Virus record (IMG/VR): IMGVR_UViG_3300023082_000007
Location: 1-36,171 of that record
DNA length: 36,171 nt
Reading direction: 5' to 3' (one strand)
From: a virus
Below the pieces are notes generated by a model that was not told the origin of the DNA, made no database searches, and was given only the letters and a program-made list of their open reading frames with translations. A program made the translations under genes and the position numbers. How positions within the stretch are numbered: position 1 is the stretch's first letter; every line of letters begins with the position of its first letter. Shown here in pieces: positions 1 to 36,171 of this stretch.

Positions 1-916
1 CGACACGGCCATGGGTGCCAGCGGCATTTGCGATCTGCTTCAGTCGCCGCTCAAGTTCTACGAGAACAGCGCGTTCAACAAGAACCGCAACCGCGAAGAA
101 TTTGACGAAAAGGAAACGGCCGCCATCACGCGCGGCAACTATTTCCACGATCTGATTTCCGGCCAGAAAAACAAAATTGTCGTCAAGCCCAAGGATATGA
201 GCTTCGCAAAAACGGATGGCAAAGCCTTCAAGGCGAAGTACCCGGAAGACACGATCTGGATCAAGGCCGACGACGCGACGAAGGTTGGAAAGATGATCGA
301 CGCCATGCGCGAAACCGGCGTGCTAGACCGCATCGGCGGCATGCGCGGCGGCATCAACGAAGTGTCGTTTTTCTGGACGGACAAAGCCGGCCGACGCCGC
401 AAGCTGAAGATCGACCGGCTTTTTGAAGGTCAAGCGTATGACTGGAAAACCATGGCGAACTCTATGTCAAAGGACACGGAAACGCTTGTTGCTCACACCG
501 TCGCGCAGATGAAATATCACGTCAAAGCTTACTGGTATCAGGTCGGGTTGCAGGCGATGAAAGCTGCGATCAAGGCCAAGGGGCAGGAGGCGTTCAAATC
601 GCAGATGCGGGAGGAAGACTTTGCCGAAATGCTGGCATTGGCCGAGACGGATCAGATCGTTCCGTTCTGGTATGTCTTCATAGAAGCTTCGGGAATTGCT
701 AATATCACACCCCGGCGCTTTGTCAGCCACGACGCAAGCGGAAACTTGAACGCCTATTTCCGTGCGGCAAAGCAGGAAACCAACCGGGCGCTGGACATGT
801 TCGACGGCTACATGAAAACCCACGGCCGCGACAAGCCTTGGCATCAGCCGGCAGTATGGAAAGACTTTGACGATCAGGACTTCAGCGCCGCCAGATGGAT
901 TTTAGCGGAGGAATAA
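1..916 (+). CDS. RecE-like phage exonuclease, PD-(D/E)XK type (3' part; gene split by contig ends)
   Basis: This is the C-terminal 305 codons of a 343-residue protein whose start lies at 35929; the reading frame runs continuously across the circular junction. It resembles the RecE/exonuclease VIII-like PD-(D/E)XK family (DUF3799), which degrades dsDNA ends to expose single strands for annealing. Residues below are numbered in the full protein. The N-terminal signature ASGICDLLQSPLKFYE (about 45-60) is typical of the family. A GxxxH motif (G84, H88) is followed by E159 in NEVSFFW, D177 in KIDRL, and the catalytic D186-W-K188, matching the expected E...D...DxK order. It heads a block with an HNH endonuclease and a Sak4-like ATPase, which supports a role in phage recombination or replication. 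Family assignment is from motifs and context; exonuclease polarity cannot be read from the sequence. Confidence 0.85.
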   Translation, partial: DTAMGASGICDLLQSPLKFYENSAFNKNRNREEFDEKETAAITRGNYFHDLISGQKNKIVVKPKDMSFAKTDGKAFKAKYPEDTIWIKADDATKVGKMIDAMRETGVLDRIGGMRGGINEVSFFWTDKAGRRRKLKIDRLFEGQAYDWKTMANSMSKDTETLVAHTVAQMKYHVKAYWYQVGLQAMKAAIKAKGQEAFKSQMREEDFAEMLALAETDQIVPFWYVFIEASGIANITPRRFVSHDASGNLNAYFRAAKQETNRALDMFDGYMKTHGRDKPWHQPAVWKDFDDQDFSAARWILAEE

Positions 917-921
917 AACCC

Positions 922-1287
922 ATGCGGAGACTTCCCAAAGGTTCAAGCCTGCAAGATCGGCTAGATTTCTTGTCGATACCAGAGCCAAATACCGGCTGCA
1001 AAATCTGGATCGGCGCAGTCAATAAGCAGAACTATGGCAAGCTTACGATCGATGGGAAGTCTCACCAAGCCCACCGCGTTGCAATGAAGTGCGCCGGCAT
1101 CGAGTTGGCAGATGATCAGCTTGGATTGCATCGCTGCGATATGACATTCTGCATCGAGCCGAGCCACCTTTATGCCGGCACCCACAAGCAAAACACAGCA
1201 GACATGATGAAGCGCGGCCGGTATTCGCCGCCGCCCATCGGGTTGAGAGGAAATAACCATGTTTCAAATCAAAAGAGCAAGCCGTGA
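922..1287 (+). CDS. HNH endonuclease (HNH_3-like)
   Basis: A 121-residue protein with the compact phage HNH layout: GCKIWIG near the N-terminus, HRVAMKCAG, the metal/nuclease core LHRCDMTFCIEPSHLYAGT, then QNTADMMKRGR. The conserved His, two Cys, SHL and the trailing Asn-x-x-Asp are all present. I chose ATG 922 because a strong ribosome site (GGAGGAA, about 907-912) sits just upstream; an in-frame ATG at 895 would overlap the exonuclease and lacks one. It stands between the exonuclease and the ATPase that should work together, and its 3' end overlaps the ATPase start by 29 bases. This position is typical of free-standing homing HNH genes, though a role in DNA processing or packaging is also known for phage HNH proteins. 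No intron is visible in the neighbours. Confidence 0.85.
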   Translation: MRRLPKGSSLQDRLDFLSIPEPNTGCKIWIGAVNKQNYGKLTIDGKSHQAHRVAMKCAGIELADDQLGLHRCDMTFCIEPSHLYAGTHKQNTADMMKRGRYSPPPIGLRGNNHVSNQKSKP

Positions 1288-2257
1288 AGCCGCCCCGGTC
1301 TTTGCCGCATTCATCGGCGGCCCAGGTTCCGGCAAGACATATTCGGCACTCCTTTTCGCGCGCGGCCTTGTCGGGCCAAAGGGTCGCATCGGAGTGATTG
1401 ACGCCGAGGGCGGCCGCTCGCTGGTCTATGCTGACGATCCCGACATTGGCGGGTTTGAGCACCTTGATCTTATCGAGCCTTACTCGTCTGATCGCTTCAG
1501 GCTGGCCGTGAAAGAGTTCATCAGCCACGGGATTGATTGCATCATCATCGACAGCGCGAGCCACGAACATGAGGCAGTCGGCGGGATGCTGGACTTTGCA
1601 GATCAGGAAGAAGCGCGCGGCACCAACAAGCGCATGAAGTGGGTGCGACCAAAAATGCAGCACAACCGATTTATCCGAACGGCTCTTTCGTGTGGCGCTC
1701 ATATGATTTTCTGCATCCGCGAGAAAACGATTGTCGACACGGACACCAAGCCACCGACGCGCATCGTTCTTCCGGTCTGCGAAAGCAATCTCCCATATGA
1801 GTTCATGATTTCGATCCACATGCGCGACGAAGGGATTGCAGAGTTTCAAAAGGTTCCCAAGCCCTTCCAGAAATACATTCGCCAGGGCGAGCGCGTCACA
1901 GTCGAGCACGGCGCGCTTTTGATGCAAGAGGCCGGCAAGGGCCAGGACACAAGCAAGATCCTCGCTATCGTCCATAACCTTGAAGACGCGGCCAGCAGCG
2001 GGAGCGAGGTATTCAAAACCGCATGGATGGCAGCATGGAGGAATGCCGGTCCCGAAGGCGACAACAAGACAGTGACCGCCGATCGCGCCGAGCTGCAAAA
2101 GAACCTTGATCGGCTGAAGCGCATTGCGTCTGACGCGGATCTTGTGGCCGGCGATGACGACGCCGATCGCGAGCCGGGCGACATCGGAAAGTTTGACAAG
2201 CCCGCCGACAAGCCAGCTGATCCCTACGAAGACGACGGCTTTCCAGGGGATAGGTGA
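1259..2257 (+). CDS. AAA-family ATPase, Sak4-like single-strand annealing/recombination protein
   Basis: A 332-residue RecA-fold ATPase of the AAA_24/Sak4 type. The Walker A motif GGPGSGKT is at residues 20-27, the Walker B strand CIIIDS ends at D98-S99, and CGAHMIFCIREKT near residues 150-162 fits the sensor strand. Sak4 proteins are phage recombinases that bind ssDNA and usually pair with a nearby exonuclease; the RecE-like exonuclease here is two genes upstream. The acidic C-terminal tail (about 300-332, rich in D, E, K, P) resembles that of ssDNA-handling proteins. Start at ATG 1259 follows GAGAGGAAATAACC. Its stop overlaps the next ATG by one base (TGATG), indicating coupled translation. 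Confidence 0.85.
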   Translation: MFQIKRASREAAPVFAAFIGGPGSGKTYSALLFARGLVGPKGRIGVIDAEGGRSLVYADDPDIGGFEHLDLIEPYSSDRFRLAVKEFISHGIDCIIIDSASHEHEAVGGMLDFADQEEARGTNKRMKWVRPKMQHNRFIRTALSCGAHMIFCIREKTIVDTDTKPPTRIVLPVCESNLPYEFMISIHMRDEGIAEFQKVPKPFQKYIRQGERVTVEHGALLMQEAGKGQDTSKILAIVHNLEDAASSGSEVFKTAWMAAWRNAGPEGDNKTVTADRAELQKNLDRLKRIASDADLVAGDDDADREPGDIGKFDKPADKPADPYEDDGFPGDR

Positions 2258-2742
2258 TGAAGCACCACGAAAAGCGCGGGGAAAGTGACGATTGGTATAC
2301 GCCGAAATTTGTCTTTGAGGCGCTTGGCGTAGTCTTTGATATGGATGTTGCAGCGCCGATCGAGGGGCCGCGATATGTACCATGCAAAGAATGGATATTC
2401 GAAGACAGTTTATCTAAGCCATGGGGCGGCCTCGTCTGGATGAACCCGCCATTTGGCGGGAGATCTGACAAGGCCAAATGGTTGCGAAAATTCATAACCC
2501 ATGGGAACGGCCTTGCTCTGCTTCCAGACAGAACAAGCGCGCCATGGTGGCAGGAAATCGCGGACAAATGCGATGCCGTCTTGTTCTTCAATGGGAGAAT
2601 AAAGTTTGAGCGGCCAGACGGAACGATAGGAAATCGCCCCGGATCGGGCATGAACTTGCTGGCAATTGGCGAAACTGGATTTTCCGCCGTTTGCCGCGCT
2701 CACCGTTCCGGCATCGGAACAATGATGATACCCGTAAAGTGA
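2257..2742 (+). CDS. dam: Phage DNA N6-adenine methyltransferase (Dam family)
   Basis: A 161-residue enzyme of the phage Dam family that transfers methyl groups from S-adenosylmethionine to adenine N6. The family opening DDWYTPKFVFEALG (residues 11-24) is followed by FDMDVAA and the catalytic motif IV as NPPF (63-66, within WMNPPFGG). The length matches the family. ATG 2257 overlaps the upstream stop as TGATG; a GTG three bases earlier is also possible. GATC looks abundant in this genome (14 seen in the first 1.2 kb), so GATC is a reasonable target, but specificity cannot be read from the sequence. Likely roles are protection against host restriction, or strand marking around replication. Confidence 0.9.
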   Translation: MKHHEKRGESDDWYTPKFVFEALGVVFDMDVAAPIEGPRYVPCKEWIFEDSLSKPWGGLVWMNPPFGGRSDKAKWLRKFITHGNGLALLPDRTSAPWWQEIADKCDAVLFFNGRIKFERPDGTIGNRPGSGMNLLAIGETGFSAVCRAHRSGIGTMMIPVK

Positions 2743-3227
2743 AGGACGAATGGAAAATCGTTCCGACCATGCCAACACACGATATGATCGAGGCGGCGGC
2801 TATGTTGGTCGAGACAATGCCGAAAGGTTCCGAGGCGCGTAATAAACGCCTCGTTTCCGCCGTCTATCAGATGATGGTCGAACTTGCCCCGGCGTCAAGG
2901 AAGGGTGGCCTTCCGGTCAATCAGCAGCGCATCCATGAATTGATTTTCCAGTTCGTTCAAGAGCGAGGCTACCCGCCCACGTACCGGGAAATGGGAAAGC
3001 TCCTGGGCATGGCGCACATGAATGTTTTCCGTTGCGTCATGTCGATGAAGAAACGCGGCGTTCTGGAAATCCTGCACGGCAGTACGCGCGGCATCGTGTT
3101 GAAGCTTTTACCCGGCCAGCCTTTACCAAAAATTAAGCCGACGCGGCTATGGTCGGAAGTCCCACCACACGAAAGGAAAAAGATCCATGACGCGCGAAAG
3201 CTTGACCGCCCTGATCGCTTGGAATAG
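2739..3227 (+). CDS. LexA-type winged-helix DNA-binding protein
   Basis: A protein of about 162 residues with a central winged helix-turn-helix like the LexA N-terminal domain: IHELIFQFVQERGYPPTYRE, then MGKLLGMAHMNVFRCVMSM and KKRGVLEILHGSTRGIVL. The order HExIxxFxxxxGxPPTxxE, recognition helix, and a wing ending in GxxRGI is characteristic. No LexA peptidase domain (Ser/Lys dyad) follows, so self-cleavage is not expected. It probably regulates phage or host SOS-like promoters; the target is unknown. The start is uncertain: GTG 2739 overlaps the methyltransferase stop (GTGA), while ATG 2769 would remove ten residues outside the domain. The 3' end overlaps a small membrane-protein gene. Confidence 0.75.
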   Translation: MKDEWKIVPTMPTHDMIEAAAMLVETMPKGSEARNKRLVSAVYQMMVELAPASRKGGLPVNQQRIHELIFQFVQERGYPPTYREMGKLLGMAHMNVFRCVMSMKKRGVLEILHGSTRGIVLKLLPGQPLPKIKPTRLWSEVPPHERKKIHDARKLDRPDRLE

Positions 3228-3351
3228 CGCCAAGACACACACCATGGTTATCGCTGTGCTGATATCGTCCTCTGCATTCTGTGGGATGCTTGCGGCGGTG
3301 CTCATTATGCAGCACGGCGGGACTTTACCCGGCGGCATGCGCTGCTATTAA
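3187..3351 (+). CDS. Small membrane protein, 54 aa, unknown function
   Basis: A short reading frame starting MTRESLTALIAW, preceded by AAAGGAAAAAGATCC as ribosome site and overlapping the end of the LexA-like gene by 41 bases. Residues 20-41 form one clear hydrophobic helix (MVIAVLISSSAFCGMLAAVLIM), followed by a short GGTLPGGMRCY tail. No family is recognised. Small single-helix proteins in phage early operons often act on host membranes or on superinfection, but nothing here proves that. The good ribosome site and membrane helix argue that it is real. Confidence 0.6.
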   Translation: MTRESLTALIAWNSAKTHTMVIAVLISSSAFCGMLAAVLIMQHGGTLPGGMRCY

Positions 3352-3382
3352 AATAAATTTTACACCACAGCAGGGGGCCGCC

Positions 3383-3727
3383 ATGAAGCGGATCGAGTTT
3401 GCAGGCAAAGACACCTTCCCCAAGCGTTGCGATGAATGCGGGGTGGCGTATGAGGCGGGAACAGCCAAGAGCCGTTTCTGTTGTCCCGCGCATCGCAATG
3501 CGTACGACTTCCGCCGACAGGAGCGCGGCAAGATCCTTTATGATTTCTTCATGCAGATGAGATATCGCCGCCTGGGCGCAAAGGGGCTTTGGTCCGTCAT
3601 GTGTCGGCTAGCCGAGGAATGGCATGCGGAGGATAAGGAGCGGCCGGGCTTGCGGCAGAGCTGGAATGATCCGGCGGCCTATGTCGAGAAGCGGCCGTAT
3701 CTGGTCGGGAAGCGGGGGCGGGTATGA
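3383..3727 (+). CDS. Putative zinc-binding protein, 114 aa, unknown function
   Basis: A conserved-looking hypothetical protein with an N-terminal Cys cluster: CDEC, about 14 residues, then FCCPAHRNAY. The Cx2C...CCx2H pattern suggests a single zinc site. The rest is basic and aromatic (RRQERGKILYDFFMQMRYRR; C-terminal KRPYLVGKRGRV), compatible with nucleic-acid binding. ATG 3383 follows a GC-rich ribosome site and the CCACAGCA leader seen before several other genes of this phage. Its end overlaps the next ATG (ATGA). Function is not known. Confidence 0.7.
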   Translation: MKRIEFAGKDTFPKRCDECGVAYEAGTAKSRFCCPAHRNAYDFRRQERGKILYDFFMQMRYRRLGAKGLWSVMCRLAEEWHAEDKERPGLRQSWNDPAAYVEKRPYLVGKRGRV

Positions 3728-3957
3728 GGATCGCGTGTTGCGTGCCATTCTGCCGGCGAACCCACAAGGATGATCTGCATATCTCGGAGTGGATTTGCCA
3801 AGAGCATTGGCGAGAAGTGCCGACCATGCGCCGCAAAGCCTACGCCAGAATGAAGCGGCGATGGAAGAAATATGGCAAGCGTTTTGATGCTGAAATGTGC
3901 ATGGCCGCATGGCGCAGCCTCAAGAAAATGGCGATAGAGAGAGCGGCCGGCATTTAG
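3724..3957 (+). CDS. Small Cys/His-rich basic protein, 77 aa, unknown function
   Basis: The last gene of the rightward arm, coupled to the previous one through an ATGA overlap. The N-terminus MRIACCVPFCRR and ICQEHW supply four Cys and two His that could form a zinc knuckle; the remainder is strongly basic (MRRKAYARMKRRWKKYGKR). A nucleic-acid-binding role is plausible but unproven. Its stop codon lies within the loop of the convergent hairpin terminator. Confidence 0.65.
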   Translation: MRIACCVPFCRRTHKDDLHISEWICQEHWREVPTMRRKAYARMKRRWKKYGKRFDAEMCMAAWRSLKKMAIERAAGI

Positions 3958-3969
3958 CCGGCCTTTCTT
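3945..3969. terminator. Convergent terminator hairpin between the two arms
   Basis: A perfect 7-bp GC stem, GGCCGGC (3945-3951) with GCCGGCC (3957-3963), loop ATTTA, followed by TTTCTT on the + strand. It sits exactly where the rightward arm ends (stop at 3957, inside the hairpin) and the leftward arm ends (stop at 3968). The T-rich tail suits rightward termination; the leftward tail is weaker. Confidence 0.7.
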
Positions 3970-4435
3970 ATGGCTTGCGCTTTGGTGTGGCGGCTTCATC
4001 ACCGCGAGCGACGATCACGCGAATGTCGCCTTTCATTTCGTTGATCGTGCTTGTCAGTTCTTTGAGCGCATCCAGCACGCTTTTGGTTTGCTGTTCGTTG
4101 ACGGTCAGACGGTAATTGATCTGATCGTTCTTCGCCGCGATATCGCTTGAACTCTTTTCGAGAGACGACAACCGCGTGTCAACCGAACCCTCCCGCGCCT
4201 TCACTTCGCCGTTGCGTTCCTTGTGCAGATCCGCATGCGATAACCAACGGCCGTCTTCTTTAGCGACAACCTGATCAATGCGATCGGCAAGGCCGCTGAT
4301 AGCATTTGCCGTGTTGGCAGTCGTCACGCCGTAAGCCACGAAAAGCCCCAGGAAAACGATTACCATGGTGGAAAAGTTGATCAGAGATCCGATGCGAGAA
4401 AAGGTTTCCTTGATCTGGCTCATTGGATTGGTCAT
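3968..4435 (-). CDS. Membrane-anchored coiled-coil protein, 155 aa, lysis-region
   Basis: One hydrophobic helix (about residues 19-39, LINFSTMVIVFLGLFVAYGVTT written in part) is followed by a long polar segment with heptad-like spacing (ISGLADRIDQVV, LSSLEKSSSDIAAKNDQI, VLDALKELTSTINEMKGDI) and a basic tail. The form, an N-terminal anchor plus periplasmic coiled coil, is that of an inner-membrane spanin or a DUF2730-like small phage protein. It is the last gene of the leftward arm and overlaps the lipoprotein gene stop (ATGA). A spanin role is an inference from shape and place; the 79-residue protein at 4592-4831 is the competing candidate. Confidence 0.65.
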   Translation of the reverse strand: MTNPMSQIKETFSRIGSLINFSTMVIVFLGLFVAYGVTTANTANAISGLADRIDQVVAKEDGRWLSHADLHKERNGEVKAREGSVDTRLSSLEKSSSDIAAKNDQINYRLTVNEQQTKSVLDALKELTSTINEMKGDIRVIVARGDEAATPKRKP

Positions 4436-4707
4436 TTCCCTGCCCTCAGTTCGTCGCGCCGGGCTTTGGTCGCGGCCGTCTGCTTCGCGCAGAGGTCAGC
4501 CCCGTATACCCCGGAGCCGCAAAGCCGTGCAACGGTTTCGTCAATCCGTCCCTGGTCTGTCACGGTCTTACCTTGCGTACCGGCGAGCGCGCTACCGACC
4601 ACCCCTGTCAGGGACAGCGCATTGACTGGAAGTGAAGTCGTACACCCCACCGACGCGATCGCATTCAGTCCAAGACATGCCGCCGCGATTAGCCTTGTTC
4701 GTGACAT
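4432..4707 (-). CDS. Small lipoprotein, candidate outer-membrane spanin (Rz1-like)
   Basis: A 91-residue protein with a signal peptide ending in a lipobox: MSRTRLIAAACLGLNAIASVGC, giving a lipidated Cys at residue 22. The mature part (TTSLPVNALSLTG..., later CGSGVYGADLC) is short and polar, and is not proline-rich as in lambda Rz1. The gene starts inside the preceding 79-residue membrane-protein gene in another frame, the same nested arrangement as Rz/Rz1. The start has a ribosome site (AAGGAAACTCCG). It probably sits in the inner leaflet of the outer membrane and joins an inner-membrane partner during the last step of lysis; this role is inferred. Confidence 0.7.
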   Translation of the reverse strand: MSRTRLIAAACLGLNAIASVGCTTSLPVNALSLTGVVGSALAGTQGKTVTDQGRIDETVARLCGSGVYGADLCAKQTAATKARRDELRAGK

Positions 4708-4831
4708 CGGAGTTTCCTTTTTCGATTTTGAGCAGCACGCTATCGGTTGCGCTCTTGCTGATCTTCAGGGCGATAACGCCGAAGGCCGCCAAAACGGCGG
4801 CCCCAAGCGCGAGATAAATATAGAGCCTCAA
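4592..4831 (-). CDS. Small membrane protein, candidate inner-membrane spanin or holin partner (TTG start)
   Basis: A 79-residue protein read from TTG 4831, which overlaps the endolysin stop as TTGA and follows a purine-rich ribosome site (GAGGGTGGGGA). Residues 3-23 form one membrane helix (LYIYLALGAAVLAAFGVIAL), then a short charged segment and a C-terminal WTECDRVGGVYDFTSSQC module with two Cys, a pattern seen in small lysis-region proteins of alphaproteobacterial phages. The lipoprotein gene begins inside it, as in Rz/Rz1. It is short for an i-spanin. Alternatives are a holin-like or antiholin-like protein. Confidence 0.65.
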   Translation of the reverse strand: MRLYIYLALGAAVLAAFGVIALKISKSATDSVLLKIEKGNSDVTNKANRGGMSWTECDRVGGVYDFTSSQCAVPDRGGR

Positions 4832-5529
4832 TTCCCCACCCTCTTGAAGACATAGCGGTAGAGCAGGAAGCACCCTGCCCCGACCATCAACGCGGCGAGA
4901 GCATAGGCAACCGGGCCAGTTGTCGGCACGTACTGAAGCGCGCCGCCCGAGAGCGCGGCCGTGCCGAGCGCCACCGCATTGCCCGAGATCAGCGGAGGCT
5001 TTTCCATCAAGGCCGGCGTGCCGCTCGACTGGATGAAAGCGCCCTTGGCCCACAGCCCGGCTTCAGCGGCGCGACGGTTCACCAGGCCATTGCTCTGCAC
5101 CTTCTTGCCGGCGATCGTGGTTTTCGTCCACTTCATCAGCTCGCCCGGCACCGCCTCATAATTGCCGGCGTTGAGCTTCTTCAGGAGCGTGGAGCCTTCT
5201 AGCGCACCATTGCCGGCATTGAAGGCGAACGATACCAGCGCGGCGAACTGGTTGTCCGTCAAAGGCACATGGACCAGCCGGAAGACGGCGCTTTCTGCCG
5301 AAGCCAGATCCAGCGATAGGAGCTGATCGGCGCGGGCTTCATCGATCGTCAGGCCCGGCGTCACGTCTCGCCCTGTGTGACCGTAGCCGATTGTCAGAGT
5401 GCCGCGCACCGTGTCGCCCGGCTTGATGCGGCGGCGGTTTTTCGGTCCGTCCGCATCGTCGTAGGCGAACGGGATAAAGGCTTCGAACCGCTTCAGCGTG
5501 GACTTGCCTTCTTCGTTGATCTTGCGCAT
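4828..5529 (-). CDS. Endolysin, GH24 (T4-type) lysozyme with C-terminal membrane helix
   Basis: A 233-residue muramidase expected to cut the MurNAc-GlcNAc bond of peptidoglycan. The GH24 catalytic core is visible: KRFEAF with E16, AYDD (D24/D25), and GTLTIGYGHT with T46, corresponding to Glu-Asp-Thr of T4 lysozyme. DNQFAALVSFAFNAGNG (about 92-109) and GLVNRRAAEAGLW (148-160) are family signatures. After a linker, residues 204-225 (GPVAYALAALMVGAGCFLLY) form a membrane helix ending in KRVGN, so the enzyme may be membrane-tethered through its C-terminus rather than released as a soluble protein. There is no signal peptide. ATG 5529 follows AAGGAAAATCGA. Regulation of its access to the wall is not clear, because no classic holin adjoins it. 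Confidence 0.9.
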   Translation of the reverse strand: MRKINEEGKSTLKRFEAFIPFAYDDADGPKNRRRIKPGDTVRGTLTIGYGHTGRDVTPGLTIDEARADQLLSLDLASAESAVFRLVHVPLTDNQFAALVSFAFNAGNGALEGSTLLKKLNAGNYEAVPGELMKWTKTTIAGKKVQSNGLVNRRAAEAGLWAKGAFIQSSGTPALMEKPPLISGNAVALGTAALSGGALQYVPTTGPVAYALAALMVGAGCFLLYRYVFKRVGN

Positions 5530-5545
5530 TTCGATTTTCCTTCGG

Positions 5546-7327
5546 TTAAAGCTCGACCGTTCCGGCCACGCGCTGCACTCTATGGCTTCCGCCCTCAACC
5601 ACAATATTTGTGTTGAGATTTGAAACTTGACCGTTCGGCGTGAACGTTACTTTGATCACGATGTGCGCGCCGTTTACGGCAAACGACAGCGTAGGCCAAC
5701 CGACCGGCACAGCCCCCGACGCATCCGCCATTTGAGTTTCAGCCAAAGGAATGACGCGAACGTCACCGCCCAAGCGCGTCACCTTGAATACGCGTTTTAC
5801 ATATCCGGCCTCGACGCCGCCGAGAACTCCATCAACAAGGACCGTGATTTCGCAGCCTGAAAGCTGCGCGAGTTCGATATCCCACAACGAAAGCACCTGC
5901 GCCCCGGCCGTTGCCGTGTTGTAGATATGACCGCCAGCAGCCCACCGACTATGACCCAGGTCATCGATATGGGAATTTCGAAGCGGCGGAACATTCGCCC
6001 ATTGCTGGCTACCGCCGAATGTTCCGCGCGCCTTGATGTTGTTAGGCTGGACTGTCTGCCCCGCATCGAATTTCAGAACGCCAGCCGACCCGGCATCCAC
6101 TTGGCCTTCAAAAGACATAGAGCGATTGTAAACAATCCCAGGACCGAACGAAGCAATGTAGCCCGTTCCAAGATGATCCCCGTCGTAGATGATATCGCCA
6201 ACGACACAGCCAGCGCCCTCGTAGCGCAATGCAGAACCCTCGCACGACGCTTGGCACTTCGGGAAGCTGTTGCCCGTGCTCGATCCGCGCTTGAACAACA
6301 CGCCGTAGACCATCGTGCGCGAGCCGTACCAGAAAGTGCAGTTTTCGAATTTGTTCCAACCGGACTGGCTTTCAAGGCCGTAGCTTGTGACGATCGGGTC
6401 AGTGTTAAATTCCACGCCCGCATAAAGCGCCTCGAAATAGAGATTGCGAAATCGGCCGAAGCCAAACGAGCCGGAACCTGTGATCTTCAGAAACCGGCTA
6501 TCGTCACGAGCCGCACCGCCCGCGAACACACCGGAAACTTTAAAGTTCGAAAAGATCTTGCCGTAAATGTTGATGTTCGTGACAAGCGAAATCAACGGCA
6601 AATTTGCAGTTAGCTTCCAGTGAGAGCTATCACCTTCACCGACCATGCCAGGGCAATCAAGCGGATATGTGCATGTCCCGCTGGCAAGCCATTCCCCGGA
6701 AGGGGTGTAAACCATTTGGCCGCGAGCCGCGCCGGCAATCAAAGCTGCCTGAAGTGCCGCCGTGCAATCTTCTCCTCGCCTCGCACCAAACTCGCGAATA
6801 TCAACCACGATGTCAGCCAGCAAAATGGCGGCGGCCTCCGCCCGATCGGCGGCGGCCTGTGCTGCCGCTGCATTCGCTTGAGCGTTTCCGATGTCGGCAG
6901 CGGAAAAAGTACCGCCATCCTGCCCCGCCGGGGCTTTGTGCGAACGCGCCAAGTCGCGGGCAAGCTCTTGGTCGATCATGCGGCCGATATCAAGCTCGCG
7001 GTTGATCGTTACAGCGAAGAAATCCCCCGCCTGCTGATAGTCTGCCGGCCGCACGATTGGCGTCTGTCGGAGCATCGTCACCTTGCCGCCGACCAAAGTA
7101 GGGAACCCGGCTAAAGTGATGTCGCCGCCGCCGGGATTATTCATTCCCGAAACTGTGAAGTTCACCCCCAACGTCAACGGAGTAACGACGCCAGCCGGCG
7201 ACGTGTATGCGGCGCTCATCTGATCGGCAGTGAAAATCAGAAAGTCGTAAGCAAACACAGTTTGACCGTTCACTGTCACGTCAACGACTGTGAAAGCCTC
7301 AGTCGCATTGATGGGGATATCGACCAT
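5546..7327 (-). CDS. Tail fibre/tailspike with T7-type N-terminal domain
   Basis: A 593-residue receptor-binding protein. The N-terminal 150 residues match the T7 gp17 particle-binding domain: a beta-rich start, GGDITL..., VTMLRQTPIVRPADYQ, then GDFFAVTINRELDIGRMIDQELARDLARS. A short Ala-rich coiled coil (AQANAAAAQAAADRAEAAA) leads to a right-handed beta-helix-like body starting DIREFGARRGEDCTAALQAAL, the usual start of pectate-lyase-fold spikes. It may have depolymerase activity on host polysaccharide, but no catalytic residues can be assigned. The C-terminal beta-rich part likely trimerises. It lies directly downstream of the internal virion proteins and upstream of lysis, as in T7-like genomes. 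Confidence 0.85.
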   Translation of the reverse strand: MVDIPINATEAFTVVDVTVNGQTVFAYDFLIFTADQMSAAYTSPAGVVTPLTLGVNFTVSGMNNPGGGDITLAGFPTLVGGKVTMLRQTPIVRPADYQQAGDFFAVTINRELDIGRMIDQELARDLARSHKAPAGQDGGTFSAADIGNAQANAAAAQAAADRAEAAAILLADIVVDIREFGARRGEDCTAALQAALIAGAARGQMVYTPSGEWLASGTCTYPLDCPGMVGEGDSSHWKLTANLPLISLVTNINIYGKIFSNFKVSGVFAGGAARDDSRFLKITGSGSFGFGRFRNLYFEALYAGVEFNTDPIVTSYGLESQSGWNKFENCTFWYGSRTMVYGVLFKRGSSTGNSFPKCQASCEGSALRYEGAGCVVGDIIYDGDHLGTGYIASFGPGIVYNRSMSFEGQVDAGSAGVLKFDAGQTVQPNNIKARGTFGGSQQWANVPPLRNSHIDDLGHSRWAAGGHIYNTATAGAQVLSLWDIELAQLSGCEITVLVDGVLGGVEAGYVKRVFKVTRLGGDVRVIPLAETQMADASGAVPVGWPTLSFAVNGAHIVIKVTFTPNGQVSNLNTNIVVEGGSHRVQRVAGTVEL

Positions 7328-7340
7328 TTTCCAGATTTCC

Positions 7341-10300
7341 TTATTGACCTGTGAGCGAGCGCATTTGCTCTTGTTTAGCGGCGAATGACCTTTCCCGCAA
7401 TTCAGGGTGTTTTTGCTGCATCATCGCAGCGGCACGTTCCCGCGCACCGTTCACCACGTCGCGAATGATTTCCGCCTTCATGCCGTCCGGACCGTCAGTC
7501 AGCTTGTCGAAGCCGGGAGCCGTGATCAGTTCGTCAAGCTGTTCCTTCGCGGGCTTGCCGGCCAGCTCAACAAACTCGGAATATTCGGCGGCCGACAGCT
7601 TCACCCCGGCAATCACGCGAGGAGCTGAAGAAATGTCGACACGGTTATCAAGGATGATCTTCGTCACCGGATCGGGATCGTCGGCTTTCGAGGCGATCGG
7701 AGACACGAAGTCCCAGGCCCACCCGATGCCGGATGCCTTGGTGATTTCCTCGCCCCACAAATCCCGCATCGGCGGCAGTTCATCGGACAGGCCCGGAATG
7801 CCTTTGCGGATCTTGTTCTGGAAATTGTCCAGATAGGTTGCGACCTGATCAATCTTGCTGTCATCGCCGTAAGTCGTGGTTCGGGTTTCCCTCATCACGT
7901 CATCTGTCACGCCGTTAAGATTGCGGAGGAATGACGAATAGGGAACAAGGCCCGTCGTCAGGTTCGTCAGGTAGCCGCCGAGATCCGACGAAGGATTGTT
8001 CGGATCGATGTTCCCGATGAAATCGTAGATCCCGCGCATGTAGGTTTTCGACGCGAGGTTTTGAGCAAGAGCAATTGCCCCGCCGGCTACAAGCGTTTCG
8101 AAATCTGCTTCATCCGCATTCGTCCCGATTTCCGCCATGTCCGCACCCAGGCCGATGATCGAGGCGATAGGATCAAGACGGTTATACTGATACCAGCGAT
8201 CACCGACCTTGACCGAGTAGGGCATCCACCCGGTATCCATCTTCGCTTTTCGGAGCTTTTGCGTTTCGGCCGTGTTCCCACCCATCGGCCCGGCCCCGGT
8301 TATCGTCCCTTCCATTGCCATATCAACCACGCTCATGAGGATCATTGTACCCATCGCAACGCGGGCATGAGCTTGCGCGGCGCGCGGGCCGCCGGCTTTG
8401 ATGTCGGCTTGAATTATGCCGGACATATAGGCCAGAGGCGTGCGGGCAAACGTGAACTTCAGAATGTTGGTCGGGGTCTTGACGAACGGAACCACGACGC
8501 GGAACACCGAACCAACATACTTGATCCCGTTGATCCCGCCCAACGCCTGCCGCGCCTTGGCCGAAAGCGGGTTTGTGAAGGTCTGATATGCTGCCGTGTC
8601 GAGAGCATCAGCCTTTAGTTGTTCCGGCGGATTGTTGAGGATATCGACCACGCGGGAGGCAAACTCTTTCCCTTCCAGCCCTTCGCCGGCCGCCGTGCGG
8701 TGCGCCAGCGCATTCAGTTCCATGCGATAGCCAATCGTTTTGAAAAACTTGTCTTCCGCATTCAGCGCCGAGCCGGGAGCGTTGACGATCTTCGACAGGA
8801 TATCGATGCCGTACCCGAAGCCGCCGGCAGGATCGAGGCCGAACGCTTCGGAGCTGATTGCGTTCGGTGTCACGCCGTCAGTTTTGGCGAAGTTGTCGAA
8901 CACGTCCGACACGCCGCCTCGGCCTTCCGCCTTGTTGCCAAGCGCGACCAGCCGCGCGCCGTCGCGGATGCCCTTCATCAGACCAAAGGCTTGCGCGACC
9001 GCTTCGCCCGCCTCGATCTCGCCATTGTAAAACGCTTTGGAGATCCCGGCCGCCATGTACCTTTCGGGGATCGCATAAAAAGCTACCATCGAGTTTGACA
9101 GGATGTTGACCGCGTGGGTTTTGGGCGAGGAAAGAAGGCCGTTGATCCAAACCTGATACATGGCTTTGCCGAATTTACCCCGACCGAGTTCCCGCGCCAT
9201 GACGTTAATTTTCGTTGCGCTGTCAGCCGTAGCGACGGCCTTTGCAAGCTCCTGAATGTCGCCAGCACCGCCGCCGAAGCTGATCAGTTCCGCGATTGCT
9301 TGCGATCGAGCCTTCGACGCGCCGGCCGGGATTGCCCACGACTGAAGCGCCCGCGCGGTTTCGGTGCGCGCAGCAACCACTTCCGACTGAATGGCATAGT
9401 GCACGGCCATGGCCCGGCGGAAGGCGAACAGATCCGCAGGCGTGGCGTTCGGCGCTTGCGCGACCTTGGCAAGCTGGACGATCTGTTCGCCCGAAGACGC
9501 CAGCAGCTTGCGGGCAGCGACGGCTTGCGCTGCATTCATCGGGCCAGGAGGGCGGCCGATCAGGTCGTTTAGATCCCGGTATTCCTGGGAGCTTTCCTTG
9601 ATCGTCTGTTGATTGGAAACGACACCGCGCGTTTTGTCGACAACATTCGCCGCGTCCATATCGAGCATGGTTTGCAGCGTGGCTTTCACGTCGTCGGCCG
9701 AGTTGATCCGGGCCAAGTTGATGTAGACTTTCGGCGGGGAGTGAGCAGCGATAATCGCAGGATCTACGCCGTCAGCCGTGGCTTTGGCGACGGCTTCTTC
9801 GTCCCACCGTTCCGGCCCGGCAGTTTCCGCACCTTCAGGCGCGCGCTCACTTACGCGGGCGGCGGCCGCTTCCTCGTCTGCGATCTGCGTAATGCGCGCC
9901 TTGACGCTTTCGTTCGACATGTTCTTGTAGTCGATGCCGAGCTGATCCAGATGCTTTTCGAGATCCTCCAGCGGCGCAATCATATCGTCATAACGCGCCT
10001 GGGTTTCGGCCGTCATCCACGGATCGCCCTTCAGCTCTGCTTCCAGACCGTCGATGAAATCCTGTTGAGGGATATAGCCCGTATCGGGGTCGATCGAGTT
10101 TCGCGCCGTGAAGATCGGGTGTTCCGAAGCCGGAATATTGTCGAGCGACTTCAACCCGCCGTCCTTCTTGAACAGGCCGGGAAAGCTCTTGGCAGTGATG
10201 CCGCGCGACCGCAGATCGCCAGCGAATGACGACGTAGGATCGACGCCGCCCAAGCCCTTGACGATTTCGCTAACCGGCCGGCGCGGGATCTTCGCGTTGA

Positions 10301-11876
10301 TGCCGGCGCTTGACCGCAGGTTGTCGATCATTTCATCCATCGGATCGCGGCCGGGCGCGGCACCCTTGGCAAACCGCTGGCTGATATCGTTGATCGCCGT
10401 CAGTGCGTTGTTGTCAACGATCGCCTTTTCGGATCGGATCTTCGCTTCACCAAGGCGGGTGAATGCGGCCGATGCTGTTTCGGACATTGGAGCTTCCACG
10501 ATCAGCGGCGCATCCGGCGCGGCATCCCCCAGGCCGTGCAATGCTTCGTCGGGAATGTCCTGCACAAGCTCAGTTCGAGCGGCCGCCTTCAGTTCGTCTT
10601 TCGCGGCTTCGACGGTTGCGCCGAGCGGATCCGCTTCCAGCTTGTTTGCAGCCTTGGCAGCGCGAGCCGCCTTGTAATATTTGAACGCGGTAACGAGGCC
10701 ATCGGTCGCCATGCCCAAGCCAGCGCCCTCGATCGCATTCTTGACGCGGCCCATCAACGGGGAATTTTCGTCATCGGTCGATGCCAGCCAGTCGGGAACG
10801 ACAGACGATAGCGCCGGGATCTGGTTTAGAAACGTGGACAAACGATCTTCGTTCGGATCGAAAACGACCATATCGGCCACGGCACCGGCCGCCATGCTGG
10901 AAAGCATCGCCCCGCCCTTCATCGCCTGCATGCCCTTGGTTGCCTGCATGCCAGGAATGAAGCCCGTCAGGAATTGCGCCGTCGAGCGCACGAACTGGCC
11001 CGTCACTGTGTCAGGATTGGCCGGCGCGATCTTGGAAAACAGATCTTGTTCGGCCTTGTTCTGCGCCTTCATTTCGTCGGCAGAGATCAACGACGGGTCA
11101 AAATTGCCTTCCGCGTCGAACAGCTCCATGCCGCCGATCGGAACAAGCTCTTGCATGAACTGATCCATTTCACCGAAAGCATCTATCACGCCGCCCACAA
11201 CCTGCCTCGGTGCGCTCGCAAGGCCCGCGCCCACATCCTTGCCCACAGAAAGCAAAGTGCTCGCTACGGAGCTTGCTAGGCTCTTTTCTTCCGGGACAGG
11301 GGTGTAGCCGGCAAGCTGCGCATCGCCAGATGACGCACCGCCCGATGCAGATCGCTTTTCTGCGAATGCCGTAGCTTCATCCACCGACTTGAAGCGCGGG
11401 AAGGCTTGCCCACCCATCGCCTCAAATTCCTGCATCGCACCGAGTATCCCATCTTCATCATCGGGGTTGAACTGAACGTTCTTGCCGGAAGGGTCTTTCC
11501 AGAGTGAAGGGACATTTACCCACGCGCCGTCCGGCGTCTGCCACGTCGTCGTGATCTCTGTGGAATAGCTGCCGTTCCCGTTATCCCTCATTTCCCCAGG
11601 GTTGAAAGGGCGAAGGCCAGAAATTGCCGCAGCGGGAGGCGCTTCCACACCGCCATTCATCAGCGCATCGAGATCGGGATTGCCGGAAGATCCAGCGGCG
11701 GCCGGCGCTGCACCGGCCGGCTTGGCCGGAGCCTCCCCGATCGTCGTCTTGAACCAGCTATCGAGTTCGGAGGCAACGCGGTTTTCGGCAACCTGAGTGT
11801 AGGTCGCAACGGCGTCGTCTTCGGAGGAAGGTGCGCCGATCGACATGCGGGGGTTGATTGCGGTTTCCATGTTCAT
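7341..11876 (-). CDS. Large internal virion / DNA-ejection protein (T7 gp16-like position)
   Basis: The largest gene, 1511 residues, in the place of T7 gene 16, where the product leaves the head and helps form the DNA conduit across the envelope. A small recognisable domain (about residues 97-175: GNGSYSTEITTTWQ, GAWVNVPSLW, then MGGQAFPRFKSVDEATAFAE) is common in large phage virion proteins. Much of the rest is helical, with amphipathic or weakly hydrophobic segments such as RVAMGTMILMSVVDMAM, and a C-terminal part with YQYNRLDPIASIIGLGADM. I see no lytic transglycosylase motif, unlike T7 gp16. Start ATG overlaps the upstream stop (ATGA). Function is assigned from size, order and composition. 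Confidence 0.75.
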   Translation of the reverse strand: MNMETAINPRMSIGAPSSEDDAVATYTQVAENRVASELDSWFKTTIGEAPAKPAGAAPAAAGSSGNPDLDALMNGGVEAPPAAAISGLRPFNPGEMRDNGNGSYSTEITTTWQTPDGAWVNVPSLWKDPSGKNVQFNPDDEDGILGAMQEFEAMGGQAFPRFKSVDEATAFAEKRSASGGASSGDAQLAGYTPVPEEKSLASSVASTLLSVGKDVGAGLASAPRQVVGGVIDAFGEMDQFMQELVPIGGMELFDAEGNFDPSLISADEMKAQNKAEQDLFSKIAPANPDTVTGQFVRSTAQFLTGFIPGMQATKGMQAMKGGAMLSSMAAGAVADMVVFDPNEDRLSTFLNQIPALSSVVPDWLASTDDENSPLMGRVKNAIEGAGLGMATDGLVTAFKYYKAARAAKAANKLEADPLGATVEAAKDELKAAARTELVQDIPDEALHGLGDAAPDAPLIVEAPMSETASAAFTRLGEAKIRSEKAIVDNNALTAINDISQRFAKGAAPGRDPMDEMIDNLRSSAGINAKIPRRPVSEIVKGLGGVDPTSSFAGDLRSRGITAKSFPGLFKKDGGLKSLDNIPASEHPIFTARNSIDPDTGYIPQQDFIDGLEAELKGDPWMTAETQARYDDMIAPLEDLEKHLDQLGIDYKNMSNESVKARITQIADEEAAAARVSERAPEGAETAGPERWDEEAVAKATADGVDPAIIAAHSPPKVYINLARINSADDVKATLQTMLDMDAANVVDKTRGVVSNQQTIKESSQEYRDLNDLIGRPPGPMNAAQAVAARKLLASSGEQIVQLAKVAQAPNATPADLFAFRRAMAVHYAIQSEVVAARTETARALQSWAIPAGASKARSQAIAELISFGGGAGDIQELAKAVATADSATKINVMARELGRGKFGKAMYQVWINGLLSSPKTHAVNILSNSMVAFYAIPERYMAAGISKAFYNGEIEAGEAVAQAFGLMKGIRDGARLVALGNKAEGRGGVSDVFDNFAKTDGVTPNAISSEAFGLDPAGGFGYGIDILSKIVNAPGSALNAEDKFFKTIGYRMELNALAHRTAAGEGLEGKEFASRVVDILNNPPEQLKADALDTAAYQTFTNPLSAKARQALGGINGIKYVGSVFRVVVPFVKTPTNILKFTFARTPLAYMSGIIQADIKAGGPRAAQAHARVAMGTMILMSVVDMAMEGTITGAGPMGGNTAETQKLRKAKMDTGWMPYSVKVGDRWYQYNRLDPIASIIGLGADMAEIGTNADEADFETLVAGGAIALAQNLASKTYMRGIYDFIGNIDPNNPSSDLGGYLTNLTTGLVPYSSFLRNLNGVTDDVMRETRTTTYGDDSKIDQVATYLDNFQNKIRKGIPGLSDELPPMRDLWGEEITKASGIGWAWDFVSPIASKADDPDPVTKIILDNRVDISSAPRVIAGVKLSAAEYSEFVELAGKPAKEQLDELITAPGFDKLTDGPDGMKAEIIRDVVNGARERAAAMMQQKHPELRERSFAAKQEQMRSLTGQ

Positions 11877-14152
11877 TTAGCCTTCTTTGGTTTTGCGGCT
11901 TCTTGCTGTTCGACCAGTTTTTGCTTTTCGTCCCAAGCCTTCAGCCGCGCCACTTCCGCGTTGAACTGGCTTTCTGTCAAGGTGCCGGCAGTCTTTGCCG
12001 CTTGCAGCGCCATGGCCGATTGCTTCACGTCGAGACGGCCCGGCCGATCAGGCTTTGCAACAGAGAAGCGCGGCGGGACCATGCGGCCGAGCGCCGATGT
12101 ATCGAGAGAACCCATATCACTGATCGCCCGGTTGGCGATGTCCTCCACGATTTGCGCCGGGGTTTCCTTGTTTTCCGGGTCCATGACGCGACGGCGAAAC
12201 TCGTCTTTTGCCATGGCCGCACGATCGGCCTTGCCCTGATCGAACTTGTCGAACAGCCCCTTGCCGCCCAAGCGATCTTCCAGCAATCCATATTGGAATT
12301 TCTGATCTTCGTTGAACTCACCAAGCCTTCCGCGCACAAGCGACTGATTTTTGCCGAGCAGATCCGCAACGTCTTTCGTTGACAGCTTGTCTTGCGCGGC
12401 GATCACGTCGCTGTAGATATCCTCGTTATTGTAGACGCGGCGCATGAAGTCTCGCTTCGTCGGTTCATCGGAAACTTCCGGCCGTTCCGTGGTGATTGCC
12501 TTCATGATCGCGATGCCATCGTTCGGCTTGATCAGGCCCATGCGTTCGGCCTGGATCACGTTTTCCCGCGTTGGCGGCGCGATCGTCTCGCCAGTGTCAG
12601 GATCTTTAGCCCCGACGCCGAACGAACGAAACATCAGATCTGCCGCGTTCTTTTCTTGGATTGCCTCGACCCGCTTGGCTTCCTGTTGCGCCGTGCGATC
12701 GGCCATCTGGTTGCGGAAAACCATGCGCTGCCGCATTTCGGTTTCGATGCCGTCGAGGGCTTGCGCCGACAGGGTTTCGCGCACCTTCACGTCAACCTCA
12801 GACGGCTTCGTGCCGAGCGGTTCGCCCATCCAGCCGCGTTCAACCGCAGCCTTGAAATCGTCTGGCAGGTACTTCGATCGACCGCCTTCCTTGCCGTAAC
12901 CCCATGCAGACTTAGGCCCGCCGCCCAAGTGAATGTATTGGCCGCCCTCATCAATGCCGATGCCGGTCACGCCGGCCGCCGCAGCGTTTTCCGCAAACTG
13001 CAAATAGAGCTTGCGATTTTCCGCAGGCGTCACAGGCTTGCCGTTGAACATGATCCGCACATCACCGGCACCGCCGTGATCGTGGCGTTCCGATCCGGTT
13101 CGCTGCCCGAGGCCGGCCGCTGCTTCAGCCTTCGTGACCTGCCCGCCCGAAATTACCTGCACGTCGTAGCCGGGACCAAGCGAGGAAGCGGCCGCCTGAA
13201 GCTGTGACGAAAGCTTTTCCTGAAGCGGCAAGCGGCGCTTACCAGCGTTCGCCATCACGATCTTTGCCGAGCCGAGATTTTCCTTCAGCTTGATTGCAAA
13301 GTCGCCTTGCGTGAATTTCAGGTATGCGCCGGCCTTGTCTGGCTGTTCATCGAACCATGCCAGCGATGCGGAACTCATCGTCATGTCGACAAAACCCTTT
13401 TTGGCCTTGGCGATCTCGGTCGGGGAGTAAAGCGGTTTGCCAGTCGTCGGATCGACGGCGGTATATGTCCGCATGTAATCGGCCTGAAGCATGCCGACAG
13501 CCTTCGCAGCCGCGCCCGAGCGTTCCGGGTTTTCCGAAAACAGATCGCCGGCATAGCCCTTGATTTCCGCCCTCATCGCTGCTTCGTTTTCGATGTTGGC
13601 CGCGTCTGCTTCGTCGCGCGTCAGCTTATAGGCCGTGTCGCGCGCTTGCTCTACCGCCGGCATGGTGCGGATCGTCTGACGATTGCGGAACAGAGCAGCG
13701 GCCGCCGGGTCTTTCCCCTCAAGCTCCTGGGAATAGCCGTCCGTCCATTCCTTCATTTTCTGTTCGATCTGGTCGGGATCGTTGTAATATTGCTGTTGAA
13801 GCTGATTGAGCTTCACCGCGCCGGCCGTATCGACATTGGCCGCGAACGTCTCGAGAGCTGCTTTGTTGTAAGCCCGGCCGCGAATGGTGCCGTAATCCTG
13901 CACCGCATAATCGCCCGTCGCGCCGTCCTTTGCGCCCGCGTTCGATGCTTCAGCCGATGCTTGCGCGTCAAGCTGATCTTGCTGTTCGTTGGCGAACGAA
14001 AACATTTCGCGGCTGAATTGCTGAAGCGCGCGAGCGTTGCCCGACGAAAACTGGATCTGTGGAAGCTGGCTTGCGCCAATCACCGGAACGGACGGCGAAG
14101 ATCCCTGCAAGAGCTGCCGAGGAACGCCGCGTGTGGTTGCATTGCCTGCCAT
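11873..14152 (-). CDS. Internal virion protein with embedded M15-type zinc peptidase domain
   Basis: A 759-residue protein in the place of T7 gene 15. The flanks are helical and Gln/Ala-rich, as in ejection proteins. Residues about 315-425 form an inserted domain with the M15 (D-Ala-D-Ala carboxypeptidase/VanY-type) zinc motif HxxGxAxD: H357-D-H-G-G-A-G-D364, preceded by YDVQVISGGQ and followed by H408 in YIHLGGGP, the likely third ligand. Such enzymes cut peptide crosslinks in peptidoglycan, so this virion probably opens the cell wall locally during DNA entry. ATG 14152 follows an AAGGGG ribosome site. Peptidase activity is inferred from motifs. Confidence 0.8.
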   Translation of the reverse strand: MAGNATTRGVPRQLLQGSSPSVPVIGASQLPQIQFSSGNARALQQFSREMFSFANEQQDQLDAQASAEASNAGAKDGATGDYAVQDYGTIRGRAYNKAALETFAANVDTAGAVKLNQLQQQYYNDPDQIEQKMKEWTDGYSQELEGKDPAAAALFRNRQTIRTMPAVEQARDTAYKLTRDEADAANIENEAAMRAEIKGYAGDLFSENPERSGAAAKAVGMLQADYMRTYTAVDPTTGKPLYSPTEIAKAKKGFVDMTMSSASLAWFDEQPDKAGAYLKFTQGDFAIKLKENLGSAKIVMANAGKRRLPLQEKLSSQLQAAASSLGPGYDVQVISGGQVTKAEAAAGLGQRTGSERHDHGGAGDVRIMFNGKPVTPAENRKLYLQFAENAAAAGVTGIGIDEGGQYIHLGGGPKSAWGYGKEGGRSKYLPDDFKAAVERGWMGEPLGTKPSEVDVKVRETLSAQALDGIETEMRQRMVFRNQMADRTAQQEAKRVEAIQEKNAADLMFRSFGVGAKDPDTGETIAPPTRENVIQAERMGLIKPNDGIAIMKAITTERPEVSDEPTKRDFMRRVYNNEDIYSDVIAAQDKLSTKDVADLLGKNQSLVRGRLGEFNEDQKFQYGLLEDRLGGKGLFDKFDQGKADRAAMAKDEFRRRVMDPENKETPAQIVEDIANRAISDMGSLDTSALGRMVPPRFSVAKPDRPGRLDVKQSAMALQAAKTAGTLTESQFNAEVARLKAWDEKQKLVEQQEAAKPKKAK

Positions 14153-14155
14153 GAA

Positions 14156-14689
14156 TTAACCCCTTGCCGAACTGCGCGAGAGCATGGAAAGCCCGCCCGA
14201 TACCGCGCCCCAAAGTCCACCCGATCCCGCGCCTTGACCTTCGACGCGGAGCTGTTTTGCTTGCGCCCGCCGACTGGCTGAAGCGAATGCCGCATTGTCG
14301 CGGCTCATGTTGATGTTGGCTTCACCCACCCGCAGCGCCTCATTCTGCGCAGCCGCAACGGAACCGTCACCCTGAAGGCCCGACGCGAAGCCGGCAACCG
14401 TGATCTTCGATAGATCCTGATTGAGCTTTCGCATCGCCATCAAGGCGTCTTGCCGGCCGTTGATCGTCTCTTGGACCGCCTTCGTGTCCTCGCCTTGCGC
14501 CTGCGCATTGAGCGCCTGTTTTTGCTTGTTGCCCGATGCGATCGAGGCCAGCCCGCCGACGATGGTCGAGCCGACAGCCAGGACGGACGCCAGGGATCCA
14601 GCGCCGGCCGCAGCCCCGCCAGCAGCGGCACCCGCCGCAGCCCCGCCGCCGCCGATCAGTGATGTGAAAGCCGTAAGAAGAACCGCCAT
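14156..14689 (-). CDS. Small internal virion protein (T7 gp14-like)
   Basis: A 177-residue protein beginning MAVLLTAFTSLIGGGG, with a Gly/Ala-rich hydrophobic N-terminal half (GAAAGAAAGGAAAGAG..., IVGGLASIASG) followed by a charged helical region (QKQALNAQAQGEDTKAVQE) and the pattern ASGLQGDGSVAAAQNEALRVGEANI seen in podovirus internal core proteins. Its position, between the tail tubular B-like gene and the M15-containing ejection protein, equals T7 gene 14, whose product inserts in the outer membrane. I chose ATG 14689, two bases after the upstream stop; longer upstream frames overlap the nozzle gene. Confidence 0.75.
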   Translation of the reverse strand: MAVLLTAFTSLIGGGGAAAGAAAGGAAAGAGSLASVLAVGSTIVGGLASIASGNKQKQALNAQAQGEDTKAVQETINGRQDALMAMRKLNQDLSKITVAGFASGLQGDGSVAAAQNEALRVGEANINMSRDNAAFASASRRAQAKQLRVEGQGAGSGGLWGAVSGGLSMLSRSSARG

Positions 14690-14691
14690 GA

Positions 14692-16854
14692 TTAAATGCT
14701 CACTGCCCAGGCCAGCCCCAAGAGGGTGGCTTTTGTTGAAATATCGCTGCCGACCACGACTTGACCTTGAAAATCCCAACCGAGAAGGCCGCGAATATTC
14801 TTGATCCCTGTGAACGACGGCGGCGGCTGATCGAGAAGCTGGCTTCCGAATTGCTGGAAAGATATCTGATTTCCGTTCACGTACAACGCCGCCGTTGAAT
14901 ACAGGCGAAGCGTCAGACGCACAATGCGGCGCTTTTTGCCAAGGCTTGCCCCATCCGGCAACTGCACTTCGATCGGCAGCGTGCGGATTGCCCATATCAA
15001 GCCGGGATAGAGATCCGGCAAAACATCGGGGTATCGGATGCCGGCAGCATAGGAGTTTGCCGCAGATCGAGCGAACGTCACAAGGCCAGCGCCGCTTGAC
15101 TGAATGGCCGGCTGCACGAAGCCGTCAAGCTGATGTTCAATCATCGTGTTGGGCAGATGCGCCAGAGTGACGGAAGCAAGAGGCGCGCCCAGGTCATCAT
15201 TGGCGGCCGCGCAATCGACCGTGATTGTTTCGTCCATTACCTCGATAAACTTTTGAGCCGTGCCGTTGATCTGCCGAACGACGGAAAAATAAACCTTGTC
15301 GAGCACCACGGCCACGTCGTCATAAAGCCCCTTGGTTTCCCACAATGTCATCGCGTTCACGTCCTGGGTTCGGAGCGTGCAAAACACAGTCATGGTGCCG
15401 TCGATGTTCGGCAGGAACATATAATCCGCGTCATCGGTCGAGGAAGAACGGCGAAGCGCATAGCCGACCGGATCGCGCATCAGGTGCGAGGCGAGCAGGG
15501 AAACGTTGTTCGACTGATAGGCAAGCTCGACATCGGCAAAGATCATTTCCCGCAGAGCCTTGCCGCGCCGCTGCACGAACAGGGTCGCGCCGTCCACTTC
15601 ATAGACCCGCAACCCGGCCTTGATGCCGCGTGAGGTTGTGCGGCGAAGCACGATGTTGCCCGGCGTCACAGCATCGCTTTCGGAGGCCGGGATATAGAAC
15701 TCAGCCGCCGTCGAAAACAGTTGCAAATGCCGGCCGGCGAAGATTACGCAAAACGCTGGAATGTCGTCGGTGTCCGTCGTGGCCGAGATCCCATAGTCGT
15801 CATCGATCTTCTTCGAATTGAAATCGACATAGGAGCCGGCGCGCGTTGACCAAAGCGTATTTGGCAGGGAGCGCGTGCCGGCAACCCACAAGCGGCCTTG
15901 GAAGAACACGCCGCAGCGAGGCCAGCCGCGTGTATCGCTCCAAACGTTTTCGCCCGGCCGCACGCCCTTGATTGTCACGATGATGTCGATAGATGGAACC
16001 TGCTTTGTCGAGATCGTTTCATAGGACAGAGCGCCCCACGGCCGTTGACCGTTGCCGTTGGTGAAAGACACCGTGAACGTGGCGTCAACCGTGTTCGTTG
16101 AAACGGACGCCACCACGGCGATCCCGGTAGCATCCACATTCGCCAGCGCGCGCAAGGCCGCTTGGATGTTGGCCGCCATGGTCGCGGCCGTGGCGTTGAA
16201 AGAAATGTTGTCCGTTTCCTCGTCTTCAAGGGACAGCTTGAACGTGTCGCCAACCACCCAATTGCCTTGATCGCCTGGGTTCGGAAAGTTGATGGTCTGA
16301 ACTTCGTTGACGCCGTTCACATACACGGTATCCCCGAAATCGAAGATTGCCACGTTCTTGATGTCGTAGACGCCGATCGTCCAGATGGCATGAGATCCGC
16401 CCCGCTTGATGACGCGCGGCGCGAAGTCCTGATGAAACACGATCATCGTATCCCGGCTTTGCGTCACGCTAAGGCCGGTGGAAATCAGGTCGCCTTCCGT
16501 CGTCAGCACCGCGCGCAACTGCGAACTGGCATAAGGCGTGACGATCGTCGCCACGACAGCGCCAGCCCGGAAGATGGTCAGGCTCAGATGATGGAAGACG
16601 AACAGATATGTTTGATCCGTCGAGAACTGGAATTCAAACATGCGAACGACAGACAGCCCGCCGCCGGGGATTTCCGGCACCTTCCACAGATACCGAGATC
16701 CGGGACGCGAGCGGACGCCACCTTGCGGCAGCACGATCACATTGCGCAGGTATTCGGCCGCATTGAAATAATGCTTGATGTCCGATCGAGACAGCAACAG
16801 CGGATCAAACTCGCCCGCCACGAAATTGGTTTTCAGCTCTACGAGTTTCGGCAT
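14692..16854 (-). CDS. Tail nozzle / tail tubular protein B-like (T7 gp12-like)
   Basis: A 720-residue structural protein. The N-terminus (KTNFVAGEFDPLLLSRSDIK, then YLRNVIVLPQGGVRSRPGSRYL) is the signature of the podovirus family that builds the distal tail tube. The body is beta-rich with many aromatic and Asp residues, and includes GRLWVAGTRSLPNTLWSTRAG, a propeller-like strand pattern. It would sit below the tail tubular A-like ring and bind the fibres. The ATG at 16854 shares a base with the stop of the upstream gene (coupled). Confidence 0.85.
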   Translation of the reverse strand: MPKLVELKTNFVAGEFDPLLLSRSDIKHYFNAAEYLRNVIVLPQGGVRSRPGSRYLWKVPEIPGGGLSVVRMFEFQFSTDQTYLFVFHHLSLTIFRAGAVVATIVTPYASSQLRAVLTTEGDLISTGLSVTQSRDTMIVFHQDFAPRVIKRGGSHAIWTIGVYDIKNVAIFDFGDTVYVNGVNEVQTINFPNPGDQGNWVVGDTFKLSLEDEETDNISFNATAATMAANIQAALRALANVDATGIAVVASVSTNTVDATFTVSFTNGNGQRPWGALSYETISTKQVPSIDIIVTIKGVRPGENVWSDTRGWPRCGVFFQGRLWVAGTRSLPNTLWSTRAGSYVDFNSKKIDDDYGISATTDTDDIPAFCVIFAGRHLQLFSTAAEFYIPASESDAVTPGNIVLRRTTSRGIKAGLRVYEVDGATLFVQRRGKALREMIFADVELAYQSNNVSLLASHLMRDPVGYALRRSSSTDDADYMFLPNIDGTMTVFCTLRTQDVNAMTLWETKGLYDDVAVVLDKVYFSVVRQINGTAQKFIEVMDETITVDCAAANDDLGAPLASVTLAHLPNTMIEHQLDGFVQPAIQSSGAGLVTFARSAANSYAAGIRYPDVLPDLYPGLIWAIRTLPIEVQLPDGASLGKKRRIVRLTLRLYSTAALYVNGNQISFQQFGSQLLDQPPPSFTGIKNIRGLLGWDFQGQVVVGSDISTKATLLGLAWAVSI

Positions 16855-17486
16855 TAGAAGGTATCCCCAGGGTAAACAGATCCGAAGCGGGCATCAATGA
16901 ACGCGCCGTTTTGCAGGCCGATGTTGCCAGATCCTTGCGCGTCGAGAATGGTCGCCTGCCCCATAAGCCCGCCCATGCCGCCTTCCGATGGTGTGCCGTA
17001 TGCCTTGTATGTCCAGGCATCGGCCGTGCTTTGCTGATCGGTGACGGCGAAGGCGATTTCCGAGCAGAGGGCGGCCGCGACCAGCTCGGCAAAGTAGGCT
17101 TGCCATTCCGCTTCCGGCTTCAGCGTGAGGAAGTCCATCCACAGACGCGGCATGTCGGAATAGACGCGGCGGCCGAACACTTCGAAACGGCCGGTTCCGA
17201 TCTTGCCGGCGGTCGATGTGAACACGGCATGGGCAAGCCCGATCGCCTCGCCTGGGATGATGAACGAATACTGCCATTCACCAATCGGCCCGGAGTTGTC
17301 GCGGGAAAGCTCTTTCTTGGTCATGAACGAACGCCAAGGGTATTTCGAAATGATCCCCTCTTTCAGCTCTGGATAGATCGTTGCGCAGATCTTCGCCGTG
17401 TCGGTAGCGTCCTGAAACGAGTTGATCGGCAAAGCCCCAAGCCCGACCAGAGCGCGGGAGCAAACGGAAATGTCAGTTCGGGCCAT
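16854..17486 (-). CDS. Head-tail adaptor / tail tubular protein A-like (T7 gp11-like)
   Basis: A 210-residue protein starting MARTDISVCSRALVGLGALP and continuing with a helical core (ICATIYPELKEGIISKYPW), as in the T7 gp11 family that forms the dodecameric ring between portal and nozzle. Its place directly before the nozzle gene supports this. A ribosome site (GGAAAGGAACACCT) precedes ATG 17486. It is the first gene after the hairpin terminator at 17512-17542, so its expression should depend on read-through or on a promoter I cannot see in the short gap. Confidence 0.85.
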   Translation of the reverse strand: MARTDISVCSRALVGLGALPINSFQDATDTAKICATIYPELKEGIISKYPWRSFMTKKELSRDNSGPIGEWQYSFIIPGEAIGLAHAVFTSTAGKIGTGRFEVFGRRVYSDMPRLWMDFLTLKPEAEWQAYFAELVAAALCSEIAFAVTDQQSTADAWTYKAYGTPSEGGMGGLMGQATILDAQGSGNIGLQNGAFIDARFGSVYPGDTF

Positions 17487-17511
17487 AGGTGTTCCTTTCC
17501 AAAATGCAAAA

Positions 17512-17542
17512 CGGGCAGCATGGTTTTACCCAATGCCGCCCG
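17512..17542 (-). terminator. Hairpin terminator between capsid unit and tail genes
   Basis: Arms CGGGCAGCAT (17512-17521) and ATGCCGCCCG (17533-17542) pair over 10 bp with one position that is G-U in the leftward transcript. In the leftward direction the stem is followed by TTTTGCATTTT, a fair U-tract. It lies after the capsid and capsid-adjacent genes and 26 bases before the adaptor start codon. Confidence 0.7.
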
Positions 17543-17550
17543 CCTTATGC

Positions 17551-17568
17551 CCCACAGCAAGGGGGATG
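17551..17568 (+). promoter_or_regulatory. Orphan copy of the CCACAGCAAGG leader motif
   Basis: CCCACAGCAAGGGGG (17551-17565), followed directly by ATG, lies on the strand opposite to all local genes. The reading frame it would open has only four codons (MVYA). The same motif precedes true starts elsewhere on both strands, so this copy is either chance or a sign that the motif acts on DNA or RNA rather than only on translation. Confidence 0.4.
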
Positions 17569-17570
17569 GT

Positions 17571-17816
17571 TTATGCGTAGGTGTCAGGAGCCGCCAGGGT
17601 GACGACGCCAGCGGCAACCGTCACCTTTGCTTCGAACGTCGCATCAGATGCGATGATCAGGATTTCGGCAACGCGGGCCAGTTCCGAGGCGGCCAGATTG
17701 AAATATCCGGCGGCCTTCACAGTCGCTTTCGCGTCCGTGGTTTCGTACAGCGCCCGCACGCGGGTGCCTTTTGATCCGGAGCTGGTTGGATCGAGGAAAC
17801 GCTTATTCAGTGCCAT
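17571..17816 (-). CDS. Small capsid-adjacent protein, 81 aa (possible head decoration)
   Basis: An 81-residue protein directly downstream of the major capsid gene and before the terminator, so it is co-transcribed only with the capsid gene. The sequence is beta-prone (TRVRALYETTDAKATVKAAGYF, then AEILIIASDATFEAKVTVAAG) with no Cys or membrane segment. Similar small proteins beside capsid genes in alphaproteobacterial podoviruses are usually virion components. A decoration or minor-capsid role is an inference from place and presumed dosage. Start ATG follows AAAGGT. Confidence 0.7.
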   Translation of the reverse strand: MALNKRFLDPTSSGSKGTRVRALYETTDAKATVKAAGYFNLAASELARVAEILIIASDATFEAKVTVAAGVVTLAAPDTYA

Positions 17817-17861
17817 GTTTTTAACCTTTCACAGTTTCAGGAGAAGCAGCGGCCGAGGGGA

Positions 17862-18707
17862 TTAAGCCTCAGTCGTCGCCACTTCCACGATGCCTTCAGC
17901 GTCGATAGCCACAGCGCCGGCCGAGAAGATCCCATTCGCGAGATAGGATGTCTTGACCGGAATGTAATTGACTTCCGTCCGCATGTTGATGCCGACCGCG
18001 AGGCCGGCAGCGGCCTTGTGATAAGCGAAGTTCGTCCGTTCGTTGCCCGCTTTCGGCAGGCCACCTTCCAGACGATCTTCCATGACGATGAAGTCAAAGC
18101 CCACCCAATGGCTGATTTCGCCATCGTACAGCGCCTTGATCACGTTCTTATCGACGGTGTTCGCGTCGCCATCGCCCAGGAGCTGTTCCATACCTTCAGC
18201 CGAAATGACGAAGGTGCGTTCGCCCTTGGCACGCGGCACGCCGCCCTGGTTGAGCAGTCGGCTTGCCCGGCGAACCTTTGCAGTGTTCAAGCCGGTGGAT
18301 GCGCCGCCGACCGAAGCCGGGACGATCAGGGCAGTGCTTGCCGCGTCGAGCGCGTCAAGGATCAGCTGATCTTCGCGGCGGCCGATGGCTGAAGCGATGA
18401 TCGAAGCGAGCTTGTCCTGTTCCTTGTAGCCGACCTTCTGCTGATTGAAGATGCCGGTATATTCGGCAGCGTTCCAATCTTCCAGCGTGGCCGTGGCGTT
18501 GCCGTGAACGATGTTCATCGGAATGACATCGGTCTGATCGATGCGACGGGTTGCCAGACCCTTGCCCATCTTGTTGAAGCGGTGGGTTGAGCCGACGATG
18601 TTGTCAGCGATTTCGACGGTCGAGCGGAGCATGCCGCCCTTTTCGTAAGCAGCCTTCACGCGAGCGTCGAAGGAAGCCTGTTCGTTTGCAGTAAGATTGC
18701 GGGACAT
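17862..18707 (-). CDS. Major capsid protein (HK97-fold, Phage_capsid_2-like)
   Basis: A 281-residue protein with the podovirus capsid pattern: a helical N-terminus (TANEQASFDARVKAAYEKGGML), then TRRIDQTDVIPMNIVHG, the DKLASIIASAIGRREDQLILDAL segment (an E-loop/spine-like region), GERTFVISAEGMEQLLGD, and a beta-rich C-terminus (INMRTEVNYIPVKTSYLANG). Gene order scaffold-capsid-adaptor-nozzle is as in T7-like phages. It has its own leader of about 190 bases with a promoter candidate and a 33-bp palindrome. The ribosome site is not strong (AGGCGAAACAC). Confidence 0.9.
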   Translation of the reverse strand: MSRNLTANEQASFDARVKAAYEKGGMLRSTVEIADNIVGSTHRFNKMGKGLATRRIDQTDVIPMNIVHGNATATLEDWNAAEYTGIFNQQKVGYKEQDKLASIIASAIGRREDQLILDALDAASTALIVPASVGGASTGLNTAKVRRASRLLNQGGVPRAKGERTFVISAEGMEQLLGDGDANTVDKNVIKALYDGEISHWVGFDFIVMEDRLEGGLPKAGNERTNFAYHKAAAGLAVGINMRTEVNYIPVKTSYLANGIFSAGAVAIDAEGIVEVATTEA

Positions 18708-18774
18708 GTGTTTCGCCTATGTTGCGTTGAAATGATTGGTTTCAGCGGTATGGGCGAAACGAGGGCGGGAAGGG

Positions 18775-18807
18775 TTTCAGTTGTTAGGAAATTCCGAACA
18801 ACTGAAA
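18775..18807. promoter_or_regulatory. 33-bp near-perfect palindrome in the capsid leader
   Basis: Arms TTTCAGTTGTTAGGAA and TTCCGAACAACTGAAA (16 bp each, one mismatch) flank a single central A. The site is 68 bases before the capsid start codon and downstream of the promoter candidate, so it would be transcribed. It can form a long RNA hairpin or a dimeric protein site. No T-tract follows on either strand, so I do not call it a terminator. Possible jobs are mRNA 5' stabilisation or an operator. Confidence 0.7.
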
Positions 18808-18892
18808 TTAGGCTTCCCTTGGCGGTTTCGGGCCGCGTCAGATCCGGCAGATGGAGGCCGCAACGTGCGGTTAGGTCCGAGCCGATTTGCGG

Positions 18893-18921
18893 AAGATGCG
18901 CGGGAGCTGCTAAATTGTCAA
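18893..18921 (-). promoter_or_regulatory. Candidate capsid promoter
   Basis: On the minus strand a perfect TTGACA (18916-18921) is followed after 17 bases by CATCTT (18893-18898), a weak -10. It stands just downstream of the scaffold terminator and about 190 bases before the capsid ATG, a sensible place to restart transcription of the most abundant virion protein. Confidence 0.45.
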
Positions 18922-18933
18922 TCCTGAAACGCA

Positions 18934-18968
18934 AAACCCCGCCGGGGGTGCGAGGCCCGGCGGGGTTT
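18934..18968. terminator. Strong bidirectional terminator between scaffold and capsid
   Basis: A perfect 13-bp stem, AAACCCCGCCGGG (18934-18946) with CCCGGCGGGGTTT (18956-18968), loop of 9. The A/T ends give U-runs in both directions; leftward transcripts end GGGGUUUU. It follows the scaffold stop (19041) by 72 bases. The rest of the gap 18708-19040 holds the promoter candidate, the palindrome and the capsid ribosome site; no gene is seen there. Confidence 0.85.
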
Positions 18969-19040
18969 CAGTTTGGGGAGGACCAATGTTCAGACAGGCA
19001 GACACCAGCAATAAGCCACAACGCGCGGCCGATTGCAAGC

Positions 19041-20069
19041 CTACAGGTTTACACCGCCCGAGCGGCCGCCGTGGCTTGGTTCCGTCCCGTTGATCGTCTT
19101 GCCGATTTCTTCAAGTTCGGCCTGCCGCTTGTAATCGTTGGCCTTGACCGCAGCCTTAAATTCATCGTGCCATTCGTTCTGCGACATGCCGCGAGCGCCG
19201 CCGCCGGGAGTGATCGGGATACCCTTTTCGCCGGTTGCCGCGTTGCGCATCTTGGCGAGGAACCGCATGCCGTTCGCCGTCTTCGCAAGGTTCTCGACCA
19301 CGGCCACGTCATCTTCCGAGAACGTCCCGGCAGTCACGCCGCCATCCACCCACACGAACACGCCGTCGATCATGCCCTGCGCATCCTTGCCAAGGGATTT
19401 GAACTCGGCTTCAGGATCGATAGGCGTCGGAGCAAATTCGTTCATTTCAACGAACATGTCTTTGACGATCGAGGCGGCCACTTCCTTGCCAAGCCCGTAT
19501 TTGTGGAACACCTTCGCCGCAGCCTTCAAGCCCGGATCATCAGGTTCAAGCCCCAGGCGATCGACGGTATCGGGCAGCTCAAGCCCGCCGTCGAAATAGC
19601 CCTCTGCCGTTTCCGGAACTTCGCCACCGCCCAAGCCCTTGCCGCGCTTGAGTTGCCCGTGGGCTTTCTCAAGATCCGCATAGGCTTTCGTCAGCCCGGC
19701 AGCATTTACGGTTTTTGTCTTGGGGTCCCAAAACTTGTCCGGCAATCCTTCCGGCCGGCCGTCGTCGGCTGTCTTGTCGCCCTTGTCGTCGCCCCCGTCA
19801 TCATCGGATTTTGCGCCTTCAGGCTTGGAACGTCGGTTGAGCAGGCCACCGAGGTCACGCGGTTTCGCGCCTTTATCAGCGCCAGGATCGGCGTCACCTG
19901 TTGCGCCATCGCCTTTATCGTCGCCCGTGTCATCGCCTGTCTTGTCGCCGCCGTCATCCGCCGCCCCGCCCTCATTCGGAGGCGCGAACGCGATGCGCGG
20001 GCCTATCCCGCTCACCACTCGCGCCACACTTGCCGACGCCATAAGCGCCCGTTCGATTGCTTTCGTCAT
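19041..20069 (-). CDS. Capsid assembly scaffolding protein
   Basis: A 342-residue acidic protein between portal-region and capsid genes, in the place of T7 gene 9. The N-terminal third is low-complexity Asp/Gly/Lys (DDGGDKTGDDTGDDKGDG), the middle has LPDKFWDPKTKTVNAAGLTKAYADLEKA, a segment common in phage scaffolds, and the C-terminal part is helical and charged (EWHDEFKAAVKANDYKRQAELEEI). Scaffolds guide procapsid assembly and leave before packaging. A CCACAGCAAGG leader precedes ATG 20069. The gene is bounded by terminators on both sides. Confidence 0.85.
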   Translation of the reverse strand: MTKAIERALMASASVARVVSGIGPRIAFAPPNEGGAADDGGDKTGDDTGDDKGDGATGDADPGADKGAKPRDLGGLLNRRSKPEGAKSDDDGGDDKGDKTADDGRPEGLPDKFWDPKTKTVNAAGLTKAYADLEKAHGQLKRGKGLGGGEVPETAEGYFDGGLELPDTVDRLGLEPDDPGLKAAAKVFHKYGLGKEVAASIVKDMFVEMNEFAPTPIDPEAEFKSLGKDAQGMIDGVFVWVDGGVTAGTFSEDDVAVVENLAKTANGMRFLAKMRNAATGEKGIPITPGGGARGMSQNEWHDEFKAAVKANDYKRQAELEEIGKTINGTEPSHGGRSGGVNL

Positions 20070-20095
20070 GGTTAGATCCTTGCTGTGGTTGAAAC

Positions 20096-20128
20096 AAAAA
20101 AGGCGCGGCCAGGATAACCCGCCGCGCC
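20096..20128 (-). terminator. Rho-independent terminator upstream of scaffold
   Basis: Stem GGCGCGGC (20102-20109) with GCCGCGCC (20121-20128), loop of 11, followed in the leftward direction by six T residues (20096-20101). A second small hairpin, TACGG/CCGTA (20138-20152), directly follows the previous stop codon. This is the best classical terminator of the genome; leftward transcripts from the portal unit should largely stop here. Confidence 0.88.
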
Positions 20129-20152
20129 CTTCTCAATTACGGCAAAACCGTA

Positions 20153-20878
20153 TTATGCCTTTTTGGCTTCAGCGGCAACGGCCGCCTCGCTGGCTTCCGC
20201 TCGCTGCTGATTGCGCAGGTTGGTGCGGGCCTGATGATCCTTGATGTTCACCTGATCAATCGAGAAGTGACGAACGAGCTGTGCGAGCGGACCATTGCGC
20301 CGATACTGATCGGAGCTTGCCAGGATCGCCACGGCTTCCAGAAGCAGGATCGGATCGGGAATGTGCTTCACGATCTCATCAACGGTCGGCAGGCTGGACA
20401 CCTCGGCGCGCTTTTCATCCAGAGCGCCGGCCCGTTCAAGTTCGCGCTGATCTGCCGAATAGGGCGAGGTTGTCGCCTGTTCGGTTGGCGAGGCAAGCGC
20501 CGGGTCGCCGTAGGACAGGCCGACCGATGCCGGATCCACCATCTTCTCGATCGGATCAAGCGCACCGGCTTCAGGCTTGACCGGCTGCGAACCGTCGTTC
20601 TTGTGAACAAGCGTCACCTTGGTTTCGCTGCCTTCGTCGCCGTCGAGGTTGCCGGTTTCATCGGCCGACTGGCTGCGAACGTTTTCGGGGTTCGACGGCG
20701 CGGCGCTGGCATTGGTGCGGTTGAAGCCCGGCCACGCGGCACCGATCTGTTTGCGCGTGATTTCCATGTTGCCGGCAATGCCGCGAACCACGTCAACGGA
20801 CGGCAAGCCCGCATCAGTCCAGTGGGCGTCGTTCTTTGTGTCGAGCTTTGACAGCGCGGATTTGATCTTGTCATCCAT
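20153..20878 (-). CDS. Portal-scaffold intergenic virion/morphogenesis protein, 241 aa, unknown
   Basis: The N-terminus IKSALSKLDTKNDAHWTDAGLPSVD is a module found in several phage head-region proteins (KxALxKLDPxxDxHWTxxGLPxxD), followed by a helix (VRGIAGNMEITRKQIGAAWPGF). The middle is disordered and acidic; the C-terminal third is helical (IPDPILLLEAVAILASSDQYRRNGPLAQLV in two parts, then an Ala/Glu-rich end). It may take part in head assembly. The exact role is not known. ATG 20878 overlaps the upstream gene by 8 bases. Confidence 0.65.
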   Translation of the reverse strand: MDDKIKSALSKLDTKNDAHWTDAGLPSVDVVRGIAGNMEITRKQIGAAWPGFNRTNASAAPSNPENVRSQSADETGNLDGDEGSETKVTLVHKNDGSQPVKPEAGALDPIEKMVDPASVGLSYGDPALASPTEQATTSPYSADQRELERAGALDEKRAEVSSLPTVDEIVKHIPDPILLLEAVAILASSDQYRRNGPLAQLVRHFSIDQVNIKDHQARTNLRNQQRAEASEAAVAAEAKKA

Positions 20879-21239
20879 TGTCGTTGGTTTCCTGTGTCGG
20901 TGTCCGCGCGATGCGGATCTGTTCTTCTATAAACCGAATAGTGCTGTTCTGGCCTTCCCGGAACATGGCCCATTCGGCGGTTGATAGTCCCACTTCCATG
21001 CCCTGGTGAAGTGTGTTGCCTACGAGGAACAGGGGCATTTCGATGGTAGAAGCCCGGAGAAGCTCCAAAAGTTCCGGGCCGCGCGCGCTGTTCACGAACA
21101 CGTCGAAGAACAGTTTTGCTTGATTGATGCGCCGGATTTCCGCCGCGTCGTGTTGCGCCTGATTGGCTTCCGCCGCTTCTTCCGGAGTTTCCGGACCGAC
21201 GCTCCCGCCCGGCAACCAGTCGAATGCGCCCCGGCTCAA
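20871..21239 (-). CDS. Bbp19-like small head-region protein, 122 aa (TTG start)
   Basis: A soluble protein whose core (INQAKLFFDVFVNSARGPELLELL, then AMFREGQNSTIRFIEEQIRIA) resembles the Bbp19-type phage domain, found next to portal genes in podoviruses. The family assignment is from memory of the pattern and is tentative. I chose TTG 21239 because it overlaps the preceding stop as TTGA, the same coupling seen at two other genes of this phage; TTG 21251 is also open. Role unknown, probably assembly. Confidence 0.6.
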   Translation of the reverse strand: MSRGAFDWLPGGSVGPETPEEAAEANQAQHDAAEIRRINQAKLFFDVFVNSARGPELLELLRASTIEMPLFLVGNTLHQGMEVGLSTAEWAMFREGQNSTIRFIEEQIRIARTPTQETNDNG

Positions 21240-21505
21240 GCCAGCACCCAAAGCGTTACCGCCGTGAGAAACAGCAAGCCCGAGATAAGGGCCAGCATGC
21301 CGACGAACACCGTTGCGCTTGGTTCAACGCGGAACGTCTGAACGTGCCAGCTCAAGACGAACGCGCCGCAACCGAGGGCGAATGATCCGAAAAAGATCGT
21401 GTTGCCCATAACCAGGGCGAGGATGGCGAGGACGGCGAACAGCGCCGCCCCTACGATGTCGATGCGCTGAAGCGTTTTCAGCGAGAGATTGAGAGAGTTG
21501 AACAT
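21236..21505 (-). CDS. Small three-helix membrane protein, 89 aa (possible holin)
   Basis: Starts MFNSLNLSLKTLQRIDIVG after AAGGAAATCTTT, which overlaps the portal stop. Three hydrophobic stretches are visible at about 18-35, 38-55 and 64-86 (ending LLFLTAVTLWVLA), nearly the whole protein. Size and three helices fit a class I holin, but the usual charged C-terminal tail is missing and the gene is far from the endolysin, between portal and head genes. Alternatives include a superinfection or assembly membrane factor. Confidence 0.6.
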   Translation of the reverse strand: MFNSLNLSLKTLQRIDIVGAALFAVLAILALVMGNTIFFGSFALGCGAFVLSWHVQTFRVEPSATVFVGMLALISGLLFLTAVTLWVLA

Positions 21506-21515
21506 AAAGATTTCC

Positions 21516-23156
21516 TTATGCGGCCATTTGCTGTGGGGGTGGCTGGACACCAGTGCCGGCACCTTGCCCCGGTCCAACCATCGGAGCGCCAGATTGTGCA
21601 GCAAGGGCGGCGGCCGCCTTTGCCTGCAAATCCTTACGCTCATCAGCCGTCCGCATCAAGATCGGATCAACGCCGAGCTTTGCGCCGACCCATGCGCCGA
21701 AGTCCTCAATCTTGAACGAAACGCCCACGGCCTGTTCCCCGCCGGCAACCGCGCCCGTGATCTGCATGGCCTGCTGTGCTGCCTCGACATCGCGGATCGA
21801 CTGGCCTTGCACCAACGGCGAAGAAAATTTAACCGAGATCTGGCCGTTATTGAGTTTTATTTTCTGCCCCTGCCCCATCGGGATCACGCCCATTTTGCCC
21901 AGGTGATAGATCGTCGCTTCCAGCATGGGGATAATCCCCTCTTTCAGCACGCGGGAGAACGGCGCACCCATGGACTGTTGAAGCTCTTTCAGCCTTTCGA
22001 GCAGTTCGGTTGCCGTCCGCACGCCGTCTTTCACATCGGGCATGCCGTCGTTCATCATGATTTTGTGGATCGAGGTAACAAGATCCTGCATGACGAGTTG
22101 CGTCAGGTTGATATCGCCGCCGACCTGAAGCGGCATGATCGAGGCACCGCCGGCACCGCCGGTTGAGCGAACCGGGATCGTCGCGCCTGGGAAAATCCGC
22201 ACGTTGTTGGCGTTGATCACGCCGTCGTTTTTGACCATGAACACGCCGCCGATCGCAAGCGCAGCGTGACGAAGCAGGTAGGACTTGACCGAGGAAAGCA
22301 CGCGGGCATCAGGCAGCGCGAGCATGACCATCGAGCGGCCTTGCGCTTCGCCGGAAGCCTTCGACCAACGGGCAATCACCCATGGGCAGATTTCAAATTC
22401 GCGCTGCACGATGCGGGTTTGCTTGCGGGCATCGTTCGCGCCGCTCATCAAGATTACGTCGTAGTACCAGATCTTGTCACGGTTCGACCAATAGCACACG
22501 TCGATCAGGTCGCATTCGGGATCTTCGTCCAGCTTATCGCCGGCCAGTTCCGGAAGCTTGGCATCTGACCATGTTTCGTTGATCAGCGATCGGCGCATCT
22601 TGTGCTTGCGGCTGATCAGGTCGATCTTGCCCCACGACCCTTCCCGGAACGCAACATGCGCCTGGGTGACGGCGGAATAGATGATCGGGTTATCTTCGTC
22701 GCCCTGCATGACCAGCATGCACGCCGTCCCGGCAACGACAAGCTCCAAGAGCCATTCGGCAATCGCAAGATCGAAGTTGGAAAGCTGGATCGCGGTAAAC
22801 ACCACTTCACGAAGATTTTCCAGATCAGACCTTGCACCGTCTTTTTGCTCCTGTTGAACGAAAGCCCCAGGCGTGAACTCTGCCCACTTCGCGCCGATCG
22901 GAAATAGTTCGTATTGCAGCCGATTGGCGATCCGCACGGCATCAACCGCAAGCGTGCTGTCGTAGACACGGCGGCTGGTTTTATCCTTGCCCTTGGTCGA
23001 GTTGTCGCCGGGCTTGCCGGTTCCATTGCTGTGGTACGGGTTGCGGTCGGAAAGCGCGAACTCGTAGCATTCCTTCAGCGTGTCATCCCACATGCCTTTT
23101 TCGGTCCAAGCCTTATCGGACAGGCTGCAAAGGGTTTTCTCTTGAAGACGTGGCAT
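21516..23156 (-). CDS. Portal / head-to-tail connector protein
   Basis: A 546-residue protein of the T7 gp8-like head-tail connector family. Typical segments are the N-terminal helix leading to RRVYDSTLAVDAVRIANRLQ, LFPIGAKWAEFTPG, LAIAEWLLELVVAGTACMLV, and the C-terminal ...LFGVDPILMRTADERK-like stretch (here LGVDPILMRTADERKDLQAK), with a Gln/Pro-rich tail. Twelve copies should form the ring at one capsid vertex through which DNA is packaged and ejected. Its place between terminase and scaffold is standard. Start ATG 23156 comes three bases after the stop of the 39-residue gene. Confidence 0.92.
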   Translation of the reverse strand: MPRLQEKTLCSLSDKAWTEKGMWDDTLKECYEFALSDRNPYHSNGTGKPGDNSTKGKDKTSRRVYDSTLAVDAVRIANRLQYELFPIGAKWAEFTPGAFVQQEQKDGARSDLENLREVVFTAIQLSNFDLAIAEWLLELVVAGTACMLVMQGDEDNPIIYSAVTQAHVAFREGSWGKIDLISRKHKMRRSLINETWSDAKLPELAGDKLDEDPECDLIDVCYWSNRDKIWYYDVILMSGANDARKQTRIVQREFEICPWVIARWSKASGEAQGRSMVMLALPDARVLSSVKSYLLRHAALAIGGVFMVKNDGVINANNVRIFPGATIPVRSTGGAGGASIMPLQVGGDINLTQLVMQDLVTSIHKIMMNDGMPDVKDGVRTATELLERLKELQQSMGAPFSRVLKEGIIPMLEATIYHLGKMGVIPMGQGQKIKLNNGQISVKFSSPLVQGQSIRDVEAAQQAMQITGAVAGGEQAVGVSFKIEDFGAWVGAKLGVDPILMRTADERKDLQAKAAAALAAQSGAPMVGPGQGAGTGVQPPPQQMAA

Positions 23157-23159
23157 GGT

Positions 23160-23279
23160 TTAAAACCCTCTGTCGAATAAGATTACGATCGAAAGTAACG
23201 CAGCTTGCGCCAAGGCGGAGACGGCGACGATCGAGACGAACAGGCCGAAAGCCACGGCCACCCCCTTGACGATACGCAT
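23160..23279 (-). CDS. Very small membrane protein, 39 aa
   Basis: MRIVKGVAVAFGLFVSIVAV, then a further hydrophobic run ending ILFDRGF: nearly all of it can span a membrane once or twice. The ATG overlaps the previous stop (TGATG) and the stop lies three bases before the portal start, so it is within a tight operon. The coupling supports it more than the weak ribosome site does. No family is recognised. Confidence 0.5.
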   Translation of the reverse strand: MRIVKGVAVAFGLFVSIVAVSALAQAALLSIVILFDRGF

Positions 23280-23488
23280 CAGCCCAAAGTTTCTTTGACG
23301 CCGGCAGCGCCCGAAGACGAGAACAGCGAGTTCCGGCCGCTGGCCCGAGCTGCAATCAACCGCTGCCGTGCGCCAAGCTCTTTGCTTTCGTCGGCGGTCT
23401 GGCTGTTGATCGCCTGATCCTGTTTGCGCTGTGCGCGCTGGCTGGCCTCATCGACCTTCTGTTTTCCTGCACCGAATAGGCTTGTCAT
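23279..23488 (-). CDS. Small basic virion-region protein, 69 aa
   Basis: MTSLFGAGKQKVDEASQRAQ, a polar helix, then QRLIAARASGRNSLFSSSGAAGVKETLG. The ending (RxSGRxSLFxSxGxxGV) is a motif seen in small proteins near portal genes of many podo- and siphoviruses, whose function is not settled. No Cys or membrane segment. It overlaps both neighbours by 1-4 bases. Confidence 0.65.
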   Translation of the reverse strand: MTSLFGAGKQKVDEASQRAQRKQDQAINSQTADESKELGARQRLIAARASGRNSLFSSSGAAGVKETLG

Positions 23489-23925
23489 TTGGGGATCTCC
23501 ATCAATGTGCCGCCGTTGCGAAGCAGGTAGCGGGCGAGTTGTTCGGGGGTCCACACGTACCAAGCACCGATGCCGAGGAAGATCTTCACCAGGGAAACGC
23601 ATGTGATGAACCCGCGCGGAACATACCGCCCTGTAAATTTCTGGTCAATCGGGATGGAAATGCACGCCGTCACGCCTTCTCGCAGCATGGAGGCGCAGAT
23701 ATCGGCCGGATGCTTGAACACGACATCGGTGCGGACGTGATCCGAATGCGGGTTGATCACGACGCTGTAGACCTGGGCCATCAAGCCGGGTTCCGGATAA
23801 TAGGCCGGGTGGATCAGGAACACATGCCGCCAGCCGCGCCGGCAGAACATGCGCCAGAACCGCCGATGCTCTGCACCTTGAAAGACGACATAAGCCGTGT
23901 ATCGCTTTCGAAGGTTCGGGATCAT
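23485..23925 (-). CDS. Hypothetical protein, 146 aa, terminase-portal interval
   Basis: An aromatic, Arg-rich N-terminal half (MIPNLRKRYTAYVVFQGAEH, RFWRMFCRRGWRHVFLIHPA) and a C-terminal hydrophobic segment (VSLVKIFLGIGAWYVWTPEQ). It contains RYVPRGFITCVSLVK, resembling proteins found between terminase and portal in alphaproteobacterial phages; their role is unknown. ATG 23925 overlaps the previous stop (ATGA). A peripheral or membrane-associated protein seems likely. An upstream in-frame extension exists but would run through the 51-residue gene and a repeat region. Confidence 0.65.
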   Translation of the reverse strand: MIPNLRKRYTAYVVFQGAEHRRFWRMFCRRGWRHVFLIHPAYYPEPGLMAQVYSVVINPHSDHVRTDVVFKHPADICASMLREGVTACISIPIDQKFTGRYVPRGFITCVSLVKIFLGIGAWYVWTPEQLARYLLRNGGTLMEIPK

Positions 23926-24077
23926 GATAACACCGCCAGCCAGAACTTGAAGCAGGCCACGACGATGCCGGACACGACGAATATCGGGAAGGTGATGTTG
24001 ATGAGGTCGATCAGCCTTTCCCAAGCCGAGAATTTCAGTGCTCGGAGGTGGATCAAGATGGTTTCTTTTCGGGTCAT
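23922..24077 (-). CDS. Small single-helix membrane protein, 51 aa
   Basis: MTRKETILIHLRALKFSAWE followed by one membrane helix (ITFPIFVVSGIVVACFKFW) and a short tail. ATG 24077 follows AAAGGAAAAGG. It is the first gene after the 193-base gap behind the terminase gene, and its stop overlaps the next ATG. No family is recognised; holin-like or envelope-directed roles are possible. Confidence 0.55.
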   Translation of the reverse strand: MTRKETILIHLRALKFSAWERLIDLINITFPIFVVSGIVVACFKFWLAVLS

Positions 24078-24103
24078 TTTTCGAGCCTTTTCCTTTGGGG
24101 AGG

Positions 24104-24144
24104 GAGCGAAGCGAGGGGTATACGAGCGAAGCGAGTATATACAA
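24104..24144. repeat. Two 20-base direct repeats, GAGCGAAGCGAG units
   Basis: GAGCGAAGCGAG occurs at 24104-24115 and 24124-24135, each followed by a GTATAC/TATATAC block. The gap 24078-24270 contains these repeats, a 15-bp palindrome at 24163-24177 and an AT-rich stretch after the terminase stop, and no gene that I can support. The repeat could be a regulatory site or sequence debris; its role is open. Confidence 0.55.
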
Positions 24145-24177
24145 TGGAAATGGAAGCAGAGCTGGAGCAGTGCTCCA
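24142..24177. repeat. Dispersed repeat copy with 15-bp palindrome; second copy inside the DUF1376 gene
   Basis: CAATGGAAATGGAAGCAG, then TGGAGCAGTGCTCCA (24163-24177, a perfect 7+1+7 palindrome). Nearly the same string lies at 31304-31345 inside the DUF1376 coding sequence, with one extra ATGGAA unit. The 10-mer CAGCGAACGC follows at 24181-24190, and its exact complement is at 31351-31360. Confidence 0.6.
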
Positions 24178-24270
24178 CGACAGCGAACGCATACACCCTA
24201 TTGAATGATTTCAATGGCTTATCGTTTCGGAAATTAAACTAGACTAAAAAGTCAGCTATTTGCATTTTCA

Positions 24271-25920
24271 TCAAAAAACGTCGAAATCGGTATGGCTTGA
24301 CCCTATGTCGCCACCCATGTTTCCGCCGAAATCCATCGGGTCGAAATCACTCGCAGACGATCCCGTCGAGAACCCGCCGCCGATGATCGGAAGGGCAAAG
24401 GTCAGACACGCCGCATCGAAGATATCGGGCGATTTGCCATAGTGTTTTTTGACGAACGCTTTCGGTTTCAGCCGGCGGCGCTGGTTGCTATCCGGAGTGT
24501 CAGGCGGTGTCGACAAGAGTTCGGCTTGCACTTCGTCATCATCGGGAATGTTCGCGCCGCCGACGTCCTCGATCCACTCTTTCAGGTTCCACGCCATTTC
24601 GGCCTTGCGGTTCACATAGCGATCAGGATCGTTTGCCGTCTCGCCAAAGTTCACCGGGATCACGATCCCTTGCGTTCCTTCCAGCTCGATCAGCCGATCA
24701 AAGATGCCGACGCCCAGGCCGCCCACGTCGATGAACACACGCGCCGGCCGCTCTTGCTTGATGATCTTGTGAAGCAGCGACACGATCTGCATGGTGTTGA
24801 GCTTGTTGAACGTCTGAATGCCGAAGATCCGCCGCGTGCGGCGACGGACAAAGCATGTGCGGTCGGAGCTTTCGCCATCGCCGGCAGCATCCACGCCGAT
24901 GATCAGCGGGCCTTCAGTCGCCACGGTGGACTTACGAGCCTTCATGACGAACTTGCGGGACAGCAGAGATCCACGGCTTGATGACTGGAAGGCTTCGTCA
25001 GGCGTTGCCGGGTATTCCTGTTTGAACAGGTAGAAGCCATCTTCGCCCCCGCCCATTTCCATGATCTTCATGCGCCGCCAGTAGATTTGCTCATCTGTCA
25101 GCTTGAAGGTGTGCTGATAGTCTTCCTCTGTCAGCTCGCCATCCGGCACGCTTTCCTTGTCGCCGTTGATGTCGAAATCATCCGGCACCGGCCGCGCGTA
25201 TTCCTCTTGGATGAACCACGGAATGAAGATCGCCCGAAAGTCCGACGCGCCAGATACCGCCATCTGCCATTGCTTGTGGAACACGTTGCCGACGCCGAGA
25301 GCCGTGCTTTCCAGAATGACTTCCGTCCCGGCAGCGAACGGCACCGCCTGCAACATGCCGGCCAAGTGGTCGGCCGCGTTCTCCCAAAACGCCACTTCCG
25401 AGCCGTGCACGTTGATCAGCGTTGCCGATCGGCCCGCGCCCTTGGATCCAGCCGTCGCCACCTGATAGACGCTATCCATGCGATCAAACTCAAGCATGGT
25501 CGCGTTTTTCTTGCCGACGTGCGGCTTGACGAACTCAGGCGCGTGCTTGTGATACCGATCGACCATCGCAAACAGGTTGCCAGTCGCTTCAGCCTTGTGC
25601 GTCAGGATATAGGTTTTCTGGCCTGGGTTGTTCGTCGTCTTCCAGTAGAAGCGGCCTTCCGTATAGGTAGACGCGCCTTGCTGCCGACCCTTCAGGATGA
25701 TGACGCGCACCATTCCTGTTTCGGCCTTCATCTTCTCGATCTCGCGATGAATGATTTTTTGGGCCGCGTTGAAGCTGAAAGGCACTATAGAGCTTTTGCC
25801 GTGTTCGTCCGTCTTGGTGACGATCTTCAGGCAGCGCGGCGCGTAGTATTCGAAATCATCGCGGAGACGACGGCGAACGGTTTGTTCCCGGATGGTCATT
25901 CCGGCTTCTTGGTCTGTCAT
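24271..25920 (-). CDS. terL: Terminase large subunit
   Basis: A 549-residue packaging motor. The ATPase part shows a variant Walker A, KGRQQGAST (residues 77-85), and a Walker B-like strand LINVHGSEVAFWEN with E175 as likely catalytic base. The nuclease domain has IIGVDAAGDG with D344, VFIDVGGLG with D398, and SPDIFDAACLTFA with D502, the three acidic residues expected of a terminase RNase H-fold nuclease. It cuts concatemers and drives DNA into the procapsid through the portal encoded downstream. A CCACAGCAAGGGG leader precedes ATG 25920. The C-terminal Gly/Asp/Ser/Phe tail may bind the portal. Confidence 0.93.
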   Translation of the reverse strand: MTDQEAGMTIREQTVRRRLRDDFEYYAPRCLKIVTKTDEHGKSSIVPFSFNAAQKIIHREIEKMKAETGMVRVIILKGRQQGASTYTEGRFYWKTTNNPGQKTYILTHKAEATGNLFAMVDRYHKHAPEFVKPHVGKKNATMLEFDRMDSVYQVATAGSKGAGRSATLINVHGSEVAFWENAADHLAGMLQAVPFAAGTEVILESTALGVGNVFHKQWQMAVSGASDFRAIFIPWFIQEEYARPVPDDFDINGDKESVPDGELTEEDYQHTFKLTDEQIYWRRMKIMEMGGGEDGFYLFKQEYPATPDEAFQSSSRGSLLSRKFVMKARKSTVATEGPLIIGVDAAGDGESSDRTCFVRRRTRRIFGIQTFNKLNTMQIVSLLHKIIKQERPARVFIDVGGLGVGIFDRLIELEGTQGIVIPVNFGETANDPDRYVNRKAEMAWNLKEWIEDVGGANIPDDDEVQAELLSTPPDTPDSNQRRRLKPKAFVKKHYGKSPDIFDAACLTFALPIIGGGFSTGSSASDFDPMDFGGNMGGDIGSSHTDFDVF

Positions 25921-25941
25921 GATTTGCCCCTTGCTGTGGGA

Positions 25942-26484
25942 TTATAGGTGCCATGCGAAGACGGCAAGCGTGATCGTTACCACGGCCGCATTGAGCAGCA
26001 ACACCGGATTGAGCACTGTGATCCCGGTTGTTCCCGCCGCGACCGCATATGCTTCGCCTACCAGATAGCCCGCAGGCACGTTGTTGAGAGGCTTGGCTAT
26101 GATCAGGTCACCGGCCAGAACCTTGCTCTGCCCGGCCTTGGTATAGGTGCGAGCGCCCAAGCTCAGGGCGATGCCGGCGGGATTGACGACAACGGCCCAA
26201 TCATCAAGCCGCTCGATCATCTTAGGCCCGCCCGATGCGAAGCTCACCCGCTTGGCAATGTCGTTGTTTGCCGTCGTCAGTCCGGATTGCAGCGCCAACA
26301 CCTTGCCATTGGTCACGCCGAGAGCCGTTGCGGTTGACGACAGCGAGGAACCCACCGCGTCAACCTCGCCGTCAAGCATGTTGTACCGGGCGAGCATGTC
26401 GGCAATCTGATCGTCAACGCTGCCCACGCGATTGAGGTTTTGCAGCATGAGCCGGCGCGTGAGCTGATCGTAGTTATTCCCCAT
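25942..26484 (-). CDS. Unknown protein between terminase subunits, 180 aa
   Basis: I chose ATG 26484 because GAGGGGAGGCGG immediately precedes it; an in-frame ATG at 26499 lacks such a site. The N-terminal half is helical with Gln and Leu repeats (LTRRLMLQNLNRVGSVDDQI..., LSSTATALGVTNGKVLALQS), and the C-terminal half is beta-rich and hydrophobic (AGDLIIAKPLNNVPAGYLVG, TGITVLNPVLLLNAAVVTITLAVFAWHL in part), like a small virion or decoration domain. It separates terS from terL, which is uncommon. No family is recognised. Confidence 0.65.
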   Translation of the reverse strand: MGNNYDQLTRRLMLQNLNRVGSVDDQIADMLARYNMLDGEVDAVGSSLSSTATALGVTNGKVLALQSGLTTANNDIAKRVSFASGGPKMIERLDDWAVVVNPAGIALSLGARTYTKAGQSKVLAGDLIIAKPLNNVPAGYLVGEAYAVAAGTTGITVLNPVLLLNAAVVTITLAVFAWHL

Positions 26485-26773
26485 CCGCCTCCCCTCCATC
26501 CATGGACGCGATCCATTCTTCGTGTGTCATGCTGACATTGCGCTGCACCGCATCCACCGAGTTGAGGCGAGGCAGGCGGAACGGCAGCATGGTTTGCGCG
26601 GCCTCGATCATCTGCTTTGTGAGCTTGACCTTCTTCGCCCCAGGCGTTGCGGCGATATCGGTTTCGCCGCGCATGACCGCGATCATGATCATTTCAGGCG
26701 TTGCGCCACCGTCGCCCAGGACATCGTGAAATGACTGTTCGGCGGCCTTCTTGTGCTTTGGTGCGCCCGGCAT
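26474..26773 (-). CDS. Terminase small subunit-like protein
   Basis: A 99-residue protein whose core TPEMIMIAVMRGE ... TKQMIEAAQTMLPFRLPRLNSV follows the pattern of small terminase-like proteins (TPLEYMLAVMRD...RxxAAxxAAPYxHPKL). These recognise the packaging site and load the large subunit. It is two genes upstream of terL. It is shorter than many TerS proteins and lacks a clear N-terminal helix-turn-helix, so this is a probable call. Start ATG follows GAGGACGAATA, overlapping the previous stop (TAATG). Confidence 0.65.
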   Translation of the reverse strand: MPGAPKHKKAAEQSFHDVLGDGGATPEMIMIAVMRGETDIAATPGAKKVKLTKQMIEAAQTMLPFRLPRLNSVDAVQRNVSMTHEEWIASMDGGEADGE

Positions 26774-26919
26774 TATTCGTCCTCGCTTTCGTCTTCTTCG
26801 TTCATCGCCATCAATTGCAGTTCAAGCGCGCTGGCTATGTCGTCGCGCTCGTATGCTTCGGTCATGAGCTGATCGATAAAGTCATTCAGTCGGGACAGTG
26901 CGTCGTGCTTGTGGGCCAT
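26773..26919 (-). CDS. Small acidic protein, 48 aa, unknown
   Basis: MAHKHDALSRLNDFIDQLMT followed by an acidic helical end (LQLMAMNEEDESEDE). ATG 26919 is preceded by GAGGAAACGATA and by a CAACAGCAA leader. The stop overlaps the next start. It may be a regulator or partner of terminase; nothing more can be said. Confidence 0.6.
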   Translation of the reverse strand: MAHKHDALSRLNDFIDQLMTEAYERDDIASALELQLMAMNEEDESEDE

Positions 26920-26969
26920 TATCGTTTCCTCTTGCTGTTGGTTGAGCTGCACATATAGCGCAAAGCAAA

Positions 26970-26996
26970 GGCCGCCGCGAGATACCCGCGACGGCC
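26970..26996 (-). terminator. Leftward hairpin terminator before the packaging genes
   Basis: Arms GGCCGCCGCG (26970-26979) and CGCGACGGCC (26987-26996) form a 10-bp stem in the leftward transcript with one G-U pair, loop of 7, followed by UUUGCUUUG. The U-tract is imperfect. It lies just after the coiled-coil protein stop (27017) and may separate the early leftward genes from terminase. Confidence 0.6.
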
Positions 26997-27016
26997 CTTG
27001 ATTGATGCGGCGATGA

Positions 27017-28000
27017 TCAGGACTGTTTGCCCCACATATCCCGCAGCGTGTTGGCGAGATCGAAGCCTTGATCAAAGCTATAGTCGATCATGCGCTTGAC
27101 CTTTGCCTGAAATTCTTCGCGGTTGAGCGCATCAGGTTCGGCTACCGGCGTCATGGCTTCCGGCTGATCGCACGCCTGCTCCGTGTCGCAATAGCCCGTC
27201 GCGGCATTGATGGCGTCGTATTCCGTTTCCATGATCTCCCGCGCCTTGCCGTTCGGATACGACACCGACACAACGCTCATGTCGCTGCCGGGCTTGGAAA
27301 CGTCCATGCCGATGATGTGATGGTTCCGGCCATGCACCACATCAGAAACGAGGCGATCATAAGCGTGGTGCCAGTCGTCGCGTTCTGCGCCCAGCCTGCG
27401 CATCTGGTCGCCTAACTCTTCGTAGGATTTATTTTCGGCCGCCTTCACGTCGTCTTGCAGCGCCAGGATCATTTCGGCTTGGCGCTTGTTGGTCGCACCA
27501 AGGCGGGCGATATCTTCGCGCTTCACGTCGAGCTGATCATTCAGCGTGTTGATCCGCGCTTCCTTCTTGCCGAGTTCGTCGCGGTAATTGCCCATCGCCT
27601 TAGTTTGGCGCGAGTTGGCCGCTTCCAGATCGCGGATCTTGTCTGCGAACAGGTTCCGTTCTTCAGTGCGGCGATCGATTGTGAGTATGTACGAGCGTTC
27701 GGCATCAACCAGATTGCCGATCGTGGACCTGAAGTTATCCTGCCGCTTTTCCATTTCCTCGATCTGCCGGCGGGCATCGGCAAGCTGATCCTTGGTGTGG
27801 CGCTGTTCTTCCAGCGTATCCAGGCCCAGGACCATGCGAGGCACAAGCCGCTGTTCCGTGGGCTGATCGGCCTGCCACATCGCGCCGGCAACAAAGGCAA
27901 CGTGCACATCCTGCCAACCGTATTGCGGTTCCGTGCCGCAGCTCACATAGCGTTCAATCCGGTAGTTCGTGGCGGCATCGGCAATTTGAGAGATATTCAT
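27017..28000 (-). CDS. Coiled-coil protein, 327 aa, unknown
   Basis: Residues about 60-210 are one long coiled coil (LEEQRHTKDQLADARRQIEE, KIRDLEAANSRQTKAMGNYR, INTLNDQLDVKREDIARLGA, and more), between a small N-terminal domain (YGWQDVHVAFVAGAMWQAD) and a C-terminal region with many acidic residues. The N-terminal fragment GWQDVHVAFVAGAMWQ resembles short phage hypothetical modules. The product could be a structural spacer or a partner in DNA metabolism. The ribosome site is AAAGGAAATTGAA. Confidence 0.65.
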   Translation of the reverse strand: MNISQIADAATNYRIERYVSCGTEPQYGWQDVHVAFVAGAMWQADQPTEQRLVPRMVLGLDTLEEQRHTKDQLADARRQIEEMEKRQDNFRSTIGNLVDAERSYILTIDRRTEERNLFADKIRDLEAANSRQTKAMGNYRDELGKKEARINTLNDQLDVKREDIARLGATNKRQAEMILALQDDVKAAENKSYEELGDQMRRLGAERDDWHHAYDRLVSDVVHGRNHHIIGMDVSKPGSDMSVVSVSYPNGKAREIMETEYDAINAATGYCDTEQACDQPEAMTPVAEPDALNREEFQAKVKRMIDYSFDQGFDLANTLRDMWGKQS

Positions 28001-28018
28001 TTCAATTTCCTTTGGTTG

Positions 28019-28037
28019 TCAGGATTAATATTCCTGA
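28019..28037. promoter_or_regulatory. 19-bp palindrome upstream of the coiled-coil gene
   Basis: TCAGGA and TCCTGA flank TTAATAT; eight of nine base pairs match about a central A. It lies 19 bases before ATG 28000 in an AT-rich 106-base gap (28001-28106) that also contains an imperfect GGGGAATTA/TAATCCCC inverted repeat (28053-28078). It looks like a dimeric operator. No convincing -35/-10 pair was found. Confidence 0.45.
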
Positions 28038-28106
28038 TTTGCGTGGTTTTGGGGAATTAAACACCATGAATAATCCCCCACAATAACAAAGCGATACAGC
28101 GGTTTA

Positions 28107-28481
28107 TTATGCGTTGCCTGTTTGAACCGAATTTATGGCGATGCGGTCGATTATTTCCGTCTTATCAGCGTATGCCGCGATCAGGTTTTCACGGATCGCG
28201 TCGAGCATTTGGAACGCGACAGGCGCGGACCCCTCGTCTTCAGCCAAGAACGAACTAAGCGTGTTTTTGATCATGCTTGTGAAGCATGCTTCTATCGCCG
28301 TCAGCGATGTATCGGTGTCGATGGCGTCATTCGCAGAGCCGAGAGCAATACGCGACATGCAAACCTGCGCATCAACGGAAGCCTTGTAAATTTCGTCAAT
28401 TTTGTTGGTGACGGGCATTCTTTCAAACAGCGCGCGGATGTCGCGCTCTACCTGATCGAGATCGAAATGAAGTTTCTGCAT
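28107..28481 (-). CDS. Hypothetical helical protein, 124 aa
   Basis: A mostly helical protein (FDLDQVERDIRALFERMPVT, KASVDAQVCMSRIALGSAND, SMIKNTLSSFLAEDEG) without recognised motifs. ATG 28481 follows a full CCACAGCAAAGGGG leader. There is a 106-base gap after it, suggesting that it ends one translational group. Function unknown. Confidence 0.65.
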   Translation of the reverse strand: MQKLHFDLDQVERDIRALFERMPVTNKIDEIYKASVDAQVCMSRIALGSANDAIDTDTSLTAIEACFTSMIKNTLSSFLAEDEGSAPVAFQMLDAIRENLIAAYADKTEIIDRIAINSVQTGNA

Positions 28482-28507
28482 GGTATTCCCCTTTGCTGTG
28501 GAGCGGC

Positions 28508-29041
28508 TTAAATCGCCTGTGGTTTACGGATGAACATGTGATGCCACGCCTTAATGAGCATCATCTTTTCTCGTTTTGTGAGCACGTCCCACGGTTGACC
28601 GTGGATCAGGCCCGAGGGCAGGAAGTTGAGATCGTCGGGATCGAGCGAGGCGAACGCGCCGCCGTTTCCCTTGTCTGTTCCGAGTGGTTGCTGTTGGCGC
28701 TTCAGCTCGGTTTGTGCGAGCCGCCGGCCTGTTTTGGCCCACCAATGCGAGGCTTGCGCCATGGCGTCGTTTACCTTCATTCCGGTGTCGAAGACGCCAA
28801 AGCCGTTTTCGTCCATCCTGATCACGTCGTCGGCCAGCGATTTGATTGCCTCGATCGCCGGCACCTTGAACGACAAGAACAGCCCGCAATCGCAAAAAAA
28901 CTGTTCCTGAAATTCATGCGATTGCCTGGGTGTTTCATACCACGCGCCGCATTTGCAGCGGTTTTGCACCACGGCGGCGCTTTCGCGATGGACTTCGAAG
29001 CCGGCCTGTTGAGCCGGCGTCAGGGGCGTGAGCTTATCCAT
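28508..29041 (-). CDS. Hypothetical zinc-ribbon-like protein, 177 aa
   Basis: Two CxC pairs, RCKCGAWYE and FFCDCGLF, about 25 residues apart, can bind one zinc ion. A helical segment follows (AIEAIKSLADDVIRMDENG, ASHWWAKTGRRLAQTELKRQ) and a C-terminal TKREKMMLIKAWHHMFIRK. ATG 29041, inside the end of the upstream gene (8-base overlap), has GGAG nine bases upstream. Function unknown; nucleic-acid binding is possible. Confidence 0.65.
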   Translation of the reverse strand: MDKLTPLTPAQQAGFEVHRESAAVVQNRCKCGAWYETPRQSHEFQEQFFCDCGLFLSFKVPAIEAIKSLADDVIRMDENGFGVFDTGMKVNDAMAQASHWWAKTGRRLAQTELKRQQQPLGTDKGNGGAFASLDPDDLNFLPSGLIHGQPWDVLTKREKMMLIKAWHHMFIRKPQAI

Positions 29042-29252
29042 TGTTTTTTGCTCCACATTTCGCACAGCGCCACGCTACCGGGCCATTCATCGGATCGGTA
29101 ACCCAAGCATGTGTGCAAGGTTCTTCCGCTGCTTCCCGTTGCCGTGCCGCTGCCAATTGAGCGGCCATGATGCGCGCCGTTTCTTTGTCGAGCTTGCAGC
29201 GAGCCATAACAATTTCGATCGCGCGCGATGTTTTGATGAACATTTCAGCCAT
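29034..29252 (-). CDS. Small zinc-ribbon protein, 72 aa
   Basis: A helical N-terminus (RAIEIVMARCKLDKETARIM) joined to a C-terminal zinc ribbon with CTH and CAKC separated by a short beta turn (AWVTDPMNGPVAWR). ATG 29252 follows GAGGGAGAGGGG and overlaps the upstream stop by 8 bases. No family name can be given; small ribbons of this kind often bind DNA or RNA polymerase. Confidence 0.6.
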   Translation of the reverse strand: MAEMFIKTSRAIEIVMARCKLDKETARIMAAQLAAARQREAAEEPCTHAWVTDPMNGPVAWRCAKCGAKNNG

Positions 29253-29733
29253 CGGCGTTACCCCTCTCCCTCGGTTCGGGCGATGGGGCGGCGCGGGCGG
29301 CTTCGTGCCAATTCGGGTAGGTGGAAGTCGAGATGATCGCTGTGGCGCGCTCAACCAGACCCCTCGCGGCGATGTAGCCTTTCTGCATATCGAGCGCGAC
29401 TACTCGAAGCCTCGCGAGTTCGATTTGAGCCCATCGAGGAAGCGCCTGCTCTGCCACGACCTCCATCTGCGCCATGTCAGCGTCGGTTGGGTTGACGACT
29501 GAGAAGCCAGCGCCGATTTCAAGATCGCCTTCGGCTTTGGCGCGCCGCTCGAACCACTCCTTGTTGATGCCGTGCAGACCGCTCGTTGTCGGTTCGGGCG
29601 ATGGTGTTTCGGCCAAGGCGTCGAGATATGCCTTCACGACGGCTTTTGCGATCTGCTTGGCATCGCCGTCCGCCGATAGGAAGACAGCATCTACAGCAGC
29701 TTTGAGGGCCTTTGGGTTGAGATTGTCGCTCAT
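29245..29733 (-). CDS. Hypothetical protein, 162 aa
   Basis: Contains [23 protein letters not shown], similar to the short module found in many alphaproteobacterial phage hypotheticals (INxEWFERRAxxEGDxEIGAG), with helical segments before and after ([40 protein letters not shown]). The two Pro/Glu-rich stretches [10 protein letters not shown] and [10 protein letters not shown] may be linkers. It overlaps the dfrB homologue (ATGA) and the next gene. Function unknown. Confidence 0.6.
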
Positions 29734-29978
29734 AGCTCGCTGCCCTCCGTAGTGGCGGCAAGGGCGCTCTCCGGGTAAATCTGGACTGAGCCGGGTTCGC
29801 GATCACTCTCGACGCAATAGCCGACCGGCGTCAGCTCGGTGCTGTAGAAGCCGACGACGCGGCCATGCCAGGATGATCCTTTTGTTTTGCGGACTCGGTC
29901 ACCGAGGGCGAAGAAGGGCATGAACCCGCGATCTGTGCCTGCCGAAATTGGAACGGGTGTGGGTGTCTCGTTTTTCAT
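29730..29978 (-). CDS. dfrB: Type II dihydrofolate reductase homologue (R67/DfrB family)
   Basis: An 82-residue protein that aligns without gaps to plasmid R67 DHFR across the SH3-like core. [20 protein letters not shown] matches the R67 [20 protein letters not shown] region, [10 protein letters not shown] matches LTPEGYAVES, and PGSVQIYP is identical. The residues that form the single central active-site pore of the R67 tetramer are all kept: K31 (R67 K32), S64, V65, Q66, I67 and Y68 (R67 S65-Y69), as well as W37 (W38) and Y45 (Y46). The N-terminal 20 residues differ, as usual. R67 enzymes reduce dihydrofolate with NADPH and are not inhibited by trimethoprim. The gene is coupled to both neighbours by ATGA overlaps and follows GGAGGGAAAA. 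Homology is near certain; enzyme activity in the phage is inferred. Confidence 0.93.
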
Positions 29979-30154
29979 TTTTCCCTCCGATATTGGTCTA
30001 TGAAGCCGCCGGCAATCTTGTTTGCCAGGAAGCAGTAAAACAGGACCGTGGCGGCCACGACGATCCCGAAGCGGTTATGTGCAGCGTAGACCATGCACGC
30101 TTGCTGATAGGCCCATGCTGCACAAATCAGGTTGAACGCGGCCGCCTTGATCAT
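29975..30154 (-). CDS. Small membrane protein, 59 aa
   Basis: [20 protein letters not shown] is moderately hydrophobic and residues 31-45 ([15 protein letters not shown]) form a clear membrane helix, with a polar tail FIDQYRREK. Its ATG overlaps the previous stop (TGATG) and its stop overlaps the dfrB-homologue start. The continuous coupling shows it belongs to the same mRNA. Function unknown. Confidence 0.6.
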
Positions 30155-30366
30155 CAGTTCTTTCCTTCAGGTTCCGCGACCAGCTTAGGCCAATCGACAT
30201 TTGCGAACGTGGTTTCCAGCTTCACCCGGAAGCCGCAGTCGATCGCCTTATTCTTAACGTGATCGGCGGCCGTGCTGCATGAGAGAACCGATCCGGGATC
30301 AGTCAAATCGACCGGGATCAGGAGATCCATGCGGACTTTCAAAACGCTCTTGCGGGTAGTCGTCAT
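30154..30366 (-). CDS. Small hypothetical protein, 70 aa
   Basis: MTTTRKSVLKVRMDLLIPVD followed by a short mixed region (CSTAADHVKNKAIDCGFRVK, ETTFANVDWPKLVAEPEGKN). ATG 30366 has a full CACAGCAAAGG leader although it lies inside the 3' end of the gene upstream (68-base overlap). The strand-helix-strand pattern suggests a small alpha/beta fold. Function unknown. Confidence 0.6.
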   Translation of the reverse strand: MTTTRKSVLKVRMDLLIPVDLTDPGSVLSCSTAADHVKNKAIDCGFRVKLETTFANVDWPKLVAEPEGKN

Positions 30367-30988
30367 AATCGTGGTTCCTTTGCTGTGTCGCCTGGGTGAG
30401 AGGATCGCCAGGGGGAGGCGCGGCCCGCTGGTGAATTTTGGAGGGGCGGCCGCCAAACAATCGCGTGGCTTCCGCGTCCCTTGATGGGTGATAAATGCCC
30501 GGCCTTTCGGCTTCCTTGTCGATCACGCGGGCTTGACGGTGCGCAGCGAGCAATTCGCGCACGCGGGCTTTGCCGGCTTCGTCAACCTTTTCGACCACAG
30601 GAGGCCGCAGAGAGGCTTCAGTGTCGCGAAGCCGGGATATATCATCCACGATGCTTTGCGCCTCCTGCCGGGCGAGAGCGGCGATTTCTGCCGGTATCGG
30701 AATGAAATCGTAGGACTTGCGAGGATACAAACCTTGACCGAGTTTTTCAGTCGCGATCTTTAGGCCGCCATATGGCACGCTCATCAGCGCAAAAGTGTAA
30801 GCCTGCATTGCCTTGGAAGGCTCGATCGACGGAGGGAAGGCCATCCCGGATTTAGCCAGCAACATGATCCGCGCCGCGATCTGGTTATCCGATGGCGTTT
30901 CGAGCTGCCTAGCGAGATCTGTAATCTGATTTGCCAATGTCAATTGTTGGCCCGTCGTCGTCGTAGAAATTCGCCTGTTCTGATCCAT
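30299..30988 (-). CDS. Probable replication-associated protein, 229 aa
   Basis: It follows and overlaps (80 bases) the DUF1376 gene, the usual position of a replication partner or helicase-loader gene. The N-terminal half is helical (ITDLARQLETPSDNQIAARI, PYGGLKIATEKLGQGLYPRK, SYDFIPIPAEIAALAR), and the C-terminal half is disordered and basic. The segment with aromatic FALMSVPYGGLKIATEKLGQG resembles small replication proteins that choose IPxPAE-type helicase contacts; this is tentative. No Walker motif is present, so it is not a DnaC-type ATPase. Confidence 0.6.
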   Translation of the reverse strand: MDQNRRISTTTTGQQLTLANQITDLARQLETPSDNQIAARIMLLAKSGMAFPPSIEPSKAMQAYTFALMSVPYGGLKIATEKLGQGLYPRKSYDFIPIPAEIAALARQEAQSIVDDISRLRDTEASLRPPVVEKVDEAGKARVRELLAAHRQARVIDKEAERPGIYHPSRDAEATRLFGGRPSKIHQRAAPPPGDPLTQATQQRNHDYDDYPQERFESPHGSPDPGRFD

Positions 30989-31700
30989 TGCCGTTCACCC
31001 TTTTCTCAAATTCCGCCATCGTGGCTTGCTGATGTTCCCTGAAGGCACTCACCTTGCCGGGACTGCCGCGCGCCGGTTGCCGCTCGACCGCCGACCGAAC
31101 CCAATTGCGCCACGTCGCCGGCCAGTCGAGCTTGACACCTTTCGCCCCGGCGACGGCCAGCCAGTAATCCCGGAACTTTGCCGCCTCGACTAAGGCCCGC
31201 TCTGGACGAAGGCCGGCGGTCACGGCCGCATCGAGATCCGGCGCAAAATCTTCGGGAATGCGCGTCCCTTTTTTTGGCGACGAAGGAGCTTTTTTAGCTG
31301 TGTCAATGGAAATGGAAATGGAAGCAGCCGTGGAGCTGTGCTCCGGATCTGCGTTCGCTGGCACCACATCGTTTGTTTTCCGATACTTAGAGCGCGCACT
31401 TTCGGCGGCCTTCTTTGATCTGCCGCGAGCCTTTTCGAGTTCTTCTAGCAATCTTCCTTGCGTAATCCGATCGCCTTCGACCTTAAAAAACTCCATGACA
31501 GTTGGCTTGACCTTCAACCATTCGTTGCCCTTGGAACGGCAGAACCGAGCAAGCCGCGCGTCGTCATTCGGCAGGTATCCGCCGGCCCGCCACATGGCAA
31601 TCAGCAGCAAAAGATATGCGCCATTCTCAGCCATAGACAGGTGCGCCGTGTCGGCAATATATGCGTCCGTCCAGATCGTGAACCCAGGAAATTCAGCCAT
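30909..31700 (-). CDS. DUF1376 (YdaU-like) replication protein
   Basis: A 263-residue protein. Residues 1-95 are the DUF1376 domain: a short aromatic start, DAYIADTAHLSMAENGAYLL, then GGYLPNDDARLARFCRSKGN and a winged-helix-like end (ITQGRLLEELEKARGRSKKA). A low-complexity linker (about 120-140; SISISID and a PSSPKKG stretch) leads to a C-terminal domain with FRDYWLAVAGAKGVKLDWPATWRNW, as in phage replisome organisers. Such proteins are thought to bind the origin or load the helicase. Without a phage DNA polymerase, this phage probably recruits the host replisome here. The linker DNA carries the dispersed repeat also found at 24142. Confidence 0.8.
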   Translation of the reverse strand: MAEFPGFTIWTDAYIADTAHLSMAENGAYLLLLIAMWRAGGYLPNDDARLARFCRSKGNEWLKVKPTVMEFFKVEGDRITQGRLLEELEKARGRSKKAAESARSKYRKTNDVVPANADPEHSSTAASISISIDTAKKAPSSPKKGTRIPEDFAPDLDAAVTAGLRPERALVEAAKFRDYWLAVAGAKGVKLDWPATWRNWVRSAVERQPARGSPGKVSAFREHQQATMAEFEKRVNGNGSEQANFYDDDGPTIDIGKSDYRSR

Positions 31701-31750
31701 CGTTCTAACTTTCAGATGAGGGGAGGGAGGCCCGAAGGCCGCCCCGTTGT

Positions 31751-32188
31751 TCAGATCCGATTTGCCAAGGCTTCTTTGTCTTTGCCAGAAGCGCCGCCGC
31801 CGCCCATCGCCTCCCGATACGCCGGCTTTTCCCGGATCACGGCCGCGATCAGCATTTCGCGCACCATTTGCCCATGCGTCTTGCCAGTCGCTTTGCACAG
31901 CCATTCGAAAACGACCATGTGACGCGAAGGAATGACCAGAGGCATCAGCAGATGCACAAGCTCATCAACCGATTGCAGTTCGTCTGCGGCCGCTTTGCGC
32001 TGTTGAGCGATTTCGACCGTGGCGGCCGCTTCATCGTATGGATCAGCGACGGCCAGCTTGATTTGCGGGACGGCCGAGGGGTGGCGGAAGACAACTTCCG
32101 ACGCGTGCGGGACGGCACCGGCATTGCCGCCTGGGCGGCGGGTTTTACGCCGCCGCCTTTTCTTCTTCACCGGGAGATCGTCGGTCAA
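31751..32188 (-). CDS. Hypothetical basic protein, 145 aa (TTG start)
   Basis: Read from TTG 32188, which overlaps the previous stop as TTGA; no ATG is available near the start. It begins with a strongly basic stretch (KKKRRRRKTRRPGG) and has a C-terminal helical region (VDELVHLLMPLVIPSRHMVV, FEWLCKATGKTHGQMVREML) that resembles a ribbon-helix-helix or small DNA-binding fold. A nucleic-acid-binding function is likely but not specific. A short hairpin with a UUCG-type loop (31729-31740) follows its stop. Confidence 0.6.
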   Translation of the reverse strand: MTDDLPVKKKRRRRKTRRPGGNAGAVPHASEVVFRHPSAVPQIKLAVADPYDEAAATVEIAQQRKAAADELQSVDELVHLLMPLVIPSRHMVVFEWLCKATGKTHGQMVREMLIAAVIREKPAYREAMGGGGASGKDKEALANRI

Positions 32189-32613
32189 TTGATCGTGCCT
32201 TGATGTTCGCCGGTCGGCTCATGCACCTTCTTGCCCTTGGTGGCTTCCGCTTCCTGGGACTGGATATGCTTCTCGATCGCGCCGGCATCAGGTTCCGCAG
32301 GCTTCTTGGCGGCAACCGATGTAGAGCCGACACGTTCTGCCGCCGTGAACAGATCTTCTTGCAGCGGCAGGCCGGCGACCTTACGAACAAGCGCATAGGC
32401 GACGTCAAAGCCGCGCCGCTTGTCTTCGTCCATGTCGGCATAGGCAAGCGCGAGATCGAAAGCCTTTTTCGGGATGCCGAGAGCATTAAGGTTTTCGCGG
32501 ATGGACTGGATATCCGCGTTCACGTCGGAACGATCGTTCTTCAGGCCGCGAACGTTCTTGATCGCATCCCTGATTTGATCTTCGATAAGCTCATTTCGTT
32601 TGATTTCAGCCAC
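32185..32613 (-). CDS. Hypothetical helical protein, 142 aa (GTG start)
   Basis: The N-terminal half is a coiled-coil-like helix (IRDAIKNVRGLKNDRSDVNA, IQSIRENLNALGIPKKAFDL), and is followed by DMDEDKRRGFDVAYALVRKV, with an acidic or low-complexity C-terminal tail. The helix arrangement is reminiscent of DUF2312/GapR-like chromatin proteins of Alphaproteobacteria, but I cannot confirm it. GTG 32613 has a CAGCAAAGGG leader and overlaps the DUF1064 gene end by 8 bases. Confidence 0.6.
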   Translation of the reverse strand: MAEIKRNELIEDQIRDAIKNVRGLKNDRSDVNADIQSIRENLNALGIPKKAFDLALAYADMDEDKRRGFDVAYALVRKVAGLPLQEDLFTAAERVGSTSVAAKKPAEPDAGAIEKHIQSQEAEATKGKKVHEPTGEHQGTIN

Positions 32614-33067
32614 GGTGTTTTCCCTTTGCTGTTACGATTGTGACGGGCAACCCTTGCGCCGCCATGTGGCGAAGTTTCCACTTGGCGAGATCCGTAATCG
32701 CGCCTTTGGTATCTTCGATCACCTGTTTACCGTCCTCGATATAGACGGCATCGGCCCAATATTCACCGACCTTGACGCCCACGCCATCCGCGCGGTGTGC
32801 CATCAATGAAAAATGGACCTGTGTTCTCAATTCGGAAATGATGCCGGCACCGAGCAGGAGCCGCAGCTCGCCCAGGCGGTTTGCTTCTGCAATGCTATCG
32901 ATCTTGGAGAAGTCCAAACGGCCGCATGTCCCGCACTGAACCGGCTTTTCAGCGCGGTATTGCCGGGAACATCCGTTGCATTCAAAGATCTTGACCGCGA
33001 TCCTGCCCATGGCGGCACCGGACGCCGTGCCGATGCCCTTAAAGCCGGGCTTGCCGAACTTACGCAT
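32606..33067 (-). CDS. DUF1064 nuclease (PD-(D/E)XK) with N-terminal zinc ribbon
   Basis: A 153-residue protein. C30, C33, C45 and C48 form a zinc ribbon. The nuclease part shows E61 (SIAEANRLGEL), D106 (YWADAVY) and E118-D-T-K121 (VIEDTKG), the expected E...D...ExK arrangement of DUF1064, a phage family related to Holliday-junction resolvases. It may resolve branched DNA made by recombination before packaging, complementing the RecE-like/Sak4-like pair on the other arm. It starts inside the end of the ribbon-helix-helix gene (ATG 33067, 8-base overlap). Activity is inferred from motifs. Confidence 0.8.
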   Translation of the reverse strand: MRKFGKPGFKGIGTASGAAMGRIAVKIFECNGCSRQYRAEKPVQCGTCGRLDFSKIDSIAEANRLGELRLLLGAGIISELRTQVHFSLMAHRADGVGVKVGEYWADAVYIEDGKQVIEDTKGAITDLAKWKLRHMAAQGLPVTIVTAKGKHRG

Positions 33068-33215
33068 CGGCCATATCCGCCATCATGTTGACGACGATCT
33101 GACGAACCAACGAAGAAACGTTGTTCACGCCGCTCCGCTTGGCTTGCTTCCGCAAGAACTCAAACTGTTCCGTTGTCATGATTACGGTAACTCTTTTTTC
33201 GGCAGTGTCAGCCAT
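33060..33215 (-). CDS. Ribbon-helix-helix (Arc/CopG-type) regulator, 51 aa
   Basis: MADTAEKRVTVIMTTEQFEF followed by LRKQAKRSGV and VSSLVRQIVVNMMAD gives the beta-strand, helix, helix order of Arc/CopG-type dimers; the polar positions of RVTVIM would contact DNA. It is the first gene of the leftward arm, next to the divergent control region, so it probably binds there. ATG 33215 follows AAAGGG. It is the only evident repressor-type gene at this site. Confidence 0.75.
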   Translation of the reverse strand: MADTAEKRVTVIMTTEQFEFLRKQAKRSGVNNVSSLVRQIVVNMMADMADA

Positions 33216-33249
33216 TTCTAAACCCTTTCTTGGTTGGATCTGAGCCGAA

Positions 33250-33272
33250 GTTAATTCGAATGCGATTTTAAC
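33250..33272. promoter_or_regulatory. Inverted repeat in the divergent control region (candidate operator)
   Basis: GTTAATTCG (33250-33258) and CGATTTTAAC (33263-33272) form an imperfect inverted repeat around AATG, including the internal palindrome ATTCGAAT. It lies 35 bases from the RHH start codon within the 131-base AT-rich gap that separates the two arms. It is a reasonable binding site for the adjacent RHH protein or the LexA-type protein. Confidence 0.45.
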
Positions 33273-33290
33273 GCAAGTCTAATTTTGTTA

Positions 33291-33319
33291 TTGACGGATG
33301 ATTTTAATTTTGCAATGTT
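33291..33319 (+). promoter_or_regulatory. Candidate rightward promoter
   Basis: TTGACG (33291-33296) and AATGTT (33314-33319) are 17 bases apart; the -35 is good and the -10 weak. It lies 28 bases before the first gene of the rightward arm, whose AGGAGG ribosome site is at 33332-33337. A leftward promoter must also lie in 33216-33300, but I could not choose one. Confidence 0.45.
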
Positions 33320-33346
33320 CTGCCGGCGAACAGGAGGCATCAGACA

Positions 33347-33640
33347 ATGCACCACACACCTAAATCCATGACAGAGGATGCGCTTTTTATCTGCATCCAG
33401 GATCTATTCCACATCATCAAGACGGCCCGCGTTGAAGCCCGGCGCGAAGGCGAAGTTTCCCGCCGCGTTGCCGCCGCTCATGTCGACAAGATGCGCCGCG
33501 TGTTTGAGCTTCAGGAAGAAGCGAAGGCATACGGCACAACCGGCCCGATCGTGCAGCCGCTTTCCGCCGTCCCGTTCCGCACACAGCTTGTCGGCATCAC
33601 AGCGGCCGAACGCGCCGCCATCGAATGGAAGGAATATTGA
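33347..33640 (+). CDS. First gene of rightward arm, 97 aa, unknown
   Basis: A helical, charged protein (ALFICIQDLFHIIKTARVEA, RRVAAAHVDKMRRVFELQEE) with a C-terminal FRTQLVGITAAERAAIEWKEY. A consensus AGGAGG nine bases before ATG 33347 indicates strong translation. Being promoter-proximal, it is expected to be made early. No family is recognised; a host-takeover or regulatory role is only a guess. Confidence 0.65.
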   Translation: MHHTPKSMTEDALFICIQDLFHIIKTARVEARREGEVSRRVAAAHVDKMRRVFELQEEAKAYGTTGPIVQPLSAVPFRTQLVGITAAERAAIEWKEY

Positions 33641-33642
33641 TC

Positions 33643-33831
33643 ATGAAGAAGCTTTCGAGAAACCGCCTCATTGACATTCAGGTTAAGGCCCAGGGCATCT
33701 ATGAAGATGCGATCATTGCCCGCCACGATCAGCGCGAAGCCGTACAGGCATCGGCAAACGCCATGATCCACGAACGCTTCGAAGCGTTGGCACTCCATCT
33801 TGGCTACGAGATCAAGAAGATCGACCCATGA
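33643..33831 (+). CDS. Small hypothetical protein, 62 aa
   Basis: MKKLSRNRLIDIQVKAQGIY followed by AIIARHDQREAVQASANAMI and a short C-terminal ALHLGYEIKKIDP. Start ATG 33643, two bases after the previous stop, follows GGAAGGAATATT. A helical soluble protein without motifs. Overlaps the next start (ATGA). Confidence 0.6.
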   Translation: MKKLSRNRLIDIQVKAQGIYEDAIIARHDQREAVQASANAMIHERFEALALHLGYEIKKIDP

Positions 33832-33932
33832 TCCTGCAAATCCTTGGCTGGCTCGGCCTATCCCTTTCCACACTTATCGTTCTCGGCGTGCTGATCCATT
33901 CAGCCACCACAATCAGGAGAAACCGCAAGTGA
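33828..33932 (+). CDS. Very small membrane protein, 34 aa
   Basis: MILQILGWLGLSLSTLIVLG continues VLIHSA and ends TTIRRNRK: one membrane helix with a basic C-terminus, predicted to remain inside the cell. It is coupled on both sides (ATGA and GTGA overlaps), which supports translation. No family is recognised. Confidence 0.55.
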   Translation: MILQILGWLGLSLSTLIVLGVLIHSATTIRRNRK

Positions 33933-34270
33933 CAACAAAAGCAGGAGCATTTGACCGACTTAGGCACTGGCTGATCAGAAAGATTTCGTGCGGCGACATG
34001 GTTCTTTTGAACTTCGAAATCCGCACCGATGACGTGTTTCAAGCCAAAAATCTTGGCCCCTCATTGGTCGCGAATATCGAGATCAGAAGCATTGAAATCC
34101 CGCAATATTGCATCCGTTATGACGTCGATCCGAAGATGGTAACATTTATGGATCGTTGGAAGATCTTACCAAGTCGCCCATGCGCCTTCACTGACATTCG
34201 CATGATTTACGCCGGTCCACCCGCAAAGGGCGGCATTACATTTTTCTCAAATTGGGAGTTTCCACGATGA
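33929..34270 (+). CDS. Hypothetical protein, 113 aa (GTG start)
   Basis: GTG 33929 overlaps the upstream stop and has AGGAGAAACCGCAA before it. MTTKAGAFDRLRHWLIRKIS leads to a beta-rich body (VLLNFEIRTDDVFQAKNLG, LVANIEIRSIEIPQYCIRYD) with no recognised motif. AT content is somewhat higher than in the next gene. The last base group overlaps the following ATG (ATGA). Confidence 0.6.
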   Translation: MTTKAGAFDRLRHWLIRKISCGDMVLLNFEIRTDDVFQAKNLGPSLVANIEIRSIEIPQYCIRYDVDPKMVTFMDRWKILPSRPCAFTDIRMIYAGPPAKGGITFFSNWEFPR

Positions 34271-35409
34271 CCGAACAGACAGCAGACACCGCAACCGCGC
34301 TCGCCACGTTCCCGAAGTTGAACCTGCCGACCGTGACCAAAATCACCGAGGAAATGAACGCCTCATTCAAGACGATGTACACGCGCTTGGAGGCTGGCAT
34401 TGCCGAGCTGCCCACGGATATGAGCGTGAAGGCAAACCGCGAGCTGGTTGCGTCCTACGCTTACCGGATCAGCCGCACAAAGACCGGCCTTGACGAAGCC
34501 GCGAAAGGCGTTTCCAGCGAGGCGAAGGCGATCGTTGACAGCGTGAACAAGGAACGCGGCGAGCTGAAAACCACGCTGGACACGTTGCGCGACAAGGCCC
34601 GCGCGGCGCTGGATGCCTGGGAGGCGGCAGAGACACACAGGAAAGAGCGCGTTCGCAATCTGATGAGCGATCTAGTTCATGTTGAAATCCTGATCGTCGG
34701 CAAAGCCTCAAATCAGCTTGAGCTGATGAAAGATACTTTTTCTTCGATAGACATAAACGCGGATCTTTTCGGTGATGATGTCGAGGCGTTGAACGAAGAA
34801 CGCAAAATAGCAGTCACCAAGATCAGCGATGAGATCGAGAACGCCAAGCGCCGCGAAGAAGAAGCCCGCGAGCTGGAAGAGTTCCGCCGGCAGAAGGCCG
34901 AGCGCGAACAGGCGGAAGCCGCAGCGGCCGAGGCGAAGCGGATCGAGGAGGAAGCCGCAGCCGAAGCAGAGCGCCAGCGGATCGAGCGCGAGCGGATCGC
35001 CACCGAAGCCGCAGCGAAGGCTGCCAAGGATGCGGAGGAACGGGTTGCCGCCGCAGAACGTCAGGCCGCCGAAGCTGAAGCGCGCCGGGAACGTGAGGCG
35101 CAGGAAGCCGAAACCCGCCGCGAACGGGAAGCTGCCGAAGCCAAGCAGCGCGAGATCGACGCGGCAGAGCGTGCAGCGGCCGCCGAACGTAAGCGGCAGG
35201 CAGACGAGAAGGCAGAAGCCGACCGCCTGAAGCTCGCCCAGGAGAAGGCCGATCAGGAACGTGCGGCCGATCTTGCCCACCGCAAGAAGCTGAATGGCGA
35301 AGCGATGTCGAGCCTCATCAAGTCCACCGGCATCACAGAGAAAGAAGCGCAGGCGGTAATCATCGCCATCTACAAAGGACAGATCCCCCATGTCGCAATC
35401 ACTTACTGA
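34267..35409 (+). CDS. Long coiled-coil recombination-block protein (TolA-like composition), 380 aa
   Basis: An N-terminal helical domain (about 1-190) is followed by a long, highly charged Ala/Glu/Arg helix (about 190-340), then a compact C-terminal domain: HRKKLNGEAMSSLIKSTGIT and AQAVIIAIYKGQIPHVAITY. This ending (NxEAxxxLxxxGIxExxAxxVIxxIxxGxIPHVxIxY) is typical of a phage protein found beside exonuclease/annealing-protein genes in many proteobacterial phages. It may help ssDNA binding or organise the recombination complex, but the biochemical role is not known. The TolA-like name reflects composition only. Confidence 0.7.
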   Translation: MTEQTADTATALATFPKLNLPTVTKITEEMNASFKTMYTRLEAGIAELPTDMSVKANRELVASYAYRISRTKTGLDEAAKGVSSEAKAIVDSVNKERGELKTTLDTLRDKARAALDAWEAAETHRKERVRNLMSDLVHVEILIVGKASNQLELMKDTFSSIDINADLFGDDVEALNEERKIAVTKISDEIENAKRREEEARELEEFRRQKAEREQAEAAAAEAKRIEEEAAAEAERQRIERERIATEAAAKAAKDAEERVAAAERQAAEAEARREREAQEAETRREREAAEAKQREIDAAERAAAAERKRQADEKAEADRLKLAQEKADQERAADLAHRKKLNGEAMSSLIKSTGITEKEAQAVIIAIYKGQIPHVAITY

Positions 35410-35578
35410 AATACAGATCCGGGCAGCTCGCAGCGCAATAACGCTCTTGCGCCACGTCATCCGGCGTTCTGACGAAATGGAAACGCACGGACTGAAGCGC
35501 GACCGAAACACGCAAGAGCATTATGATCGGGCCGTCGCGATCATCAACGAATGGGATGCGGACGAATTTCCTTTCTGA
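35390..35578 (+). CDS. Small hypothetical protein, 62 aa
   Basis: MSQSLTEIQIRAARSAITLL, a helical region, then HYDRAVAIINEWDADEFPF. The start overlaps the coiled-coil gene by 20 bases and is preceded by AAAGGACAGATCCCCC. Soluble, no motifs. It is followed by a 66-base gap with two hairpins. Confidence 0.6.
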   Translation: MSQSLTEIQIRAARSAITLLRHVIRRSDEMETHGLKRDRNTQEHYDRAVAIINEWDADEFPF

Positions 35579-35589
35579 AGCGCCCAGGC

Positions 35590-35630
35590 ATCCGGGATTG
35601 ACGCCCCGGATATCCGGTCACTTCCGACCG
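35590..35630. promoter_or_regulatory. Two adjacent hairpins in the leader of the 83-aa gene
   Basis: Hairpin 1: ATCCGGG (35590-35596) with CCCGGAT (35605-35611), loop of 8. Hairpin 2: CGGTC (35615-35619) with GACCG (35626-35630), loop of 6. No T-tract follows. The second ends directly before the ribosome site TAGGAGA of the next gene, so the structure may control translation or mRNA decay. Confidence 0.45.
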
Positions 35631-35644
35631 TAGGAGACAGACAG

Positions 35645-35896
35645 ATGAGCCAGCAAGCCGAAGCCCTTTTCATCCAGGCCCGCGCCGTAATCGCGAACGT
35701 TACGGCCGACATGATGCAGAAAGGTATTCCCGATTTCGTTTGCCTTGCCGCGCTTGGCGCAACGGCCGGGAACCTGATCGGCCTCAATCACCCCAACGAA
35801 GAACACGGCTCGATCATCGAAAGCATGCGGGAGCCTATGCTTACCAGCGCGCGCGCCGCCCGAAAGTTGAAAGACACTATCGTCAAGCCCGCCTGA
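35645..35896 (+). CDS. Hypothetical protein, 83 aa
   Basis: MSQQAEALFIQARAVIANVT, then GIPDFVCLAALGATAGNLIG and SMREPMLTSARAARKLKDTI. The protein is helical with a mildly hydrophobic centre but no clear membrane segment. A good ribosome site (TAGGAGACAGACAG) precedes ATG 35645. It precedes the exonuclease gene in the same operon. Function unknown. Confidence 0.6.
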   Translation: MSQQAEALFIQARAVIANVTADMMQKGIPDFVCLAALGATAGNLIGLNHPNEEHGSIIESMREPMLTSARAARKLKDTIVKPA

Positions 35897-35928
35897 TCCA
35901 CCCACCACAGCAACGGAGAACCACGAAC

Positions 35929-36171
35929 ATGAACGATTTTGTAGCGCAGATCCCGGAAGAAAAGATCATTGATCGGCCGGCTATGACGAAGGACGATCAC
36001 GCGGATGGCATCTACTTCCGCATGCCCGAGGAAGAATATCACGCCGACACGGCCATGGGTGCCAGCGGCATTTGCGATCTGCTTCAGTCGCCGCTCAAGT
36101 TCTACGAGAACAGCGCGTTCAACAAGAACCGCAACCGCGAAGAATTTGACGAAAAGGAAACGGCCGCCATC
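35929..36171 (+). CDS. RecE-like exonuclease (5' part; continues at base 1)
   Basis: The first 38 codons up to 36044, then the 127 bases that repeat the contig start. The protein begins MNDFVAQIPEEKIIDRPAMT and reads EEEYHADTAMGASGICDLLQ across the junction, the family's usual N-terminus. ATG 35929 has CCACAGCAACGGAG upstream, the recurring leader of this phage. See the entry at 1-916 for the catalytic residues. Confidence 0.85.
   Translation, partial: MNDFVAQIPEEKIIDRPAMTKDDHADGIYFRMPEEEYHADTAMGASGICDLLQSPLKFYENSAFNKNRNREEFDEKETAAI
36045..36171 (+). repeat. 127-bp terminal overlap identical to bases 1-127
   Basis: Every base of 36045-36171 equals 1-127, and the exonuclease frame continues without break. 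A length of 127 equals a common assembler k-mer, so this is most likely the circularisation overlap of a closed or circularly permuted genome rather than a biological terminal repeat. Unique length is 36,044 bp. Confidence 0.95.

Follow-up and report, generated by a model that had tools for sequence, protein, structure and literature searches.

The window, that is, the whole stretch of 36,171 nucleotides analysed here (IMG/VR record IMGVR_UViG_3300023082_000007), is a single complete virus record of a soil-type phage with about 36.0 kb of unique sequence. Bases 1-127 and 36045-36171 form an exact 127-bp direct terminal repeat, so that the record probably holds the whole genome, with a length of about 36,044 bp. 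The window encodes a terminase as well as portal-type head-tail, major head, tail and large internal virion proteins. Thus, the virus is a podovirus-like tailed phage. On the early side, a primosomal/replication-initiation protein, a Holliday-junction-resolvase-like protein and a pair of exonuclease VIII-like and Sak4-like proteins are encoded. A Dam-like adenine methyltransferase gene, adjoining a gene for a LexA-like DNA-binding protein (2254-2742 and 2691-3227), is also present on this side. No integrase was found among the window proteins scanned. Since the nearest relatives of the dfrB-like gene described below occur in Rhizobium phages and prophages, the host is likely to be of the rhizobial type.

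The dfrB-like (R67-like, PF06442) gene lies at 29730-29978 on the minus strand and encodes an 82-aa protein with a stand-alone SH3-like domain. Stop codons interrupt the plus strand at the same coordinates. The start codon is ATG, with a GGAGG Shine-Dalgarno sequence ahead of it (GGAGGG, 29983-29988, minus strand). The gene shares 4 bp (ATGA) with the gene on each side: directly upstream with that of a 59-aa probable membrane protein (29975-30154, minus strand) and directly downstream with that of a 162-aa protein (29245-29733, minus strand), for which only sub-threshold Pfam and PHROG matches were obtained. Thus, the dfrB-like gene belongs to a translationally coupled run. The same early gene run includes the gene of the primosomal/replication-initiation-like protein (30909-31904, minus strand; phrog_3992, E 3.9e-44). 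Integron or resistance-gene context is absent, and the gene sits in a phage early operon. The first-pass annotation had described an 82-residue reading frame in a coupled phage operon, surrounded by unknown genes and not by integron parts. The reading frame was recovered at exactly these coordinates, on the minus strand, and the 4-bp overlaps and the probably complete phage genome support the setting.

The protein matched Pfam PF06442 (DHFR_2, R67 dihydrofolate reductase) with E 4.6e-23 and 81.3 bits against a cut-off of 25. With the NCBIfam model trim_DfrB (NF000331), the match (E 5.6e-25, 87.1 bits) was under the resistance-DfrB cut-off of 137. In the phmmer comparison with PDB entry 1vie (E 2.6e-18), residues 22-74 were aligned with chain positions 7-59 without a gap, as had been proposed for the SH3-like core, and R67 structures were the only sequence matches in the PDB. 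The window protein has the same residue as R67 in 32 of 56 columns (57% identity). Ahead of the SH3-like domain, the window protein carries a 21-aa N-terminal extension unrelated to R67. The R67 residues K32, W38, Y46, T51, S65, V66, Q67, I68 and Y69 are identical in the window protein. K31, W37, Y45 and S64-V65-Q66-I67-Y68, which had been read as kept from the letters alone, are indeed the counterparts of R67 K32, W38, Y46 and residues 65-69. All catalytic-pore residues (R67 K32 and V66-Q67-I68-Y69) are therefore among those retained. The tetramer-interface residues W38 and Y46 (window W37 and Y45) are also kept and were invariant in 65 phage copies. Substitutions relative to R67 include W45 to F44, H62 to E61 and A36 to S35. 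The interface residue H62 is a feature of R67 and is not needed for PF06442 membership; at this position, 49 of the 65 phage copies have E, as in the window, and 10 have H.

A single-chain AlphaFold2 model, in which the alignment rows came from the window and the loci only, had a core pLDDT of 90-96 and a low-confidence N-terminus. With the predicted core, Foldseek gave seven PDB matches at E < 0.001, all of which were R67 (rmsd 0.9 A); weaker matches were to KOW, NusG, CAP-Gly and PetP domains. Between the window gene and 15 close relatives, pN/pS was 0.10-0.24, showing purifying selection. These values and the match of the predicted core show that the resemblance to R67 is not due to chance. 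Membership of the window protein in the DHFR_2 family is secure.

Conservation was analyzed in 65 non-redundant phage domains (< 85% identity). Positions 32, 38, 40, 44, 46, 54, 66, 67 and 70 were invariant. K32, V66 and Q67 were present in all copies, Y69 in 64 of 65 and I68 in 58 of 65. The mean entropy was 0.15 bits at the five pore positions versus 1.25 elsewhere (Mann-Whitney p 0.006). K33, which is exposed and adjoins the invariant K32, is variable (2.42 bits). Thus, the fold alone is not a sufficient cause of the pore conservation. Part of the domain set had been fetched by patterns containing VQ[IL]YP. In the 30 domains fetched without such patterns, K, V and Q were kept in 30 of 30, and among the copies found by an HMM in a rhizobial family, K32, W38, I68 and Y69 were present in all eight aligned and Q67 in seven, the eight including one Q67H and one V66A. 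Since these pattern-free sets also keep the pore residues, the conservation is not a search artefact. The pore entropy, the variable K33 and the pN/pS values indicate that selection maintains the pore, beyond the barrel alone. Relatives with an altered pore do occur (I68N in L074, Q67H in L169 and V66A in L170). L169, from a rhizobial-family genome, reads SVHIYP, the same Q67H change as in a laboratory R67 mutant. L074, on a viral contig, reads NSVQNYP and combines G64N with I68N.

The PF06442 domain was detected on 275 IMG/VR contigs by an alignment-based scan. With a pattern narrower than that scan, 45 distinct DfrB loci were found in a set of 84,980 species genomes from bacteria and archaea. 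By tblastn, 26 of 50,697 INPHARED phage records were positive, mostly Rhizobium and Sinorhizobium phages, and several of them already carry a dihydrofolate reductase annotation. At E = 10, the same 50,697 records yielded only one extra record, a doubtful one (E = 8). The HMM scan of 398 genomes of one rhizobial family gave nine matches, eight of them above cut-off. Fused or non-78-aa genome copies often lie among ORFs with phage-locus homologues (L116, L118, L113, L150 and L151), and the 78-aa Burkholderiales copies mostly have no such homologues around them. This pattern fits a family with two settings, one in phages and the other a chromosomal/integron lineage like that of PMC11662351. A Polynucleobacter MAG contig (L119) bears two DfrB domains within one 16-kb stretch.

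Among 64 non-redundant phage copies, 24 were stand-alone, and the domain was C-terminal in 24, N-terminal in eight and central in eight. The fused copies (40 of 64) are parts of unrelated larger proteins of up to 421 aa. In the phage protein L056 2045-2728, the DfrB domain is joined to a Lar-like zinc finger (E 2.4e-5, just below cut-off). L005 has a Lar-type fusion partner with a weaker match than L056, and the fused region of L020 is HNH-like, also by a weak match. MazG-type fusions seen by eye in L123 and L061 were sub-threshold or absent in Pfam and were rejected. No match to the Lar zinc finger (PF14354) was obtained among the window proteins scanned, namely the dfrB-like protein and its neighbours. 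Over its first 40 aa, the 29245-29733 protein shares 52.5% identity (E 1e-10) with the N-terminus of a 304-aa DfrB fusion protein in L113, a rhizobial phage or prophage. Thus, the same pieces are fused in the L113 genome and adjacent in the window.

The window is collinear with two sister phages, G444 and G445, whose capsid and terminase are 80-83% and 65-70% identical to its own; PF06442 was not found in either of them. One edge of the interval in question is the gene at 29975-30154, whose product has a 42% identical homologue in G445. The other edge is a gene for a 185-aa conserved protein (28508-29065, minus strand), with 46% identical homologues in both sisters. Between these edges, G445 carries other small genes. 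One of them, L257 11081-11692, occupies the dfrB slot and encodes a genuine Lar restriction-alleviation protein (E 5.9e-11, above cut-off). Since the sisters have no PF06442 domain and other genes are in the slot in G445, the contents of this slot vary and the window dfrB is an optional occupant of it.

The phylogenetic tree (107 domains, 60 columns) is based on a short alignment and is poorly resolved; its root is not fixed, and it gives no direction of transfer. The clinical DfrB and Burkholderiales copies formed one cluster (100/96) with the window copy outside. The nearest neighbours of this cluster were the phage or prophage copies PS-1, L096, L015 and L151, and three phage copies were placed inside it in the free tree. 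The window copy fell in the other, phage-dominated half, near the rhizobial copies. Two phage copies are nearest to R67: L090, 77% identical to R67 with an integrase nearby, and L091, which adjoins DNA ligase, polymerase and exonuclease genes. Both contexts were checked and are phage DNA. Forced monophyly of all 78-aa chromosomal and clinical DfrB was compatible with the data (p 0.25). The dS between the window copy and its nearest relatives ranged from 0.5 to saturated, and no near-identical integron copy of the window gene was found in the plasmid search.

An unnamed DfrB gene on Pseudomonas plasmids (L037 3959-4264 and L163 574-777) adjoins aadA1 in opposite orientation; in L037, arr-3 and intI1 are beside it as well. 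This gene is 68.6% identical to the window core and far from DfrB1-10, in the phage-dominated half of the tree. Two independent plasmid recruitments were considered and rejected as a conclusion, since the data are also compatible with one clade that unites it and the clinical genes (AU p 0.06).

The first-pass annotation had pointed to phages as a natural reservoir of R67-type genes. The distribution (275 contigs, 26 records and 45 loci) favors this idea for the family. However, Burkholderiales have been argued to be the original hosts, and their chromosomes have been documented as a source of the clinical genes outside integrons (PMC11662351). The window copy itself is not near the clinical clade in the tree, and its score is under the resistance-DfrB cut-off (87.1 versus 137 bits).

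A supply of nucleotides during infection had also been suggested. Among 54 DfrB-bearing phage or virus records, ThyA was present in eight and ThyX in one; a FolA-type DHFR was found in none of the 54, a figure that has no matched baseline. None of ThyA, ThyX and FolA was found in the window. A search for a conserved metabolic partner gene was also negative: the commonest neighbour families of the DfrB copies were integrases and HNH nucleases. Thus, DfrB has no consistent metabolic partner, the suggestion found no specific support, and a nucleotide-supply role of the window gene is weakly supported. Most DfrB carriers would depend on host ThyA for such a role. The carriers of both ThyA and DfrB are mainly larger phages (phiM9, Schitoviridae-type Rhizobium phages and ZX86), and their gene content is compatible with DfrB as their own DHFR. 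The records L011, L017, L028, L031 and L034, mostly rhizobial phages, have ThyA and DfrB without a FolA-type DHFR, and these phages are good candidates for using DfrB in this way.

Based on these results, the best explanation, which we hold with moderate confidence, is that the gene encodes a trimethoprim-insensitive, NADPH-dependent DHFR of the R67/DfrB family and is borne as an optional accessory gene. By analogy with R67, the SH3-like barrel would assemble into a D2 homotetramer with one central pore, in which NADPH and dihydrofolate would be bound next to each other. The charged tails of the substrates would be held by K31, at the mouth of the pore, and Q66-I67-Y68 would line the centre. 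The hydride would pass directly from NADPH to dihydrofolate, and trimethoprim would not be bound at the site. For a Vibrio-phage relative, DfrB-H4, activity in vivo has been reported, in that it gives E. coli trimethoprim resistance (PMC9835603); by the same analogy, the window protein would be tetrameric and quite probably an active, trimethoprim-insensitive DHFR. The change of VQIY to VQIL abolishes resistance in DfrB1 and DfrB-H5, and R67-type enzymes are slow, at about 1 per second (PMC9835603). As a weaker step, the phage might gain tetrahydrofolate regenerated during DNA synthesis together with the host thymidylate synthase. The chances that DHFR activity is also the purpose of the gene for the phage are about even.

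Of the other readings, the strongest is that of an accessory module for ligand binding with another natural reaction. The domain would be a tetramerising pore for a natural ligand or reaction other than dihydrofolate; phages would exchange it between accessory proteins with early effects on the host or against its defences, and the DHFR activity would be a by-product. Such a role is consistent with the fusions to many unrelated regions, including the Lar zinc finger (L056) and the HNH-like region (L020), with the genuine Lar gene in the same slot of G445, with the window neighbour bearing a module that is fused to DfrB in L113, and with the integrase and HNH genes as neighbours. However, the invariant residues are exactly those that R67 uses for NADPH and dihydrofolate, and distant fused homologues show DHFR activity with R67-like Km (PMC9835603). 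In addition, the window protein has no Lar domain, and there is no direct evidence for an anti-restriction role. We consider this rival rather unlikely.

A structural or nucleic-acid-binding module that has only the SH3-like fold in common with R67, without a functional pore, appears improbable. Although peptides or nucleic acids are the usual ligands of SH3-like folds (PMC9835603) and KOW, NusG, CAP-Gly and PetP domains gave weaker fold matches, the exposed pore residue K32 is invariant whereas K33 varies, Q67 and Y69 are conserved, and R67 structures are the sole matches at E < 0.001. It is still harder to regard the gene as a trimethoprim-resistance gene recently captured as cargo from an integron or plasmid, and we find this very improbable. 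It belongs to the same family as DfrB1-DfrB10, but its 57% identity to R67, its score under the NCBIfam resistance cut-off, the lack of integron parts, the different N-terminus, the grouping with rhizobial phage and prophage copies, the dS values and the lack of a near-identical integron copy in the plasmid search all argue against such an origin.

For the R67/DfrB enzymes no ancestral role is known, and since trimethoprim is a synthetic compound, it is an open matter where these enzymes came from (PMC9835603, PMC11662351); the endogenous function of the DfrB homologues was likewise stated to be unknown (PMC9835603). Phage DfrB homologues as such have been published already: homologues in Pseudomonas and Vibrio phage with K32, W38 and VQIY conserved (PMC9835603), eight dfrB candidates in lytic phages (PMC12466917) and dfrB2-like genes in virome contigs (PMC7265639). 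Our analysis adds that the family is widespread in viruses, that its pore residues are near-invariant, that the domain is shuffled and that, in a tree from a short alignment, the clinical clade stands beside phage lineages. As a tentative view, which we think has a rather small chance of being right, the R67/DfrB fold may be native to phages as a shuffled tetrameric pore module in early accessory genes, possibly for counter-defence instead of folate metabolism, and the clinical genes may be an escape from it. Escape from the phage pool perhaps happened more than once, giving the clinical clade and the unnamed Pseudomonas plasmid cassette. A phage family that is wide and has kept its pore unchanged offers a concrete and testable source of R67/DfrB enzymes, and it opens a route to the original DfrB function via phage genetics. 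When viromes are screened automatically for resistance genes, these phage dfrB-like genes will be flagged.

Compared with R67 and DfrB1-DfrB10, the window protein has the same gap-free SH3-like core with K32, W38, Y46 and S65-V66-Q67-I68-Y69 and a predicted fold within 0.9 A. In contrast, it is only 57% identical, has W45F, H62E, A36S and an unrelated N-terminus, is 82 rather than 78 aa long, is encoded in a phage operon instead of an integron, and scores under the NF000331 cut-off. DfrB-H3 (Pseudomonas phage) and DfrB-H4 (Vibrio phage) are likewise phage PF06442 domains with K32, W38 and VQIY. However, both are fused to extra domains, whereas the window domain is stand-alone; they would be about 167 and 218 aa long if they are the L033 and L030 proteins, as their DNA-methylase neighbours suggest. 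The Burkholderiales chromosomal dfrB (PMC11662351) shares the family and the non-integron context with the window gene, but has 78 aa and the clinical architecture and groups with the clinical genes in the tree. The Rhizobium and Sinorhizobium phages RHph_N3_2, RHph_TM3_3_3 and phiM9 (PHROG 31682) have cores 73-83% identical to that of the window protein. Their proteins are in public records, several of them annotated as DHFR. They differ from the window in belonging to different phage lineages and in being mostly fused proteins, although phiM9 has a stand-alone 67-aa DfrB copy plus ThyA.
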